64,000 bases of DNA from Candidatus Dadabacteria bacterium (GTDB lineage Bacteria > Desulfobacterota_D > UBA1144 > Nemesobacterales > Nemesobacteraceae). Location of the stretch: assembly GCA_022827275.1 (NCBI GenBank), contig JAJDTG010000007.1, positions 1-64,000 of the forward strand, written 5' to 3'. This document shows positions 1-64,000 of the stretch, in pieces. How positions within the stretch are numbered: the stretch's first letter is position 1; every line of letters begins with the position of its first letter. Both the position numbers and the translations under genes were made by a program. The notes below the pieces were generated by a model that saw only the letters and a program-made list of their open reading frames with translations, searched no databases and was not told where the DNA came from.

Positions 1-1345
<1,345 letters not shown>

Positions 1346-1638
1346 AGGCTTGAAAATTCTCGATACCAACACAGCACACAATTTTTCTCAGCGTTATATT
1401 CAATTGCCAAAGATTCTCCAGCTTGAGCTTTGGTTCTTTTAAATATGTTTTCTCCATAAAGTTCTTGACATGTTAGAATTTGTTATGGTAGTTTATAGAT
1501 AAGTTTTTGATGTTCTTTAACTGAAATTATAGAACTTAGAACTGACTTTCCGCTGGCCCCATCTTCTGGTTTCCCCTACTTGTTTTTCCGTTTCAAATAG
1601 TTGCAATCCTTTCTATTTCTGCTCAACGTAGTAGGTAC

Positions 1639-1845
1639 TTATTCCCTCAAAGCAAGCAGGAGGGAAAAAAGGAAGGTTGTAGCTAGTACTGCTGGATTTG
1701 TCAGCATTCTGTTCATCATCTTGAATAAGGAATAAAGGGGAATTATGTGTTTTGTTGCCCAAAAATGAAATTTTAAGAATTTTAAACTTGCCAAATAATC
1801 ATATGCTAAAACGATAGCATGAAATGGCAGAATTTTTTTCTTCAT
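1639..1845 (-). CDS. Doubtful small hydrophobic ORF
   Basis: This is a possible 68-residue protein with a basic start (MKKK), many aromatic and hydrophobic residues and a hydrophobic C-terminal stretch (AVLATTFLFSLLLA). A GGAGG lies upstream but about 17 nt from the ATG, which is too far for a normal ribosome site. It lies beyond the terminator of the lipoprotein gene, so it would need its own promoter. I recognise no family. It may be chance. Confidence 0.2.
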   Translation of the reverse strand: MKKKILPFHAIVLAYDYLASLKFLKFHFWATKHIIPLYSLFKMMNRMLTNPAVLATTFLFSLLLALRE

Positions 1846-1902
1846 ATTTTGGGATGGATAATTCCTCCTTCTTCTCTAATTGACACGTGCTCTTGATATA
1901 AA

Positions 1903-1947
1903 AACCCCCGACAGGCTGAAGTTACGTGAAAGACCTGCCGGGGGGTT
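1903..1947 (-). terminator. Rho-independent terminator of the lipoprotein gene
   Basis: On the minus strand a GC-rich stem (AACCCCCCGGCAGG pairing with CCTGTCGGGGGTT, 13-14 bp) is followed by a T run. It sits about 90 nt after the stop of the 2037-3146 gene. Confidence 0.8.
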
Positions 1948-2036
1948 ACCTAAAGATTAAAAAGCAACTGGCTGATGATGGATGATGTTTTTTTGGAAAC
2001 AATCCACCAGGAGCTTTTTATCTTCAGAAAGTTTTA

Positions 2037-3146
2037 TTATGATGGGTCTGCACCCATATTAGCTCCTTTTATAAGCCCACACAGTTTTCCTACTTGAACA
2101 CCGCCAGCTTCTACCCCTATTACTGGTGGTGTAGCGCTAGGATCTGCTGTTACACCAGCAGCATTAAATATAGATGAAGTTGTACCGAAAAACTGCTGTG
2201 CGACATTATCGGTAATTTGAGCAGGTAAAGCAGCAATACTTGGTACAGCCTTTCCTACAGTCATAGCCTTACCGTCTTTATAAATGGCTATTTGCTGTGT
2301 AACTGTTCCATCTATGTCGTTGACATCAATGAAGCACTTTACAGCATTAGGCATAGCATCCAGCCTTATGCAAATCTTGGTAGTAGTTTTGGTTACCTTT
2401 GCAGGCACTGGAAGTTTTGTCTGAGCATTTATCGCTTGTATCACTTCGCTCTTTAGAACTCCTCTCCACTCACCTTTAAGATCAGGCGGGGCTGTTCCTT
2501 TTGAGCATTCAGAGTAAAGCAATAACCTCTGAAGACCTTCACCACTACCATCAGTTGCAAACTCTGCTAGGAAGGGACCACCTGCGAACTGCGTGGTTGT
2601 CTCGACCATAGCAGGCGGAGTATGATCCGTTTCCGGTACAAGTACTGGATCGCCCAGATTGCTTTCCTCGCCAGTCATAGTCTTAATAAAAACAAGCTCA
2701 GCATCAGCAGCACCATTATCACCAGTAGTAACAGCAGCACTCTCGGTTAATCCAAGATATTTACCTACTAAGTCAGCATCGGCATCTACTGTAGAAAGAG
2801 TAGCTCCACATTGTGCTTCAAAACTAGCTATCAATGCATTGCCACTGTCATCTTCGTAAGGATCTAATTCTACTGGTCCCGGAAAAGGATCCGTGGTTTC
2901 CAGATCATTACAGCTGACACCATCCGGATAACCCCAGTTCGATAAGAAGCCATAGCTTAGTGAGTTTTCACCCGCTACTTGGTCAACGATATCATCAATT
3001 ACTTCATCAGTAACTTCCGCGTCAGCTCCCGGATCACCTTGCGGTCCCATTGGGCCCGTAGCACCATCATCGCCGGTGCAGGAAGTACCTAAAACTCCCA
3101 CTGTCATGCATAACAGCAGGATCATAAAAAGGTTACGTAATCTCAT
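2037..3146 (-). CDS. Lipoprotein with short collagen-like segment
   Basis: This is a 369-residue predicted outer-membrane or periplasmic lipoprotein of unknown function. The signal peptide (residues 1-22) ends in the lipobox LGTSC. It is followed at once by Gly-X-Y triplets (GATGPMGPQGDPGADA, about residues 29-44), a pattern seen in bacterial collagen-like proteins. The remaining 320 residues are acidic and resemble no family I know; several cysteines (Cys79, Cys112 and others) could form disulfides. A strong GGAGG lies 9 nt before the ATG, and a terminator follows the stop. The gene stands alone between 23S rRNA and the recombinase, so it could be cargo of the proposed element. Confidence 0.75.
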   Translation of the reverse strand: MRLRNLFMILLLCMTVGVLGTSCTGDDGATGPMGPQGDPGADAEVTDEVIDDIVDQVAGENSLSYGFLSNWGYPDGVSCNDLETTDPFPGPVELDPYEDDSGNALIASFEAQCGATLSTVDADADLVGKYLGLTESAAVTTGDNGAADAELVFIKTMTGEESNLGDPVLVPETDHTPPAMVETTTQFAGGPFLAEFATDGSGEGLQRLLLYSECSKGTAPPDLKGEWRGVLKSEVIQAINAQTKLPVPAKVTKTTTKICIRLDAMPNAVKCFIDVNDIDGTVTQQIAIYKDGKAMTVGKAVPSIAALPAQITDNVAQQFFGTTSSIFNAAGVTADPSATPPVIGVEAGGVQVGKLCGLIKGANMGADPS

Positions 3147-3597
3147 AATGCAAATCCTCCTTTAAAACTATAGATTTCGGTCTCAAGCAACTATCAAAAG
3201 GTTTGGAAGCAAAGAATCCCCACACCTTTTAATTTCAGTTAACTCCTGTAATTCCTGATTCTCAAAATCATTCACATATCAGAAAAAACTTGTTTTGTTC
3301 CGTTTCCTAATTTCAGTTAAGGAGCAGAAACGACGAAGCAATTTGTATCTCGTTTTTCTTGGATATCTCTGCGCAGAGAACCAGTCTTATGTCGCTTGAA
3401 TGGTGGTAATACGGTGTTTCTCTCCTCTGAGAAATCGCTCAGGCGTTCTGTTAAACTTAAAGTTGAAGGGTTTTTGGAGTTACGCTTTTCTTGCGGGATG
3501 ATCGCCGGGATGGGGAGCGAGGACGCGTTTTAACTGCGGTCTTTCCCAATGTGGAAACTAGCTTCGCAGCTGCCACCCCTCCCAGTCACGCAACGCG
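3147..3597. other. Non-coding region between lipoprotein and recombinase
   Basis: I see no convincing gene in about 450 bp. The first part holds the upstream region of the minus-strand lipoprotein and two copies of a 13-bp motif (see 3230-3320). The plus-strand frame at 3549-3809 is a shadow of the recombinase. Confidence 0.5.
3230..3320. repeat. Pair of 13-bp direct repeats
   Basis: TAATTTCAGTTAA occurs at 3230-3242 and again at 3308-3320, 78 bp apart. Short AT-rich direct repeats next to a tyrosine recombinase can be arm-type binding sites; that role is inferred only from position. Confidence 0.4.
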
Positions 3598-4245
3598 TCA
3601 TCCGCAACCGTAGCGAATGCGAGCGACGGCGTTACTCCCCGCAAGCTGATGCCTGGAGTAGAGGGCGGGCATTTGCGGGGACTGCCAGCGACCCGCGATC
3701 TGCATGTCGACGAGAGTCGCACCGCTGGCCGCCATGCTTTGCGCCGCCCCGACGCGCAGGGAATGACCGCTTACCCCCTCTATTCCTGCCTGGGCGGCTC
3801 GAGCTTTGAGAATGCGGCGTACGGACACGGGGCACAGAGCCGTTTCCCCGACTCGGGAAGTGTGAATCTTTCCGCGTGATACTCTGCGAAAAAGCGCCCC
3901 GTTATTCACTCTTCCCGCTTCCCGCCACGCGCGGACCCGCACCATCGTCGGGCGGCCAAGATAAAGAACCGCTCCCCTGCCTTCCTGATCCGTCTTTGAG
4001 CGCCTGACACTCAGCCGCCCGGAACCGTCGGTTTCTTCCGTGACGTCTGAGACAAGCAGCGCCGCCGCTTCGGAGATTCTCAGCATCGCGTCGGACATGA
4101 CCGAGATCAAAGCCGCGTCACGGATGCCTGAGAGCGAATCCGGATCTTCGCTTGCCTTAGCTGCCATCGTCTCAGCCTGTGTCCAGTTGACACCGCGGGC
4201 CTGGCCGCGTCCCCGGTTCGCTCCCTTGCGGCGAAATCCCCGCAT
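3598..4245 (-). CDS. Tyrosine recombinase, catalytic part (second frame)
   Basis: This is the 215-residue catalytic domain of a phage-integrase-type tyrosine recombinase. Visible active-site elements in order are Arg in MLRISEAA (about residue 55), Lys in RRSKTDQ (about 83), HSLR (His-x-x-Arg, about 171-174), Trp in GRWQSP where many relatives have His, and the nucleophile Tyr in ALYSRHQ. The chemistry therefore looks complete. The ATG overlaps the stop of the preceding frame in TAATG, so it could be made by re-initiation. The in-frame sequence upstream of this ATG (LTAAV) also continues the family alignment, which favours a frameshift having split one protein. It would act in DNA strand exchange at att sites. 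Confidence 0.75.
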   Translation of the reverse strand: MRGFRRKGANRGRGQARGVNWTQAETMAAKASEDPDSLSGIRDAALISVMSDAMLRISEAAALLVSDVTEETDGSGRLSVRRSKTDQEGRGAVLYLGRPTMVRVRAWREAGRVNNGALFRRVSRGKIHTSRVGETALCPVSVRRILKARAAQAGIEGVSGHSLRVGAAQSMAASGATLVDMQIAGRWQSPQMPALYSRHQLAGSNAVARIRYGCG

Positions 4246-4589
4246 TACCGCCGCCGTAAGCCTGTTAACCGGGGACTTTGCGTCTTTGATTTCACCACGT
4301 AGGAAACCGCCGCTATAGCCATTTGAGCCGTGGCGGGGGCCTTGCCTTCGGCTTCGAGTGCCGCAATGTAGCGGGCGAGAGCAACGTCATTGAGCTTTTC
4401 AAGCAGCAGGTCTACATCCATTTCGCTTCCGGCTTCAATTCCCATAAACGCTCCAAGACGACGCAGCGCTCCATGGTACATATTAAGCGTGTTTTCTGAC
4501 ACGGATTCGCTGATAAGCTCTCTAAGGTTCGCTTCCTCTTCTAGCAATTTCATGGAATGTGATTTCTCAAGTGTATTCTGCTCTCCCAT
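4245..4589 (-). CDS. Tyrosine recombinase, N-terminal part (first frame)
   Basis: This 114-residue frame has the helical core-binding (SAM-like) domain of integrases: SENTLNMYHGALRRL, then ALARYIAALEAEGKA and TAQMAIAAVSYV. It ends SPRLTGLRRR, where relatives run on through a linker into the catalytic domain found in the next frame. It starts with ATG after a good GGAGG site 8 nt upstream. Together with 3598-4245 it has the length and order of one integrase of about 325 residues. Either one indel broke the gene, or the two halves are made separately. Confidence 0.7.
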   Translation of the reverse strand: MGEQNTLEKSHSMKLLEEEANLRELISESVSENTLNMYHGALRRLGAFMGIEAGSEMDVDLLLEKLNDVALARYIAALEAEGKAPATAQMAIAAVSYVVKSKTQSPRLTGLRRR

Positions 4590-4689
4590 AATAAATCCTC
4601 CTGCGATTTTTTAGGGAAATGCTTAATGTTTTTTCTCAATAGGAACAACAGGTTGGGGCCAAATAATGCGTAAGCGGCAAGGAGCACAG

Positions 4690-4829
4690 CATGCGAAGCA
4701 AGTCTGGAAAGTAAGGTTCCGTCGGGATTACGAGGTTGACAGGTTCGGAACCTAAGTTTTGCGGGGGATTAAGCTGGCGAGTGTTAATCGACCGTGAAAC
4801 TTGTCTTGAGGGTTGAAGGTTCTCAACGA
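4690..4829 (+). pseudogene. Diverged copy of the 23S rRNA 3' end
   Basis: Bases 4733-4829 align without gaps to 1270-1366, covering the last 75 bases of 23S rRNA and about 20 bases of its spacer. Shared words include GGATTAAGCTG and CGACCGTGA. By eye I count about 27 transitions and 3-4 transversions over about 97 columns. Weaker similarity reaches back to about 4690. It is a fragment, not a working rRNA gene. It may derive from a related rrn operon or have been carried by the element. Confidence 0.7.
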
Positions 4830-4849
4830 CGGTCAGCGTTCGATCGTTC

Positions 4850-5126
4850 GCCTGTGAAAATTAAGGTGATAACCCTACAACTAGCCACTTGCCCCATCAT
4901 ATTGTTAGGAAATTATTCTTTTAAGTTGAGATTATCGTAACCACCGCAGGCTGTGAAACCTGCGTAGAACCTAATAATGATTCTACCCCTCAGCTTAACT
5001 GCTTGTCAAGTGAAAATTAAGTTATTTCAAGGTGATACGGAACATTAAGTCCTAATAATTCTCTCCCGTTCCACTCGGGTGAGTGGAACTCTCAAACCTC
5101 CCCGACATCAATTCAGCTGATGAATT
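4850..5126 (+). other. Hairpin-rich non-coding region
   Basis: Several inverted repeats are packed together. TTAAGTTGAG (4921-4930) pairs with CTCAGCTTAA (4989-4998) over 10 bp with one G-U. It encloses CGCAGG/CCTGCG (4945-4964) and TAGAA/TTCTA (4965-4985), giving a junction shape. GTTCCACT/AGTGGAAC (5068-5089) and AATTCA/TGAATT (5110-5126) follow. Three words recur in the same order: GTGAAAATTAAG (4854, 5010), AAGGTGATA (4863, 5029) and CCTAATAAT (4970, 5051). There is no coding frame. It may be a structured RNA or a recombinase-related region. Confidence 0.4.
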
Positions 5127-5288
5127 GCCTGGATAAGACGGCTCTTGGAATTTAAAGCGCTACACTGAGGGTTAAAAAAAGCGGTCCGGGGTCTGGAGGA
5201 CTTGCAAGCTTAAGTCTGTAACTCCGGTATTTTTCTAAAAGCTTGAATCAAGCGAAAAAATAAAAAATCGAGTTTACTTAAATTCGCG

Positions 5289-5311
5289 GGTTGATAGGCT
5301 CAGGGTGTAAG
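5289..5311 (+). repeat. Right 23-bp repeat upstream of rmuC (possible attR core)
   Basis: It is an exact copy of 1271-1293 from 23S rRNA. The match stops abruptly on both sides, and the repeat ends 55 bp before the rmuC start codon. Confidence 0.6.
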
Positions 5312-5365
5312 ACCTTCCTAGAACCGTTCCCCGCAACTCCTTTTATCGTTTATAATAACCCTGTT

Positions 5366-6847
5366 ATGGATATCTCCGGTCTGCTTACCCATCTGGGAGC
5401 GATGGCGATTGTCGCCCTCGCATTGTTCTACTACCTGACCAGAGAAAGGGGTCGGCGCGAATCAGCTGAAACAGAGCTGTCCATTATAAGAACCGAACTG
5501 GAAGAGTCAAAGAGTAAGGGTGTACTGCTTGAAGGGGAGCTTAAGGAATCGGTCGAGGCAGCAGGTGTTCTTAACGCCGAGAAAGCTTCCCTTGAATCCA
5601 GCGTAAAGGAAAAGGAAACCGCGATTGCGGACCGTGACTCAAGGATTTCCAGGTTGGAAAGACTGGTTAGCGAGCTCGGATCCGAGGTTGCCAGAAAGGA
5701 AAGCGCGCTTTCGGGGCTTAACGCGACCATAGAGCAGGAAAGAAAAGCTTTCGAGGAAAAACTGGCCATCCTGGAGGATGCGAAAAAAAGACTCGGAGAC
5801 GAGTTTGAGAACCTTGGAAACAGGATTTTCGAGGATACGACCAAGAAATTTACCGACAAGAACAAGACGGATATGGAGACCCTGCTTAATCCCCTGCGCG
5901 AGCAGATAAAGGATTTCGAGAAAAAGGTCACCGATACCCACACGGAGGCGAGCAAAGACAGAGCTTCCCTGCAAACCCACATAGAGAACCTCAAGAAACT
6001 GGGCGAGCAGATGAGCCAGGAAGCCCTCAATCTCACCACCGCCCTCAAGGGAGAATCGCAGACCCAGGGTGCCTGGGGCGAAATAGTGCTTGAGAAGGCG
6101 CTTGAGATGTCAGGTCTTTCCGAGGGCAGGGAGTATCACTCCCAGTCAAGCTACAAGGGGGGTAACGGCAATACCCTGAGGCCCGACGTGATCGTTCACC
6201 TTCCCGAGGGAAAAGACGTCATAATCGACTCCAAGGTCTCGCTCACTGCTTACGAGAGATACATCTCCTGCGAGGATGAGGAGGAGAGGGATGATTACCT
6301 GAAACAGCACGTTCTCTCCTTTCGAAGCCACATAAAGGAACTCAGCGACAAGAGATACGAGGATATCCCCGAAATAACGAGCCTTAACTATGTTTTGATG
6401 TTCGTTCCGCTCGAGTCGGCTTTCATGCTGGCCATAGAGACGGAGAGGGATATTTATGCGGAGGCTTTCGAGAAAAACGTTATAATCGTCTGTCCCTCGA
6501 CTCTTCTCGCGACGCTTAGAACCATACACAGCATCTGGCAGTTTGAGTCCCAGAACGCAAACGCCAGGGAGATAGCCGAAAGCGCCGGGAGAATGTACGA
6601 CAAGTTCGTGACTTTCGTTGAGCATCTTGAGGAAGTCGGAAAGCGCATAGAACAGTCCGATCAGGCTTATCGAAAGGCGATGGGCAGCCTTCGCGACGGG
6701 AGGGGCAACCTCGTGAAAAGAGCTTCGGATCTCAGGGAGTTGGGAATTAAAACCTCGAAAGAACTTCCCCCGGATATCTCCGAGAAGTCCCGGCTCTCGG
6801 GATACGCCGTTTCCCCGGGCGAGGAGACGGACGACGGATCGCCGTAA
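5366..6847 (+). CDS. rmuC: DNA recombination protein RmuC
   Basis: This RmuC-family protein of about 494 residues is a predicted membrane-anchored nuclease-like factor that limits DNA rearrangements. The start is set at ATG 5366 because the protein then opens with a short periplasmic end and a membrane helix (AMAIVALALFYYL). An upstream in-frame TTG at 5291 lies inside the 23S repeat and is rejected. A long coiled coil of Glu/Lys-rich heptads covers about residues 30-200. The conserved RmuC domain follows: QGAWGEIVLEKALEMSGL, LRPDVIVHLPEGKDVIIDSK, FVPLESAF and IIVCPSTLLATLRT. The DVIIDSK core resembles a PD-(D/E)xK site. The gene appears monocistronic. Confidence 0.93.
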   Translation: MDISGLLTHLGAMAIVALALFYYLTRERGRRESAETELSIIRTELEESKSKGVLLEGELKESVEAAGVLNAEKASLESSVKEKETAIADRDSRISRLERLVSELGSEVARKESALSGLNATIEQERKAFEEKLAILEDAKKRLGDEFENLGNRIFEDTTKKFTDKNKTDMETLLNPLREQIKDFEKKVTDTHTEASKDRASLQTHIENLKKLGEQMSQEALNLTTALKGESQTQGAWGEIVLEKALEMSGLSEGREYHSQSSYKGGNGNTLRPDVIVHLPEGKDVIIDSKVSLTAYERYISCEDEEERDDYLKQHVLSFRSHIKELSDKRYEDIPEITSLNYVLMFVPLESAFMLAIETERDIYAEAFEKNVIIVCPSTLLATLRTIHSIWQFESQNANAREIAESAGRMYDKFVTFVEHLEEVGKRIEQSDQAYRKAMGSLRDGRGNLVKRASDLRELGIKTSKELPPDISEKSRLSGYAVSPGEETDDGSP

Positions 6848-6926
6848 TCTTTCCGGTTTAGAAAAAAGAGGGGGAATCGTGTACGATTCCACTTCTTAAA
6901 TTCGATATCTAGAGAGGTAGCACAGA

Positions 6927-7727
6927 TTGTTTGAGAATTCTATTAAAGGTAGCTGGGCGCTTATTCTCGGCTCTTCAAGCGGCTTCGGGGAGGCCTGCAG
7001 CCTTGAGCTTGCGCGCCGGGGAATGAATATTTTCGGCGTGCACCTTGACCGCAGGGGCACGATGGCGAAGGTGGAGGGCATAGTTGAGGAGATAAAAAGC
7101 ACGGGAAGCGATGTCAGGTTTTACAACGTAAACGTGGCCGACGCGGAGAAAAGACAGGAAGTCATTGCGGACATGAAGGACGTGGTGGGACAGGATGGAT
7201 CCCGGGTGAAGGTGATGATACACTCCGTTGCTTTCGGGACGCTGAAACGCTACGTTGCGGATGAACGCAGGGATGTTCTTAACAGCAGGAATATTGACAT
7301 GACCCTGGACGTTATGGCCCACAGCATCGTTTACTGGGCGCAGGATCTCGTTATGGAGGGAATAATGGGCGAGGGCGGGAGAATATTCGCCATGACGAGT
7401 TCGGGGAGTCACAGGGTATGGCCTACTTACGGCGCCGTATCGGCCGCCAAGGCAGCCATAGAGGCCCACATACGCCAGCTTGCCGTCGAACTTGCCCCAA
7501 GCGGGATTACCGCTAATTCAATAATGGCCGGGGTAACGGACACACCCGCGCTTAGAAAGATCCCGGGAAACGATAAGCTCATTGGCCACGCTCTCGCGGC
7601 GAACCCTTCGGGAAGACTGACGACACCGGAAGATGTGGCAAAAACCATCGCGCTTCTCTCTCTTGACGAAGCTTCCTGGATCACGGGTAACGTGATAGGG
7701 GTTGACGGCGGGGAAGATCTTGTCTAA
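6927..7727 (+). CDS. FabL-like enoyl-ACP reductase (SDR family)
   Basis: This is a 266-residue short-chain dehydrogenase/reductase. The nucleotide-binding motif GSSSGFGEA lies at residues 15-23. The catalytic Tyr168 and Lys175 have Tyr-x6-Lys spacing (YGAVSAAK), as in enoyl-ACP reductases of the FabI/FabL type, whereas ordinary SDRs have Tyr-x3-Lys. The C-terminal pattern DVAKTIALL then SWITGNVIGVDGG is typical. It most likely reduces enoyl-ACP in fatty acid synthesis; substrate choice cannot be read from sequence. It starts with TTG after a GAGAGG site 9 nt upstream; no ATG fits the fold. A DoxX gene follows 30 bp later. Confidence 0.8.
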   Translation: MFENSIKGSWALILGSSSGFGEACSLELARRGMNIFGVHLDRRGTMAKVEGIVEEIKSTGSDVRFYNVNVADAEKRQEVIADMKDVVGQDGSRVKVMIHSVAFGTLKRYVADERRDVLNSRNIDMTLDVMAHSIVYWAQDLVMEGIMGEGGRIFAMTSSGSHRVWPTYGAVSAAKAAIEAHIRQLAVELAPSGITANSIMAGVTDTPALRKIPGNDKLIGHALAANPSGRLTTPEDVAKTIALLSLDEASWITGNVIGVDGGEDLV

Positions 7728-7757
7728 CAAGTCTTCTTAGTATAGAGTATATACAGT

Positions 7758-8177
7758 ATGTTAAGTTATGGCAGAGACAGGGACTGGGATTTAGGAATTC
7801 TCCTGCTCAGAGTGGGCTTTGGCTTCTCGATGCTTATTTTCCACGGCTACGGGAAATTGATCGGAGGGCCCGAGAGGTGGGCTAAAGTCGGGGGGTCACT
7901 GCAGACCTTCGGCATTGATTTCTACCCGGTTTTCTGGGGTTTTATGGCGGCTTTTGCCGAGGTTTTCTGCTCGGCTTTCATAATAGCGGGGATTTTCTTT
8001 ATGCCCGCGACTTTTCTTCTCGCCGTTAACATGATCGTGGCGGTTCTCTTTCACCTGTATCTTCCGGAGGAGTCATCTGCTGCGGGATGGCAGGGAGCTT
8101 CAAACGCGATTGAATATCTTTTTGTCTACGTAGCGTTGATGATTACCGGCCCCGGAAAGTACAAGATAAAGATATAG
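7758..8177 (+). CDS. DoxX family membrane protein
   Basis: This is a 139-residue inner-membrane protein with four predicted helices. It has the DoxX family pattern: LLLRVGFGFSMLIFHGYGKLIGGPE near the start, then an FAEVFCSAFIIAGIF helix and a C-terminal YLFVYVALMITGPGKY. Family members are linked to redox or thiosulfate metabolism and respiratory-chain partners; the role here is not known. It follows the FabL-like gene by 30 bp in the same direction, and a terminator lies immediately after the stop, so the two form a short operon. Confidence 0.85.
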   Translation: MLSYGRDRDWDLGILLLRVGFGFSMLIFHGYGKLIGGPERWAKVGGSLQTFGIDFYPVFWGFMAAFAEVFCSAFIIAGIFFMPATFLLAVNMIVAVLFHLYLPEESSAAGWQGASNAIEYLFVYVALMITGPGKYKIKI

Positions 8178-8178
8178 A

Positions 8179-8201
8179 CTGACGGTCTTCGTCGGTTTTT
8201 T
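8179..8201 (+). terminator. Terminator of the fabL-like/doxX operon
   Basis: A six-pair stem CTGACG/CGTCGG (one G-U) with loop GTCTT is followed by six T. It lies 2 nt after the doxX stop. Confidence 0.75.
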
Positions 8202-8244
8202 CATCCAAACAGCTTCTGGCTTTTTAAAAGCGCAGGCTATAACA

Positions 8245-9480
8245 ATGTCCAAAAATCGTAGAATCAGTTCCTTTATCTTATTCGCGGCTACAATGTCGGT
8301 CGCTTTGCTGTTGTCTGGCTGCCAGACTCTGAATTGGAACGAAAAATGGCAAAGCAACTTTGTTGATCAGATGGCTGTGGCCAGAGACAGTCAGATGCTT
8401 AAGAACCTGGTGCGCATGCGCTATGGAAGCCCGCCTGTATTTACCACTGTCGGAACGGTAACGGAAAAATACAAACAGGAACCAAGCAGCATTTCATTAA
8501 CCGGCGCGGTAACCAGCGTCCTTGGCTCCTCAGTAGACAATAGCGTGGGAAACGAAAACAGTCTCTCGGGGCAGGTGGGGATAGGCGGCACCCGTGAAAC
8601 TATTCTCAGTTATAGTCCGCTTATCGGTAAGGAACTTAATACCACTATGAACCAAAGCTTGGAGCTTGGGACAGTGTTTGATCTTACCCAGTCCGGGTTC
8701 TCGATAGAACGCGTTCTGGCAATAACAGTTGAGCGTTTCGGCCCTGCGTTAAATGCTCCGTTCGCATCCGGACCTACCCCGGATTATTTGCCAAGCCAGG
8801 GAGAATTTAACAGATACGAAGATGTGCTTGATGCATTAAGAAACTTGAGACAACAAAATAAAATAAGGTTTCTCTATTCCAGCCCTGATGAAATCTGTCC
8901 CACTCCCGAAATCAAAGAAGCAGAATCGCCGAAAAAAATAATAGCCTGCTTTCTGAATGACAACTTCGATTGCTCGTGCGAAAACAATAACGACCCGCAA
9001 TGGAAAGAGTTGACGAATCTTTTGAAGATTGAAGATGATAAAGGAATTTTAATACTGACCGGCTCTGAAACCGGCTCCGATTCCGAGGTAAAAGTGAGAA
9101 CCCGCTCATTGTTCGGAATAATGCACTATCTGTCACAGAACGTAAAAGTACCCGATGGGGACAGGGAAATAGTCAAGGTCTCAAAGACTAAGGACGGCGA
9201 AGGCTGCGGGGAAGAAGGCAAAAAGCGGGATGGTTGGGACTGCAGTCCCGCCGGAAAGCGCTTCGAAGTCATATCAAGCGATACGCAGCCTCAGCTGATT
9301 TGTTCAAGTCCCCGAACTGATGGAGACTGCGCTTCGGTCGTTGCCAGGCATAACGATCACTGGTTTTACATCAACGCCAAGGATCATAGCAGCAAAGCGA
9401 CTTTTGCGCTGCTGACAAAGCTGTTTGAGATACAGATCTCCGGCAGGGAAACGAACCAGGGCATTTTCCTTGTTCAGTAA
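8245..9480 (+). CDS. Conserved lipoprotein of unknown function
   Basis: This is a 411-residue lipoprotein. The signal peptide ends at the lipobox LLSGC (Cys26). The mature start contains SQMLKNLVRMRYGSPPVFTTVGTV, a pattern I associate with a family of uncharacterised lipoproteins in proteobacteria that share an NLVRLRY-x-PPVF motif. The middle is Ser/Gly-rich (about 85-135). The C-terminal half holds several cysteines, some close together (DCSCENN, about 225-240). Near residue 350-400 it has an HDHWFYIN-type stretch and ends GIFLVQ. Function is unknown. It appears to be a single gene, separated from doxX by a terminator. Confidence 0.75.
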   Translation: MSKNRRISSFILFAATMSVALLLSGCQTLNWNEKWQSNFVDQMAVARDSQMLKNLVRMRYGSPPVFTTVGTVTEKYKQEPSSISLTGAVTSVLGSSVDNSVGNENSLSGQVGIGGTRETILSYSPLIGKELNTTMNQSLELGTVFDLTQSGFSIERVLAITVERFGPALNAPFASGPTPDYLPSQGEFNRYEDVLDALRNLRQQNKIRFLYSSPDEICPTPEIKEAESPKKIIACFLNDNFDCSCENNNDPQWKELTNLLKIEDDKGILILTGSETGSDSEVKVRTRSLFGIMHYLSQNVKVPDGDREIVKVSKTKDGEGCGEEGKKRDGWDCSPAGKRFEVISSDTQPQLICSSPRTDGDCASVVARHNDHWFYINAKDHSSKATFALLTKLFEIQISGRETNQGIFLVQ

Positions 9481-9547
9481 ACTTGCCTGTATAAGCGGAA
9501 AGACGCGGTAGGGAGGAGGAGTAAGGCGGAGGCATGGCGGCAACGCG

Positions 9548-12079
9548 TTACTCAATGTCGTCCGGTATCTTTTCGAGGTTTGTTTTTATTACCCGAAGGA
9601 AGTTCATCCCCATTATTTTCTCGACCACGCCCCTCGGATATCCCTTGCCGAGGAGATACTCGGAGAGTACGGGAAGCTGGGATATGTGTCTCATTTCTTC
9701 CGGGAAATCCTTTGTCGGCGCTCCGTCCATGTCGGTTCCCACCCCCACGTGATCCTCGCCGCAGACGCTTATAATGTGATCTATGTGGGCGTATATGTCC
9801 TCGAGTGTGGCGCAACCCTCTCCTTGTCTTAGAAATTTCCCGTAGAACACAACCCCGATCACCCCGCCTCTCTCGGAAATGGCTCGAAGCTGCTCGTCGC
9901 GCAGGTTTCTGGGGTGGTCCACAAGCGCCCTTGAATTCGAGTGGGTCGCTACGGGTACGAGCTCAGTTAGTTCCACGCTTTCCCAGAAACAGCGTTCGTT
10001 GAGGTGGGAGAGATCAAGCGTGATGCCAAGGGCATTCATTTGCCGCAGGAGATCCTTTCCCTGGGCGGATAGCCCTTCTTTGCTTTCGGGCCCGGAAGCG
10101 TAGATGTTCCTGTTGTTCCAGGAAAGACCGAGAGCCCGGACGCCCCTTCTTTGGTATTCAATAAGATGTTCCGGGTTCAAAATAGGGTCTGCCCCTTCCA
10201 TGAGAGTAAAAAACCCGATTTTTTCACCTTCCCGCAGTCTGTCTATATCGCGTCTGCTTTTTATCTGGAAGACGCTTTCTCGGTGTTCGCGGTATATCTC
10301 GTCGTAGAGGTCAAGCTGGGCCATGGCTTCCGTTACGGAACGCGCGGGTTTATGCTTCGGATGTATAAAAACAGTGTTGAAAACGACTCTGGCCCCGGCT
10401 TGCCTGAGTCCAGGCAGGGTTATCATGCAGGGAACCTCAGGGTTTTCGAAGTCCCTTTTGTAGTGGAGCATGTGAAAGGCTATGTCCTCGTGGGCGTCAA
10501 TGGTGAAAAAAGTTGCCGATGAGGGCGCTCCCCATCCTCCTCCTCCCGGAGTCTCGATTCTCACCGCTTCTCCGGCCTTCACCGCAATAGAGCATTTCGC
10601 GGGCAGTTTTTTCTCTTCCGTTTCCGTCACAAGAGTGTTCTTGCCGCTTTTTCCGTCTTCTCCGCCCCGGGCTCCCCATGGCCGCTTCTCCCTTCTCTCG
10701 GTTATGAGGGAGACATGGGAGTCCTCAAGGAACCTGTACTGCCTTATGATTCCGTCCCCGCCCGGGAACCTGCCCGCGCCCCCTGACCCCTTTCTTACGG
10801 AGTATGATTCCACCATTACGGGGAGTTCCCTCTCGATTGCCTCAACGGGGGTGTTAAGCGTGTTCGTCATGTGAGTGTGCACTGCGTTTGCTCCTCCTGC
10901 GCCCGAGCGTCCCCCCATTCCGCCGGCTATGGTTTCGTAGTAGGCGTAGGAGGAATCAGAAGGTGTGTCTTGCGGCGAGCCGAACGCCAGGTTGCTCATT
11001 GTTCCCGCGCTTGCCGCCTGTATCGTCTCCGGTATTGCTTCCGCGAGCGCTCCGAACACCACGTCCACCACCCTCTGGGACGTCTCGACGTTCCCGCCGA
11101 CAACCGCGCTCGGGTAACGGGCGTTAAGAATCGAATCCTCATCGACTCTGATCTCAATCGGCCTCAGCGTTCCCGAGTTAAGAGGGGTGTCTTCGCCCGA
11201 GAGACACTGAAAACAGTACAGAACCGCAGAGGTGGTTACGCTCAGGGGAGCGTTAAGACATCCTTTTACCTTCTTCGAACTTCCCCTGAAGTCGACCACC
11301 GCCGCGTCCCCCCTTATTTCTATCCTTACCTGTATCGGTATGTTCCTTGTTCCCGCGCCGTCGTCTTCAAGGTAGTCGGTGAAGACGTAGTCGCCGTCCG
11401 GTATTTTCCCTATGGCGTTTCTGACGAGCCTCTCCCCGTAGTCAAGAAGCCCGGAAGCGGCCCGGTTTATTCTTAAAAGAGAATATTTTTCGAGCAGCTC
11501 CCGCAACCTTTTCTCCCCGGTATCAAGCGAGGCTATCTGCGCCCGAAGATCCCCCTCTCTTTCCTCATGATCCCTGGTCGAGAGGATTATTTCCTGGAGA
11601 AGGGTTTCTTTCAGTATTCCTTCTTCCCGTATCCTCGTTGGGGGGATTATGATTCCCTCTTCGTGGATTGTCGTTGAAAGCGGCATGGATCCCGGGGTGT
11701 CGCCCCCTATGTCCGCGTGGTGGGCCCGCGAGGCGAGCAGAAACTCGGGCTTCCCGTCGACGAACACTGGCGCTACGCACGTTACGTCCGGAAGATGCGT
11801 TCCGCCGCGGAAAGGGTCGTTAAGTATGAAAACGTCTCCCGGGGAGAGGCTCTCCGTCGCCACCGACCTTGCGGCAAACGACATTGATCCCAGGTGTATG
11901 GGGATATGGGCGGCCTGGGCGATCATCTCTCCGGCCGAGTCAAATATGGCGCAGGAAAGATCCCTTCTTTCCTTTATGTTGGGAGAGAATCCCGCCCTTA
12001 CGAGCACAGAACCCATCTCCTCGGCGATTGTCCCGAGAAGGTTGTTGAAGATCTCGAGTTCGAAAAGTTTTAGTTCCAT
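9548..12079 (-). CDS. Fusion of hydantoinase B/oxoprolinase and M19 dipeptidase
   Basis: This 843-residue protein joins two enzyme families in one frame. Residues 1 to about 514 are a HyuB/5-oxoprolinase beta-type domain: IFNNLLGTIAEEMG, RRDLSCAIFD, GDVFILNDPFRGGTHLPDV, AHHADIGGDTPGSMP, and the usual end TPGGGGWGAP. About residue 523 onward is a membrane dipeptidase (peptidase M19): metal motif DAHED (His530, Asp532), the bridging Glu in LMEGADP, LSHLNER, ATHSNSRALVDHPRNL and GVGTDMDG. No HyuA partner gene is adjacent, though HyuB enzymes normally work with HyuA. It would act on cyclic amides or dipeptides; the exact substrate is open. Other explanations for the fusion are loss of the hyuB stop or a sequencing error. 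Confidence 0.85.
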   Translation of the reverse strand: MELKLFELEIFNNLLGTIAEEMGSVLVRAGFSPNIKERRDLSCAIFDSAGEMIAQAAHIPIHLGSMSFAARSVATESLSPGDVFILNDPFRGGTHLPDVTCVAPVFVDGKPEFLLASRAHHADIGGDTPGSMPLSTTIHEEGIIIPPTRIREEGILKETLLQEIILSTRDHEEREGDLRAQIASLDTGEKRLRELLEKYSLLRINRAASGLLDYGERLVRNAIGKIPDGDYVFTDYLEDDGAGTRNIPIQVRIEIRGDAAVVDFRGSSKKVKGCLNAPLSVTTSAVLYCFQCLSGEDTPLNSGTLRPIEIRVDEDSILNARYPSAVVGGNVETSQRVVDVVFGALAEAIPETIQAASAGTMSNLAFGSPQDTPSDSSYAYYETIAGGMGGRSGAGGANAVHTHMTNTLNTPVEAIERELPVMVESYSVRKGSGGAGRFPGGDGIIRQYRFLEDSHVSLITERREKRPWGARGGEDGKSGKNTLVTETEEKKLPAKCSIAVKAGEAVRIETPGGGGWGAPSSATFFTIDAHEDIAFHMLHYKRDFENPEVPCMITLPGLRQAGARVVFNTVFIHPKHKPARSVTEAMAQLDLYDEIYREHRESVFQIKSRRDIDRLREGEKIGFFTLMEGADPILNPEHLIEYQRRGVRALGLSWNNRNIYASGPESKEGLSAQGKDLLRQMNALGITLDLSHLNERCFWESVELTELVPVATHSNSRALVDHPRNLRDEQLRAISERGGVIGVVFYGKFLRQGEGCATLEDIYAHIDHIISVCGEDHVGVGTDMDGAPTKDFPEEMRHISQLPVLSEYLLGKGYPRGVVEKIMGMNFLRVIKTNLEKIPDDIE

Positions 12080-12156
12080 ACGGGCAGAATAATAACCAAT
12101 TTAAGGATTGCCCGTGTGAGAGGCAGGATTCGGAGCGGTGGTTAAATCCGGGGGTG

Positions 12157-13026
12157 CTACGAGATTACGCTTTTGAGCGCTTCTCCCATCTCGGCCGGGC
12201 TTTTGCACGTGGTGACTCCGGCGCGCTCGAGTGCCCGGAACTTGTCCTCTGCGCTTCCCGAGCTCCCGGAAATAATAGCTCCCGCGTGGCCCATTCTTTT
12301 TCCCTTGGGCGCCGTGGCTCCCGCGATGAATGCGGCTATGGGCTTCGTGAAGTTCCGGCTTATGTATTCGGCCGCCTCTTCTTCGTCAGAGCCCCCGATT
12401 TCCCCTATCATTATCACCGCGTCTGTGTCCGGATCGTCTTCAAACAGGGAAAGCGCGTCGATAAACGTGGTCCCTATAACGGGATCGCCGCCTATGCCTA
12501 TGCACGTCGACTGTCCTATGTCGAGGTTGGTAAGCTGCCATACGGCCTCGTAGGTGAGTGTTCCGCTTCTTGAGATTATCCCGACTCTTCCGGGCTTATG
12601 TATGTACCCCGGCATTATTCCCACCTTGGCTTCCCCGGGGGTTATCACGCCCGGGCAGTTGGGTCCAACGAGTCTTGCATCGGAGCCCCTCATGTATTCC
12701 TTTACCCTTACAACATCCAGGGTAGGTATCCCCTCTGTTATGCAGATTACGATCTTGACGCCGGAATCCAGGGCCTCAAGCATCGAATCCATGGCAAATG
12801 CCGCCGGAACGAATACAAGGGACACGTCCGCTCCGGTTTCCCGCACCGCTTCGGACATGGTGTCGAAAACCGGGAACCCTTCGACGCTGCTTCCGCCTTT
12901 TCCCGGAGTGACGCCGCCAACGACGTTGGTTCCGTATTCGCGGCACTGGGTCGCGTGGAAAAGCCCGGCGCTTCCCGTTATCCCCTGCACGAGGACTTTC
13001 GAGTCTTTATTTACAAGAATGCTTAT
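12157..13026 (-). CDS. sucD: Succinyl-CoA ligase (ADP-forming) alpha subunit
   Basis: This is SucD, which carries the phosphohistidine and CoA site of succinyl-CoA synthetase in the citric acid cycle. Motifs seen: VQGITGSAG (CoA loop), [44 protein letters not shown], and [12 protein letters not shown] with the phosphorylated His. The family N-terminus ([14 protein letters not shown]) lies upstream of the first usual start codon (GTG at 12990). The codon where Met should stand is ATA (13024-13026), after a GGGAGA site. From ATA the protein is 289 residues, the length of E. coli SucD; an in-frame TGA further upstream blocks a longer form. Start therefore uncertain: ATA, ATT (13018-13020), or a sequence error. 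The beta-subunit gene sucC is not adjacent. Confidence 0.9.
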
Positions 13027-13328
13027 TTTTCCGGTTCTCCCTGGTGGGTTTCTTCACTCTTCAAATGAGGGGGAACTATAACATGCCTGCCCGTTTTTTC
13101 AAAGTCCCTTGTTCCGGATTCGCAGGGACGCCAAGGGATTTTTCACCGTCCCGAAACACTTTCTCGCAAAGTCCGCCCGCAGCGGTTCCCGGAGAATTCC
13201 CGCTGGGTCCAGGACGGTGGATCGACCGGCAATTCCTAGGACTGACTGTTCTGTATCATGTTGAAATTACTGCATAAATTGGAATAATATGCCTCTCCGG
13301 CAATGCACCGCGCGGAAAGGATGAACCA

Positions 13329-13919
13329 ATTATAAAGATATACAAAATCAGCTTTCCTGACGGGTCAGCTTACGTCGGTCAAACAAGAAAACCGGTTTCC
13401 CTCAGGCTCTCGCAACACCGCAGGCTGACTCCATGCAATTCGATTTTACGCAGCAAGCTTCTGATAATGAAGCCGACCGTGGAGATCCTCTCGCGCTGTC
13501 GCGAGCAGGGGGCTGCCGACCGGGAAGAAAAAGAGCAGATCATGCGGCTTGAAAAACCGATAAACAGATATGTTGAGGGAAGGCAGATCAACAAGAACCC
13601 TGAAGCGGCGCTGCTGTCTAACAACAGGTGGTCGAAAAAAAGGAACCGGCGAGAGAGGCCCAAGTATCCCCGCAAAGCCAGCGGCCATCACGTTTGTTCC
13701 TGGTGCTGGCGAAAACTTCCCGTGTCGGAATTCCATACCGACCCCTGCAGGTCGGTCGGTCTTTCCAGCCGCTGCAGGGAATGCGTTCTGCTCCAGGGTA
13801 AAGAACGCCAGGAAGCCATAAGAAAAGGGGGGGGATACTTCCGCCGCCTACCTGCGAACGAAACTTGCGCGTCAAGCTCTTCGGAGGACGAAAATCCGGC
13901 CGGTGGTAAGCGTTTATGA
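13329..13919 (+). CDS. GIY-YIG nuclease-like protein with zinc-finger tail
   Basis: The reading frame open from 13278 to 13919 encodes a GIY-YIG-type start: IYKISF then AYVGQTRK (about residues 4-22), followed by RLSQHRR and a Glu-rich ERKE-like helix. A central basic linker leads to a zinc finger with CSWCWRKLPVSEFH and CRECV (two Cys pairs), common in phage-type homing or HNH-like proteins. There is no ATG before 13467, which would remove the whole nuclease core. ATT at 13329, 8 nt after AAAGG, is the best-placed start and gives MIKIYKI-like sequence of 196 residues. Alternatively a one-base indel separates ATG 13321 from the frame. Isolated gene; probably mobile. The catalytic Glu after the helix is not certain. 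Confidence 0.55.
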   Translation: MIKIYKISFPDGSAYVGQTRKPVSLRLSQHRRLTPCNSILRSKLLIMKPTVEILSRCREQGAADREEKEQIMRLEKPINRYVEGRQINKNPEAALLSNNRWSKKRNRRERPKYPRKASGHHVCSWCWRKLPVSEFHTDPCRSVGLSSRCRECVLLQGKERQEAIRKGGGYFRRLPANETCASSSSEDENPAGGKRL

Positions 13920-13999
13920 GAAGTAGCGGGCAAACCGGCATCCGGCTTTGCCGGCCGGCGGGCGCGCCAAGTCCCGCGGCGGCCGGTCCGGGCGTGACC

Positions 14000-14872
14000 C
14001 TACTCTATATTCTGAATCTGTTCCCGTATTTTCTCGAGTTCGAGGCGTACGCTTATGGTAAGGTGCGAGATTCCCGCGTCCTTGCATTTCGCCGATATCG
14101 TTCCCGCTTCCCTGTTCATTTCCTGAACCAGAAAGTCAAGCTCCTTTCCCACCGCCCCCTTTTTCCTGGCGGTTTTCCTGAACTTTGAGATATGGGCCTC
14201 AAGCCTGACTATCTCCTCGTCAATCTCGCTTTTCTCCGTGACTATTGCCGCGGCCTCCTGGGAGATAAGGGGGTCGCTCTTGTGCCTTGAGGCGAAGATT
14301 TTCTCGATTTTCTCTTTCGTCTTCTTCTCGGATTTTTTTACGAACTCCTTTCGTTTCTTCTTTATGGAGGCAACCGTTTTCCTTATTGCCTCAAGGCGCC
14401 CGAGTATGGCTTTTTCAAGTTTCTGTCCCTCGATCTCCCGGCTTCTGTTGAACTTTACGAGGGTTTTTGAGACCGTTTCCCTGATCCTGGTTTCCGTCTC
14501 CCTTGAGACCTCGGGCGAGACGTGGCCTTCAAAGGAGTTCTCCATCATGAGCAGGTGCTCGATTCCTATCTCCGTCTTAAGCCCCAGCGCCGAGCTGATT
14601 CTTTTAAGGGAGCTGTGATTTTCCTGGAGAATTTTTTCCGACAGGCTCTGCTTTTGCTTTTTGTTCGTCTGTACGGAAAGCCTGAGGCGGAGCTTTCCCC
14701 TCTGAATGGAGTTTTTAAGACTGTCCTCAATGGACATCTCCATGTGGAGCAGCGATTCGGGAAGGCTTGCCTTGACGTCAAGGAATCTGTGGTTCTCAGA
14801 CCTCATGTCCATCAGGATCTTTCCGATTTCCGTGTTTACGGATGATTCCGCGAAACCCGTCATGCTTTTCAT
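14000..14872 (-). CDS. yicC: YicC family endoribonuclease
   Basis: This is a 290-residue YicC-family protein; E. coli YicC is an RNA endonuclease implicated in small-RNA decay. The start is placed at ATG 14872 because families begin MKSMTGFAESS; the longer frame adds 31 unconserved residues. Features: RSENHRFLDVKASLPE, IEDSLKNSIQRGKL (N-terminal domain), a Lys/Glu-rich coiled-coil middle, and the conserved C-terminal block EIDEEIVRLEAHISKFR, GKELDFLVQEMNREAGTISAK and HLTISVRLELEKIREQIQN. It appears to stand alone; the usual downstream gmk is not present here. Confidence 0.93.
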   Translation of the reverse strand: MKSMTGFAESSVNTEIGKILMDMRSENHRFLDVKASLPESLLHMEMSIEDSLKNSIQRGKLRLRLSVQTNKKQKQSLSEKILQENHSSLKRISSALGLKTEIGIEHLLMMENSFEGHVSPEVSRETETRIRETVSKTLVKFNRSREIEGQKLEKAILGRLEAIRKTVASIKKKRKEFVKKSEKKTKEKIEKIFASRHKSDPLISQEAAAIVTEKSEIDEEIVRLEAHISKFRKTARKKGAVGKELDFLVQEMNREAGTISAKCKDAGISHLTISVRLELEKIREQIQNIE

Positions 14873-15298
14873 GGTAGTTTTCTCTTTTTTCCGTATCCGT
14901 TTTCTTTTTTCCCAAGCAGGATACCCGCAACGGGTTCCGCTCCGCAACCACAGCCGGGTGCGCACAAGACTTTTTTACGCCTGGAAGCGGATTACGGGAT
15001 GTTATCGGAATTTATCGTCAGGGAAGGGGGCTTTCACCTGGAAACGGAAACAGTCTGGCAGAGCTGTCCGCATTTTTTATACCAATAGCGACTGATCTGC
15101 TCGACAATCCTCGCGGGGACGCGTTTTCCGCCTTCGGGACGGAACTCATCGCCGCAAGGCCCCCATAAGTCACAGTTCCCCCGTTTTCGCTGCGGAAACC
15201 GAAACCCAAAAAGCGCAAATACTTCTACTTCAGCGCACCGTTCGCTAAACCGGACACTTGGGCAAGGCAATTATCCGGTTCACTTAAAGGTTCGGTTT
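14873..15298. other. Region upstream of yicC without a clear gene
   Basis: About 425 bp. A 78-residue minus-strand frame (15034-15270) contains a cysteine-spaced stretch (NCDLWGPCGDEF, then KKCGQLC). I recognise no family, see no ribosome site, and regard it as unproven; it might be a decayed gene piece. The region ends at the tsaD fragment. Confidence 0.4.
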
Positions 15299-15373
15299 AT
15301 GTCTCATCTCATTCTGGGTATCGAGATGTCATGCGACGAAACATCCGCACACAGTAAAATAGTTGGAAGTTAA
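15299..15373 (+). pseudogene. tsaD: 5' fragment of tsaD
   Basis: A 24-codon frame reads MSHLILGIEMSCDETSAH and then departs, ending at TAA. LILGIETSCDETSAA is the universal N-terminus of TsaD, the ATPase for threonylcarbamoyl-adenosine synthesis on tRNA. Only this start survives; the next bases are AT-rich and lead into hipBA. The rest of tsaD is not elsewhere in the window. Since tsaD is normally essential, an intact copy should exist elsewhere in the genome. Confidence 0.75.
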
Positions 15374-15468
15374 CCTTGCTCCAACCAAAAAGGAAACATA
15401 TACAATTCTTTTTTAAATAAAAACAGTTTATTTATTGCAATTAATTAAAAAAGAAATTAATATATTGC

Positions 15469-15504
15469 TATAATTTTCAAAAGCAGCTTTATCTGCAAAG
15501 ATAA
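15469..15504 (+). promoter_or_regulatory. Probable hipBA promoter and operator
   Basis: A perfect TATAAT (15469-15474) lies 15 nt before an inverted repeat TTATC-N6-GATAA (15489-15504), just upstream of hipB. HipB-type repressors bind inverted repeats of this size in their own promoter. No good -35 box is visible. Confidence 0.5.
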
Positions 15505-15522
15505 TCCGGAGAAAAAACTGGA

Positions 15523-15846
15523 ATGAGCAAAATACTTGATCAAATTAAAAGTCGCAGAAAAGACCTCAAGATGAAACAAAAAGATATGATGTTGCGCTTA
15601 GGCATGCCAAGACAGCAGTATCAGAGACTGGAGTCAATGGGCAATCCCCGCCTGGACACCCTTGAACTGGTTGCCAAGGGTCTAAGGATGGAGGTTCTGC
15701 TTATACCGCAGGAAAAACTGCGCATGGTCCGCGACATACTGGAAGGAAAAACCGATACAGGTTCCGGCGTTAAATTCGATGTCGACCTTGCAGCGAAGGA
15801 ACCGCAGGCTTCTGATGATCCCTGGAAAGGATTGCTGGAGGAATGA
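15523..15846 (+). CDS. hipB: HipB-like antitoxin, XRE-type HTH
   Basis: This 107-residue DNA-binding protein has an XRE helix-turn-helix at about residues 8-60 (LKMKQKDMMLRLGMPRQQYQRLE, then LDTLELVAKGLRMEV). It has an acidic C-terminal tail. Being directly before hipA with a 4-bp ATGA overlap, it is the expected antitoxin and autorepressor. A ribosome site CCGGAG lies upstream, and an inverted repeat suitable as operator precedes it. Confidence 0.88.
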   Translation: MSKILDQIKSRRKDLKMKQKDMMLRLGMPRQQYQRLESMGNPRLDTLELVAKGLRMEVLLIPQEKLRMVRDILEGKTDTGSGVKFDVDLAAKEPQASDDPWKGLLEE

Positions 15847-17114
15847 CAATGAGCGGCGCGGAAGAAGTCAACGTCTTAGAGCTCACGCTGCACGGCACAA
15901 AGGTCGGATATCTGACAGGCTACAATGATGGTCGAAATGTTCTTGCATTCGCCCCCGAGTTTACGGAGAACAGTTCGCGGCCGACTTTCACCCTGACTAC
16001 GCACCCGGAATTCCCCAACGTCAAAAACGTGCTTGCAAAGCCATGGTCAAGGAGACAACGCCTGCATCCGGTGCTCTCCAACCTGCTGCCGGAGGGAGCA
16101 TTGAGGGAATTGCTGGCGCAGTATCTGAAAATCCATACTGATAACGAATTCAACCTGCTCGCTCGCCTTGGACAGGATCTGCCCGGAGCCCTGATCGTTA
16201 CCGCCGCAGAGCCTGATGACATCCCCGGCTACGTATTGGACCCTTGGACAAAAGCCACCGAAACCGAAGTAAAAAATGATCCCAACCAATTCTCTCTGGC
16301 CGGCGTGCAAATGAAATTCTCGATGCGGGAGCGGGATGGACGCTACCGGACCGCTGAATCCGGAGATCTCGGGGACTGGATCATCAAAACTCCGTCCACC
16401 GTGCACAAGCTTGTCCCCTTAAACGAGTTCACCGCCATGCGGCTTGCGCAGACAGCGGGCATCGATATACCGGATATAAAGCTGGTTGAAATGGATTCCC
16501 TGGATAAACTCCCCGCTATCAATCTCCCCGACGAAGAATTCGCCTTTGCGATACGGCGGTTTGACCGCTCGGGCGGAAAACGCGTTCACTCAGAAGACTT
16601 CGCTCAGGTCCTGGTAAAGTACCCGCAGCAAAAGTATGATGGTCCGAACTATGAACAGATAGGCAAGATCATTTACCAGTATACAGGCGACAGCCTCGGA
16701 AACACCCAGCAGTTCGCCCGACGATTGCTGGTTAACATTCTTCTGGCAAATGGTGACGCTCATCTGAAAAACTGGTCCCTGGTCTATCCCGACACAGTCA
16801 CACCGGAGCTTTCCCCCGCTTATGATATCGTGGTTACCCGTGTTTATATGGATGAAGAAAAGGAATACGCGTTAAATTTAAGCAAAAACAAGGACTGGTA
16901 TAAAGCGACTTTCAGTCATTTTAAAAACTGGGCGGACAAAGCCGGTATTCCATGGAAAGCCATTAAGCCTCATCTTGACGACACGCTCGAGAAAGCGCGT
17001 ACCCTGTGGCCGGAATCTCTAGAAGACCTGCCCGCGTACCACACTCACAAAAAACAGTTAAAAGAACACTGGAAGATGCTGTCTGCGGATTTTCGGATTA
17101 GAACCGATAGTTAA
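15843..17114 (+). CDS. hipA: HipA-family kinase toxin
   Basis: This 423-residue protein kinase-fold toxin is of the HipA family; E. coli HipA phosphorylates glutamyl-tRNA synthetase and causes growth arrest. N-terminal couple domain at about residues 10-105. Kinase part: FSLAGVQMKFS (nucleotide loop), HKLVPLNEFTAMRLA, AFAIRRFDR, and catalytic loop NGDAHLKN with Asp305, His307 and Asn310. It is followed by SPAYDIV with the Mg-binding Asp. All key residues are present, so it looks active. Translation is coupled to hipB. The module sits directly after a truncated tsaD start, suggesting arrival by transfer. The host target is not predictable. Confidence 0.92.
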   Translation: MTMSGAEEVNVLELTLHGTKVGYLTGYNDGRNVLAFAPEFTENSSRPTFTLTTHPEFPNVKNVLAKPWSRRQRLHPVLSNLLPEGALRELLAQYLKIHTDNEFNLLARLGQDLPGALIVTAAEPDDIPGYVLDPWTKATETEVKNDPNQFSLAGVQMKFSMRERDGRYRTAESGDLGDWIIKTPSTVHKLVPLNEFTAMRLAQTAGIDIPDIKLVEMDSLDKLPAINLPDEEFAFAIRRFDRSGGKRVHSEDFAQVLVKYPQQKYDGPNYEQIGKIIYQYTGDSLGNTQQFARRLLVNILLANGDAHLKNWSLVYPDTVTPELSPAYDIVVTRVYMDEEKEYALNLSKNKDWYKATFSHFKNWADKAGIPWKAIKPHLDDTLEKARTLWPESLEDLPAYHTHKKQLKEHWKMLSADFRIRTDS

Positions 17115-17197
17115 ACTAAAGCAAAATTCCGATCAGGCGGGAACCCGAGAGGGAACGCAAGTCAAACGCGGGACGCAAGCCGTGGGAGGAGACAGCG

Positions 17198-17296
17198 ATG
17201 TTTAAGGCGATAGTTCTATTTGCCGTGTTCAGCCTGTTTCTCCTGACTCTTGTTGTCTTTGCGGTACTTGTGAGAAAAAGAGCGCGTTCAAGTTGA
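17198..17296 (+). CDS. Small single-helix membrane protein
   Basis: This 32-residue frame was found by reading the gap after hipA. It has a strong GGGAGGAG ribosome site 7 nt before ATG. The peptide begins MFKAIVLFAVFS, continues as an unbroken hydrophobic helix of about 22 residues, and ends in a basic tail (RKRARSS). It therefore looks like an inner-membrane peptide with a cytosolic positive end. It could be a small regulatory or toxin-like peptide; no family is recognised. Hip proximity may be coincidental. Confidence 0.5.
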   Translation: MFKAIVLFAVFSLFLLTLVVFAVLVRKRARSS

Positions 17297-17501
17297 AGCC
17301 CGGTTCCCTGTGTACCCGTAACCCCGAGATCGTTGCGGCGTAAATGCCGGAACACTTCCTAAGTAAAGGCAGCTTTCCCCTATAGCGTAAGACAGCCTTG
17401 GGTGCGCAAAGAAAACCGCTCGGCATATCGCCGAGACTTGCCTGCGCCATTTTTCTCGTTTACCTTCTTAGCTTATTCAGAGGATCTTCAGTTCCCGCTC
17501 C

Positions 17502-17981
17502 ATGAGAAAAGCTTATCTTTTCGTTCTGCCGTTGCTGCTTCTTTTTGCCTCCTGCGCCGTTCCGGTGCGAGGTTCGGACCAGAGGAGGCCGCAGCCGAAA
17601 GTTTCCGCTACCAGTGTTGTAATCTCTTTCCTCGAGGCGCTCAAGGAACGGGACTTTGAGTCCGCTTACGACAAGATCCATATATTCAGTTCGGACCGCG
17701 AGGGCTACGTGAGCAGGTTCGAGCTTCTTTACGAGCGCTACGACATAAGGATAGTTGACTACAGGGTCCTGGCGACCCAGCTTTTCAAGGATACCGCCAT
17801 AGTGGTCGCGGAAGTGGAGGTTGACTACAGGGAACCGGGCGGAGACAAGCGTCAGAGAGCCAGATATACAAACCGCTACGATCTCTCCATACCCGAAAAT
17901 AAATGGAAGATAATGAAGGACGAGTGCATTGAGAACTGCAGCTACGGACCGGAGGGTGGCGGCGGAGACGGAGGAGGCTAA
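17502..17981 (+). CDS. Small lipoprotein upstream of dapB
   Basis: This is a 159-residue lipoprotein with signal peptide and lipobox LFASC (Cys18). The mature part has the look of a DUF4878/NTF2-like secreted domain: VVISFLEALKERDFESAYDKI, EGYVSRFELL, TAIVVAEVEVDYREPG, and NKWKIMKDE, a pattern of stress-related lipoproteins where a cone-shaped NTF2 fold is common. It ends in Gly-rich EGGGGDGGG, which at DNA level also supplies the ribosome site for dapB. The dapB start lies 2 nt after its stop. Function unknown. Confidence 0.75.
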   Translation: MRKAYLFVLPLLLLFASCAVPVRGSDQRRPQPKVSATSVVISFLEALKERDFESAYDKIHIFSSDREGYVSRFELLYERYDIRIVDYRVLATQLFKDTAIVVAEVEVDYREPGGDKRQRARYTNRYDLSIPENKWKIMKDECIENCSYGPEGGGGDGGG

Positions 17982-17982
17982 A

Positions 17983-18783
17983 GTGATAAAGGTTGCGGTA
18001 GTCGGGGTGTGCGGGCGTATGGGAATGAGCGTGGCTTCGCTTGCGGGCGCGGACGGGGATATTGAGCTTGTGGGAGCGACTGAGGCGGCGGGACACCTTT
18101 CGGTCGGCCGCGATCTCGGGGATCTTGTCGCGGGCGCGGGTCCGGGAGTAATCGTGAGTGACGGCATTTCGGAAGCGGCCCGGGACGCGGACGTCATAAT
18201 TGACTTTACCGTTCCCGAAGCGACCCTTGCCCACGCCGAATATTCTGTCCGGAACGGAAAATCGATGGTCATAGGGACGACGGGGTTTACCCCGGAGCAG
18301 AGGGAAGAACTCCTCGGGCTGCTTCGGCAGATACCGTGCGTCCTCTCTCCAAACATGAGCGTCGGGGTGAACGTTCTTTTCGAGATATCAAGACAGGTGG
18401 CATCTCATCTGGGAGAGAGCTACGACGCCGAGATTTTTGAGGCCCATCACAGGGGGAAAGCCGATTCTCCCAGCGGAACGGCAATCGCGCTCGCGGAAGC
18501 GGTCGCCGCCGGCCTCGGGTCAGAACTCGGAGACGTGGCGAGATACGAAAGACACGGGCGGATAGGGGCGAGAGAAAAAGGCGAAATAGGTATCCAGACG
18601 CTTCGTGGAGGAGACGTGGTCGGGGATCACACTGTCATGTTCCTCGGCGACGGAGAGAGAATGGAGCTTACCCACAGGGCTACCAGCAGGGAGAATTTCT
18701 CCGCGGGCGCGATTCGCGCGGCGAAATGGATTCCGGGAAAACCTCCGGGGATCTACGCGATGAGGGACGTGCTCGGATTCTGA
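17983..18783 (+). CDS. dapB: 4-hydroxy-tetrahydrodipicolinate reductase
   Basis: This is DapB (266 residues), which reduces hydroxy-tetrahydrodipicolinate with NAD(P)H in lysine and diaminopimelate synthesis. Motifs: the nucleotide loop GVCGRMG near the start, VIIDFTVPEATL, GTTGF, SPNMSVGVNVLF, and the catalytic block EAHHRGKADSPSGTA with His155, His156 and Lys159. It ends GIYAMRDVLGF. The start is GTG 17983, with GGAGG inside the preceding lipoprotein gene; a longer frame from 17929 would overlap that gene and adds no conserved residues. tgt follows 20 bp later. Confidence 0.95.
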   Translation: MIKVAVVGVCGRMGMSVASLAGADGDIELVGATEAAGHLSVGRDLGDLVAGAGPGVIVSDGISEAARDADVIIDFTVPEATLAHAEYSVRNGKSMVIGTTGFTPEQREELLGLLRQIPCVLSPNMSVGVNVLFEISRQVASHLGESYDAEIFEAHHRGKADSPSGTAIALAEAVAAGLGSELGDVARYERHGRIGAREKGEIGIQTLRGGDVVGDHTVMFLGDGERMELTHRATSRENFSAGAIRAAKWIPGKPPGIYAMRDVLGF

Positions 18784-18803
18784 TCCCGCCGCGTTTATCC
18801 ACC

Positions 18804-19913
18804 ATGTACCAGTTCAGGCTTATCGAAAAGGAAAAGGGCGGTTCCGCCAGACTGGGAGAAATCCTCACTTCCCGCGAAACGATTGAGACTCCGGCATTCA
18901 TGCCCGTGGCGACCCAGGGAGCGGGCAAGGCCATAACGCCCCTTGATCTTCGCCGCCTCGGTTTCAGGGTTCTTATAGCAAACGCCTACCATCTCTACCT
19001 GAGGCCCGGCACTGACATAATAAGCTCCCTCGGCGGGCTTCACCGCTACATGTCCTGGGACGGCGCGATCGTCACTGACAGCGGCGGCTATCAGGTCCTG
19101 AGCCTCGCTAAAAGCAGGAAGATAACCGAAGACGGGGTCTCCTTCCGCTCCCACATAGACGGAAGCGAGCATTTTTTCTCCCCCGAGGTTTCAATAACCG
19201 TTCAGGAAGACCTGGGCTCTGACGTGATGATGTGTTTTGACGAGTGTCCGGCCCACGATTCTCCCTACGAGTACATGGAGAAGTCGGTTTCCCTTACGAC
19301 GCGCTGGGCGAGGCTCTGCAAGGAAGCGAGGCGGGACCCCTCCAGGGCGCTTTTCGGCATCGTGCAGGGAGGGGTGTACGAGGATCTTCGGGCGCGCTCG
19401 GTGGAAGAGCTTGTGGACATAGGGTTTGACGGCTACTCGATAGGCGGACTGGGGGTCGGCGAGTCAAGCGGGGCGACTTTTGAGATTACCGAGCTCTGCG
19501 CAGGGCTTCTGCCCGAGGACAGGCTCAGGTATCTCATGGGCATCGGGAATCCGGGCGACATAGTGAAGGCGGTGACTCTCGGGGTCGATCTTTTCGATTG
19601 TGTCATCCCGACCCGCAACGCCCGCAATGGTACTCTCTTTACAAGCCGGGGAAAAGTGGTTATAAAAAACTCCCGTTACGCGTACGACAGCTCGCCTCTT
19701 GATGAGGATTGCGGCTGCTACACGTGCGAAAATTTTTCAAGGTCGTATCTGAGGCATATATTCATGGCCGGGGAGATTCTCTCTCTTCAGCTGCTGACCC
19801 TTCATAACCTCTATTATTACTCCGAACTGATGAGAAAAATAAGAGAATCGATAAAAACCGGCACCTTCAGGCAGTTGTGCTCGGAACTCAGCGATGCTGA
19901 GGAGGAACAGTAA
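18804..19913 (+). CDS. tgt: tRNA-guanine transglycosylase
   Basis: This is queuine tRNA-ribosyltransferase of 369 residues, which exchanges guanine-34 for preQ1 in tRNAs with GUN anticodons. Catalytic residues are Asp92 in TDSGGYQV and Asp265 in FDCVIPTRNARNG; substrate motifs are VQGGVY and SIGGLGVGES. The zinc site is CGCYTCENFSRSYLRH with the distal His in LTLHN. Start ATG 18804 aligns with the family; the frame opens earlier inside dapB. yajC begins immediately after the stop, giving a tgt-yajC-secD-secF operon, a common bacterial order. Confidence 0.97.
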   Translation: MYQFRLIEKEKGGSARLGEILTSRETIETPAFMPVATQGAGKAITPLDLRRLGFRVLIANAYHLYLRPGTDIISSLGGLHRYMSWDGAIVTDSGGYQVLSLAKSRKITEDGVSFRSHIDGSEHFFSPEVSITVQEDLGSDVMMCFDECPAHDSPYEYMEKSVSLTTRWARLCKEARRDPSRALFGIVQGGVYEDLRARSVEELVDIGFDGYSIGGLGVGESSGATFEITELCAGLLPEDRLRYLMGIGNPGDIVKAVTLGVDLFDCVIPTRNARNGTLFTSRGKVVIKNSRYAYDSSPLDEDCGCYTCENFSRSYLRHIFMAGEILSLQLLTLHNLYYYSELMRKIRESIKTGTFRQLCSELSDAEEEQ

Positions 19914-20288
19914 TTGAAAAAACTAGCTTTTGTCGCCACTTCAGCCCTTTTCCTTTTGTCATGCATGCCTCCCGGAACCGGCTCAGGGGAAGGGGGAACG
20001 GCATTTTCGGCCATACTCCCGTTTGTTGCCATATTCGCCCTTTTTTACTTTCTTATCATAAGACCCCAGCAGCGCCAGAGCCGTGAGCGCAAGAAGATGC
20101 TCGCCGAAGTAAAGAGGGGTGACAGCATTGTTACCACCGGCGGCATATACGGCAGGGTGATAAACGTCGACGGGAACGACATAACGGTCGAGATAGCTAA
20201 AGGCATCAACATAAAAATGGCCCGCTCCGGTGTCTCGGAGAAAACCGATTCCGGGGCCGCTGAAGGCAAATCCAAAGGGGGCGGCTGA
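19914..20288 (+). CDS. yajC: YajC preprotein translocase subunit
   Basis: This is a 124-residue small accessory subunit of the SecDF complex. It has the classic YajC core: one membrane helix (LPFVAIFALFYFLII) followed by RPQQRQSRERKKMLAEVKRGDSIVTTGGIYGRV. It starts with TTG directly after the tgt stop. Oddly, a lipoprotein-like signal precedes the core: MKKLAFVATSALFLLSC then a Gly/Ser linker. Most YajC proteins have only one helix. If processed, this one would be lipid-anchored outside the inner membrane with the core helix still spanning it. Confidence 0.92.
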   Translation: MKKLAFVATSALFLLSCMPPGTGSGEGGTAFSAILPFVAIFALFYFLIIRPQQRQSRERKKMLAEVKRGDSIVTTGGIYGRVINVDGNDITVEIAKGINIKMARSGVSEKTDSGAAEGKSKGGG

Positions 20289-20292
20289 TTAG

Positions 20293-21894
20293 ATGCAAGG
20301 CGTGTCCCGTCTCTGGATTACCGTTATTTTTCTTTTTTCCTTTCTCTCCGCAATACTCCTTACGCCTACCTTCATGGGCGACAAGCTTCCCTCGTGGTGG
20401 GGGAAGGTTTTCTCGAGCAAGGGAATAAGCCTAGGGCTTGATCTTGAGGGAGGGATATTCCTTCTTCTGGGAGTGGAGACCGAAGAGGGCGTGGAGCAGG
20501 AAATGCTCATAGTTGAAGAGGCCCTCGTATCGAAATTCAGGGAGGGGAGGATTCTCGTTAAGACCTCCTCCGTTTCTGAAGGAACCCTCACAATCGGTCT
20601 TTTCCCGGGCGCGGATATGGACAAGGTGCTTGAGATCGCGCGCAGCGAGTTTGAAGAGGTGGCGGATATAAATTCCGACGGGTTTCTCCTGAGGCTCTCG
20701 ATAAAACCGTCCTATGTGGACGAGCTTGAGCGAAACTCAATAGAGCGGGTCCGCCACATAATAGAGAACCGCGTCAAGGATTTCGGTCTTGTTGAGCCGA
20801 GCATACAGAAATCAGGCGATGACAGGATCCTGGTGCAGGTTCCGGGAGCCTCAAACAAAGACAGGCAGAGAATAGTGAACCTGATCAAAAAGACGGCCGT
20901 TTTGGAATTCAAGATCGTAAGGGCCGTCGGGGTGTCGCAGGAAAACCTCCTCGCTGCGGCCGAAGCCGGGACCGAAAAACAGCTCACGGAAAAAGGGTTT
21001 GCCATCCACGAGGGAGATACCGGGAACGAGAACGAGAGGTTTTTTCTGACCGAGAGGCTTGCGAGCGTGACGGGGGAATATATTTCCGATGCCCGGATAA
21101 CGTTTGACAATTACGGAAACCCCGCGGTCGGATTCACCTTCAGGGGGGAGGGCGCGAGCAAGTTCGGAAAGCTTACCGAGTCTAACATCGGCGAACGTCT
21201 GGCGATAGTTCTTGACGGCGTTATAAAGTCGGCGCCCACAATCCAGGACAAGATAACCTATCAGGGCACGATAACCGGAACCTTCACAACGGAGGAGGCA
21301 AAAGACCTTGCGCTTATCCTGAGGTCAGGCTCCCTTCCGGTTCCCGTAAGGGTTGAGCAGGAAAGGACCGTGGGTCCTTCCCTCGGGCAGGACTCGATAG
21401 AGAAGGGGAGATTCTCCATGATCGTCGGCGGCATACTCGTTCTGGTGTTCATGGTCTTTTTCTACAGGCGCCAGGGCGTTATAGCCAACGCCGCGCTGGT
21501 GCTCAACATACTTTTCATAATGGGCTTTCTCTCCGCTTTCGGCGTTACGCTTACTCTTCCCGGCATAGCCGGGCTTGTTCTGACGCTCGGCATGGCGGTT
21601 GACGGGAACATCATCATATTCGAGAGGATAAAAGAGGAGCTCGTAGCGGGCAAAACCGCGCTTCACTCGATTGAGACGGGATACGCAAGGTCCGTGTGGA
21701 CCATACTTGACGCGAACGTCACGACGCTTCTTACGGCGCTTATACTTTTCTGGCTCGGCACGGGCCCCGTGAAGGGCTTTGCGGCAACGCTTTCAATCGG
21801 AATAGTGTCGACCGTTTTCAGCAATCTGATTGTGGCGAGAATCTTTACGAACATGCTTTACAGGGACAAAAAACTGACCGAAGTAAGTATCTGA
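20293..21894 (+). CDS. secD: Protein translocase subunit SecD
   Basis: This is a 533-residue RND-related SecD subunit, which uses the proton gradient to help proteins exit the Sec channel. It has a first membrane helix, then GISLGLDLEGGI (signature), a large periplasmic P1 domain (about 60-340) with RVKDFGLVEPSIQ and DRILVQVPG, and five further helices from about residue 375. Later motifs are GLVLTLGMAVDGNIIIFERIKEE (the conserved Asp) and DANVTTLLTALILF. It is complete, and secF follows after 10 bp. Confidence 0.97.
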   Translation: MQGVSRLWITVIFLFSFLSAILLTPTFMGDKLPSWWGKVFSSKGISLGLDLEGGIFLLLGVETEEGVEQEMLIVEEALVSKFREGRILVKTSSVSEGTLTIGLFPGADMDKVLEIARSEFEEVADINSDGFLLRLSIKPSYVDELERNSIERVRHIIENRVKDFGLVEPSIQKSGDDRILVQVPGASNKDRQRIVNLIKKTAVLEFKIVRAVGVSQENLLAAAEAGTEKQLTEKGFAIHEGDTGNENERFFLTERLASVTGEYISDARITFDNYGNPAVGFTFRGEGASKFGKLTESNIGERLAIVLDGVIKSAPTIQDKITYQGTITGTFTTEEAKDLALILRSGSLPVPVRVEQERTVGPSLGQDSIEKGRFSMIVGGILVLVFMVFFYRRQGVIANAALVLNILFIMGFLSAFGVTLTLPGIAGLVLTLGMAVDGNIIIFERIKEELVAGKTALHSIETGYARSVWTILDANVTTLLTALILFWLGTGPVKGFAATLSIGIVSTVFSNLIVARIFTNMLYRDKKLTEVSI

Positions 21895-21904
21895 GGGTGC
21901 GCGA

Positions 21905-22816
21905 GTGCGGATTATAGGAAAATTTAGTTACGATTTTGTGAATAAGATGGGAGGCGCGATGCGTATTTCCATTGCGCTCGCGGTTATTTCCATCGCTTCC
22001 CTTCTGTATCACCAGGGCCCTAACTGGGGAGTAGAGTTCACGGGCGGAACGGAGATACATATAAAGCTCGCAAAGAGCCTTGAGACCAACGTCCTCAAGG
22101 GGACGCTTGCCGAGAACGGTTTCCCCTCGGAATCGGTTCAGCGTTTCGGCCTTCCGGGCGACAACGAGCACCTCATACAGTTTGCGCCGGAGCTTGCGAC
22201 CTTTGACCAGATAGGTGATTTTCAGAAAAAGCTCGAGGACCTCTTCGCCACCTCGGAAGATTTTGAGGGAGCATCCATTCAGAGAATAGACTACATAGGT
22301 CCCAAAGTGGGTAAGGAGCTGATAACCAAGGCCCTTTTATCCATACTGATTGCGTGTGTCGGCATACTTGCCTACCTGGTGTTCAGGTTTGAATTCGGTT
22401 TTGCCGTGGGAGCGGTTATCGCCCTTATTCACGATACCCTTATAACCGTCGGGGCCATATCGCTCGCGGACAAGGAGTTCACCCTTGCGATCGTGGCCGC
22501 CCTTCTGACCGTGATAGGTTATTCGGTCAACGACACCATCGTCATATTTGACAGGATAAGGGAGAACATGGGGAATTTCCCCGAAAAGGGCTTCAGGGAG
22601 CTTGTTAACGACGGAATAAGCCAGACGCTCTCGCGTACGTTGCTCACGGCGATAACGGTGTTCATAGTGCTCCTGCCGCTCTTTTTCCTCGGCGGTTCGG
22701 TGATACACGATTTCGCGTTTACCCTTATGGTAGGGGTCGTTATAGGAACCTACTCGTCAATCTTCGTGGCAAGCGCTTTCGTGGTCTACTGGAGAAGAAG
22801 AAAGGAGACCATATAG
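21905..22816 (+). CDS. secF: Protein translocase subunit SecF
   Basis: This is a 303-residue SecF, partner of SecD. Order: first helix, GVEFTGGTEI signature, short periplasmic domain, RIDYIGPKVGKEL, then five helices with TVIGYSVNDTIVIFDRIREN and SRTLLTAITVFIVLLPLFFLGG. It starts with GTG 10 bp after secD; both belong to one operon. A VVYWRRRKE tail ends it. Nothing is missing. Confidence 0.97.
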   Translation: MRIIGKFSYDFVNKMGGAMRISIALAVISIASLLYHQGPNWGVEFTGGTEIHIKLAKSLETNVLKGTLAENGFPSESVQRFGLPGDNEHLIQFAPELATFDQIGDFQKKLEDLFATSEDFEGASIQRIDYIGPKVGKELITKALLSILIACVGILAYLVFRFEFGFAVGAVIALIHDTLITVGAISLADKEFTLAIVAALLTVIGYSVNDTIVIFDRIRENMGNFPEKGFRELVNDGISQTLSRTLLTAITVFIVLLPLFFLGGSVIHDFAFTLMVGVVIGTYSSIFVASAFVVYWRRRKETI

Positions 22817-22931
22817 AAGCCGCGCTTTAGCGGACGCTCCGTCAAAAGCGGGTTCTGCGCTTTGATAATCAGCCTCATAACGGTTAAATATTTCCCGTTT
22901 TGCTTCTGAAAACACACAACTCGTTCACATC

Positions 22932-23951
22932 ATGCAGGAAACCCTAGAGCAGATAAGAAACCAGATAGATTCAGACCTTGAGGGGGTCTCTACAGAGGCC
23001 GATCTCATCAGGGTAAAGGCGGGCTACGTCGGGAAGAAAGGATCTCTCACTCAGCTTCTGAAATCCATGAAGGACCTTCCCGCTTCCGAGCGCCGGGAGG
23101 CGGGCATTCTCATAAACGGAACCAAAAAGGAAATCGAGGAGCTGATCGAGAGAAAATCCGATGAGATAAAACGCAGAGTTATGGATGAAAAGCTTCTTGA
23201 GGAAGTAACCGACTTCACTCTTCCGGGGCGCGGAATGCCGGTCGGGGCCAAGCACCCCATAACCCAGGTGATGGAGCGCATCGTCTATGATTTTGAGAGG
23301 ATGGGATTCGAGGTCGCCGAAGGTCCCGAGGTCGAGCTTGACTACTACAATTTCGAGGCGCTTAACATACCGAAAAACCACCCCGCAAGGGACATGCAGG
23401 ATACTTTCTACATAACAGACGACATGGTCTTAAGAACCCACACCTCGCCGGTGCAGATACGGATCATGCAGGCCCAGCAGCCTCCCGTGAAGATAATAGC
23501 TCCCGGAAAGGTTTACAGGTGCGACAGCGACGTTTCCCATACCCCAATGTTCCACCAGATAGAAGGTCTTCTCGTTGACAAGGGGATAACTTTCGGAAAC
23601 TTAAAATCCGTTATCATTCAGTTCGTCAAGCTCACTTTCGGTGACAATACGAACGTGAGGTTCCGCCCGAGCTTCTTCCCCTTCACCGAGCCCAGCGCCG
23701 AGGTGGACATAGAGTGCCAGATATGTTCGGGCAACGGATGCAGGGTATGCAAGGGTACAGGCTGGCTTGAAATAATGGGATGCGGCATGGTCGACCCCGC
23801 GGTTTTCTCAAGCGTTAACTACAACACTGACATCTACTCGGGTTTCGCCTTCGGCATGGGGGTTGAGAGAATCGCCATGCTTAAGTACGGGATAAACGAC
23901 ATAAGACTTTTCTTTGAGAACGACGTAAGGTTTTTGAGGCAGTTTATATAG
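22932..23951 (+). CDS. pheS: Phenylalanyl-tRNA synthetase alpha subunit
   Basis: This is PheS of 339 residues, the catalytic subunit that charges tRNA-Phe. An N-terminal coiled-coil tRNA-binding arm (1-85) is followed by the class II catalytic domain: HPITQVMERIVYDFERMGF, GPEVELDYYNFEALNIP, HPARDMQDTFYI, LRTHTSPVQIR, HTPMFHQIEGLLVD (motif 2) and GFAFGMGVERIAML (motif 3). A cysteine cluster CQICSGNGCRVC precedes EIMGCGMVDP; relatives often have only part of it. pheT does not follow directly, whereas in many bacteria pheS and pheT are adjacent. Confidence 0.97.
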   Translation: MQETLEQIRNQIDSDLEGVSTEADLIRVKAGYVGKKGSLTQLLKSMKDLPASERREAGILINGTKKEIEELIERKSDEIKRRVMDEKLLEEVTDFTLPGRGMPVGAKHPITQVMERIVYDFERMGFEVAEGPEVELDYYNFEALNIPKNHPARDMQDTFYITDDMVLRTHTSPVQIRIMQAQQPPVKIIAPGKVYRCDSDVSHTPMFHQIEGLLVDKGITFGNLKSVIIQFVKLTFGDNTNVRFRPSFFPFTEPSAEVDIECQICSGNGCRVCKGTGWLEIMGCGMVDPAVFSSVNYNTDIYSGFAFGMGVERIAMLKYGINDIRLFFENDVRFLRQFI

Positions 23952-24096
23952 TATTTTCAAGGGGTTTATCGCGAGCGCGGTGCAGCTTCTTTTTACTGTA
24001 TGTCTCGTTCTGTGACGCGAAATTACGAGTTCTCTTCACCATTGAAAGAGCAGTCAAAGATGAAAAAGATTGAAGAAAACAGAAAGGAGAATGCTG

Positions 24097-24660
24097 ATGG
24101 GAATCAAACCTGATCACTGGATAAGGAAAATGGCGCTTGAGCACAAGATGATAGATCCTTTTGTGGAAGGACAGGTAAGCAAGGGTGTCATATCGTACGG
24201 TCTTTCCTCTTACGGCTATGACATAAGGGTAAGCAATGAATTCAAGGTGTTTACCAACCTCCACAGTGCCGTAGTTGATCCGAAGAGCTTCGATCCCAAA
24301 TCCTTTGTGGAGATAGAGGATGATTACTGCATAATCCCCCCGAACTCCTTTGCTCTTGCAAAGACCGTCGAGTATTTCAGGATACCCAGAAGCACGGTTA
24401 CCGTGTGCGTCGGCAAATCCACTTACGCAAGGTGCGGGATAATCGTGAACGTCACCCCCTTTGAACCCGAGTGGGAGGGATACGTGACGCTTGAGATCTC
24501 GAATACTACTCCCATCCCGGCGAAGATATACTCAAACGAGGGAATCGCCCAGGTGCTGTTTTTCGAAGGAGATGAGGAATGCGAGATCTCCTACGCGGAC
24601 AAGAAAGGCAAATACCAGAAACAGACCGGCATCACGCATCCGAAAATTTCCCAGGCATAG
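24097..24660 (+). CDS. dcd: dCTP deaminase
   Basis: This is a 187-residue Dcd, which converts dCTP to dUTP on the route to dTTP. Motifs: [45 protein letters not shown] (active site including Ser, Arg and the catalytic Glu), [12 protein letters not shown], and a C-terminal [14 protein letters not shown] that folds over the nucleotide. The start is set at ATG 24097, 7 nt after AGGAG; upstream in-frame TTG 24070 and ATG 24091 have worse spacing. Single gene. Confidence 0.95.
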
Positions 24661-24844
24661 GGTTCTGGAAAGCAATTCTGTCCTCAAGAGACCGATTGGG
24701 CCTGCAATCTGCTGAAAAATTCGGCATTTATGTGTCTCACCGCCCAAAATATGATAAAGTTACAGATATGGGCTTAATGTATCCCCTACAGAGCAAGTTC
24801 GAGATAATACCGCAGTGTCCGGACGGTATGGAGAAGCACCTCAG

Positions 24845-25195
24845 ATGAGCGACGCAGGAGTTAAAATTCAGGTCGATCAGCTCAAAGGAGTTCTGGTAAT
24901 AAGCATATCCGGCGAGATCAAAGGCTTGGGAGGACGGGAATTTCACCGCGAGATATTCCAGAAAATCCACGGGCAGGACGCCCCTATAGTCCTGGATCTC
25001 GAAGGGCTGACCTACATCAACAGCATGGGGCTACGCTCGATCCTGCTTGTCGCCAAAAGGCAGCAGGATAACAAAGCGAAATTCGCTGTGTGCTCCCTGT
25101 CCGGACCTATGAGAGAAATATTCGAGATCACGTGCTTTGACCGGATCATGTCGGTGCTTGATTCCCGCGCCGAAGCCATAGCAACGGTAACTTAG
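24845..25195 (+). CDS. STAS-domain anti-sigma factor antagonist
   Basis: This is a 116-residue single STAS domain of the SpoIIAA/RsbV type. Visible are VLVISISGEIKGL, the core IVLDLEGLTYINSMGLRSIL with the serine (in NSMGLRS) that partner kinases phosphorylate, and a final helix. Such proteins release sigma factors or regulate phosphatase cascades. No kinase or sigma gene is adjacent, so its partners are elsewhere. The start at ATG 24845 follows a GGAG; the upstream TTG at 24815 adds ten unconserved residues. Confidence 0.9.
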   Translation: MSDAGVKIQVDQLKGVLVISISGEIKGLGGREFHREIFQKIHGQDAPIVLDLEGLTYINSMGLRSILLVAKRQQDNKAKFAVCSLSGPMREIFEITCFDRIMSVLDSRAEAIATVT

Positions 25196-25398
25196 AAGTC
25201 CGCCCGATACAGGTAACGGATATCCGTTACCCCGTAAAGCGTGAGAGTCACGTTGCCGAAGACATTTCGCACAGCAGTCAGCCGCTCGTCGTGTGTCGTA
25301 GAGAGAAGCGGGACGTTCTCGACAATAACCTCTTGGATACGGTGATAAAGCTTTGTCTGCTTGTCGCGATCAATTTCCCGGCTTTGATACTTTCTGGA
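25192..25398 (-). pseudogene. C-terminal remnant of a peptide ABC transporter binding protein
   Basis: Reading the minus strand gives about 68 codons without a start: REIDRDKQTKLYHRIQEVI, then VPLLSTTHDERLTAVRNV and GVTDIRYLYRADF before the stop. This matches the end of family 5 solute-binding proteins (DppA/OppA type), which finish with a DP-x-KR-x-x-LY helix, a P-x-x-x-L strand and a final aromatic-rich strand. A stop codon interrupts the frame upstream. The stop overlaps the end of the STAS gene on the opposite strand. The rest of the gene is lost. Confidence 0.65.
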
Positions 25399-25465
25399 TC
25401 AAATGCGAAGGCTGATTCTTCCTTCCTGGCATGGCAGGTATGCATATAAACCCCAAAAATTCTGA

Positions 25466-28042
<2,577 letters not shown>

Positions 28043-28064
28043 TAACCTTGGGGGTTTACCTGCT

Positions 28065-29687
28065 TTACTTTCCCCAATCAAGCCAGATACTGCCATCTCG
28101 ATAGACTTTCCCCGACTGTTTTAAATCTGTAGAACCATTTTCTATTGTTCTATGAACATTTCTCGGGGGCCTGATTAATGTATCTCTGCCTTTTTCAAAA
28201 CTCTGTTCTCTTACTAAAGCCATATAAGCCTTGTTTAATAAAAGGGCCCTTTCTCTGGATGGGGCAATTAAGTGCGTTATATCAAGGTCGCCCTGTTCAG
28301 ATGCTCTTAATACTTCTTTTTCGTCGATTTGCCCGTTTGGAAAAAATTTCTCTAGTATTTCATCATTTTCTCTGAATTCGTCCCCACCCAGGACTCTTTT
28401 AAAGTAAGTCAGTATTTCGGGTTCGGTGTGGCCTGCCTGCGGAGCATCTTTTATCCCATTTATATCTTGATGCTGCCATCCCTCTTTGCCGGGCACTTTT
28501 CTTGCGAGGGCGAAGGTTTGATCGACTGTGACTCCCACCGCACTGTGACATCCCATGCAAAATCTGTGTTCTTCTTCCGTTTGCAGCCTCAGTCTGCCGA
28601 GCTCGTCCTCGATAAAGCCCTGGAGTTGCCAACCAAAATCATTCTGCATTCCGACGAGGGGCGAGCCTTGAAACTTCGGCAGAATTCCGTTTTGTTTGTC
28701 TTCCGCTTCTTCTGCGTAAGCTCTTAGCAGGGCCCAATGGTCAAGCCATCTGACTTTTTTTGAATATCTCACTTCTTTCATTCTTTTGGGAAGTAAAGAT
28801 GGGTTTTCAGGATCGATATACCTGACCGTATGGAGAAATTCAGTGCCTTCAGGGTATAAATATCTTTCAAGGTTTCTTCCTCTCGCTTTACCTGCGTAAT
28901 GAGGAGGAATTCCGTTGATTTCTTCTACGTGTCCCTGGATTCTTCCATCCTTGTTAAGGTCAATTCCGGCAAGTTCTTCATCGACTGGTTCAACTTTGCG
29001 ACTGCATTCATGATTCTTTGCCTTGGGGTTGCATGTGATTAGCATCTCGACGATGGCCAAGTTAACTTTATAGACCTCCCTTGAGTAATTGCCTCCCTCA
29101 TCTTTGATGAACACATCTGGGAGTCTTATAAAAACATCATCAATATTTCCATTGGTCGGCCAGAAGGTTCCAAGAAAAGGCTTGTATCTGATTGCACGCC
29201 ACCAGTTTCCCTCTTTTGAGAAACCTTCTGAATCAAAACCCCGGTTAAAGTCCAGGTCCGGTACCCACCATTTGTAGTCGTCAATGGATTCGATCTTGTT
29301 TTTTAAAGGCGTATAGTTGTCGAAGGCTATATAATCCAGAACTTCTTCATCGGATATCTCGTTTATCTGTTTTGAGCGGTCAACAAACAAGTTTTCCCAT
29401 CGATTCTTCAGCGCGAACGAACTAAAAGAGTATGTTTCCTGTAACTCTAAATCTTCCTGGTAGTTCGGCATGGTCGAGTCTGTATGGCATGTCCAGCAGG
29501 GATTTGAGATGCCTTCGGTTTTCGTATAACACTGGGGCGGAACTACGGCTTCCATATTCTCTGTTTTTCCAATGCTCTCCAATGCTATTTTCAATGGATC
29601 GTAGTCTTCTTTCATGCTGGCTTGATTACCACATCCAAGCAAGATTATAGAAAGTATTAACAGGTTTAAGCTTGGTCTTCTTATTTG
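28065..29687 (-). CDS. Dihaem c-type cytochrome lipoprotein
   Basis: This lipoprotein of about 540 residues has signal and lipobox IILLGC. It carries two c-haem sites, CWTCH (about residue 63) and CMGCH (about residue 379). Between them it is rich in Trp and Tyr, with no domain I recognise, though DLNKDGRIQG looks like a calcium-loop or dockerin-like EF motif. It probably transfers electrons in the periplasm. Start ATG 29687 is preferred because the signal begins MQIRRP; 29702 is also possible. It lies downstream of a PhoX-like gene, separated by a terminator hairpin. The stop faces gyrB convergently. Function unknown. Confidence 0.75.
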   Translation of the reverse strand, partial: QIRRPSLNLLILSIILLGCGNQASMKEDYDPLKIALESIGKTENMEAVVPPQCYTKTEGISNPCWTCHTDSTMPNYQEDLELQETYSFSSFALKNRWENLFVDRSKQINEISDEEVLDYIAFDNYTPLKNKIESIDDYKWWVPDLDFNRGFDSEGFSKEGNWWRAIRYKPFLGTFWPTNGNIDDVFIRLPDVFIKDEGGNYSREVYKVNLAIVEMLITCNPKAKNHECSRKVEPVDEELAGIDLNKDGRIQGHVEEINGIPPHYAGKARGRNLERYLYPEGTEFLHTVRYIDPENPSLLPKRMKEVRYSKKVRWLDHWALLRAYAEEAEDKQNGILPKFQGSPLVGMQNDFGWQLQGFIEDELGRLRLQTEEEHRFCMGCHSAVGVTVDQTFALARKVPGKEGWQHQDINGIKDAPQAGHTEPEILTYFKRVLGGDEFRENDEILEKFFPNGQIDEKEVLRASEQGDLDITHLIAPSRERALLLNKAYMALVREQSFEKGRDTLIRPPRNVHRTIENGSTDLKQSGKVYRDGSIWLDWGK

Positions 29688-29705
29688 CATAACAAACCAC
29701 AATAA

Positions 29706-29734
29706 AAAAGGGACAGGAATTGCCTGTCCCTTTT
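29706..29734 (-). terminator. Terminator after the PhoX-like gene
   Basis: Perfect stem AAAAGGGACAGG/CCTGTCCCTTTT with a short loop and T run on the minus strand, between the PhoX-like stop and the cytochrome start. It may only attenuate read-through. Confidence 0.8.
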
Positions 29735-29760
29735 CTCGGAAGTATCAAACTGGCCGCTCT

Positions 29761-32046
29761 TTATCTTTGAGGCCAGGTGCTTGGAGCATCTCCCTCGCCC
29801 GGGTGCTGGACATTGAAAAAAACTGTATCCATGTTCGAGTTAAAGGCGGGGCCAGTAGCCTCCGAGTCACTGGGACCTGCCGCTATTCTAAACGCTCTGC
29901 CGTAAGTTGCCGTTGCCTCGTTAACCCCTGGTTGACCAGCCATATTGGAACGGTCTAAGTCTAGATAGTAAAGAGCATCGGCAGTTCCATTTAAGCCATA
30001 GTTCCCGTCAGTTCCAAACCATACTCCTCCGTCTTTATCAAGCATAGCGTTGTCCGGATTGCCGACATCATATGGTCCGTCACCTTCCGTACCGACAAAA
30101 ACGGCATAGAACTTAAATGAAGTTGAATCCTCGGGGGATTGGGGATTTTCTTCATTTACAACGAATATAGAACCTACAGGATCAGGGCGTACAAAGCGAT
30201 CTTCCAGGCTAACCGTTTCCGGCCATAGAACACCATTGTCCTGAAGGGCTGTCGGCCTTCCGTTCTTGGTGAATACGACATATAATTTCGGGCTGCCGCT
30301 CGGATCATTCGGGTTCCATTCTAGATCTTCCGGTCTGTTAAGCTCCATAACGCCAATTTTGTTTGCTGCTGTAAATAAAGCCATTTTAACAAAATTGTCG
30401 TTTGGAAATCCCCCGATTCCATTCCAGTTAACATCTTTTAAGGCTTCTCCTACTCTTTTCCCGGCGCCAAGTGTTGGAGCGTTAGGAGCATAGTCCTCCA
30501 TGTTATTCACGCTCATTCTTATCCACTTCCCCGTACCCGGATTATCCTTGCTGGGAGGGTTCTCCGTATTCGCAAGATTAACCCCGGTTCTGTTATCAAG
30601 ATCGGCGAAATGAGCGACGTACAGGGTGCCTTCATCCAAGAGGGCTCTTACCTGGGCTCTGCTCATTCCATCTGTGTACGCGTCTTTGCTTACCCACTTG
30701 TACACTCTTCCACTTCTTCTGTCGTTGCCTGCATACATGACTATTTTTTTTCCGTTGATCAGCTTCCAGTCTTCATCAACTACCAAAGTTGCGTTTTCCC
30801 ATCTCGCTCTGCCCATGGAACCAAGTTTCCTGTGGCCTAATCCGTCACCACCGCCTGCTGCGCTTTCATAATAATTGCCAGGATCCTGCCCCGGATCTAT
30901 TTCCACGAGAAAACCGTAATAATCTGTATTATGTCTTTCGTGGGGGGTTGAAATTGAACCGAAATCAGACGAAGTGCTGGGTTCAAGTGGCGGATTGATA
31001 TTTGCCCCGGGATCAAAACCTCTGCCTGGAACAAAGACCTGCCTGCTTGTCCAGCATGCTTCAAGGTCTCCATAGGAATATTGGACGTTCTCTTCAGCAG
31101 TTATTACCGTTCCCCACGGAGTCTGTCCGCCTGAGCAGTCGCTGTTAATACCCGGAACGACCCCTTCGGGGAGAGGGCCTCCCTGATCGTCCGTATTTCC
31201 GGGACTGATTTCAAAGCCGGTAACTTTAAGCAACGTATTGCTTGTTGCATCGTATCTCTTGTTGTCGGCGGTTGTATCGACTGTCCACTCTGAATCAGAT
31301 TTAATGACCTTCATCCAGCTTCCCCCGACCTGCTTTTTCCAGTTTCTTATGTAAGCATCAAGGTCCGACTGGCTCCATATATCGGATTCAACATCGTTGG
31401 TGAGAATTCCGAAAAAACTCAGGAACTTGGCGAATGTCAAATGTTGCCCTGTTGGTGCCGAAGTTGCTTTAGGAGAGGAGTTCGAGATGTATTCGTGGTT
31501 TGACCAGACCCATCCTTCAGTGGAACTTCCGTTAAACTGCGGAGCACCGCCTACCCGGTTCCCTGTCCAGCCGGAGTCCCATCCTTCTCCGAAATATGCG
31601 ATATAGTCATTGTTTGCGCCATACCTGAGAGTGCCCGCGGACTCATCAGTTGTAATGGGATCAAGCCATTTTATGACCACATTGTGGGATAAACCGGTGA
31701 TTTGTCTTACCGTATCCGTTGTTGCATTCTCAAGAGGAAATTCAATTCCTTCCGGCAAATTATCTTCCGCGGTTGCCCTGACAAGAGCCTTCACGTAATC
31801 TGCAATGTTATCATACGAGGTCTCTCCGACACTGCCATTGTCAAGCTTTACTGCAACCATGCTTGACAGTGGAACATCTTTTGCTACAGCCTCAGCAGGT
31901 TTTGTTGCCGGAGGGGTAGTCTCCGTTACCTGCTCGGTAGAATCATCATTATTATCAAAACAAGCTGCCATATAAAATGCCAGCATTGGTACTGCGAGAA
32001 ATCCGGCTAAAGCAACGAGCCCAAAATTCCTGTTTTTCCCGAACAT
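29761..32046 (-). CDS. PhoX-family (DUF839) phosphatase-like lipoprotein
   Basis: This 761-residue protein is of the PhoX/DUF839 family, whose studied members are calcium- and iron-dependent alkaline phosphatases. The signal ends MAAC, a lipobox, so it is probably a lipoprotein; many PhoX are Tat-exported instead and I see no twin arginine. Family motifs: WSNHEYIS, QTPWGTVITAEENVQ, GRARWENATLVVDE, and GNDRRSGRVYKWVS. Further propeller-like repeats follow (FAADLDN-like, DGVWFGTDG). Start ATG has AAGGAGGA 8 nt upstream. A gene for a dihaem lipoprotein lies next. A phosphate-scavenging role is plausible but substrate is unproven. Confidence 0.83.
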   Translation of the reverse strand: MFGKNRNFGLVALAGFLAVPMLAFYMAACFDNNDDSTEQVTETTPPATKPAEAVAKDVPLSSMVAVKLDNGSVGETSYDNIADYVKALVRATAEDNLPEGIEFPLENATTDTVRQITGLSHNVVIKWLDPITTDESAGTLRYGANNDYIAYFGEGWDSGWTGNRVGGAPQFNGSSTEGWVWSNHEYISNSSPKATSAPTGQHLTFAKFLSFFGILTNDVESDIWSQSDLDAYIRNWKKQVGGSWMKVIKSDSEWTVDTTADNKRYDATSNTLLKVTGFEISPGNTDDQGGPLPEGVVPGINSDCSGGQTPWGTVITAEENVQYSYGDLEACWTSRQVFVPGRGFDPGANINPPLEPSTSSDFGSISTPHERHNTDYYGFLVEIDPGQDPGNYYESAAGGGDGLGHRKLGSMGRARWENATLVVDEDWKLINGKKIVMYAGNDRRSGRVYKWVSKDAYTDGMSRAQVRALLDEGTLYVAHFADLDNRTGVNLANTENPPSKDNPGTGKWIRMSVNNMEDYAPNAPTLGAGKRVGEALKDVNWNGIGGFPNDNFVKMALFTAANKIGVMELNRPEDLEWNPNDPSGSPKLYVVFTKNGRPTALQDNGVLWPETVSLEDRFVRPDPVGSIFVVNEENPQSPEDSTSFKFYAVFVGTEGDGPYDVGNPDNAMLDKDGGVWFGTDGNYGLNGTADALYYLDLDRSNMAGQPGVNEATATYGRAFRIAAGPSDSEATGPAFNSNMDTVFFNVQHPGEGDAPSTWPQR

Positions 32047-32213
32047 AATATTCCTCCTTAAAGGTTAGTTAGAGCAACAAAGAATGACGGTTAACAGAAT
32101 GGACAAGAGTATTTAAGAGTCTCTGAAAAGAGAGTTAATTTTCTGCGAAGACGTATTTAGTAGGGCACCTGCAAGGCTCAGACTACGGTTCTTACCGCTC
32201 GGGATTACTAAGA

Positions 32214-33263
32214 CTAGAGGATTCCTGAAACTATTAGGAAACTTATAAGGAGTAGATTAACTATTGCTAGGGGGAAAAGCCTCTTCCAGCCGAGGCTCAT
32301 TACCTGATCGTACCTGAACCTTGGCAAAGTCCATCTTACCCAGATAAACAGGAAGAGTAAGAAAAGGACTTTGCCGATAAACACAGCTGGCGGCAGATAC
32401 CAATGCGTGTTGATATCGATGCCGAACCAGCCCCCAAACGGTAAGGGATACCAACCACCCAAAAACAAACAAGTTATCATGCACGAAGCAACTATCATAT
32501 GAGTATATTCAGCCATGAAAAACATTGCAAATTTCATACTGCTGTATTCGGTGTGATAGCCGGCGACTATCTCGGGCTCGGCTTCCGGCATATCAAACGG
32601 AAGCCTGTTGGTTTCGGCAAACGCGGAAACTACGAAAACCACAAAGCCTATAAAGGACGGGATTAAGAACCACATCTTCTCCTGCGCTTCGATTATGTCC
32701 CCTAGGCGAAGAGAGCCCGTTATGGCGATTACCCCCAGTATGGAGAGGCCCAGAGCGAGTTCATAGCTTATCATCTGCGCCGCGGCCCGCAGGCCTCCCA
32801 GAAGCGAGTACTTGCTGTTAGAACCCCACCCGCCGAGCACCACGCCGTATACGCTGAGCGAACTTATTCCGAGCACGTAGAGAAGGCCGACGTTTATGTC
32901 GGCTATCTGGAACCTTATGAACACTGGATCCTGGAGAAAACCGAACAGATCCGTGTGAACCCCCTTTCCTATGGGAATCACCGCGAGAGCCGCAAGGGCC
33001 GTAACGAGCGCGAACGCCGGGGCCATGATGTACATGGTCTTGTTTGCATTTTTCGGAATTATGTCTTCTTTGAAGATGAACTTGATGCCGTCTGCAAGAG
33101 GTTGGAGCAGTCCCGAGGGACCGACCCTGTTCGGTCCGTAGCGGTCCTGTATGAAGGCGCTTAACCTTCTTTCCGCGAAAGTCAGATAGGCGACAACCGT
33201 CAGGACGACGAAGAAGACAAGCGCTATCTTTGCGACCGCTATTGATATCAGAAGTGGAGTCAT
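32214..33263 (-). CDS. nuoH: NADH-quinone oxidoreductase subunit H
   Basis: This is NuoH (349 residues), the membrane subunit that links the peripheral arm and quinone pocket of complex I. Eight or nine helices are predicted; motifs are FAERRLSAFIQDRYGPNRVGP, LQPLADGIKFIFKED, AFAETNRLPFDMPEAEPEIVAGYHTEYSSMKF (given as the loop) and WTLPRFRYDQVMSLGWK. Its ATG overlaps the nuoG stop by 4 bp (ATGA). The next complex I gene (nuoI) is not downstream; a PhoX gene lies 168 bp further. The nuo genes here are therefore a partial pair. Confidence 0.96.
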   Translation of the reverse strand: MTPLLISIAVAKIALVFFVVLTVVAYLTFAERRLSAFIQDRYGPNRVGPSGLLQPLADGIKFIFKEDIIPKNANKTMYIMAPAFALVTALAALAVIPIGKGVHTDLFGFLQDPVFIRFQIADINVGLLYVLGISSLSVYGVVLGGWGSNSKYSLLGGLRAAAQMISYELALGLSILGVIAITGSLRLGDIIEAQEKMWFLIPSFIGFVVFVVSAFAETNRLPFDMPEAEPEIVAGYHTEYSSMKFAMFFMAEYTHMIVASCMITCLFLGGWYPLPFGGWFGIDINTHWYLPPAVFIGKVLFLLFLFIWVRWTLPRFRYDQVMSLGWKRLFPLAIVNLLLISFLIVSGIL

Positions 33264-34867
33264 CTGCCCGCGCCGTGTTCAAGAACTTTTCCGACGGTAC
33301 CTATCCTGTCGTAGCTGATCCCCGCGTATCCGGGGATCTTGAGGCTTATGTCATCCATCACGTCCGATGCGGAGCCGTAGCTGAAAAGGGCCTTGTCGAG
33401 CCGCTCCCCGATCATGCACAGTATCTCCCATCCCGGCTTTGCATTCCCGGGAGGAGGGATGGCCTTTCCTATTCTCTGAACCCGTCCGGCGTCGTTAGTG
33501 AAAGTCCCGTCTTTTTCATAGGGGCTTGCCGCCGGGAGTATTACGTGTGCGTGTCTCGCGGTCTCGGTCAGCCTGTGGTCGATAACTGCAAGGAAGCTGA
33601 TTTTCTCAAGCGCGCGCGAAAGAGCGTACTTCTCGTGGCTTGAAACCATCTCAAACAGGTCAGCTTCGATGACGACCAAGGTATCGATTTTTCCGGCAAG
33701 CAGTGAGTCCATCGTAGTTTTCGTATCGTTTCCGTCTGCCTGTGTCATGAAATTCCTTGATCCGGCGCTGTTTGGATACGGATCGTTGCTTACGAGGTCG
33801 AATTTTTTCTCTATTTTCTCGGTTCCCGCGGCAGAGATTGCCGGGCAGTCTCCAAGGGTGGATGAAAGCTTCGCCACAAGAAACATCTCCTCGTTCGTAA
33901 GCCTGGCCGATCCCGCGACCGCGCAGGTACCCGCGCCGCCCGACCTTATTCCCGAGAGCCTGGCCCCGACGCTGTTAACAGCGTTTTCCCAGGAGGCTAT
34001 TTCGTAGTCCCCGTTGCTTTTCATTATGGGATCTTTAAGCCTTGTTGACTCCTGGACATCCTTGTAATCGAATCTTCCCCTGTCGCATATCCAGTGTCCG
34101 TTAACTTCCTCGTTTATTCTCGGGCGTATGCGGGAGACCTTCCCTTTTCTTGGGTCGACGCCCACTGTAATGTTGCACCCGGTGCTGCAGAGGGAACACA
34201 CGGAGTCCGTGAATTCCATGTACCAGACCCTCTCTTCGTGAAGAGTGTTCTTGGGAAGTAGCGCTCCGACCGGACAGATGTCGATTACGTTTCCGGCAAG
34301 CTCGTTATTAAGCGTTTTCCCGGGGAAAACTGAGATTTTCTTCCGAAATCCCCTTCCCGTGGTTCCAAGTTCGTGGGTTTTTGTCACCTCATCCGTGAAA
34401 CGCACGCACCTGGTGCACATGATGCATCTGTTGGCGTCGTACATTATGCGGTCGCTCAGGTAGCTTTTCTGCCTTACCTTCTTGTTTTCGGGACCGCCGA
34501 CCCTGCTGTAGCCGGGACCGTGGTCGAAAGTGGTCATCTGGAGCGGGCATTCTCCGCCCTTGTCGCATATGGGGCAGTCAAGCGGGTGGTTAATGAGCGT
34601 GAACTCAACGGCCGCCTTTCTGGCCTCAAAAGCTTTTTCGGTGTCCGTCTTGACGACGAGGCCGTCTCTTACGGTCGTGTTGCACGCGGGGAGCACCTTG
34701 GGAACGCCTTCCACTTCCACGAGGCACTGCCTGCACTGGGCGACCACGCTCAGCGAAGGGTGATAGCAGAAGTGAGGAATCTCTATCCCGGCTACCGCGG
34801 CGGCCTGGATGACGTTCATTCCGTCGTCCACATCAAGTTCGATTCCGTCGATGGTTATCTTGGGCAT
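33260..34867 (-). CDS. nuoG: NADH-quinone oxidoreductase subunit G
   Basis: This is a 535-residue NuoG of the peripheral arm. Iron-sulfur sites in order: [2Fe-2S] with CYHPSLSVVAQCRQC and a later Cys; the His/Cys cluster CPICDKGGECPLQ; a 4Fe ferredoxin pair CIMCTRCVRF and CPVGAL; and a further CSLCSTGC that opens the molybdopterin-oxidoreductase-like part. The C-terminal part is much shorter than the roughly 900 residues of E. coli NuoG, as in several other lineages. The ATGA overlap couples it to nuoH. Confidence 0.95.
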   Translation of the reverse strand: MPKITIDGIELDVDDGMNVIQAAAVAGIEIPHFCYHPSLSVVAQCRQCLVEVEGVPKVLPACNTTVRDGLVVKTDTEKAFEARKAAVEFTLINHPLDCPICDKGGECPLQMTTFDHGPGYSRVGGPENKKVRQKSYLSDRIMYDANRCIMCTRCVRFTDEVTKTHELGTTGRGFRKKISVFPGKTLNNELAGNVIDICPVGALLPKNTLHEERVWYMEFTDSVCSLCSTGCNITVGVDPRKGKVSRIRPRINEEVNGHWICDRGRFDYKDVQESTRLKDPIMKSNGDYEIASWENAVNSVGARLSGIRSGGAGTCAVAGSARLTNEEMFLVAKLSSTLGDCPAISAAGTEKIEKKFDLVSNDPYPNSAGSRNFMTQADGNDTKTTMDSLLAGKIDTLVVIEADLFEMVSSHEKYALSRALEKISFLAVIDHRLTETARHAHVILPAASPYEKDGTFTNDAGRVQRIGKAIPPPGNAKPGWEILCMIGERLDKALFSYGSASDVMDDISLKIPGYAGISYDRIGTVGKVLEHGAGR

Positions 34868-34930
34868 AGAGAGGGCTCAAGGGAAAAAACGATTAGCGTA
34901 AATACTATCAGAGAAAGTGCTTTTGACAAG

Positions 34931-35146
34931 TCAGGCGTTCTCGTTCTTTTCGGGCGCCTGGAACTTGGTTTTCTCGTCAAAATCGTCTTCAAATTCTATA
35001 TTCTTTTTTATATCATCCTTGGCTCTCTGGAGCTCTCTTATTCCCCTTCCGAGAGTCCTTGCGACTTTTGGGAGCTCCTTGGGCCCTAGAACCACAAGGG
35101 CGATAAAAAGTATTATGAGTAATTCAGCCGTGCCAAGTCCGAACAT
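34931..35146 (-). CDS. tatA: Twin-arginine translocase subunit TatA
   Basis: This is a 71-residue TatA: MFGLGTAELLIILFIALVV helix, the hinge GPKELPKVARTLG, then an amphipathic helix and an acidic tail. Start ATG 35146 follows GGAG by 9 nt; an in-frame TTG at 35161 is possible but lacks conservation. It forms pores for folded proteins. tatC is not in view. Confidence 0.92.
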   Translation of the reverse strand: MFGLGTAELLIILFIALVVLGPKELPKVARTLGRGIRELQRAKDDIKKNIEFEDDFDEKTKFQAPEKNENA

Positions 35147-35188
35147 GGTTGCTTTCTCCAATATCTAAATATAACCAAAACCGGGAAC

Positions 35189-36421
35189 CTAAGTAGCGAT
35201 TTTGTCAGTTTTTTTTGAGGGGGTCTTTATAAGAAGCGTTATTAAGGCCGTCAAGAAAGACGCTGCCATCGCCACGATAAGGGAATTCTGGTAGCTCTGG
35301 GTCATATCGAAGAGAAGTCCCGAGATGAGGGGACCGCTGATCGCGGCGAGGGAGAATCCGGTGCCGAAAACACCGAAGATGCTTCCAAGTGACTTAAGTC
35401 CGTAGAATCTTCCCAGTATAGTCGGAAACATCGGTACCCATCCGCTGTAGAAAAGGCCGAACAGAAAGCCGAACAGATAAAGCGACCATACCTCCACGAC
35501 CGACAGAATCAGTATTATTGAACATGCCTGGAGGAAATAGCAGACAAACAGTATGCGCACATCCTTCAATATATTGGCTACCACTCCCGAGAAGAAAATC
35601 CGTCCGATAATGCTTCCGACCCCTATGAATGCGGGTGCACCGGCCGCCACAAGCGGCGTTATTCCCGCCCCTACCGAGAAGTTGAAAAGGTTAACGACAA
35701 TAATGAGGAAAGTGTTAAACCCGAAGAAGAAGGCAGCGTACATAAGCCAGAAGCTTGAGTGCGAAAACGCTTGCTTCGGACTCCAGTCGGAAGCCCCCTT
35801 CTGTTCCGCCGTATCTTCCGAGTTCTCTCCGTATGCCTTCAGGTTCATGTCTTCTGGGTGGCTTTTCACCAGAAACGCGGAACAGAGTATCACGGTGAAA
35901 ATTATGGAGATATAAACAAGGGCGCGCTCGTAACCGAATGATTCTATGAGCCAGGTGGTAAGCGGGTTTACCACCAGCCCGCTTACCGGAACCCCTGCCG
36001 TGGCGATTCCTATGGCAAGCGCCCTTTTCTTAACAAACCACCTGCTGATAATTGTAACGGGCAGTATGTAAAGAAATCCGTCTCCTATTCCCACCATTAC
36101 GCTGTAGGTCAGATAGAGTTCCCAGGTGGTCTGGGCATAAGCGGAGAGAAGAAAGCCAAATGCTCCTACAAGCCCTCCAAAGAAAGTGAGGTACCTCGCG
36201 TCGTGGGTGTCTATAAGCCTCCCCGCGAACACGAACGAAAAGGCCATGCACACGCATCTCAGGGAAAAAAATGACGACCCGGCAGCGGTGGAGAGACCGA
36301 AAGCTTCGTTCAGGTAAGGGAGAAATATCCCGAACGAGTAAAGAACCATCCCGTCAAGCGTTATGAGCAGGTGTCCCGCTAATACTATGATCCATCCGTA
36401 AAAAATTCTGTTTCTAAGCAT
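35189..36421 (-). CDS. MFS transporter, oxalate/formate-antiporter-like
   Basis: This is a 410-residue major facilitator with twelve predicted helices. The start FYGWIIVLAGHLLITLDGMVLYSFGIFLPYL is shared by the OFA group, which includes oxalate/formate and monocarboxylate carriers. The loop between helices 2 and 3 has AGRLIDTHDARYL. Substrate cannot be deduced; a carboxylate is the best guess. hisS lies upstream and tatA downstream on the same strand with short gaps. Confidence 0.83.
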   Translation of the reverse strand: MLRNRIFYGWIIVLAGHLLITLDGMVLYSFGIFLPYLNEAFGLSTAAGSSFFSLRCVCMAFSFVFAGRLIDTHDARYLTFFGGLVGAFGFLLSAYAQTTWELYLTYSVMVGIGDGFLYILPVTIISRWFVKKRALAIGIATAGVPVSGLVVNPLTTWLIESFGYERALVYISIIFTVILCSAFLVKSHPEDMNLKAYGENSEDTAEQKGASDWSPKQAFSHSSFWLMYAAFFFGFNTFLIIVVNLFNFSVGAGITPLVAAGAPAFIGVGSIIGRIFFSGVVANILKDVRILFVCYFLQACSIILILSVVEVWSLYLFGFLFGLFYSGWVPMFPTILGRFYGLKSLGSIFGVFGTGFSLAAISGPLISGLLFDMTQSYQNSLIVAMAASFLTALITLLIKTPSKKTDKIAT

Positions 36422-36463
36422 AGGTTCTTTGTGTGAAAACGGGATTTCGCCGTCGCGGGCGAA

Positions 36464-37747
36464 TCAGAGAAGTTTCCGAAAATCGCCGTGTCCCCCAAGG
36501 GCGGCGAGTTTTTCGAGGGGAATTGTCTTTTCCTCTCCGGTTTTCATGTTGCGAAGCGAAAAGACTTCTCTCCGAAGCTCATCCTCCCCGATAATTATGG
36601 AGTACGCAGCCCCGGTCCTGTTCGCTCTTCTCATCTGGCTTTTTAAGCTTTTGTTTTCGTATTCGGTCTCAACGCGCATGCCCTTTTTCCTCAGGCCATC
36701 GGCTATTTTCGCCGCTTCCCCTCTGGCCTCATCACCGATATGGATAACGCACACGAGCTGTTTTTTCCCCGGAGAATTTCTCCGCGTCCCGGTTTTTTCA
36801 AGCAGAAGCAGTATCCTCTCAAGCCCGATCGCAAAGCCCACTGCGGGAGTTCCCGGTCCTCCCATCCGCTCCACCAGAAGGTCGTATCTTCCTCCGGCGG
36901 CCACGGCGTTCTGGGAACCGAGCTTGTCCGTCGTTATCTCGAAGACGGTGTCTGTGTAGTAATCAAGTCCTCTCACTATCCTGGGGTTGAGTCTGTAGGG
37001 TATCGATTTTTCCCCAAGAGAGAATTTAAGTGCGTCCAGATGCTCACCGCTTTCTTTCGAAAGATAATCCAGGATAGAGAAGGGGATCTCCGAAGTTGCC
37101 TCGCGGCATATTTCGGTTTTGCAGTCAAGTATGCGAAGGGGGTTCGTGCCGAGTCTGTTCTGGCAGTTCTCGCAAAGAGAGTTCTTGTTCGGGGAAAGAA
37201 AGTCCGTAAGGGCTTTTTTGTACTGCTCGCGTTCAGCGGGCTTTCCTATCGAGTTAAGCTCAAGTTCCACGTGATCTGAGAGCCCGAGTTCCGTGATCGC
37301 AAGCCAGAGCATCGCGATTATCTCTGAATCTGCAAGGGGGTCACTGGAACCGAAAAGCTCGGCTCCTATCTGGCTAAAGCTTCTCTGTCTTCCCTCCTGG
37401 GGTTTTTCGTGCCTGAACATCTCTCCCGAGTAGTAAAGCTTCGTCACGGGCGACTTTCTGTGAAGGGAATGCTCGATAAAGGCCCTTACAACTCCCGCCG
37501 TCCCCTCGGGCCTCATCGAGACCCACTCTCCGCCCTTGGTCTCGAATGTGTACATCTCCTTCTGGACGATGTCGGTGGTGTCGCCGAGACCCGTTGAGTA
37601 GACCCCGGAGAGTTCCAGAATCGGAATGATTATCTCGGAAAAACCGAAGCGCTCGAACACTTCTTTGGTCTTGCTCTCTACGAGCCGCAGTTTTTCCGTT
37701 TCGGGGTGAAATGTGTCCTTGAATCCGTGAAGACGGGCCGCTTTCAT
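36464..37747 (-). CDS. hisS: Histidyl-tRNA synthetase
   Basis: This is HisS of 427 residues, a class II enzyme. Motif 1 region: LRLVESKTKEVFERFGFSEIIIP; motif 2: LYYSGEMFRHEKPQEGRQRSF (core FRHE); histidine motifs LVRGLDYYTDTVFE-like (RGLDYYTDTVFEI) and AVAAGGRYD; motif 3 PAVGFAIGLERI. C-terminal anticodon-binding domain at about residues 330-427. It is complete. Upstream lie the 3' hairpins of another minus-strand gene, so it likely has its own promoter around 37760-37890. Confidence 0.97.
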   Translation of the reverse strand: MKAARLHGFKDTFHPETEKLRLVESKTKEVFERFGFSEIIIPILELSGVYSTGLGDTTDIVQKEMYTFETKGGEWVSMRPEGTAGVVRAFIEHSLHRKSPVTKLYYSGEMFRHEKPQEGRQRSFSQIGAELFGSSDPLADSEIIAMLWLAITELGLSDHVELELNSIGKPAEREQYKKALTDFLSPNKNSLCENCQNRLGTNPLRILDCKTEICREATSEIPFSILDYLSKESGEHLDALKFSLGEKSIPYRLNPRIVRGLDYYTDTVFEITTDKLGSQNAVAAGGRYDLLVERMGGPGTPAVGFAIGLERILLLLEKTGTRRNSPGKKQLVCVIHIGDEARGEAAKIADGLRKKGMRVETEYENKSLKSQMRRANRTGAAYSIIIGEDELRREVFSLRNMKTGEEKTIPLEKLAALGGHGDFRKLL

Positions 37748-37899
37748 AGTACGTTTTCCCGGGTGAGCAGTTATCCCCGCGGGTTGGTTAAGGTTATACG
37801 CTCTTCAGTCAAAAATAAAGTTCCTGATGCCGGAGAGCGCACTTCTGGAAGTACATGGGAGGAAGGTCGGAGAATGCGGCTGGCAGGCTTTAAACCTCG

Positions 37900-37970
37900 G
37901 GAGGTCGGTGTTTTTGACCGACCTCCTGAAACTGTTGTTTTCCCAAGCCCGCTGCGGGCAGCGCGGGCTT
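37900..37970 (-). terminator. Two hairpins after the binding-lipoprotein gene
   Basis: AAGCCCGC/GCGGGCTT (37945-37970) lies 14 nt after the stop at 37984. A second, perfect 10-bp stem GGAGGTCGGT/ACCGACCTCC (37900-37926) follows. Neither has a T run directly after it on the minus strand. They may act as a terminator pair or RNA 3'-end stabiliser. Confidence 0.45.
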
Positions 37971-37983
37971 ATCTCTGAGGGAA

Positions 37984-39249
37984 TTAATTCGTATTCACTT
38001 CTTCGCCTTCAAAATTAAGATATATTCTTTGCGGTACACCCTGAGCATCGTATGTATCAACCGCGTAGAGTCCATCTTCTATGTCTCCGTTTTCATTGAG
38101 CTCGATCGGGCCCGAAAGTCCTTCATAGTCAATGTCGTCATTAATCGTGGTTTCATCCGTAAGCGCCGCGGCGCAGGTAGCGTAACTGTGGCACTTTGCT
38201 CCACCTCTCGTGACCTCCTGGATTTTGGAAACATAAACAGAGGGGTCGTTGCTTCCGGCGCTTAAGGCCGCAAGGCGGAGTATGACCACCGTATCGTAGA
38301 CATGCGCTGTATAGTCACTGTAATTGAACCGCTCTTTAAATTCTTCAAGCCTCTTGCCCGGAGGTGGCGTCGAAATTACCTGCTTGAACCCTTCAATTTC
38401 ACCGTTTTCTTCTTCCACATGCGGAAAAAGGCCGCTCGTAAACACGAGCCCGTCCCCGACGTAATACCCGGTTCCCTCGGGGATCACCGAAGAATCAAGC
38501 AGACCTCTGATTATCTCTCCTCCCTCACTAAAAACAAGCAGCACTATAGATTCTACGTCCGGGATTTGTTGCACTGCAGCCTCGACATCAGAAACCACGG
38601 CGGCAGCTGAAGAAACGGGGTCAGAACTGTAGCTGACGACCTCGACCTGTCTGCCGTCAGACATTATCGCTTCTTTGGTATGCTCCGCAAGGGCTTTTCC
38701 CCATGCGTCATCACGATTCACTATAACCACATTTCCCTGAGTCTGCCTCGCCAGTATTGGTGCCTGAAAGAGATCGGAGGGGGATACTCTGAAGAAAAAA
38801 TGCTGATTGCCGCCGTCCACAAGTTCTTTGTTCATATCGGTAAGTGTAGGAGAAGTGGCCGAGGGCGAAATAGCAACCATTTGATTCTCGCTTAGAAGAG
38901 GATGAATCGCTACGGAATCCGAGGAGTATGAAGGTCCCACTATACCGTGGACACCCATTTCAAGAAGCCCCATCGCGCTTGCGGCCGCTTCACCCGCTCC
39001 CGCCTGATAAGAGTTTCCACTTATAATCTCTACATTTCCCCCTGCCTTGTTAATGTCTCCTTTCGCGATATCCACGGCCTCTATAAGAGGCAAGTTGAAA
39101 TCTTCGTCTTCAGCCAGGAGCGTTCCTATACAGAAAGTTTCCGCACAGTCCACTCCTGCCTCTTCGTCGTCAAAGCACCCCGAAGAGAATATTCCCACAA
39201 GAACCAAAAGCAGGACAGAACCTAAAATGCTTAGTCTTTCCACAACCAT
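37984..39249 (-). CDS. ABC transporter substrate-binding lipoprotein, LivJ-like
   Basis: This periplasmic binding lipoprotein of about 421 residues belongs to the branched-chain amino acid/amide group (type I fold). It has signal and lipobox FSSGC. Features: IGTLLAEDEDFNLPLIEAVDIAKGDIN, GIVGPSYSSDSVAIHPLLSEN-type ligand loop, VAISPSATSPTLTD, FFRVSPSDLFQAPILA and a DAWGKALAEH motif. Start ATG 39249 has GGAGGT 5 nt upstream; the longer frame is rejected. No permease or ATPase genes are nearby, so it may serve a remote transporter or sense a ligand. Confidence 0.85.
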   Translation of the reverse strand: MVVERLSILGSVLLLVLVGIFSSGCFDDEEAGVDCAETFCIGTLLAEDEDFNLPLIEAVDIAKGDINKAGGNVEIISGNSYQAGAGEAAASAMGLLEMGVHGIVGPSYSSDSVAIHPLLSENQMVAISPSATSPTLTDMNKELVDGGNQHFFFRVSPSDLFQAPILARQTQGNVVIVNRDDAWGKALAEHTKEAIMSDGRQVEVVSYSSDPVSSAAAVVSDVEAAVQQIPDVESIVLLVFSEGGEIIRGLLDSSVIPEGTGYYVGDGLVFTSGLFPHVEEENGEIEGFKQVISTPPPGKRLEEFKERFNYSDYTAHVYDTVVILRLAALSAGSNDPSVYVSKIQEVTRGGAKCHSYATCAAALTDETTINDDIDYEGLSGPIELNENGDIEDGLYAVDTYDAQGVPQRIYLNFEGEEVNTN

Positions 39250-39387
39250 ATACCTCCAAATAAAGTATGTATTGCCATCACCGAATCTCAGATCCATTGA
39301 CGTACTTTACGATTATACACTAGAACAGGACTGAACGGTCCATTTTTTTGCTATGATCTATATATTGGGTAACCAGAAAAGGAGAGG

Positions 39388-39678
39388 CTATTCGTTTATC
39401 AGTTTCTCTTCGAATTCGCCTATGGGGATTGCGACAAGGGTTTCTATATGGATTGTGCCCCTTGAACCGAGTTCTATTACGATTTTCGTGATCGTTTCGT
39501 TATCCGGGGCTTCCACTATGTTAACGAAATCATAAGGACCGAGCGCCGCGTACTGGGCTTCAACCTTGGCGCCCATCTCTTCAAGCTCCCTGTTAACCTC
39601 TTTTATCCTCTCGGGCCTCATCTTTATGGTCCTTCTGCCCTCGTCGGTGAGGTTGCTAAGCATGATGTATTTGCCCAT
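39388..39678 (-). CDS. GYD domain protein
   Basis: This 96-residue protein is of the GYD family: MGKYIMLSNLTDEGRRTIK, then ALGPYDFVNIVEAPDNE (the GxYD motif) and TIHIETLVAIPIGEF. It is a ferredoxin-like fold of unknown biochemical role. It precedes nothing on its strand but follows trxA by 26 bp, so the two probably share a transcript. Confidence 0.88.
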   Translation of the reverse strand: MGKYIMLSNLTDEGRRTIKMRPERIKEVNRELEEMGAKVEAQYAALGPYDFVNIVEAPDNETITKIVIELGSRGTIHIETLVAIPIGEFEEKLINE

Positions 39679-39704
39679 CTTGTCGTTCCTGTGCCTGGAA
39701 GTAA

Positions 39705-40037
39705 TCAGTCCAGGGCCTTGTTCAACACCTTCTCTATTTCGCTTTTCGGGACGGCGCCGACTATCTGCTCGGCTACCTCGCCGTTTTTAAAAACTATCAG
39801 CGTGGGAATGCTTCTTATGCGGAATTTCATGGTTGTCTGGGGGTTCTCGTCCACATTCACCTTTCCCACTTTCACGCTGCCTTCGTAATCATTGGAGATC
39901 TCCTCGATAACGGGGGAAAGAGCCCTGCAGGGGCCGCACCAGGGGGCCCAGAAGTCAACCAGAACAGGAACTTCGCTTTCCATTACTTCCTTATCGAATG
40001 CGGAATCTACTACTTCGACTATGTTTGAGGATGCCAT
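39705..40037 (-). CDS. trxA: Thioredoxin
   Basis: This is a 110-residue thioredoxin with active site WCGPC (in DFWAPWCGPCRALSP) and the cis-Pro region RIRSIPTLIVFKNGEV. It ends with a short helix. It reduces protein disulfides in the cytosol. No signal peptide. Followed by the GYD gene on the same strand. Confidence 0.95.
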   Translation of the reverse strand: MASSNIVEVVDSAFDKEVMESEVPVLVDFWAPWCGPCRALSPVIEEISNDYEGSVKVGKVNVDENPQTTMKFRIRSIPTLIVFKNGEVAEQIVGAVPKSEIEKVLNKALD

Positions 40038-40145
40038 TTTAAATCTCCTTTGGGGCTTTTATGCCTATATGCTAATACCAATTCGGAATAATACAAGAAG
40101 AGGGTCTAAGACGCTTCTCATCTATAGTACCGATCTTTTAGTCGT

Positions 40146-40151
40146 GTATAA
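40146..40151 (+). promoter_or_regulatory. Candidate -10 box for the RND operon
   Basis: TATAAT lies about 100 nt before the periplasmic adaptor start in the divergent gap after trxA. No convincing -35 is seen. Confidence 0.35.
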
Positions 40152-40247
40152 TTCCTGAGATTTCAAAATGCACCCGTGCCCTTAAGTGCCGTTCTCTGTG
40201 GTTGTTCTGAACGGGATATTCTGGCAATGGAGAGTGAATTCGTGGTT

Positions 40248-41309
40248 ATGCGAATAAAAGTGTTCTTTCTCTTTTTATCTGTCTGCTTTTTCCCCGGTCT
40301 CTCGCTCGCTCAGCCCCCCGACGCACCGGTGGCGGTGTCCGCAGTCGTTGAGAGGGAGGTAAAGAAGCCCCTAAGGCTTGTCGGCGCGACGTTTCCCGCG
40401 AGGAAATCCATCATATCAAGCGAGGTCGAGGGAGTCGTCGGGAAAATGAATGCCGAGGAGGGCCAGTACGTAAAAAAGGGCGAAACCCTCGCCGAGATAA
40501 AGAACGACAAGATCCGCTTTGCCCTCGAACGGCTTAAAAACGAGAGAAAGGAAGCCCTCGCGAGAGCCGAGCTTTCGGAAAAAGATTTTGCAAGGATGAA
40601 AGAGCTTTACGAGAAGGGAATTATTTCTGACGGAGATTTCGACAGGGCGAGGACCCAGAGGGAGTCCGGCCAGGCCGGTCTGCTCAGTCTTGGGAGCCGC
40701 ATCGAAATCGCCGAATACGATCTTGCGGCGTCGAGAATCGCCGCTCCTTTTAACGGCTACGTGACTAAGCACCACACCGAGGCGGGACAGTGGCTAGGTA
40801 TGGGGGACCAGGTGGTTTCCTTTGTGGACATAGACACGATAGAAGTAATGGCGGGGGTGCCCGAGAGGTACATAGACGACATAAGCGAGGGCATGGAGGT
40901 CGAGGTCATACTGCCCTCCCACAATCGGCTCACCGTTCCCGCAGAAATCTCTTCAGTAATCCCGGACGCGGACCCGAGGGCCGTGTCTTTTCCGGTAAGG
41001 GTGGTGCTTGACAATCCCGATCATACGATAAAATCCTCGGCTTCCGCCGTAATTATGGTAAGGATCGGCGAAACCGAGAAAATAAAGCTCGTACCGAAAG
41101 ATTCCATAGTCAGGTCTCCCCAGGGCACCATGGTTTTTGCCGTGAGGGAAGGCCTAGCACACCCGGTGCCGGTGGAAGAAAAGGGCTGGTACGGGAGCTT
41201 CACTCATGTTGAAGGCGGAATAAGCGTAGGGGAGAGCGTGGTCGTAAGGGGAAACGAGAGACTCAGGCCCATGCAGAAAGTCAGGATCACTGACACCATA
41301 GAGCAATGA
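40248..41309 (+). CDS. RND efflux periplasmic adaptor
   Basis: This is a 353-residue HlyD/AcrA-type membrane fusion protein. The signal peptide (MRIKVFFLFLSVCFFPGLSLA) is cut after the Ala; ATG 40248 is chosen for this reason, though ATG 40227 is also open. Order: barrel-sandwich half with EGVVGKMNAEEGQYVKKGETLAEI, alpha-helical hairpin (about 95-150), second half RIAAPFNGYVTKHHTEAGQWL, then beta-barrel with GVPERYIDDISEGMEVEV. It joins the pump below to an outer-membrane channel. The pump gene overlaps by 4 bp. Confidence 0.9.
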   Translation: MRIKVFFLFLSVCFFPGLSLAQPPDAPVAVSAVVEREVKKPLRLVGATFPARKSIISSEVEGVVGKMNAEEGQYVKKGETLAEIKNDKIRFALERLKNERKEALARAELSEKDFARMKELYEKGIISDGDFDRARTQRESGQAGLLSLGSRIEIAEYDLAASRIAAPFNGYVTKHHTEAGQWLGMGDQVVSFVDIDTIEVMAGVPERYIDDISEGMEVEVILPSHNRLTVPAEISSVIPDADPRAVSFPVRVVLDNPDHTIKSSASAVIMVRIGETEKIKLVPKDSIVRSPQGTMVFAVREGLAHPVPVEEKGWYGSFTHVEGGISVGESVVVRGNERLRPMQKVRITDTIEQ

Positions 41310-44300
41310 ATCTTGTCGAGACCTCTATAAAAAACCCCGTAACCGTAGCCGTCGGCGTTATATTCCTCGTTATTTTCGGGGTTATCTCGCTTTTCAGAAT
41401 TCCCGTTCAGCTCACCCCGGATGTCGAGACGCTCAGGGTCACCGTGAGCACTTTCTGGAGGGGGGCAAGCCCCTTTGAGATAGAAAGCGAGGTGGTAAAC
41501 GAGCAGGAAGACGAGCTTCGGGGAATAACGGGTCTCACAAGGCTTGACAGCGAGAGCTCGGAGAGCTCCTCCGAGGTAATACTCGAGTTTGAAACCGGTT
41601 CCGACATCGATTCCAAGGTGGTCAAGGTGTCGAACAGACTTGATCAGGTAAGGGAATATCCGGACGAGGTCGAGCGGCCCGTGATAACCACCGTCGATCC
41701 CAGGGCAAACGCCATGGCGTGGTTTATCCTGAAGCCCCTTCCTGGCAATCCCATTGATATAAATCTTTACTACGACTTCGCGGACGAGATAATCCGTACC
41801 AGGCTTGAGAGGGTTCCAGGAGTCGGGGCTTCAAACGTGTTCGGCGGAAGGGAACGGCTCATAGAGGTTCTTTTCGACCCTGCCGCGCTTGCCAAGAGAA
41901 ATATCACGATAGCCGCGCTTGCCGCTTCCATTGACAGGGAGAATGAGAATTTCAGCGCCGGCTCCTTTAGCGAAGGTAAAAGGCAGTATGTCGTTCGAAC
42001 CGTCGGAGAGTACAGAACCACGCGTGATATAGGGAACATAGTAGTGGCTACCGCACAGAGCGGCCTTCCCGTTTACCTGAAGGATGTTGCCACTGTCCGC
42101 CTCGGATACGAGGACCCGGGCTACACGGTAAGGCAGAACGGAGAGCCCTCCATCGCCGTTAACGTGCTTCGCGAGAGCGGGGCGAACTCAATGGAGGTTA
42201 AAGAGGCCATCTTTGCGGCCGTTGAGGAACTGAATACGGGCGTCCTCAAGGAGAACGGGCTTCGCCTCCGGAATGTCTATGAAGAGACCGGGTACATAAA
42301 AAGTGCGATAAACCTTGTGAGGAACAATCTTATCATAGGCGGTGTGCTCGCCATAACGGTTCTCCTTCTTTTCCTGAGAAGCGCGAGCAGCACGATGATT
42401 GTGGCAATCGCGATACCGTCAAGCGTCGTAGGGACTTTCATAGTTTTCGAGGCGCTCGGGCGCACCATAAACGTGGTCAGTCTCGCGGGAATGAGCTTCG
42501 CCGTCGGCATGGTTATAGACAACTCGATCGTGGTTCTTGAAAACGTGTACCGCCACATGCAGATGGGAAAATCGAGGATGGAGGCGGCCTATGACGGCAC
42601 GACCGAGGTCTGGGGGGCGGTGCTTGCAAGCACCCTCACCACGGCCGCCGTGTTCATTCCGATCATGTTCATTCAGGAGCAGACGGGACAGCTGTTTCGA
42701 GACATAGCCATAGCGATCAGCGTCTCGGTCATACTGAGTCTTCTTGTTTCCATAACCGTCATACCGTCCGCGTCTTCAAAGTACCTCTCCGCGAAGGGCG
42801 CGGAATCTCTTGAGCGCCTTCGTATCATGTCGCGGCTGTTTGATTTCGCGGGAAGGGTCTCAGAGTTTATAAACCGCTTCACCGAGCAGATAATGACAAG
42901 CGTTCGGAAAAGGGTGATTCTCGTGGGTTCTTTCACTCTCCTGTCAATAGTGCTTATAATCGCCGTTTTTCCCAAGACCGAATACCTGCCCACGGGAAAC
43001 AGGAACCTGCTTTTCGGGATACTTATCCCGCCTCCCGGATACAATGTCGAGGAATATACCGCCATCGGAAAGCAGATCGAGGCTGATCTCAAGCCTTATA
43101 TGAACGGGGAAACCGCGACCGGGAAAGATCTCCCGCGCATAAAGTATTTTTTCTATGTCGCGAGGGGAAAACAGATTATCATGGGCGCGGTCGCCGAGAA
43201 GAGAAAGGAACTCAGGGACCTTTTCCCCGTTCTTCGCCAGACCCTGTCCGAGGTTCCGGGGACGTTCGGCGTGATAGTCCAGCCCAGCATCTTTAACAGC
43301 AACATAGGCGAGGGGAGGTCGATAGACGTTAACGTTACGGGAGATGATCTCGATGAGATACTGAGGACCGCGAGAAGCGTGTTTTTCATGTCTATGGAAG
43401 CCATTCCCGGGGCGCAGGTAAGACCGATTCCGAGCCTTGATCTCGGAAGCCCCGAGATCAGGATCATTACCGAGCGGGAGGCGGCTTCCCGGGTCGGGAT
43501 CACCAACAGCGAGCTCGGGTTTGCCGTGAGATCCCTGATAGACGGCGTCGCGGCAAGTGAGTTTAACCTCGAGGGACAGGAGGTCGACATAGTCTTGCGG
43601 GCGGAGCAGGATTTCTCCGAGAGAACCCAGGATATAGAGAACATAATGATCACTTCTCCGAGCGGGAAGGTGGTTACCGTGGGAGCTTTAGCCAAGGTCA
43701 GCCTTGAAAACGGCCCGGAACAGATAAATCACTACGAAAGACAGAGGGTGATAACGATACAGATAACTCCCCCCGAAGAAGTTACGCTTGAGGAGGGGAT
43801 AGAGATCATTAACGACAATATAATCTCCGTGCTTCAGCAAAGCGGCCAGGTAGGGGAGCGGACCGGTTTTGTCCTTTCCGGGACCGCGGACAAGCTTGCA
43901 ACGGCAAAAGATGCGCTTCAGTTGAATTTTCTTCTGGCCGTAGTGATATCGTTTCTGCTGATGGCCGCTCTTTTCGGGAGTTTTCTCCATCCTCTGGTTA
44001 TCCTGGTCACGGTTCCGTTTGCCTCCCTCGGAGGTTTCCTCGGGCTTTTCGCGCTTAACCTGTTCACGTACCAGCCGCTTGATATACTGACGATGCTGGG
44101 TTTTGTGATTCTCATAGGAATAGTCATTAACAACGCCATACTCATAGTCCACCAGGCGCTTAACAACATGCGGGCGGGCATGGAGCAACAGGAGGCCATA
44201 CGCGAATCAGTAAGGGTGAGGATAAGGCCGATTTTCATGAGCACTCTCACGAGCGTGTTCGGCATGCTTCCCCTTGTGCTTGCTCCGGGGGAAGGCTCCG

Positions 44301-44428
44301 AGCTTTACAAGGGCCTTGGAAGCGTCGTGGTCGGCGGACTTGTTCTCTCAACGGCCTTCACCCTGTTTCTGATCCCTTCGGTTTTCAGCCTCATGCTCGA
44401 GTTCCGGAAAAGGTCCCCCGTCTTATGA
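41306..44428 (+). CDS. RND efflux pump, AcrB-like
   Basis: This is a 1040-residue inner-membrane RND transporter. Twelve helices and two large periplasmic loops are arranged as in AcrB: helix 1 VAVGVIFLVIFGVISLFRIPVQLTP, helix 4 SFAVGMVIDNSIVVLENVYRH, and the second repeat MLGFVILIGIVINNAILIVHQ. In the proton relay site one Asp is followed by Asn (VIDN), where AcrB has two Asp; the same pattern occurs in other RND subgroups. It starts in an ATGA overlap with the adaptor. Substrate is unknown; no outer-membrane channel gene follows. Confidence 0.93.
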   Translation: MNLVETSIKNPVTVAVGVIFLVIFGVISLFRIPVQLTPDVETLRVTVSTFWRGASPFEIESEVVNEQEDELRGITGLTRLDSESSESSSEVILEFETGSDIDSKVVKVSNRLDQVREYPDEVERPVITTVDPRANAMAWFILKPLPGNPIDINLYYDFADEIIRTRLERVPGVGASNVFGGRERLIEVLFDPAALAKRNITIAALAASIDRENENFSAGSFSEGKRQYVVRTVGEYRTTRDIGNIVVATAQSGLPVYLKDVATVRLGYEDPGYTVRQNGEPSIAVNVLRESGANSMEVKEAIFAAVEELNTGVLKENGLRLRNVYEETGYIKSAINLVRNNLIIGGVLAITVLLLFLRSASSTMIVAIAIPSSVVGTFIVFEALGRTINVVSLAGMSFAVGMVIDNSIVVLENVYRHMQMGKSRMEAAYDGTTEVWGAVLASTLTTAAVFIPIMFIQEQTGQLFRDIAIAISVSVILSLLVSITVIPSASSKYLSAKGAESLERLRIMSRLFDFAGRVSEFINRFTEQIMTSVRKRVILVGSFTLLSIVLIIAVFPKTEYLPTGNRNLLFGILIPPPGYNVEEYTAIGKQIEADLKPYMNGETATGKDLPRIKYFFYVARGKQIIMGAVAEKRKELRDLFPVLRQTLSEVPGTFGVIVQPSIFNSNIGEGRSIDVNVTGDDLDEILRTARSVFFMSMEAIPGAQVRPIPSLDLGSPEIRIITEREAASRVGITNSELGFAVRSLIDGVAASEFNLEGQEVDIVLRAEQDFSERTQDIENIMITSPSGKVVTVGALAKVSLENGPEQINHYERQRVITIQITPPEEVTLEEGIEIINDNIISVLQQSGQVGERTGFVLSGTADKLATAKDALQLNFLLAVVISFLLMAALFGSFLHPLVILVTVPFASLGGFLGLFALNLFTYQPLDILTMLGFVILIGIVINNAILIVHQALNNMRAGMEQQEAIRESVRVRIRPIFMSTLTSVFGMLPLVLAPGEGSELYKGLGSVVVGGLVLSTAFTLFLIPSVFSLMLEFRKRSPVL

Positions 44429-44495
44429 AACCGGTTTTGTTTGTGGCATAATAAATCTCTTGACTCAAATTGACAATCATTTGGAGGGATCTTAA

Positions 44496-45884
44496 ATGGC
44501 TAAGACGAAATACAGGGTGGAATCCGACTCGATGGGAAAGATGAAAGTCCCCTCGGATGCTTATTACGGGGCGCAGACGGCGAGGGCGGTTGAGAATTTT
44601 CCCGTGAGCGGGCGCACTCTTCCAAGGGAATTCATAAGGGCGATGGGTCTTGTGAAGCTGGCCGCCGCGCATACAAACGCGGAACTCGGATATCTGAAGA
44701 AGGGTGTGGCGCGGGCCGTAGCGAGGGCCGCGCAGGAGGTTGTCGACGGAAAGCTCGATGATCATTTCGTGGTGGATGTCTTCCAGACGGGTTCTGGCAC
44801 CTCGACCAACATGAACACGAATGAAGTGATAGCCAACAGGGCGACCGAACTGCTTAAGGGGAAGACCCGGGTGCATCCGAACGATCACGTGAACATGGGT
44901 CAGTCAAGCAATGACGTCATTCCCACGGCCATGCATGTCTCTTCCCTTGAAGCGATAGAAAAAGACCTTATACCGTCGCTTGAGTATCTTCGCGACGCTC
45001 TCTCTAAAAAGGCAAAGGAGTTTGACCACATAGTAAAGATAGGGCGCACCCACCTTATGGATGCCACCCCGATACGGCTCGGCCAGGAATTCAGCGGGTA
45101 CGCGAGCATGGTCGATCACGGAATCTCAAGATTAAGGGGGATAAGAAACGACCTCTCGGAACTCGCCATAGGGGGAACCGCAGTCGGCACGGGGATAAAC
45201 ACCCACAAGAATTTCGGAAAAAAAGTGGCGGCAAGGATAACCGAGGCTACAGGAGTGAAGTTCAGGGAAGCTAAAAATCACTTTGAGGCCCAGGCGTCAA
45301 AGGACGCGGTTGTCCAGGCAAGCGGAGCGCTGAAGACGGTCTCCGTAAGCCTCATCAAGATAGCAAACGACATACGTTGGCTCGGAAGCGGCCCGCGCTG
45401 CGGCTTCGGAGAGATTCTTCTGCCGGCGATACAGCCGGGTTCGTCCATTATGCCCGGGAAGGTTAACCCGGTGATCGGGGAATCCGTTACGCAGGTAGCG
45501 GCACAGGTAATCGGAAACGACGCGGCGATAACGATTGGAGGACAGTCGGGGAATTTCGAGCTTAACGTGATGATGCCCATGATGGCGGACAATCTTCTTC
45601 AGTCTATAAGTCTCCTGTCAAGGGTCTCCACCGTGTTTGTCGACAAGTGCATCTCCGCAATAGAGGCGGACGAGGAGCGCTGCGGGGAGATCATCGAGCA
45701 GAGCCTCGCCATGTGCACCAGCCTAGCACCGATCATAGGCTATGATAACGCGGCCGCGATCGCAAAGGAAGCCTACGCCTCGGGGAGCACCGTCAGGGAA
45801 GTTGCAAGGGAAAAGGGAGTGCTCTCCGATGATGAACTCGACAGGGTTCTTGACCCGCTGTCGATGACAAAGCCGGTTTCGTAG
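44496..45884 (+). CDS. fumC: Class II fumarate hydratase
   Basis: This is a 462-residue fumarase C, which interconverts fumarate and malate. Motifs: MGKMKVPSDAYYGAQTARAVENF, TGSGTSTNMNTNEVIANRA, HPNDHVNMGQSSNDVIPTA-type loop, GRTHLMDATPIRLGQEF, and the mobile loop GSSIMPGKVNPV with Ser316/Ser317 at the catalytic serine. Aspartase is a close relative, but the fumarase loop and length fit better. Ribosome site GGAGGG precedes ATG. Monocistronic. Confidence 0.95.
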   Translation: MAKTKYRVESDSMGKMKVPSDAYYGAQTARAVENFPVSGRTLPREFIRAMGLVKLAAAHTNAELGYLKKGVARAVARAAQEVVDGKLDDHFVVDVFQTGSGTSTNMNTNEVIANRATELLKGKTRVHPNDHVNMGQSSNDVIPTAMHVSSLEAIEKDLIPSLEYLRDALSKKAKEFDHIVKIGRTHLMDATPIRLGQEFSGYASMVDHGISRLRGIRNDLSELAIGGTAVGTGINTHKNFGKKVAARITEATGVKFREAKNHFEAQASKDAVVQASGALKTVSVSLIKIANDIRWLGSGPRCGFGEILLPAIQPGSSIMPGKVNPVIGESVTQVAAQVIGNDAAITIGGQSGNFELNVMMPMMADNLLQSISLLSRVSTVFVDKCISAIEADEERCGEIIEQSLAMCTSLAPIIGYDNAAAIAKEAYASGSTVREVAREKGVLSDDELDRVLDPLSMTKPVS

Positions 45885-45941
45885 GGGTTTTCGCCTTAAA
45901 GCCGGTGATTTGTTAAACGGTGGTTTACTCGAATTGGGCGA

Positions 45942-46400
45942 ATGAGAAATTTTCTTTTAGTTTTTCTGCTTTTTTTAGTTTTTCCGGCTTCTTCTTATGC
46001 GGAGCAGAAGGGTTACAAGACCTATACCGATATAGGGGAGCTTGAACCGCCAACCTTAACCATCTCGCAGGTTCTCTCCTCCCGGGATGAGTTTGACAGG
46101 AAAATATTCACGCTCGAGGGGCAGGTGGGTGATCTGCGGTTCAAGAGAATGGCGAACGGAAGGAAGTTCACCCTGTTTCAGTTTTTTGAGAATGATCCGG
46201 AAAAAAGAATAAATGTTTACGCCAGAGGGTTCGTAGAGGGCATTGAAAACGGGAGCAGGGTAAGGATCTGGGGTCGCTACAGCAAGCATAAAAGGTATTT
46301 TCTTTCCAAGCGCAAGAACATCATGAAGGCGAAGAAGATACAGATTGAAGGTATTCCGCAGTCGGGACAGAGTGGAACTGAAGAGGGGAATACTTCTTAG
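45942..46400 (+). CDS. Secreted OB-fold-like protein
   Basis: This 152-residue protein has a signal peptide (MRNFLLVFLLFLVFPASSYA, cleavable after Ala20). The mature part is small and basic. RKIFTLEGQVGDLRFKRMANGRKFT and GFVEGIENGSRVRIWGRYSK suggest a five-strand OB-fold of the periplasmic nucleic-acid-binding-like (YgiW/tRNA_anti-like) type. It is probably periplasmic. No partner genes. Function unknown. Confidence 0.65.
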   Translation: MRNFLLVFLLFLVFPASSYAEQKGYKTYTDIGELEPPTLTISQVLSSRDEFDRKIFTLEGQVGDLRFKRMANGRKFTLFQFFENDPEKRINVYARGFVEGIENGSRVRIWGRYSKHKRYFLSKRKNIMKAKKIQIEGIPQSGQSGTEEGNTS

Positions 46401-46481
46401 CGGGTGACTGTTCAGGGATATTTCAGTTGATATTTCGAGTGAAGTTCCATATGGTTGCAGTTACAAGACAGTGAGGTTGCA

Positions 46482-46730
46482 ATGGGAGACAAATTGACTG
46501 AAAAAACCGTATCGCCGAAAGAATTTGGCGACTCTGAAAAAGTTACCAAAGAAGCTGGCGACGAATCTCCGATTGCTCTGGATAGTGATGAGCATGGGGG
46601 CTCTCCGGCCGCCGCTTCCGTCGAGGAGAAACCCCGCTTTAAAGTTGCTGATTCCGATGAAATTGATGCGGCTATTGCAAAGCGCAAAGACAAGATACAG
46701 CCAATTCTAGATTATCTAAAAGATAAGTAG
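46482..46730 (+). CDS. Putative antitoxin partner of the Doc-like gene
   Basis: This is an 82-residue, acidic, mostly disordered protein. It begins MGDKLTEKTV, has a low-complexity Ala/Ser/Glu middle, and ends with a charged helix (SDEIDAAIAKRKDKIQPILDYLKDK in pieces). No Phd-type DNA-binding domain is visible. Start ATG 46482 follows GAGG by a short space; earlier TTG and ATG starts exist. The Doc-like gene starts 2 nt after its stop, the layout of a toxin-antitoxin pair, so an antitoxin role is inferred from position. Confidence 0.55.
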   Translation: MGDKLTEKTVSPKEFGDSEKVTKEAGDESPIALDSDEHGGSPAAASVEEKPRFKVADSDEIDAAIAKRKDKIQPILDYLKDK

Positions 46731-46732
46731 GC

Positions 46733-47104
46733 ATGAAATATTAATCTGCCAAGAAAGTCACTACCATCCATGAACAAGTTGTTGGACCTAACGAACTGCA
46801 AGGCATAACCCTGAATAAATCCATTGAGTCTGTTTTGGCTCGTGTCGAGAACCGCGTAGCCTATGAAACAATTGAGGATGTGTTTGAGCTTGCTGCTTGT
46901 TACGCGTGTTGTATCGCAGTTGGTCATGCGTTCAATGATGGTAACAAGAGAACCGCATTTAAGGCAATGGATACTTGCTTGACCGTAAACGGCATAGAGT
47001 TGGATTTTGACACGATGGAAGCGGGTGAGATGATGGTTAAAGTTGCCCAAGGTATTGTTAATGAAAAAGAATTGGCTGAGTGGCTTAGAGCTCTGGTTCG
47101 ATAA
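46733..47104 (+). pseudogene. doc: Doc-family (Fic fold) toxin with stop at codon 4
   Basis: The frame from ATG 46733 reads MKY, then TAA, then SAKKVTTIHEQVVG and continues unbroken to 47104. Doc proteins begin with a short strand and helix (LSVEDVLAIH type), so the codon that is TAA here most simply was TTA (Leu). The catalytic Fic/Doc motif is HAFNDGNKRTAF, complete with His and the Asp/Asn/Lys/Arg residues that in P1 Doc transfer phosphate to EF-Tu. A downstream TTG (46835) could start a 90-residue form that lacks the first helices. Either the toxin is dead or the base is an error. Its antitoxin partner overlaps upstream. Confidence 0.8.
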
Positions 47105-47167
47105 AGTTCTCGAACTCAAGGTATTTAGAATGACTGTGGATCATAATTGTTCGTGCCATAAACCTCT

Positions 47168-49468
47168 CTAAGAAAGTAGGCGGGCAAGTTTACGATAGCA
47201 ATCCAGCGCTTTTCTTTTCTCATTTTTAGGGAGCTTTCTGGTCACCATCTTGAATGCATTGTCTAGACCCCATGCGTATCCGATGTCCACTATTATTTCC
47301 CCAGATTCCTCCGCAGTTCTTCGAGCGGGAATTTTGTTACGGTTAGATAGTTCGACCAATTCGTGAATCTTGTTTTGGTCCGAGATCAGCACCGGCGCAC
47401 AGCATTCAATTGCTCTGCCCATAACAAGTGTTGCTAGACGTGCCGGATTGGTTGGAATCTCATCCCAGATATTCCAGATGATTGGAGCACAATTCCTCTG
47501 TTTTGCTTGCTCTAAAATGTGGAAGCACTCGGTTGTGTCCAGAATCCGTTCTTTTGGTATCAATCCTACATACACTAATCCTTGATCAGTTTCTACATAA
47601 CAACTAGGTTTCTCCAAGATTTGCCAACCCCAACGCCCCAAGACTGCTGGCTGTTCGTTGACCAACTTAACACGGAGGGGTTTTCTAGGTGTTCCACTCC
47701 GGTCTTTTTGTGATTTTTTTGGGCATGGAAGTTTAGACCAATCCAACGGTTTGCCAACCATACTCATGTCAAGGTTGACTATATAAACGATTCCCGACTC
47801 GTTGCATTGCGAGAGGGGCTGTGCGACTTCGGAGCCTGCCTTTCTTCCCGTGAGTTCTCTACCATCTGGAGAAAAGGCAAAAGGATGAGTTCGGCTTCCA
47901 CCTTTGTCATGTAGTGTGCACAGGGCAAAGAAGCGATTTTCTACCGCCCTTAGACGCAGCATTGAAGACCATTTGATGTCTTTGACATTGTCGAAACTTG
48001 GATTTACCCACACACGAGCGCCACGTGAAGCCAGAAAGCGGGGAAGTAAACCTAAGTATTGATCGTGACAAATAGTGGCTCCAACTTTGACGTTTCCCAA
48101 TTCGAAAGTTGGAAGCATGGTGTTCGGCTCCCAATCTGGCTTCTCGAAGGCAACTGCTTCCGCGGTGGAGTGTTTTGTATATAAATGACGACAAGAGCCG
48201 TCGGGACCAATGCGAAGGAGAATTTGCCAATCAGCTGAATTTCCTGCTAAATTGAAATTCCTTTCAACAGCACCTACCAACAATGGAGCATCTAGATCTG
48301 ATGCGAGTTTCAGCAGCAGCTTGATGCGTGTACTGTCAACTGAAGAGATGTAGCCTTCTGGAAAGAGTACAAAATCGACAGTTTCACCGGCGAACGAGGC
48401 GAGGGTAGGTATGTCAGGTTCCTGGGCTCCTGCCCCGCTCGGTGGAACACCGTTTGAAGTTGTTGCATCCACTTTAGGAAAAACTAAAGCCACCCGTAGA
48501 GTGGAGTGCTCGGCAGCAAACTGAGTGTCGGTTTTCTCCATCGTTTGACTGGATGGAGCACTGTCCTGAAATGCGATATTCAAGAAACGCCTGCGGTCGT
48601 CGTTGCTGTCGGGGTCAAGTAAACACCATGCGAAATCGCGGGCGTACAGTCTTAAAGTTGGGAGGAAACCTTTGAGTGATGGGATAATATCTCGGAGGGT
48701 GTCATACCAAGCCCGCTGTTCGTCGCGGTAAGGTGGGTCGTTATCCTTTGCATTATGCTTTTCACATAGGGCCGTCCAGCGCAATCTGGAGAACCCTAGG
48801 GGTTGGCAGTCTGGGTATCTAGAAAGTGAGAGCTTCCGTGGTTTTGTAAAATGTTGACTTTCGTCAAACTCAACAATGAATCCAGGGTTGGGGACCCAGA
48901 AGTCGCAAGGTGGCAAAGTTTTGGCTCTTGCAAAGTTTTCGAACCCGAAGCCACGGTATCCTTCCAAGGTGGTAACCACTTTCTGCAAAGCGTGAAAGAT
49001 GGAGGTCTCCGAGTAGGAGGAAATACGTGTCGACCACTGGAATTTATGTTCTCGCACGCATTCTCCGTAGATTCGCTCCAGAATCTCGCGAACCCGTGTT
49101 TTGCATTCAGGACACCGCTCGTCGGAATGACGTATAAGTTTGCTTGCGGATCCCGTTTTCATCTTTGGATCAGACGGAAGTGTGGATAGCTTAGTTTTAT
49201 TCTGGTTACCACAAGTGCACTCGATAATATCAAATCCAAGAGATTCGAGAAATTTGTTGGACTCGGAGCCACCTTCAAACTCATCTGACCGTAAGAATCG
49301 TCCGGTGGCTATTTTATGAGCTAATGCAATGGTGTATTTCGGAGGAAAGTGATACCCGTCTTTTGCCAAACAGTAGTTTCTGCTTTTCCTCCGTGGAGGG
49401 ATACCATCTCGGCTGATGTGCTGAATTGCCTCTAAAACATTGGCCTTTGTGATGAATGAAGGGACCAT
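47168..49468 (-). CDS. Multidomain nuclease-nitrilase fusion, putative defence effector
   Basis: This is a 766-residue protein from ATG 49468. Residues 20-85 resemble the N-terminal head of ScoMcrA-type restriction proteins: NYCLAKDGYHFPPKYTIALA, then FEGGSESNKFLESLGFDI. Cys84/86 and Cys119/122 make a zinc-ribbon-like knuckle. Asp189, Glu200, Asp202 and His206 (in PCDFWVPNPGFIVEFDESQH) fit a Vsr/DUF559-type nuclease core. Residues about 324-565 are a carbon-nitrogen hydrolase (nitrilase) domain with Glu371 (FPEGY), Lys432 (YTKHS) and Cys467 (TICHDQ). Residues about 630-766 match nothing I know. A nitrilase domain also occurs fused to the reverse transcriptase of DRT type 1 anti-phage systems. 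No partner gene shares its strand. A role against phage is inference. Confidence 0.7.
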   Translation of the reverse strand: MVPSFITKANVLEAIQHISRDGIPPRRKSRNYCLAKDGYHFPPKYTIALAHKIATGRFLRSDEFEGGSESNKFLESLGFDIIECTCGNQNKTKLSTLPSDPKMKTGSASKLIRHSDERCPECKTRVREILERIYGECVREHKFQWSTRISSYSETSIFHALQKVVTTLEGYRGFGFENFARAKTLPPCDFWVPNPGFIVEFDESQHFTKPRKLSLSRYPDCQPLGFSRLRWTALCEKHNAKDNDPPYRDEQRAWYDTLRDIIPSLKGFLPTLRLYARDFAWCLLDPDSNDDRRRFLNIAFQDSAPSSQTMEKTDTQFAAEHSTLRVALVFPKVDATTSNGVPPSGAGAQEPDIPTLASFAGETVDFVLFPEGYISSVDSTRIKLLLKLASDLDAPLLVGAVERNFNLAGNSADWQILLRIGPDGSCRHLYTKHSTAEAVAFEKPDWEPNTMLPTFELGNVKVGATICHDQYLGLLPRFLASRGARVWVNPSFDNVKDIKWSSMLRLRAVENRFFALCTLHDKGGSRTHPFAFSPDGRELTGRKAGSEVAQPLSQCNESGIVYIVNLDMSMVGKPLDWSKLPCPKKSQKDRSGTPRKPLRVKLVNEQPAVLGRWGWQILEKPSCYVETDQGLVYVGLIPKERILDTTECFHILEQAKQRNCAPIIWNIWDEIPTNPARLATLVMGRAIECCAPVLISDQNKIHELVELSNRNKIPARRTAEESGEIIVDIGYAWGLDNAFKMVTRKLPKNEKRKALDCYRKLARLLS

Positions 49469-49479
49469 TGCTTTTCTCA

Positions 49480-49485
49480 ATTATA
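49480..49485 (-). promoter_or_regulatory. -10 box of the fusion gene
   Basis: TATAAT on the minus strand, 11 nt before ATG 49468. If used, the message would be almost leaderless. An in-frame TTG at 49480 lies inside this box and is therefore unlikely as the start. No clear -35 is seen. Confidence 0.4.
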
Positions 49486-49620
49486 CTTAGCGTACTGAAT
49501 TTACCTCGATTTTCCCTTCTTTTTTCAGTTTGGATATACTCTACTGAACAGGTCTTAATTTCTCGAGGGTTTTTAGTCCCAAAACCGACTTTTCTTGAAG
49601 TCTCCGGCATTTTTTGCTAT

Positions 49621-52600
49621 ATGAAGCTGATCTATCACCCTAAAGAACTTACTTTCAAAGATCTTTTTAAAAAATACGGGCTTAACCCAAGTGATGAGAC
49701 AACCCTCTTCCTTCTCCCCGGTGTCTCGGTTGTACAGGAAATAGAGGATTACTACTCTAGGGAAGGGGTATGGGGAAAAAACCTGCTTACGTTCTATGAA
49801 CTTTCGGATTTTGTGAACGAGGCCTCCTCGAACCTGAAAAAGAAAAGGATATCAAGGACCCAGGTCTTATCCGTAATAAGAAAGGCGGCAGAGTCAGTCT
49901 CGGGGAACCTCGGGGTTTTCGGGGAATTTTCGCAGAAGCGGGATTTTCTCAATGCCGTAGCTTCTATTGTTTCAAAATTGAAACAAAGCAAAGTTTTCCC
50001 AAAGGAGCTTGTCGAGTCCTCTAAGAGAATCAATGCGCGGAGTTTGCGGAAAAAACTCTCGGATATAGGGCTTGTTTACGAAAAATACGAAGCGCTTATA
50101 GCCGAGAGGGGCTTTCTTGACGATGCGGATTCTGCCCGTGCCGTTTCAGAAGAGTTGGAGAGGGAAGGGCTTGCGCCGTTTTTCCCGTCGGCGAAAAGGC
50201 TTGTTATCTTCGGGTTTCCTGACTTTACGCTTTGCGAACTTGACGTTATAAAGAGCCTTTCCTCGGCGGTCTCGGAAACTTTCTTTTTCATAAGCGATTT
50301 CGGCGATCTGTACGAATACAGGGACTGCTTTCTGGGAAGACTTCGCGAATCTTCCATGGTCTATGAAGAAGATTTCGCAGTGACGGACGAAGTCCCTGAA
50401 GCCAAGACGCAAAGCAAGTTCAGTGAGTTTCGGGATGCTCACGATGAGATCGAGTACGTCTCGAGGACGATTAAGAAACTCATCGTGGATGAGGGACATA
50501 AAGCCTCTGATTTTAAGGTTCTTGTCAGGTCATCGCAGAAACGCGGCCGTTCCATAGCCCATATATTCGAAAAAAACGGGGTTGCCGTTGACCTCAGAAA
50601 CTCCGGAACCCTGGCGGGGAGCGTATACGGACGCCTTGCGGGCGATATTCTTCGCCTGAAGGCAGGCAATTTCCACAGAAACGACCTGCTGGGGCTTCTT
50701 CTGAACCCGCTTTTTGCTCTTTACCTGGGGGAGTCCAAGCTCCCGCAGCGCTGCACCAATCTCATAAGAGAGATTTCCTCTGCAGGCACTTCTTCCAAAG
50801 ACAGGAAATACAGGACCTTAAGCGGCATCTCGGGCTGGAAGAGGGTTCTTGAACGCATAGTGGAACAGGACGCCCAGCTCTCCGCAGTCGCCCGTGATAT
50901 AGACCTGGCGCTTGATTCGGTATCGTCAAAGTTCGGCAGAAGAACCTTTGCCGCGATGACTTCTGATCTTAGAAAGACCTTTTCAGAACTCAGGGTTTCC
51001 GAGAGTTCTGCGCTGCTTATTGAAAGAAACCAAACCACCAGAGAGTGTTTCGATGAGTTTTTCTCTTTTCTGAGGGAGCTTTCCTTTTCTTACGGAGAGT
51101 TTGATTTCCGGGTTTCAGACTCTGGAGAGTATCTTCTTTTTCTGGATGAGTTCATGGGAGAGAGGACGGTTCCCTATAAGACTTCCTGCGATGGAGATTC
51201 GGAAAGGGTGGACATTGCCGATTTCTCCGCAGCCCGCGGAATAAACCCGAAGTTTCTTTTTCTGGTTGGCCTTTCGGACACTTCTTTCCCTGCCGCTCTT
51301 CCCGCGGATCCCGTTCTCAAGCCCAGGGAGAAGGCGGAAATAAACCGGGCGCTTGAAAAAAGGGTATTTGACGAGGAGGGCCTTCATTACGAGAAGGAAA
51401 AACATCTTTTCTCCACCCTCGGCACCGCGGCTTCCGAGAAAGTCTATCTTTCCTGCTTCCGCTACGACCAGAAATCAAGGGATGTGAACCGCTCTGATTT
51501 TCTCGAGGAGGCGGGGATATCTCCTCCGGAGCGACGCTCTGAGGGTTTCTCAGAGCCTGGAGAGGTGTTCTCGGGGGAAGATGCCCTGTTTCACTGCTTC
51601 TCACCCTCGGGGATATCGGATATCGACCCGAAGCTTGCCGGGGTCATAAGAGAGCACTACGGTTCGGATATAGTCGGTTATCTCTCGGGTGGTATCTCCG
51701 CTGAGAGAAAAAGGCTTGAGCCTGGAGGTAATTACACGGATTTCGAAGGAGTTCTCCGCAACGCCCCTCCACACCCGGACACTTTTTCACCCACAAGGCT
51801 TGAGACCTACGGGACGTGCCCCTTCATGTATTTCTCAAAGGAAGTGCTGAAACTGGGCATGGCCGGGGACCCCGAGGAACAGAAAGCCTCGCAGCTTGAC
51901 CTGGGTTCACTTGCCCACGAGATCCTAAAGGAGTTCATGGAGACCGTTTTTGCCGAGGGTTCCGGCTTGCCGGAAACAAGCCGTATTGCCGAGGTCTATG
52001 AGAAACTGAGAAGAAAGTACGAAGCGAAGCCGGGGGTTTTCTCCCATCTGCCGAAGAACGTGGCGGAAATTGGAAAGAAAAGGTTTTTTGACTGCATTCT
52101 GCCGAATTTCATCACCGATGAGATTCAAAGAATCGCAAAGGATGAATTCACCCCCCGGTTTTTTGAAAAAGAAGTGAAGTTCCGCATCGGAAATGCCGAA
52201 ATCACCGGAAAAGTGGACAGGGTTGACGTCCACAGGGGCGACGAGAAAAAGGCCGCGGTTGTAGATTACAAGATCGGAGGGGTAAAGGGGAGAAAGTATT
52301 TTGACTTTGAGAATCTGCAGCTTCCCCTTTACCTGAAGGCACTGCTTGAGGAGGGGGCTGTTCCCTCCAGGGGCTCCTATCTTTCAATCGGAAAACCTGG
52401 AGAAAGCGCTTCTTCCGGGGAACCTTCTCTGGAGGAAGCGGCTTCGCTTGCGGAGTACTACGTTGAGAACATAAAAAAAGGGTTTTTCCCTCCCTATGTG
52501 GGGAAAAAAGAGGAGAATCAGGAAGCCCATTACCTTGAGATGTCTAAAAATCGTCCCTGCTCTTACTGCGATTACGCGGATCTCTGCAGGGTAAAAGACG

Positions 52601-52635
52601 GCGTGGTAAGAAAGACCGGGCATTCGCGAGGATAA
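49621..52635 (+). CDS. addB: AddB-like ATP-dependent nuclease subunit B
   Basis: This is a 1004-residue AddB-type subunit of the AddAB/RecBCD-like helicase-nuclease that resects DNA breaks and degrades foreign linear DNA. The N-terminal half is a helicase fold without a Walker A lysine, as is common in AddB. The C-terminal nuclease has GKVDRVDVHRG and AAVVDYKIGG (PD-(D/E)xK core). Cys in TYGTCPFMYF plus CSYCDYADLC supplies the four ligands for an iron-sulfur cluster. ATG 49621 is preferred; a longer frame from 49456 adds a hydrophobic but unconserved stretch. addA follows after 3 bp. Confidence 0.85.
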   Translation: MKLIYHPKELTFKDLFKKYGLNPSDETTLFLLPGVSVVQEIEDYYSREGVWGKNLLTFYELSDFVNEASSNLKKKRISRTQVLSVIRKAAESVSGNLGVFGEFSQKRDFLNAVASIVSKLKQSKVFPKELVESSKRINARSLRKKLSDIGLVYEKYEALIAERGFLDDADSARAVSEELEREGLAPFFPSAKRLVIFGFPDFTLCELDVIKSLSSAVSETFFFISDFGDLYEYRDCFLGRLRESSMVYEEDFAVTDEVPEAKTQSKFSEFRDAHDEIEYVSRTIKKLIVDEGHKASDFKVLVRSSQKRGRSIAHIFEKNGVAVDLRNSGTLAGSVYGRLAGDILRLKAGNFHRNDLLGLLLNPLFALYLGESKLPQRCTNLIREISSAGTSSKDRKYRTLSGISGWKRVLERIVEQDAQLSAVARDIDLALDSVSSKFGRRTFAAMTSDLRKTFSELRVSESSALLIERNQTTRECFDEFFSFLRELSFSYGEFDFRVSDSGEYLLFLDEFMGERTVPYKTSCDGDSERVDIADFSAARGINPKFLFLVGLSDTSFPAALPADPVLKPREKAEINRALEKRVFDEEGLHYEKEKHLFSTLGTAASEKVYLSCFRYDQKSRDVNRSDFLEEAGISPPERRSEGFSEPGEVFSGEDALFHCFSPSGISDIDPKLAGVIREHYGSDIVGYLSGGISAERKRLEPGGNYTDFEGVLRNAPPHPDTFSPTRLETYGTCPFMYFSKEVLKLGMAGDPEEQKASQLDLGSLAHEILKEFMETVFAEGSGLPETSRIAEVYEKLRRKYEAKPGVFSHLPKNVAEIGKKRFFDCILPNFITDEIQRIAKDEFTPRFFEKEVKFRIGNAEITGKVDRVDVHRGDEKKAAVVDYKIGGVKGRKYFDFENLQLPLYLKALLEEGAVPSRGSYLSIGKPGESASSGEPSLEEAASLAEYYVENIKKGFFPPYVGKKEENQEAHYLEMSKNRPCSYCDYADLCRVKDGVVRKTGHSRG

Positions 52636-52638
52636 GTC

Positions 52639-55600
52639 ATGGAGAGAATTTCAGAGTTCCTGAGTCTTAACGAAGAGCAGTCCCTGATACTTCACCCGGC
52701 AGGAAGGGTAGCGGTCAGGGCGGGAGCGGGCTCGGGAAAAACAAGAGCCATAATAGCCAGGTATCTGGGGATTCTGGAGAGAGGGGAAGCGGATATTCCC
52801 CAGATTGTGACCGTAACCTTTACGGAGAATGCCGCCGCGGAGCTGAAATCCAGAATAAGCTCGGAAATAACAAGATATATCAGGGAGTACGGCCACAGGG
52901 GGAATATAGCCGAAGGATGGCGCAGGAAGTTCTTCTCCGCTCCCATAGGAACTATCCACAGCTTCTGCTCAGGGATACTGAGGGAAAACGTCTTCGATTC
53001 AGGGCTTCCGCTTAACTTCTCCGTAATTGAGGGTTCCGAGGAGGATGCTTTTTACGAACAGAATATCGGCAAGTTTCTTCTGATGAAGATCGAGGAAGGC
53101 GACCCGAGGCTAAAGAGACTTCTCGAGATGGAGTCTTATGACTATGCCCAGATACTGAAGATCGTGGCGATGATACTGAAAGAAGCGGCAAGGCTCCATA
53201 TGATCCCTCCTTTTTCCTACTGCGGAGAGAACACCGGTTCCGAAAAGCCTGATCCGCAAGCGCTTGAATCCATGGATAAAAGGCTTCACATGAGGATCGA
53301 GGACTATGTTTCCGTTCTTTCGTCCCGTTCCGAGAAGAGAAAACAGGCTCTTCAGGACCTGAGCGGGAAAATAGATATGACCCTGGGTCTTGACCGGAAT
53401 ATCCGCTACCTGAAGGCCGTTTACGAAGAGGCGAGAAATGAGATGAGCAAGTCTGAGGTTGAGCAGTCAAGGCTCGCGCTTGTTGATACGGTCTTTTCTG
53501 TAATGGGGCATTACGATTCGGAAATCAACTCTATTTATCTTGATTTATCAGGCGACGCGTATCATTTCCTGAGGCAGAGGAAAATCCTTGAGGAGAGAAT
53601 AGAGTACGAGGACATGATACGTCTGACGATTGAGCTCCTCGAAAAAAATCCTGAAATACTAGGCTATTACAGAAGTTTTCTAAAGTTCATTATAGTTGAT
53701 GAATTCCAGGACACCGATTCCCTTCAGCTCAGGTTGATGAATCTTCTCACAGGCGGCGACTCTGGAGGCAGCCTTATTGTGGTGGGTGACGTGAACCAGT
53801 CCATTTACGGTTTCAGGGGGGCCGAGCCCGAGACGTTCGGGAAGATACTTAAGGCCGGGGATTTCAAGAAGATATCCTTTGCGGCCAATTACCGCTCCCG
53901 CGCTAGCCTCATAGACTTTTTCAATGTTTTTTTCTCCGGCACTTTCCCCGAAGGATATTACGAAGAAATGACGGCCCCCGTCCCTCAGACCGGTTCCGGC
54001 ATCCCGGTGGAAATCATTGCGTGCGAAGGAGCGAAGGCCGACGAGTCAATCGAACTTGAAGCCCGTGCCGTGGCATTGAAGATAAAAGAGCTGCAGAAGG
54101 AATCTGCAGAAGAGATCGCTCTTCTGTTCAGAAGGTCTTCAAATGTTTCTGTCTATGAGAAGGCTCTTGCGCGGGAGGGAATCAGGTTTCAGTCCCGCAT
54201 AGGGCGTGGTTTCTACGATCTTCCCGAGGTAAGGGACGTTATGTCCATGCTCAGGTACTTGCTTGATCCTCAGGACCTGCTGGCACGGGCGTCAGTGCTC
54301 AGATCTCCTTATTTCGGGGCTTCGGATGACGAGCTTTTCCGCCATTTCCGGGGAGAGGGAAGAGAAAACGGCTCCAGGGTAGGGCAATACCTTCGTTTTC
54401 TTGATGAAAAAAGAAGAGAATACGTTAACGGAGATGCGTTTCGGGCTGTCGACTTTGCGGTGAACGGGCTTGGTTATTCCTCCGCGGCCTTGGCGCTTCC
54501 TGACGGCAAGGCCAAGCACCTCAACCTCAGAAAAGCTCTTCTGATGGCAGAAAACCTGATTTCACACAAGGGGTACGGGCTTCACCAGGTGGTTGAGCAC
54601 TTTGATTCCATGCGCGGAAGCTATGAAGAAGAGCAGGTCTTTGAGGAAACAGCTGACGGCGGGGTGGTGAAGCTTATGACGGTTCACGGGGCGAAGGGGC
54701 TTGAATTTCATACCGTTTTTCTCTGCAACACCAACTACAGAAGGGTTGTGCCGTCTGAGAGGGTGATGGCTGATATCGAAAAAGGTTTTGTAGTCAGGTA
54801 CCCGGCTTCCTCTTCGGATGACTGGGAAGAGCTTAAATCCCGCGTTGAGAGAAAAGAAACCGAGGAGGAGAGAAGAGACCTCTATGTGGCCATGACCCGG
54901 GCCGAGGAAAGACTTTTCATATGCCTAAGCGGCCGTCGCCTGGCTAAAGAGAAGCGGATGCAGGTGGAAAAAGGAAGTTTCGCCGAACTTATTGATTCCA
55001 AGCTCTCCCTCTCTTCCCGGTGCCTTGAAGCACCGCAAGGATTTACAGACGACACCTGGGGAATCTTTTTTCCGGGCCTCTACGAGGGGGAACCTTCGGA
55101 AGCGCCTGACTCGGCCTCGGATACTTTGTCCCTGGGAACGGAAGCCCCTTTGCAGCTTAAATACATGGAACCTACATACGGCAGGGAAGATAGACCGCAG
55201 CGGGCGGAACTCTCCCCGCTTCCAGACCTGTTTTCCCCGACCGACCGCCTGAAAGACCCCGAGAGGGCGGGGAGCATAATGCACAGGTTCCTTGAGACCT
55301 GGGATTTCAGAGAGGAAACGGCTGAGAGAGAGATTGAGTTTGTTCTGGGGGAATTTCTTGTTTCAAACCCGAGCATGAAAGACCTGCTTCTGGAACTCTC
55401 CTCGAATTTTCTGGAGTCAGAACTCTTTTCCTTTATAGGCGAGGCTCGGGAAATCAGAAGGGAGCTTAAATTTGTCTTTGATCCCGGCAAAGGCTCTTCG
55501 AGAAGAGGCAGAATAGATCTTCTGACCGAAGAGAGTGGGGGGATGCGTCTTTTCGATTACAAGTACAGGAAAACAATGAATGACGACGCCCGAGAGGCTT

Positions 55601-55710
55601 ACGAAGAGCAGATGGACGGTTACTGCGAGGCCATACGCTCAAGATTCGAAAAACCGCTGCTTTCGCGCCACATAGTTCTTATCCCGCAGGTTGAGCTTGT
55701 CTCCATATAA
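52639..55710 (+). CDS. addA: AddA-like UvrD/REP helicase-nuclease
   Basis: This is a 1023-residue superfamily 1A helicase with C-terminal nuclease, partner of AddB. Motif I GAGSGKT (residues 29-35), Ia TFTENAAAELKSRI, II VDEFQDTD, III GDVNQSIYGFRGAEP, IV ANYRSRASL, V TVHGAKGLEFHTVF, VI YVAMTRAEERLF. The C-terminal part has RRGRIDLLTEESGGMRLFDYKYRK in two pieces, a RecB-type nuclease core. It forms one transcription unit with addB. A glycosyltransferase gene starts 7 bp after its stop. Confidence 0.9.
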   Translation: MERISEFLSLNEEQSLILHPAGRVAVRAGAGSGKTRAIIARYLGILERGEADIPQIVTVTFTENAAAELKSRISSEITRYIREYGHRGNIAEGWRRKFFSAPIGTIHSFCSGILRENVFDSGLPLNFSVIEGSEEDAFYEQNIGKFLLMKIEEGDPRLKRLLEMESYDYAQILKIVAMILKEAARLHMIPPFSYCGENTGSEKPDPQALESMDKRLHMRIEDYVSVLSSRSEKRKQALQDLSGKIDMTLGLDRNIRYLKAVYEEARNEMSKSEVEQSRLALVDTVFSVMGHYDSEINSIYLDLSGDAYHFLRQRKILEERIEYEDMIRLTIELLEKNPEILGYYRSFLKFIIVDEFQDTDSLQLRLMNLLTGGDSGGSLIVVGDVNQSIYGFRGAEPETFGKILKAGDFKKISFAANYRSRASLIDFFNVFFSGTFPEGYYEEMTAPVPQTGSGIPVEIIACEGAKADESIELEARAVALKIKELQKESAEEIALLFRRSSNVSVYEKALAREGIRFQSRIGRGFYDLPEVRDVMSMLRYLLDPQDLLARASVLRSPYFGASDDELFRHFRGEGRENGSRVGQYLRFLDEKRREYVNGDAFRAVDFAVNGLGYSSAALALPDGKAKHLNLRKALLMAENLISHKGYGLHQVVEHFDSMRGSYEEEQVFEETADGGVVKLMTVHGAKGLEFHTVFLCNTNYRRVVPSERVMADIEKGFVVRYPASSSDDWEELKSRVERKETEEERRDLYVAMTRAEERLFICLSGRRLAKEKRMQVEKGSFAELIDSKLSLSSRCLEAPQGFTDDTWGIFFPGLYEGEPSEAPDSASDTLSLGTEAPLQLKYMEPTYGREDRPQRAELSPLPDLFSPTDRLKDPERAGSIMHRFLETWDFREETAEREIEFVLGEFLVSNPSMKDLLLELSSNFLESELFSFIGEAREIRRELKFVFDPGKGSSRRGRIDLLTEESGGMRLFDYKYRKTMNDDAREAYEEQMDGYCEAIRSRFEKPLLSRHIVLIPQVELVSI

Positions 55711-55717
55711 AAGTTCC

Positions 55718-56410
55718 ATGGAAAAGACGGTTGTCATAATACCGGCACTGAACGAAGAGCGCTCCATAGGGCAGGTAATCGGGGATATTCCCCGGGACCT
55801 CGTAACGGAGATAGTGGTTGTCGACAACGGTTCGACCGACTCCACGGCAAGCGTTGCCTCCGGCTGCGGAGCCACGGTTCTGAGCGAAGGGAGAAGGGGA
55901 TACGGACAGGCTTGCCTTGCGGGGATGAACTACATTAAGAATTCCTCGTATCTGCCTGATATCATAGTATTTCTGGATGGAGACTACTCTGACTATCCAC
56001 AGGAGATGAAAACCCTCCTCTCACTGATAACCGAGGACGGATACGATCTCGTCATAGGGTCAAGAACCATCGGCGAAAGACAGAGGGGAGCGCTTTTGCC
56101 CCAGGCGCTTGTGGGCAATTACGTGGCTACCAGACTCATAAAGCTGTTTTACGGAGAGAGCTTTACCGACCTTGGTCCCTTCAGGGCTATAAGGTATGAC
56201 AAGCTCCTTTCTCTCGGCATGAAAGACAAAACCTTCGGGTGGACAGTTGAGATGCAGGTAAAGGCCGCGAAAAAAGGGCTTCGCTGCACCGAGGTGCCGG
56301 TGAGTTACAGAAAGAGAATAGGAACCTCAAAGGTAACCGGAACAATCACGGGAAGCTTTATGGCCGGGGTTAAGATCATCTGGACGATATTCAGGCAGCT
56401 TTTTTCGTAG
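55718..56410 (+). CDS. Family 2 glycosyltransferase
   Basis: This is a 230-residue family GT2 enzyme like dolichol- or undecaprenyl-phosphate glycosyltransferases: VIIPALNEERSIGQVI, EIVVVDNGSTDST, ARGYGQACLAGM-like (RRGYGQACLAG), VFLDGDYSDYP (DxD metal site) and DLGPFRAIRYD. Its C-terminal CTEVPVSYRKRIGTSKVTG is typical. Short C-terminal helix only, so it is probably peripheral to the membrane. Start ATG 55718 is chosen; TTG 55691 inside addA is also open. Confidence 0.85.
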   Translation: MEKTVVIIPALNEERSIGQVIGDIPRDLVTEIVVVDNGSTDSTASVASGCGATVLSEGRRGYGQACLAGMNYIKNSSYLPDIIVFLDGDYSDYPQEMKTLLSLITEDGYDLVIGSRTIGERQRGALLPQALVGNYVATRLIKLFYGESFTDLGPFRAIRYDKLLSLGMKDKTFGWTVEMQVKAAKKGLRCTEVPVSYRKRIGTSKVTGTITGSFMAGVKIIWTIFRQLFS

Positions 56411-56426
56411 GGTTTCTTGCTGGTGC

Positions 56427-56500
56427 GTCCCCGGCAGGATTCGAACCTGCGGCCTCAGGATTAGGAATCCTGCGCTCTATCCAACTGAGCTACGGGGACA
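56427..56500 (-). tRNA. tRNA-Arg (anticodon CCU)
   Basis: The minus strand folds as a full cloverleaf: 7-bp acceptor GTCCCCG/CGGGGAC, D-arm GCTCAGTTGGATAGAGC, anticodon arm CAGGA-TTCCTAA-TCCTG with anticodon CCT, and T-arm GCAGG-TTCGAAT-CCTGC. The discriminator is G. CCA is not encoded. It reads AGG codons. Confidence 0.95.
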
Positions 56501-56539
56501 CAGAAGGAAAAAATGAGTCTACCCGCTTGGATTCCCGCT

Positions 56540-57427
56540 TCAAGGGAAAGCGGAACCGAGTTTTATCTCGAAAACCTCAGACCAGTTCTTTCCGGTGATA
56601 AGGAAAGTGCGGGAGGAGGGTTTCCAGGCGATTCCGTTAAGCACTCCGGCCTCGTTCGCAAGACTGAGCCTTTGTCTGAGTTGCCCCAGCTTTATCCGTC
56701 TCTCCACTATGCCGCTTTCGGGGTCTACGACCACTATATCGTCCGAGTGCCATATGTTGCAGTAGATTTTCCCCTCTACGTATTCGAGCTCGTTAAGCCT
56801 TGGAACTGCCGCCCCGTTCTCCTTTACGCTCAGTACTTTCGCTACCTCGAAGCTCTCGGGGGAGAGAAAATACAGCTTTTCGGTTCCGTCGCTCATTATA
56901 AGCCGTGTTCCGTCGTCGGTAAGCCCCCAGCCCTCCGTGGAATAGGTAAATGATCCCTTCCGCTTTAGGTTTTCCTTGCCGTATATGAAACCTTGGCCGG
57001 ATTTCCACGTGAGCTGGTATATGCTGTCGCCTATTATGGTGAGACCTTCGCCGAAAAATTCCCGTGGAAGATCTGTCTTGGCGAGTGTTTTTCCCGAGGC
57101 GGGGTCCGTTTTTCTAAGAGAAGACTTTCCGTACAGCCCGGTGCTTTCATAAAGAAGACCGTCTCTGTAGACAAGGCCCTGGGTGAAGGCGGTCGGGTCG
57201 TGGGGAAAAGAGTTAAGCACAGTGAAGCTATCTTGGGATTTTGAGGTCTTTTTTTCCGGATCCTCCGTTTCAGTGTGAGAGGGCAGGCGGTCGGAAGCAG
57301 GAGTCTTGTCAGGATTGCCTCCTGAATTCTGCGTTTCGGAACAGGAGGAGAGAAGAAAGAGAGAAAAAAAGAGGAAAATCAGGAGATTTGGAACACGGTT
57401 TTTTCTTCTGCCGCGGGGGTTTCGCAT
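56540..57427 (-). CDS. Glutaminyl-peptide cyclotransferase-like lipoprotein
   Basis: This 295-residue lipoprotein has lipobox LLSSC. After a polar linker (about 30-65) comes a glutamine cyclotransferase beta-propeller: FPHDPTAFTQGLVYRDGLLYESTGLYGKSSLR, FFGEGLTIIGDSIYQLTWKSGQGFIY, STEGWGLTDDGTRLIMSDG, LNELEYVEGKIYCNIWHSDDIVVVDP, each seen in pieces in the family. These enzymes form N-terminal pyroglutamate. Periplasmic location follows from the signal. The gene converges on the tRNA. Confidence 0.87.
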   Translation of the reverse strand: MRNPRGRRKNRVPNLLIFLFFSLFLLSSCSETQNSGGNPDKTPASDRLPSHTETEDPEKKTSKSQDSFTVLNSFPHDPTAFTQGLVYRDGLLYESTGLYGKSSLRKTDPASGKTLAKTDLPREFFGEGLTIIGDSIYQLTWKSGQGFIYGKENLKRKGSFTYSTEGWGLTDDGTRLIMSDGTEKLYFLSPESFEVAKVLSVKENGAAVPRLNELEYVEGKIYCNIWHSDDIVVVDPESGIVERRIKLGQLRQRLSLANEAGVLNGIAWKPSSRTFLITGKNWSEVFEIKLGSAFP

Positions 57428-57478
57428 GGGGTTTATTTTAAGCCATAAGTGGTTCTTTTCGAAACCCGTGATATTTGC

Positions 57479-57549
57479 TTGACAGCGGGTTCGTTTTTGC
57501 TAAAATTAAAAAGAAATTTAGACAAGACTAAAATATTTTTTTGTCTATC
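57479..57549 (+). promoter_or_regulatory. Promoter and DtxR/MntR-type operator of the metal operon
   Basis: TTGACA (57479-57484) and TAAAAT (57501-57506) are 16 bp apart. Directly after, AATTTAG-N6-CTAAAAT (57515-57534) is a near-perfect inverted repeat. TAGACAA (57519-57525) is repeated inverted as TTGTCTA (57541-57547). These cover the expected transcription start, where an MntR-type repressor would block initiation. The repressor is the first gene of the operon, so autoregulation is likely. Confidence 0.65.
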
Positions 57550-57589
57550 TGAATCTTAAGCAGTTTTTATTGGGATAAAGAGAGAAAAG

Positions 57590-58249
57590 ATGCTTTCGCA
57601 AGCAATAGAGGATTACCTGAAAGCCATTTACGAAGTTGAGACTTCAGAAGGGAAGGTTTCGACCAGCGCGCTTTCGGAAAAACTGGGCGTGTCTCCGGCT
57701 TCGGTTACGAGCATGATGAAAAAGCTCTCGGAGAGAAAGCTTATAGCCCACAAGCGCTACCAGGGAGTAAAGCTTACTCCTGCGGGCAGGAAAATAGCTC
57801 TTGAGATAATCAGACATCACAGGCTTATTGAGCTTTACCTCAAGGAGGCGCTCGGCGTTCCCTGGGACAAGGTGCACCAGGAGGCCGAGAAATGGGAACA
57901 CGTGCTCTCAGAGGAGCTTGAAGACAGGATCGACGAGTTCCTGGGTTATCCGGTTACCGACCCGCATGGTTCGCCGATTCCGCGACGCGACGGCACCATG
58001 ATTGTGAGGCAGTGCGACGCTCTTGTGGACGTGGAGCCGGATACCTTGGTAAAAGTGGTTGAAGTAAGCGACCATGACCCGGAACTGCTTCGTTATCTGG
58101 GCGGGATAGGGCTTTACCCCGAAACCGAGATGATGGTTGTTTCCAAGCAGCCGTTTAAAGGTCCCATAATCATTGAGCTGACCGGGAAGGAATACACCAT
58201 AGGGCGGAACGCGGCCAAGTACATACTGGTTGAGAAAGCGAACAACTGA
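57590..58249 (+). CDS. mntR: MntR-like metal-dependent repressor
   Basis: This is a 219-residue DtxR/MntR-family regulator. N-terminal winged helix (about 22-62: VSTSALSEKLGVSPASVTSMMKKL). Metal ligands by alignment: Asp8, His77, Glu81, Glu100, Glu103, His104. Asp8 replaces DtxR Met10 and Glu100 replaces DtxR Cys102, which is the manganese-type pattern of MntR rather than the iron type of DtxR. A C-terminal SH3/FeoA-like domain (about 145-219) is present as in DtxR. It is first in an operon with a metal ABC transporter. Zinc or iron cannot be excluded. Confidence 0.85.
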   Translation: MLSQAIEDYLKAIYEVETSEGKVSTSALSEKLGVSPASVTSMMKKLSERKLIAHKRYQGVKLTPAGRKIALEIIRHHRLIELYLKEALGVPWDKVHQEAEKWEHVLSEELEDRIDEFLGYPVTDPHGSPIPRRDGTMIVRQCDALVDVEPDTLVKVVEVSDHDPELLRYLGGIGLYPETEMMVVSKQPFKGPIIIELTGKEYTIGRNAAKYILVEKANN

Positions 58250-58264
58250 GAGAGATAAAGAAAA

Positions 58265-59248
58265 ATGAAAATGATAACGGGCATAAGGTTTTTTCTGCTT
58301 TCTGCGCTGCTGGTGCTCTGCGCAGCCTGCGCTGAGAGCAGTGGAAGCGTAAAAAGAGAGGGCAAGATAAACGTGGTTACGACCACCGCTATGGTCGGGG
58401 ACCTGGTAAGAAACATCGCCGGGGAAAAAGCGGAGGTCATCTCCCTCATGGGAACCGGGATTGATCCGCATCTCTACAAGGCGAGCGCCGGGGACGTGGA
58501 GAGACTTGCCGGGGCCGACATGATCTTTTATAACGGTCTTTATCTTGAGGGCAAGCTTACGGATGTTCTCGCCCAGATGAGAAAAGGCGGGATATTCACC
58601 GTGGGAGTTGCCGAGGGAATCGACAAGTCCCTGCTTTTTTCTCCCGAGGAGTACGAGGGATACTACGACCCGCATATCTGGTTTGACGTTGTTCTCTGGA
58701 AAAAAGCGGCCAAGATTGTCATGGAGGCCTTCTCTCACTACGATCCGCAAAACGCCCCTGTCTACAAGAGCAATACGGAATCCTACATCAAGGAACTGGA
58801 TCTGCTGCAGGCTTACATATACAAGAGGATCGCCTCGTTGCGTCACGAAAGAAAGGTGCTTATAACGGCCCACGACGCGTTTAATTATTTCGGAAGGGGT
58901 TACGGGTTTGAAGTAATTGGGCTTCAGGGAATAAGTACCGATTCCGAAGCTAGCGTTGCGGATATACAGAATCTCTCAAGGGTGATAGCCGAGCGAAGAA
59001 TTCCGGCAGTCTTCGTTGAAACTTCCATTTCTCCCAGATACATGCGCGCCCTTCAGGCCTCGGTGAAGGCAAGGGGCTTCGATGTTCGGATAGGCGGCAG
59101 TCTTTACTCGGACTCAATGGGCAGTCCGGGAACAGAAGAAGGCAGCTACATAGGGATGTTCAGAAGCAACGTGGATACTATCGTTGAGTCCCTCAGCCGC
59201 AGTATCGAGGTTGCCGATTCCGAAGCCGAAGCCGCCGGAGATGGGTGA
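58265..59248 (+). CDS. Metal ABC transporter binding lipoprotein, TroA/MntA-like
   Basis: This is a 327-residue cluster A-I metal-binding protein. Signal with lipobox LCAAC. Metal ligand regions: TGIDPHLYKAS (His), YYDPHIWFDVVLW (His), TAHDAFNYFGRGYG and GGSLYSDSMG (Asp). It lacks the long His-rich loop typical of many zinc ZnuA proteins, which fits manganese better. It starts 15 nt after mntR. Delivers metal to the permeases below. Confidence 0.88.
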   Translation: MKMITGIRFFLLSALLVLCAACAESSGSVKREGKINVVTTTAMVGDLVRNIAGEKAEVISLMGTGIDPHLYKASAGDVERLAGADMIFYNGLYLEGKLTDVLAQMRKGGIFTVGVAEGIDKSLLFSPEEYEGYYDPHIWFDVVLWKKAAKIVMEAFSHYDPQNAPVYKSNTESYIKELDLLQAYIYKRIASLRHERKVLITAHDAFNYFGRGYGFEVIGLQGISTDSEASVADIQNLSRVIAERRIPAVFVETSISPRYMRALQASVKARGFDVRIGGSLYSDSMGSPGTEEGSYIGMFRSNVDTIVESLSRSIEVADSEAEAAGDG

Positions 59249-60015
59249 TGAGCAGCGGAGAGCAGCATCCGGCAGTCCGTGTGACGGACCTTACCGTCGC
59301 TTACGGCGATAAGACCGTTCTCTGGGATATAGATCTTGAGATTCCAGGCGGGTCAATGGTTGCCGTTGTGGGACCAAACGGCGCCGGGAAGACAACGCTG
59401 ATAAAATCCATCCAGGGACTTGTTCCGCGCATTGCGGGAGTCGTCTCCATCCACGGCGAACCCTACGAGAAACAGAGAAAGGAAGTGAGCTACGTTCCCC
59501 AGAGAGGTTCTGTGGACTGGGATTTCCCCACCTCCGTGGTGGATACGGTGAAAATGGGGAGTTACGGGGACCTCGGCTGGATAAGGCGTCCCGGAAGAAA
59601 GGAGCATGAGAAAGCGCTGGGTGCGCTTGAGAAGGTCGACATGGCTGAGTTCGCCCATAGGCAGATAAGCCAGCTCTCGGGGGGACAGCAGCAGAGGGTT
59701 TTTCTTGCGAGAGCCCTTGTTCAGAGCGCGTCGGTTTACCTTCTGGATGAACCCTTCCAGGGAGTTGACGCCACGACCGAAAAGGCGATAGTCAGGATAC
59801 TGAAAGAACTTGTCGCCGGGGGAAAGACTGTGCTCGCGGTTCACCACGATCTTAACACCGTTTCTGAGTACTACGAGCGAATAGCCATTCTGAACGTGGG
59901 CCTTGTGGCCTCGGGAAGGGTGGATGAGGTCTTTAATTCCGAGAATCTCATGAAGGCTTACGGAGGCAAGACCTCCTTTTTCCCAGAAAGAAAATCAGCC
60001 AGAAGGGCAGTGTGA
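59248..60015 (+). CDS. Metal ABC transporter ATPase
   Basis: This is a 255-residue ATPase with Walker A GPNGAGKTTL, Q-loop YVPQRGSVDWDFP, signature LSGGQQQRVFLARAL, Walker B VYLLDEPFQG and the switch His in AVHHDL. The VPQR-xxxDWDFP sequence is typical of manganese/zinc importers. ATG 59248 overlaps the upstream stop; GTG 59245 is an alternative. The next gene also starts in an overlap. Confidence 0.93.
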   Translation: MSSGEQHPAVRVTDLTVAYGDKTVLWDIDLEIPGGSMVAVVGPNGAGKTTLIKSIQGLVPRIAGVVSIHGEPYEKQRKEVSYVPQRGSVDWDFPTSVVDTVKMGSYGDLGWIRRPGRKEHEKALGALEKVDMAEFAHRQISQLSGGQQQRVFLARALVQSASVYLLDEPFQGVDATTEKAIVRILKELVAGGKTVLAVHHDLNTVSEYYERIAILNVGLVASGRVDEVFNSENLMKAYGGKTSFFPERKSARRAV

Positions 60016-61139
60016 TGCTTGAATTTGCGGTTGAGCTTTTCTCTGACTATACGGCCAGGACCATTCTCTTGGGAGCGGCTTCCCTGGGAGTTGTAAGCGG
60101 CGTGGTCGGCTCGTACGCGGTGCTGAGGAAACAAAGCCTCGTGGGCGACGTCATGTCGCACGCGGCGCTTCCCGGAATAGTGCTTGCCTTCCTCATAATG
60201 GGAGTCAAGGAACAGCTGCCGATCTTTATCGGGGCCGCGCTCTCTGCTGTGCTGGCGGTTTTTCTGATCAACCTCGTTACGAGCAATTCAAGGATAAAAA
60301 CCGACAGCGCAATGGGAATGGCGCTTTCTGTTTTTTTCGGTCTTGGCCTTGTTCTTCTTACCTACGCGCAGAAGATGCCCGATGCCAACCAGGCGGGCCT
60401 CGATAAGTTTCTTTTCGGTCAGGCGGAGGCGCTTGTCGAAAAGGATGTCCTTGTTATAGGTCTTACGGGGGTTTTCGCCCTTTTGGTCGTGGGAGTTTTC
60501 TGGAAGGAGTTCAAGCTTCTTTGCTTCGACCCGGATTTCGGGGGCACTATGGGTTTTTCAATGAAGTCTCTCGACCTGCTCGTTACGGCCGTCATAGTTT
60601 CGGCGATAGTAATCGGGCTTCAGACAGTAGGGGTCGTGCTTATGAGTTCACTGCTGATTGCCCCCGCGGTTGCGGCCAGGCAGTGGACCGGCAGTATGGG
60701 CTCGATGGTGATTCTCGCGGCCTCAGTAGCGGTCGTCTCCGCTGTGACGGGCGTTGCGCTAAGCTCGGGGTTAGAGAACGTGCCGACCGGACCCGCGGTT
60801 ATAGTCTGCGTGAGCATTATCGCTTTTTTTTCCGTTCTTTTCTCGCCGAACGGGTTTTTCACCCTGAAATTCAAAGACGCCAGGAGCAGAAGGGAGATAA
60901 GAAAGGATTACGTCCTGAAGGCCCTGCACGACCTGGCTCTCGAACATAACGATCCCGGCTACGCGCATTCCGAGAGGCTGCTTGCACTTGGAAGCGAGAA
61001 AGGGTTTAACGTTAGAGAAAGCCTCTCGCAACTGCAGGCGGCGGGATACGTGGAGAGAGTAGGGGAGGAGAACTGGCGCCTTACCCCAAGCGGCATTCTG
61101 GAGATCAGAGAACTTTCTCCGCTGGAGAAGAGCGGATGA
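60015..61139 (+). CDS. Metal ABC permease with winged-helix tail (1)
   Basis: This is a 374-residue cluster 9 permease. About eight membrane helices up to residue 285: GVVSGVVGSYAVLRKQSLVGDVMSHAALPG and IGLQTVGVVLMSSLLIAPAVAARQW in pieces. A cytosolic domain of about 85 residues follows: IRKDYVLKALHDLALEH, then a wing LQAAGYVERVGEENWRLTPSG. It looks like a DtxR-type or other winged helix. Permeases of this group usually end after the last helix, though some Tro/Mnt systems have such tails. GTG 60012 or ATG 60015 is the start. It overlaps the next permease by 4 bp. Confidence 0.88.
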   Translation: MLEFAVELFSDYTARTILLGAASLGVVSGVVGSYAVLRKQSLVGDVMSHAALPGIVLAFLIMGVKEQLPIFIGAALSAVLAVFLINLVTSNSRIKTDSAMGMALSVFFGLGLVLLTYAQKMPDANQAGLDKFLFGQAEALVEKDVLVIGLTGVFALLVVGVFWKEFKLLCFDPDFGGTMGFSMKSLDLLVTAVIVSAIVIGLQTVGVVLMSSLLIAPAVAARQWTGSMGSMVILAASVAVVSAVTGVALSSGLENVPTGPAVIVCVSIIAFFSVLFSPNGFFTLKFKDARSRREIRKDYVLKALHDLALEHNDPGYAHSERLLALGSEKGFNVRESLSQLQAAGYVERVGEENWRLTPSGILEIRELSPLEKSG

Positions 61140-62236
61140 GCCCGCATCAGTTCGATATACAGCTGGTGGCCATCATAGTTGCGGCTTCATGCGCCATACC
61201 GGGGGCGTTTCTTGTTCTAAGAAGAATGTCGATGATGACTGACGCGATCAGCCATTCCATTCTGCTCGGCATAATCCTCGCTTTTTTTCTCGTAGGAGAC
61301 CTTTCGTCGCCGATTCTCATAATAGGGGCTGCCGCAAGCGGGGTGCTTGCGGTTTCGCTCATAGAGGCGGTTAACCGCGCAAGGCTCGTGAAAAAGGACG
61401 CGTCGATAGGGATAGTCTTCCCGTTTCTTTTCAGCGTGGCGGTCATACTGCTTTCCAGGTACGCGCGAAACGTGCATATCGATACCCACTCAGTACTTTT
61501 AGGAGAGATAGCATTCGCTCCTTTTGACCGCCTGATTCTCTCCGGTATGGACCTGGGACCCAAGTCGGCTTACGTAATGGGATCGATTCTTCTTCTGAAC
61601 CTGCTTTTTATCTCCTTTTTCTACAAGGAACTGAAGGTGTCGACCTTTGATGAGAACTTCGCGTCGTCAATAGGGTTCCGTCCCCGGCTCATCCACTACC
61701 TGCTTATGGCTGTCGTGTCGCTTACATGCGTCGGGGCGTTTGACGCCGTGGGCTCGATACTTGTTATAGCCCTTATAGTGATTCCGCCGTGCTGCGCCTA
61801 CCTTCTTACGGATTCGCTTTTCAGGATGATTCTCCTGAGCGTGGTCTTCGGAATCTCGGCTGCCGTTTCGGGATTCTGGGTCGCCAACTGGCTTGACGTT
61901 AACATAGCAGGCTCGATGGCTTTCGTGTGCGGGATGCTTTTTCTCGTGGTTTTTCTCCTTGCTCCTCAAAGGGGACTCTTCGGCATAATGAGAGAAAAAA
62001 GGAAACAGAGAATCGATTTTGCCGAGGCTTCGCTTCTCGTGAGTCTTTACAACCAGGAAATAGGGGAGTCGGTAAAGAACCACCCAGACAGCAGGGGCAT
62101 GTTTCGCTCCGCTGATTTTGCGTCAAAAGTGGTCGAATTTCTGAAACAGAAAGGAGAAATAGCTGTTGCTGGCGGAGGGCTCTTTCTTACGGAGAAAGGA
62201 AGAGAAAGGGCACGGATAACTGTTGAGGGGAGGTAG
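61136..62236 (+). CDS. Metal ABC permease with winged-helix tail (2)
   Basis: This is a 366-residue second permease, related to the first: AASCAIPGAFLVLRRMSMMTDAISHSILLG, LFISFFYKELKVSTFDENFASSIGF and ALIVIPPCCAYLLTDSL in pieces. Helices end near residue 280. Its cytosolic tail has FAEASLLVSLYNQEIG and FLKQKGEIAVAGGGLFLTEKGRERA, again a winged-helix shape. With the first permease it can form a heterodimeric channel. Last gene of the operon. Confidence 0.88.
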   Translation: MSPHQFDIQLVAIIVAASCAIPGAFLVLRRMSMMTDAISHSILLGIILAFFLVGDLSSPILIIGAAASGVLAVSLIEAVNRARLVKKDASIGIVFPFLFSVAVILLSRYARNVHIDTHSVLLGEIAFAPFDRLILSGMDLGPKSAYVMGSILLLNLLFISFFYKELKVSTFDENFASSIGFRPRLIHYLLMAVVSLTCVGAFDAVGSILVIALIVIPPCCAYLLTDSLFRMILLSVVFGISAAVSGFWVANWLDVNIAGSMAFVCGMLFLVVFLLAPQRGLFGIMREKRKQRIDFAEASLLVSLYNQEIGESVKNHPDSRGMFRSADFASKVVEFLKQKGEIAVAGGGLFLTEKGRERARITVEGR

Positions 62237-62250
62237 TTTGCGGAGAGGGG

Positions 62251-62937
62251 TCAGAGTATTTCAACTAATTCCGCTTGTACGGTTTCATCTCTGCGCAGCT
62301 TCCCGTCTACCTCGACTTTGCGTCCCTCGACTATTTCTTCGCACGGGAGATCCTCTTCGTCTCCTCTTTTGATCTCGGTTGCTGACGTCAGATTGGCTGT
62401 TACTTCCGTTTCGTTGTCTCCAGATGATATTTTCACCTTTATGGTTCCTCTTGGCGAGCTGTCATCGACACAGTTCTTCGAGTCCACCTGCCCCTCCAAA
62501 CCTATATTAATGTAATAATCATCCTTCGGGAATTTGTCCTCAATTGTAATATCCTGAATGTCGATCACTGCTCCCGGGAAAACGGGGATGGTTATTGTGC
62601 CGAGTGAGGAGGTTCCATCCTCAAGAAATTCAAGCTCAACTTTCGGGTCGAGATCGCCTTCCACGCGGAAAGGATCTCTTACAGACGTCGTATCTTCACA
62701 GCAAAATACTGTCTCATCTTTTACTACGCTTGCCTTCACAACAATGTTTGAATCTTCGCCTATGTCAGGAATTATCTCTTCAATAAAACCTGTGATCACC
62801 TCGTTTTTCTCCACATCCTCATTCCCGGTTCCACCGCCGAAATCGACGTCCAGCCCGCATCCTGAAACTGCGAATAAGGAAATAAAAAGGAAAAACAGGT
62901 AGATTTTCACGGCGCTTGCGTGGGTTTTTGTGTGCAT
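62251..62937 (-). CDS. Lipoprotein, DUF5666-like
   Basis: This is a 228-residue lipoprotein with lipobox AVSGC, then a Gly/Asp-rich start. It has repeated small beta units (VITGFIEEI, AVIDIQDITIEDKFP, GRKVEVDGKLRRDETVQAELVEI) that recall DUF5666-type OB-like repeats, where the pattern V-x-V-x-G-x-x-x-x-D-G is common. Several acidic clusters could bind calcium. Convergent with the metal operon. Function unknown. Confidence 0.6.
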   Translation of the reverse strand: MHTKTHASAVKIYLFFLFISLFAVSGCGLDVDFGGGTGNEDVEKNEVITGFIEEIIPDIGEDSNIVVKASVVKDETVFCCEDTTSVRDPFRVEGDLDPKVELEFLEDGTSSLGTITIPVFPGAVIDIQDITIEDKFPKDDYYINIGLEGQVDSKNCVDDSSPRGTIKVKISSGDNETEVTANLTSATEIKRGDEEDLPCEEIVEGRKVEVDGKLRRDETVQAELVEIL

Positions 62938-63051
62938 TAAGATTCCTCGATTTTTAATTTGCCTGACATAAAAGATAACATGAAATTCGCATTAGTTTAT
63001 TTTTCTTTTCCGTTTTGACACTCCGGGAATTCTACCGCAATATCAGCCAAT

Positions 63052-64000
63052 ATGAAAAAGACAAACGTACTTTTCATCAATCACTCGGTAAGAGACGGAG
63101 GACCGGGAAGAAGCCTTCTCTACATACTGAAGTACATCGACCGGGATAAGATAAACCCGTTTGTGCTCGTGCCTAAACACGACATATTCTCCGAGAGCCT
63201 GAAATCCGAGGGTATTTTTGAGAACGTCATAGTCGATCCCAGGTTCCCCGAGAACATACAGAAGTCAACAATAGTGGCGGACACCGCGTGGGCCCCGGGT
63301 CTTATGAGGGTTTTCTCCATAATCGTAAATATAGTGAATATGCTCCGTCTGCTCTTCGGTTCACCCAAGATAATCAGGGAAAACCAAATCGACATTGTCT
63401 ACTGCAATGGAACCCTTGCAAAGATCGTGGGAACCCTGATCGGAAGGAAGAACAGAAAACCCGTCATCTGGCACGTAAGGAACATACAGCAGACGCGGTT
63501 CATGAAATCTTTAATGGAAACGCTTTCGGGGTTTAGTTGCGTGAAGACGATTATATGCGTTTCCCGTGCCACGGCCAAGCCGTTTGAGAGGGCCAGAAGC
63601 AAGGTTCACGTTGTCTATAACGGAATTGACCCTGCGGATTTCGACAGGGATTCCATTAGTGGTTCTCTGCGAGAGGAATTCTCCATACCCCCAGATACCG
63701 TGCTTGTCGGAAACACCGGAAGGGTGGTTCCGAGAAAGGGCTACGTGGAGTTCATCGATACTGTAAGCCGACTTGTTTCAGACGGCGATATCGACGAGAA
63801 AACCAAGTTCGTCATAGTCGGAGATACTCCCTGGTTTTTTCCGAAGAACCATCTGCGGGAGCTTGAGGACCATGCCGGGAGGCTGGGGGTGCGGGACAGC
63901 TTTATCTTTACCGGGTACAGAAAGGACGTAAGGCCGTGTCTTAAGGATTTTGACCTGTTCGTTATTCCGTCCAACTACCCGGATCCTTTCCCGAGGTCCG
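63052..64000 (+). CDS. Family 4 glycosyltransferase, cut by window end
   Basis: An open frame from ATG 63052 runs off the window (316 codons seen). GT4 pattern: VRDGGPGRSLLYILKYI near the start, an N-terminal Rossmann domain with IDIVYCNGTLAKIVG and VIWHVRNIQ, then VYNGIDPADF, VGNTGRVVPRKGYVEF (donor loop), FVIVGDTPW and FTGYRKDVRP, ending at FVIPSNYPDPFPR. It transfers a sugar from a nucleotide donor, probably in envelope polysaccharide synthesis. Ribosome site is weak. Confidence 0.85.
   Translation, partial: MKKTNVLFINHSVRDGGPGRSLLYILKYIDRDKINPFVLVPKHDIFSESLKSEGIFENVIVDPRFPENIQKSTIVADTAWAPGLMRVFSIIVNIVNMLRLLFGSPKIIRENQIDIVYCNGTLAKIVGTLIGRKNRKPVIWHVRNIQQTRFMKSLMETLSGFSCVKTIICVSRATAKPFERARSKVHVVYNGIDPADFDRDSISGSLREEFSIPPDTVLVGNTGRVVPRKGYVEFIDTVSRLVSDGDIDEKTKFVIVGDTPWFFPKNHLRELEDHAGRLGVRDSFIFTGYRKDVRPCLKDFDLFVIPSNYPDPFPRS

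Follow-up and report, generated by a model that had tools for sequence, protein, structure and literature searches.

What a single protein could do with a restriction-type head, a nuclease core and a complete nitrilase is the question raised by one gene in the window, by which we mean the whole 64,000-nucleotide stretch of Candidatus Dadabacteria DNA analyzed here, itself part of a 1.77-Mb genome. The gene occupies positions 47168..49468 on the minus strand, runs from an ATG at 49468 to a stop codon at 47170-47168, and encodes 766 amino acids arranged as head, nuclease, nitrilase and C-terminal domain; an alternative TTG start 12 bases upstream would give 770. A first-pass annotation of this DNA had reported the same 766-residue frame, to which the strand is added here, and had numbered D189, E200, D202, H206, E371, K432 and C467 correctly. 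A full-length homologue with 93% identity is found in a sister genome of the same genus (G007). Searched in full against Pfam, with matches admitted up to an E-value of 1, the protein gave just two, a carbon-nitrogen hydrolase (residues 367-538, E 3.4e-12) and, weakly, DUF7255 (residues 195-239, E 0.068); NCBIfam gave nothing above its cut-offs, and the PADLOC models gave zero matches. An AlphaFold2 model of the protein (55 sequences) had a mean pLDDT of 88.2 and a pTM of 0.67, with values below 50 in the gap between head and nuclease (89-109), in the gap between nuclease and nitrilase (303-319) and at 434-437 within the nitrilase.

By profile, triad and predicted fold, the window protein is a member of the nitrilase superfamily. 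The nitrilase (carbon-nitrogen hydrolase) domain covers residues ~320-590 (47699..48511, minus strand) and scored 46.7 bits against PF00795, for which the cut-off is 23.2. The complete triad Glu371/Lys432/Cys467 noted earlier was kept in 16 of 16 aligned nitrilases of the class to which the protein belongs (class A below; the window and 15 of 18 loci, the broken L020, L032 and L042 being left out). The nitrilase fold expected at first pass was also found in the model, with Z around 21 (1ems: Z 21.7, rmsd 3.2, 226 residues; 5g3o: Z 21.5, rmsd 3.1, 223 residues), and all of the 50 structural matches listed for the model were nitrilase-superfamily chains.

The nuclease domain, residues 103-302 (48563..49162, minus strand), is DUF7255-like and carries an active site resembling that of PvuRts1I and AbaSI. 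In PvuRts1I, D57 is followed by E68-I-D70, which replaces the usual (D/E)XK, and by E71, whose mutation abolished activity (PMC4027163). The PvuRts1I sequence from plasmid Rts1 reads D-x10-E-I-D-E-A-H-H and the window core reads D189-x10-E200-F-D202-E203-S-Q-H206, with the same spacing and letters in the atypical PD-(D/E)XK site (D, E-x-D-E). The nuclease-type core Asp189-Glu200-Asp202-His206 proposed at first pass is thus like that of modification-dependent restriction enzymes. E200, D202, E203 and H206 were kept in 80/80 nuclease rows and D189 in 79/80 (the window and 79 loci, L047 being omitted from residue counts and tree), the E200-H206 counts being inflated by the use of motifs with catalytic residues in finding part of the loci. 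A profile of 55 nuclease sequences had AbaSI as its top PDB match, weak (E 0.056) and aligned on the active-site motif, followed by copper ATPase domains (E 0.08 and worse) on another stretch of the profile. By Pfam, DUF7255 (PF23913) matched 55 of the same 55 rows at E ≤0.1, PvuRts1I-like_N matched 3 (best E 0.031) and DUF559 matched 2; the window domain itself, at 18.1 bits, stays under the DUF7255 gathering score of 27, and the related plasmid protein P0002 exceeds it. Aligned by hhalign with eight PvuRts1I-family N-termini, the nuclease gave an E-value of 2.5e-6 over 26 columns, and eleven control pairings in the same test gave 0.048 or worse. We take the domain for an atypical PD-(D/E)XK nuclease, short of proof. 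No literature naming DUF7255 was found in a search lying mostly outside subscription journals.

The resemblance to PvuRts1I and AbaSI, which are 5hmC-dependent type IV enzymes, extends to the order of nuclease before C-terminal partner. Where those enzymes have SRA the window protein has a nitrilase fold, and it further carries a C-terminal domain, the CxxC and a ScoMcrA-type head. No profile link to PvuRts1I C-termini emerged for the partners: both parts of class A, the nitrilase and the C-terminal domain, as well as classes B and C gave E 0.43 or worse. Membership of the PvuRts1I/AbaSI family was not assigned, a nitrilase fold standing where an SRA-like domain is expected.

The head, residues 1-85 (49214..49468, minus strand), was recognized at first pass as ScoMcrA-like, and profile searches agree: a profile of 33 heads had residues 4-94 of ScoMcrA (5ZMM) as its best PDB match (E 2.3e-5), ahead of designed proteins (E 0.005 and 0.48), and by hhalign matched two HNH_2 endonucleases from plasmids at their N-termini (E 4.8e-13). 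The window head sequence alone found nothing in the PDB and gave the same two HNH_2 proteins very weakly (E 0.3 and 4). In ScoMcrA the head is small and of unknown function (PMC6224610). ScoMcrA shares the N-terminal head and continues with sulfur-binding, SRA-like and HNH domains; by Pfam the window protein has neither of the last two. Behind the head, the CxC/CxxC knuckle at 84-122 described in the first-pass annotation did not hold as a single conserved unit. C119-x-x-C122 (49103..49114, minus strand) is conserved family-wide together with C282 (C119 in 75/76, C122 in 76/76 and C282 in 78/78 filled nuclease rows), and these three are possible metal ligands. C84 is present in 9 of 10 headed class A rows, being absent from L048, and the inspected examples from classes B, C and D had no such CxC.

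The C-terminal domain (47171..47680, minus strand) is well predicted in the model and matched no family, in keeping with its earlier description as novel; its start lies nearer residue 597 than the 630 given before, so that it covers residues 597-766. It had no match among PDB sequences, and 16 members searched against Pfam gave one chance-level match. The domain was found in 2 of the 386 genomes of the relatives sample, those of the window and its sister, and among the 80 loci described below its profile matched class A loci only. Between the window gene and the G007 copy dN/dS was 0.17 for the whole gene, with 0.16 in the head, 0.25 in the nuclease, 0.07 in the nitrilase and 0.28 in the C-terminal domain. 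The G007 copy has an in-frame stop at codon 487 (TGG to TAG), from which we judge it to be broken or misassembled.

Relatives were sought on a widening scale. A first scan of 60 genomes, the window's own included, gave matches in five, namely the window, the sister copy and three genomes (G005, G022 and G038) with part of the nitrilase only. The nuclease was matched in 5 of 386 genomes, which contributed the window and sister copies and three standalone nucleases from other lineages; P0002 was reached through a weak match (E 0.01) to the nuclease part in a plasmid. An improved alignment built from these sequences found 179 nuclease relatives when the genomes of 84,980 species were scanned. The best 80 of the 179 by similarity to the window nuclease, located with a pair of peptide patterns containing catalytic residues, form the set of loci analyzed here; one of them, L020, is the G007 contig, with 93% identity over the nuclease segment. 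Nine of the 80 (L021, L023, L024, L025, L026, L028, L030, L048 and L057) had the whole architecture in a single open frame, and they span five phyla: Nitrospirota, Latescibacterota, Pseudomonadota, Acidobacteriota and, for one archaeon, Aenigmatarchaeota. These nine other whole copies rule out a chance fusion or assembly artefact. After the sister copy the closest relatives, with 70-74% nuclease identity, sit in Nitrospirota and Latescibacterota, which points to movement of the gene between phyla. Sequence comparison thereby places the window protein in a broad modular family, a point missing from the first-pass annotation.

The modularity lies in what accompanies the nuclease. With class, split and head labels assigned by hand, a partner was fused to or beside the nuclease in 64 of the 80 loci and none was recognized in 16; class A accounted for 18 loci, B for 17, C for 17, D for 7 and E for 5, and a head was present in 42. 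Among the 64 linked loci, 15 encode the partner in a separate, adjacent gene that runs the same way as the nuclease gene, and two (L031 and L034) have it convergent; the rest are fused, or interrupted by stop codons or frame shifts. Class A consists of a true nitrilase followed by the C-terminal domain, except for two broken copies that show the nitrilase only. Profile comparison connects class B with A at E 2.1e-5 and with C at E 1.2e-5. Direct profile comparison of C with A was negative (E 0.38 and 0.12); the kinship of C with nitrilases follows from its profile link to B and from its predicted fold, the model of L041 (pLDDT 88.9) aligning with carbon-nitrogen hydrolases at Z 14.7 and rmsd 4.0 over 207 residues. 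Where class A has FPEG, classes B and C have sequences such as FPGG, LPAG or TCGG and so lack the catalytic Glu; their Lys and Cys never vary (15/15 aligned of the 17 in class B, 17/17 in class C). These Glu-less classes probably cannot hydrolyze in the usual way. Class D showed no profile link to the nitrilase-like classes (B to D, E 0.044), and class E, set by eye from a CGE-N motif and its position and weakly linked to B (E 0.027), is possibly nitrilase-like. L064 was assigned to class B and L081, whose contig ends inside the domain, to class D. The catalytic residues of the nuclease were kept in every partner class.

On a careful tree of the nuclease the five partner states needed 18 changes, compared with a mean of 36.6 for shuffled labels (200 shuffles, range 31 to 42) and with four if each class formed a single clade. 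This result indicates that partners partly follow the nuclease and have also been exchanged repeatedly. In the quick tree, which is the one printed, 31 of 75 inner branches are open.

Defence genes occur near several members of the family. Ten neighbors were chosen by eye, a choice that bears on the existence of defence neighbors and not on their frequency, and all ten matched PADLOC models. For example, in the Geobacillus member L082 PglZ (E 9.5e-292) and DrmD (E 0) lie directly upstream, and near L068 we found the type IV enzyme mREase_IV (2.6e-86) and a Mokosh-like protein (1.9e-49). The others were a IIG restriction-methylase near L033 (E 4.8e-74), TIR-TM near L027 (E 1.2e-58), HEC-05 near L062 (E 4.4e-48), a type II methylase near L045 (E 1.1e-73), Dsr1 near L026 (E 8.7e-63) and PDC-S66 near L048 (E 8e-13). 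Besides, the plasmid member is surrounded by GmrSD, Z1, PLD-type restriction and cytosine methylase genes. A wider scan covered 144 of 249 neighbors (at most two per side, at least 110 amino acids, nearest first; proteins above 1000 amino acids, recognized partners and one piece of L069's own system set aside), and no defence family had more than 3 members among the best 25 of 273 families. Defence neighbors thus exist, and their excess is not proven. In the inspection of homologue neighborhoods suggested at first pass, defence genes stand beside several relatives, and some standalone nucleases, such as L016 and L018, sit amid genes that look ordinary by eye.

Starting from the anatomy of the protein, its conservation, the family with its module exchange, the patchy presence and some defence neighbors, all of which are observed, our preferred reading, with a probability of a little over 40%, is that of an immune protein in which a type IV restriction-like nuclease, the putative effector, is controlled by a nitrilase-fold module. 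The constant PvuRts1I/AbaSI-like nuclease, often with a ScoMcrA-type head, would cut DNA. The C-terminal module varies across the family and is, in the window protein, an intact nitrilase followed by a C-terminal domain of its own; it would occupy the place of the base-reading SRA domain of PvuRts1I and act as a sensor or licence for cutting. Its pocket may bind or process an amide- or nitrile-like group, either on a small molecule of infection or on a modified base, oligomerization of the module would join nuclease domains, and the outcome would be protection against phage. Because an intact nuclease stays constant and its partner changes, cutting would be the common act and the partner would set its timing. 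This reading is also supported by PvuRts1I, which has the same order of nuclease and then reader, and by the ScoMcrA-type head, the 15 same-direction gene pairs and the defence neighbors. Several points speak against it. The link between the nuclease and PvuRts1I is short and, by sequence, weak; 16 loci have no recognized partner, the defence families of the wider scan have at most 3 members each, and the strong neighbors were chosen by eye. The full protein was not found in phages, plasmids or viral contigs, the viral scans using short peptide patterns that may miss distant kin. In a viral library, the best match was a phage CN hydrolase (E 3.8e-6), followed by two unnamed entries (E 0.008 and 0.016), a DUF559 protein (E 0.38) and a VRR-NUC protein (E 0.71).

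The constraint on the nitrilase, the strongest among the parts of the window protein, fits an active enzyme at least equally well, and together with the full triad throughout aligned class A it favors the main rival, which we consider rather unlikely. Here the nitrilase would be the toxin, as in DRT1: the head and nuclease fold would sense foreign or damaged DNA and assemble or unlock the nitrilase, an essential metabolite would be depleted or converted, and the infected cell would stop. The nitrilase of DRT1, a class 3 defence reverse transcriptase, is a domain with catalytic residues in a large multidomain protein and has been put forward as an assembly-dependent defence effector; nitrilases are described in the same source as uncommon in antiphage defence (PMC13275509). 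DRT1 is the example of a defence nitrilase that we found, and the comparison is one of shared domain type only, the window protein having a nuclease where DRT1 has a reverse transcriptase. RVT_1 had no match in the protein or anywhere in its own genome, which bears out the earlier remark that no reverse transcriptase is nearby and rules out a DRT1 relative. PADLOC, which found nothing in the window protein, includes DRT models. Within the family, the absence of the catalytic Glu from classes B and C, with Lys and Cys invariant, disfavors one shared hydrolytic toxin and favors a ligand pocket, and the lack of a link between class D and nitrilases, with the nuclease core kept in all classes, also counts against a toxic nitrilase.

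Class A retains both active sites, and the two domains might instead be enzymes in series, the nuclease cutting DNA and the nitrilase removing or altering an amide or nitrile carried by a modified base or by a nucleotide that has been released. The best Foldseek match of the model, the Drosophila 'pyrimidine degrading enzyme' 2vhh (E 2.6e-12), agrees with such a role, but fold matches say nothing on substrate and the Glu-less classes would probably be without the usual hydrolysis. We regard this explanation as improbable.

A similarly small chance is given to a DNA-repair or housekeeping nuclease that has a metabolic sensor and no part in defence. Vsr is a repair enzyme. The N-terminal nuclease domain of PvuRts1I resembles Vsr (PMC4157451), the standalone L016 and L018 have the surroundings noted above, and the window gene itself adjoins addB, its neighbors being Doc, addB and apparent housekeeping genes. 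Against a repair role stand the close relatives in other phyla, the defence neighbors of several relatives and the distribution within the genus: all 13 genomes have addB, and two (G000 and G007) have the nuclease-nitrilase gene, at the same place before it. This place is a variable site. G011 lacks the nuclease-nitrilase gene and runs from fumarase through the OB-fold gene, the antitoxin-like ORF and Doc (in two frames) to addB; Doc precedes addB in G010, G001 and G012, and the OB-fold gene does so in G005 and G003. None of these genes lies within the 1.5 kb examined in G002, G004, G006 and G008, and the contig of G009 ends there. Fumarase and the ordinary neighbors were named by reading the sequence, and the OB-fold label is a Pfam match under cut-off (E 0.0033).

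Least probable of all we hold the proposal that the nitrilase fold is itself a base reader, taking into its pocket a flipped base with a nitrile, amide or similar group and licensing the nuclease, in class A maybe through a covalent Cys467 adduct and in the Glu-less classes B and C as non-hydrolyzing readers of other groups. Among phage bases, 7-cyano- and 7-amido-deazaguanine would be obvious choices for such a reader. If true, it would be a new way of recognizing modified DNA, common to bacteria and archaea.

As had been stated before, no described system has this domain order among the matches listed, judged by title and start of abstract in sources mostly outside subscription journals. The nuclease and the head are known, restriction-type parts, and the pairing with a nitrilase-fold module appears to be new. 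This nuclease is joined to several partners among its bacterial and archaeal relatives, a pattern that suggests a predicted, undescribed immune protein family. If control of a restriction-like nuclease by its partner holds, a broad bacterial and archaeal immune family has been overlooked in which a nitrilase-fold partner was exchanged many times. The family offers several testable cases of a nitrilase-fold role in immunity, and DUF7255 gains a predicted active site and partners.

In the window, the plus-strand ORF at 46483..46730 has no family match and may be an antitoxin, judging from its place before Doc; the Doc toxin (46733..47104, plus strand; TIGR01550, E 5.1e-19) has an early stop, TAA at codon 4, and its frame is open in G007. 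No Rfam match was found near the gene, and no repeats plausible as insertion ends were seen around it. The nuclease-nitrilase gene has a lower G+C content than the housekeeping genes on either side, with 0.475 overall and 0.456 at third positions compared with 0.556 and 0.672 for fumarase and 0.501 and 0.566 for addB, and the G+C content of the Doc region is 0.445.

The gene for the 766-residue protein has a sister copy in G007, another genome of the same genus (positions 7677–9974 of contig L020), which is 93% identical apart from a stop at codon 487, where TGG has become TAG within the nitrilase. At the variable site before addB, the fourth codon of the window's Doc toxin frame (46733–47104, plus strand) is a TAA stop, whereas the G007 frame is uninterrupted. 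In G011, a further genome of the genus, Doc is split over two frames. The toxin-antitoxin pair seems to have decayed repeatedly at this site.

Among the more distant relatives of the nuclease, the Geobacillus locus L082 encodes a head-nuclease protein (7725–8606) with no recognised partner after it, and this nuclease is nearly identical to that of L075, which is fused to a class B partner (nitrilase fold without the catalytic Glu). Reading of the sequence downstream of L082 revealed transposase-like frames, and an insertion may therefore have separated the nuclease from its partner. Asgard archaeal members (L092, L095 and L096), also without a recognised partner, formed a single diverged branch in the nuclease tree; in the alignment, the first catalytic Asp (D189 in the window protein) is replaced by Asn in L092. 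In two members from Methanosarcinales, L046 and L050, the class B domain has an insert of about 90–100 residues ahead of the DQIG motif.

By-eye comparison found similar far C-terminal extensions in L064 (class B; RVKFRVYYNVL) and L063 (class D, with an unrelated partner domain; QVRFRVYPHIL), a likeness that hints at a further movable domain. A different C-terminal part is common to two Gemmatimonadota members, L027 (3927–5522) and L029 (7914–10238), the latter running on into a stretch that weakly matches uracil-DNA-glycosylase (E 0.046).
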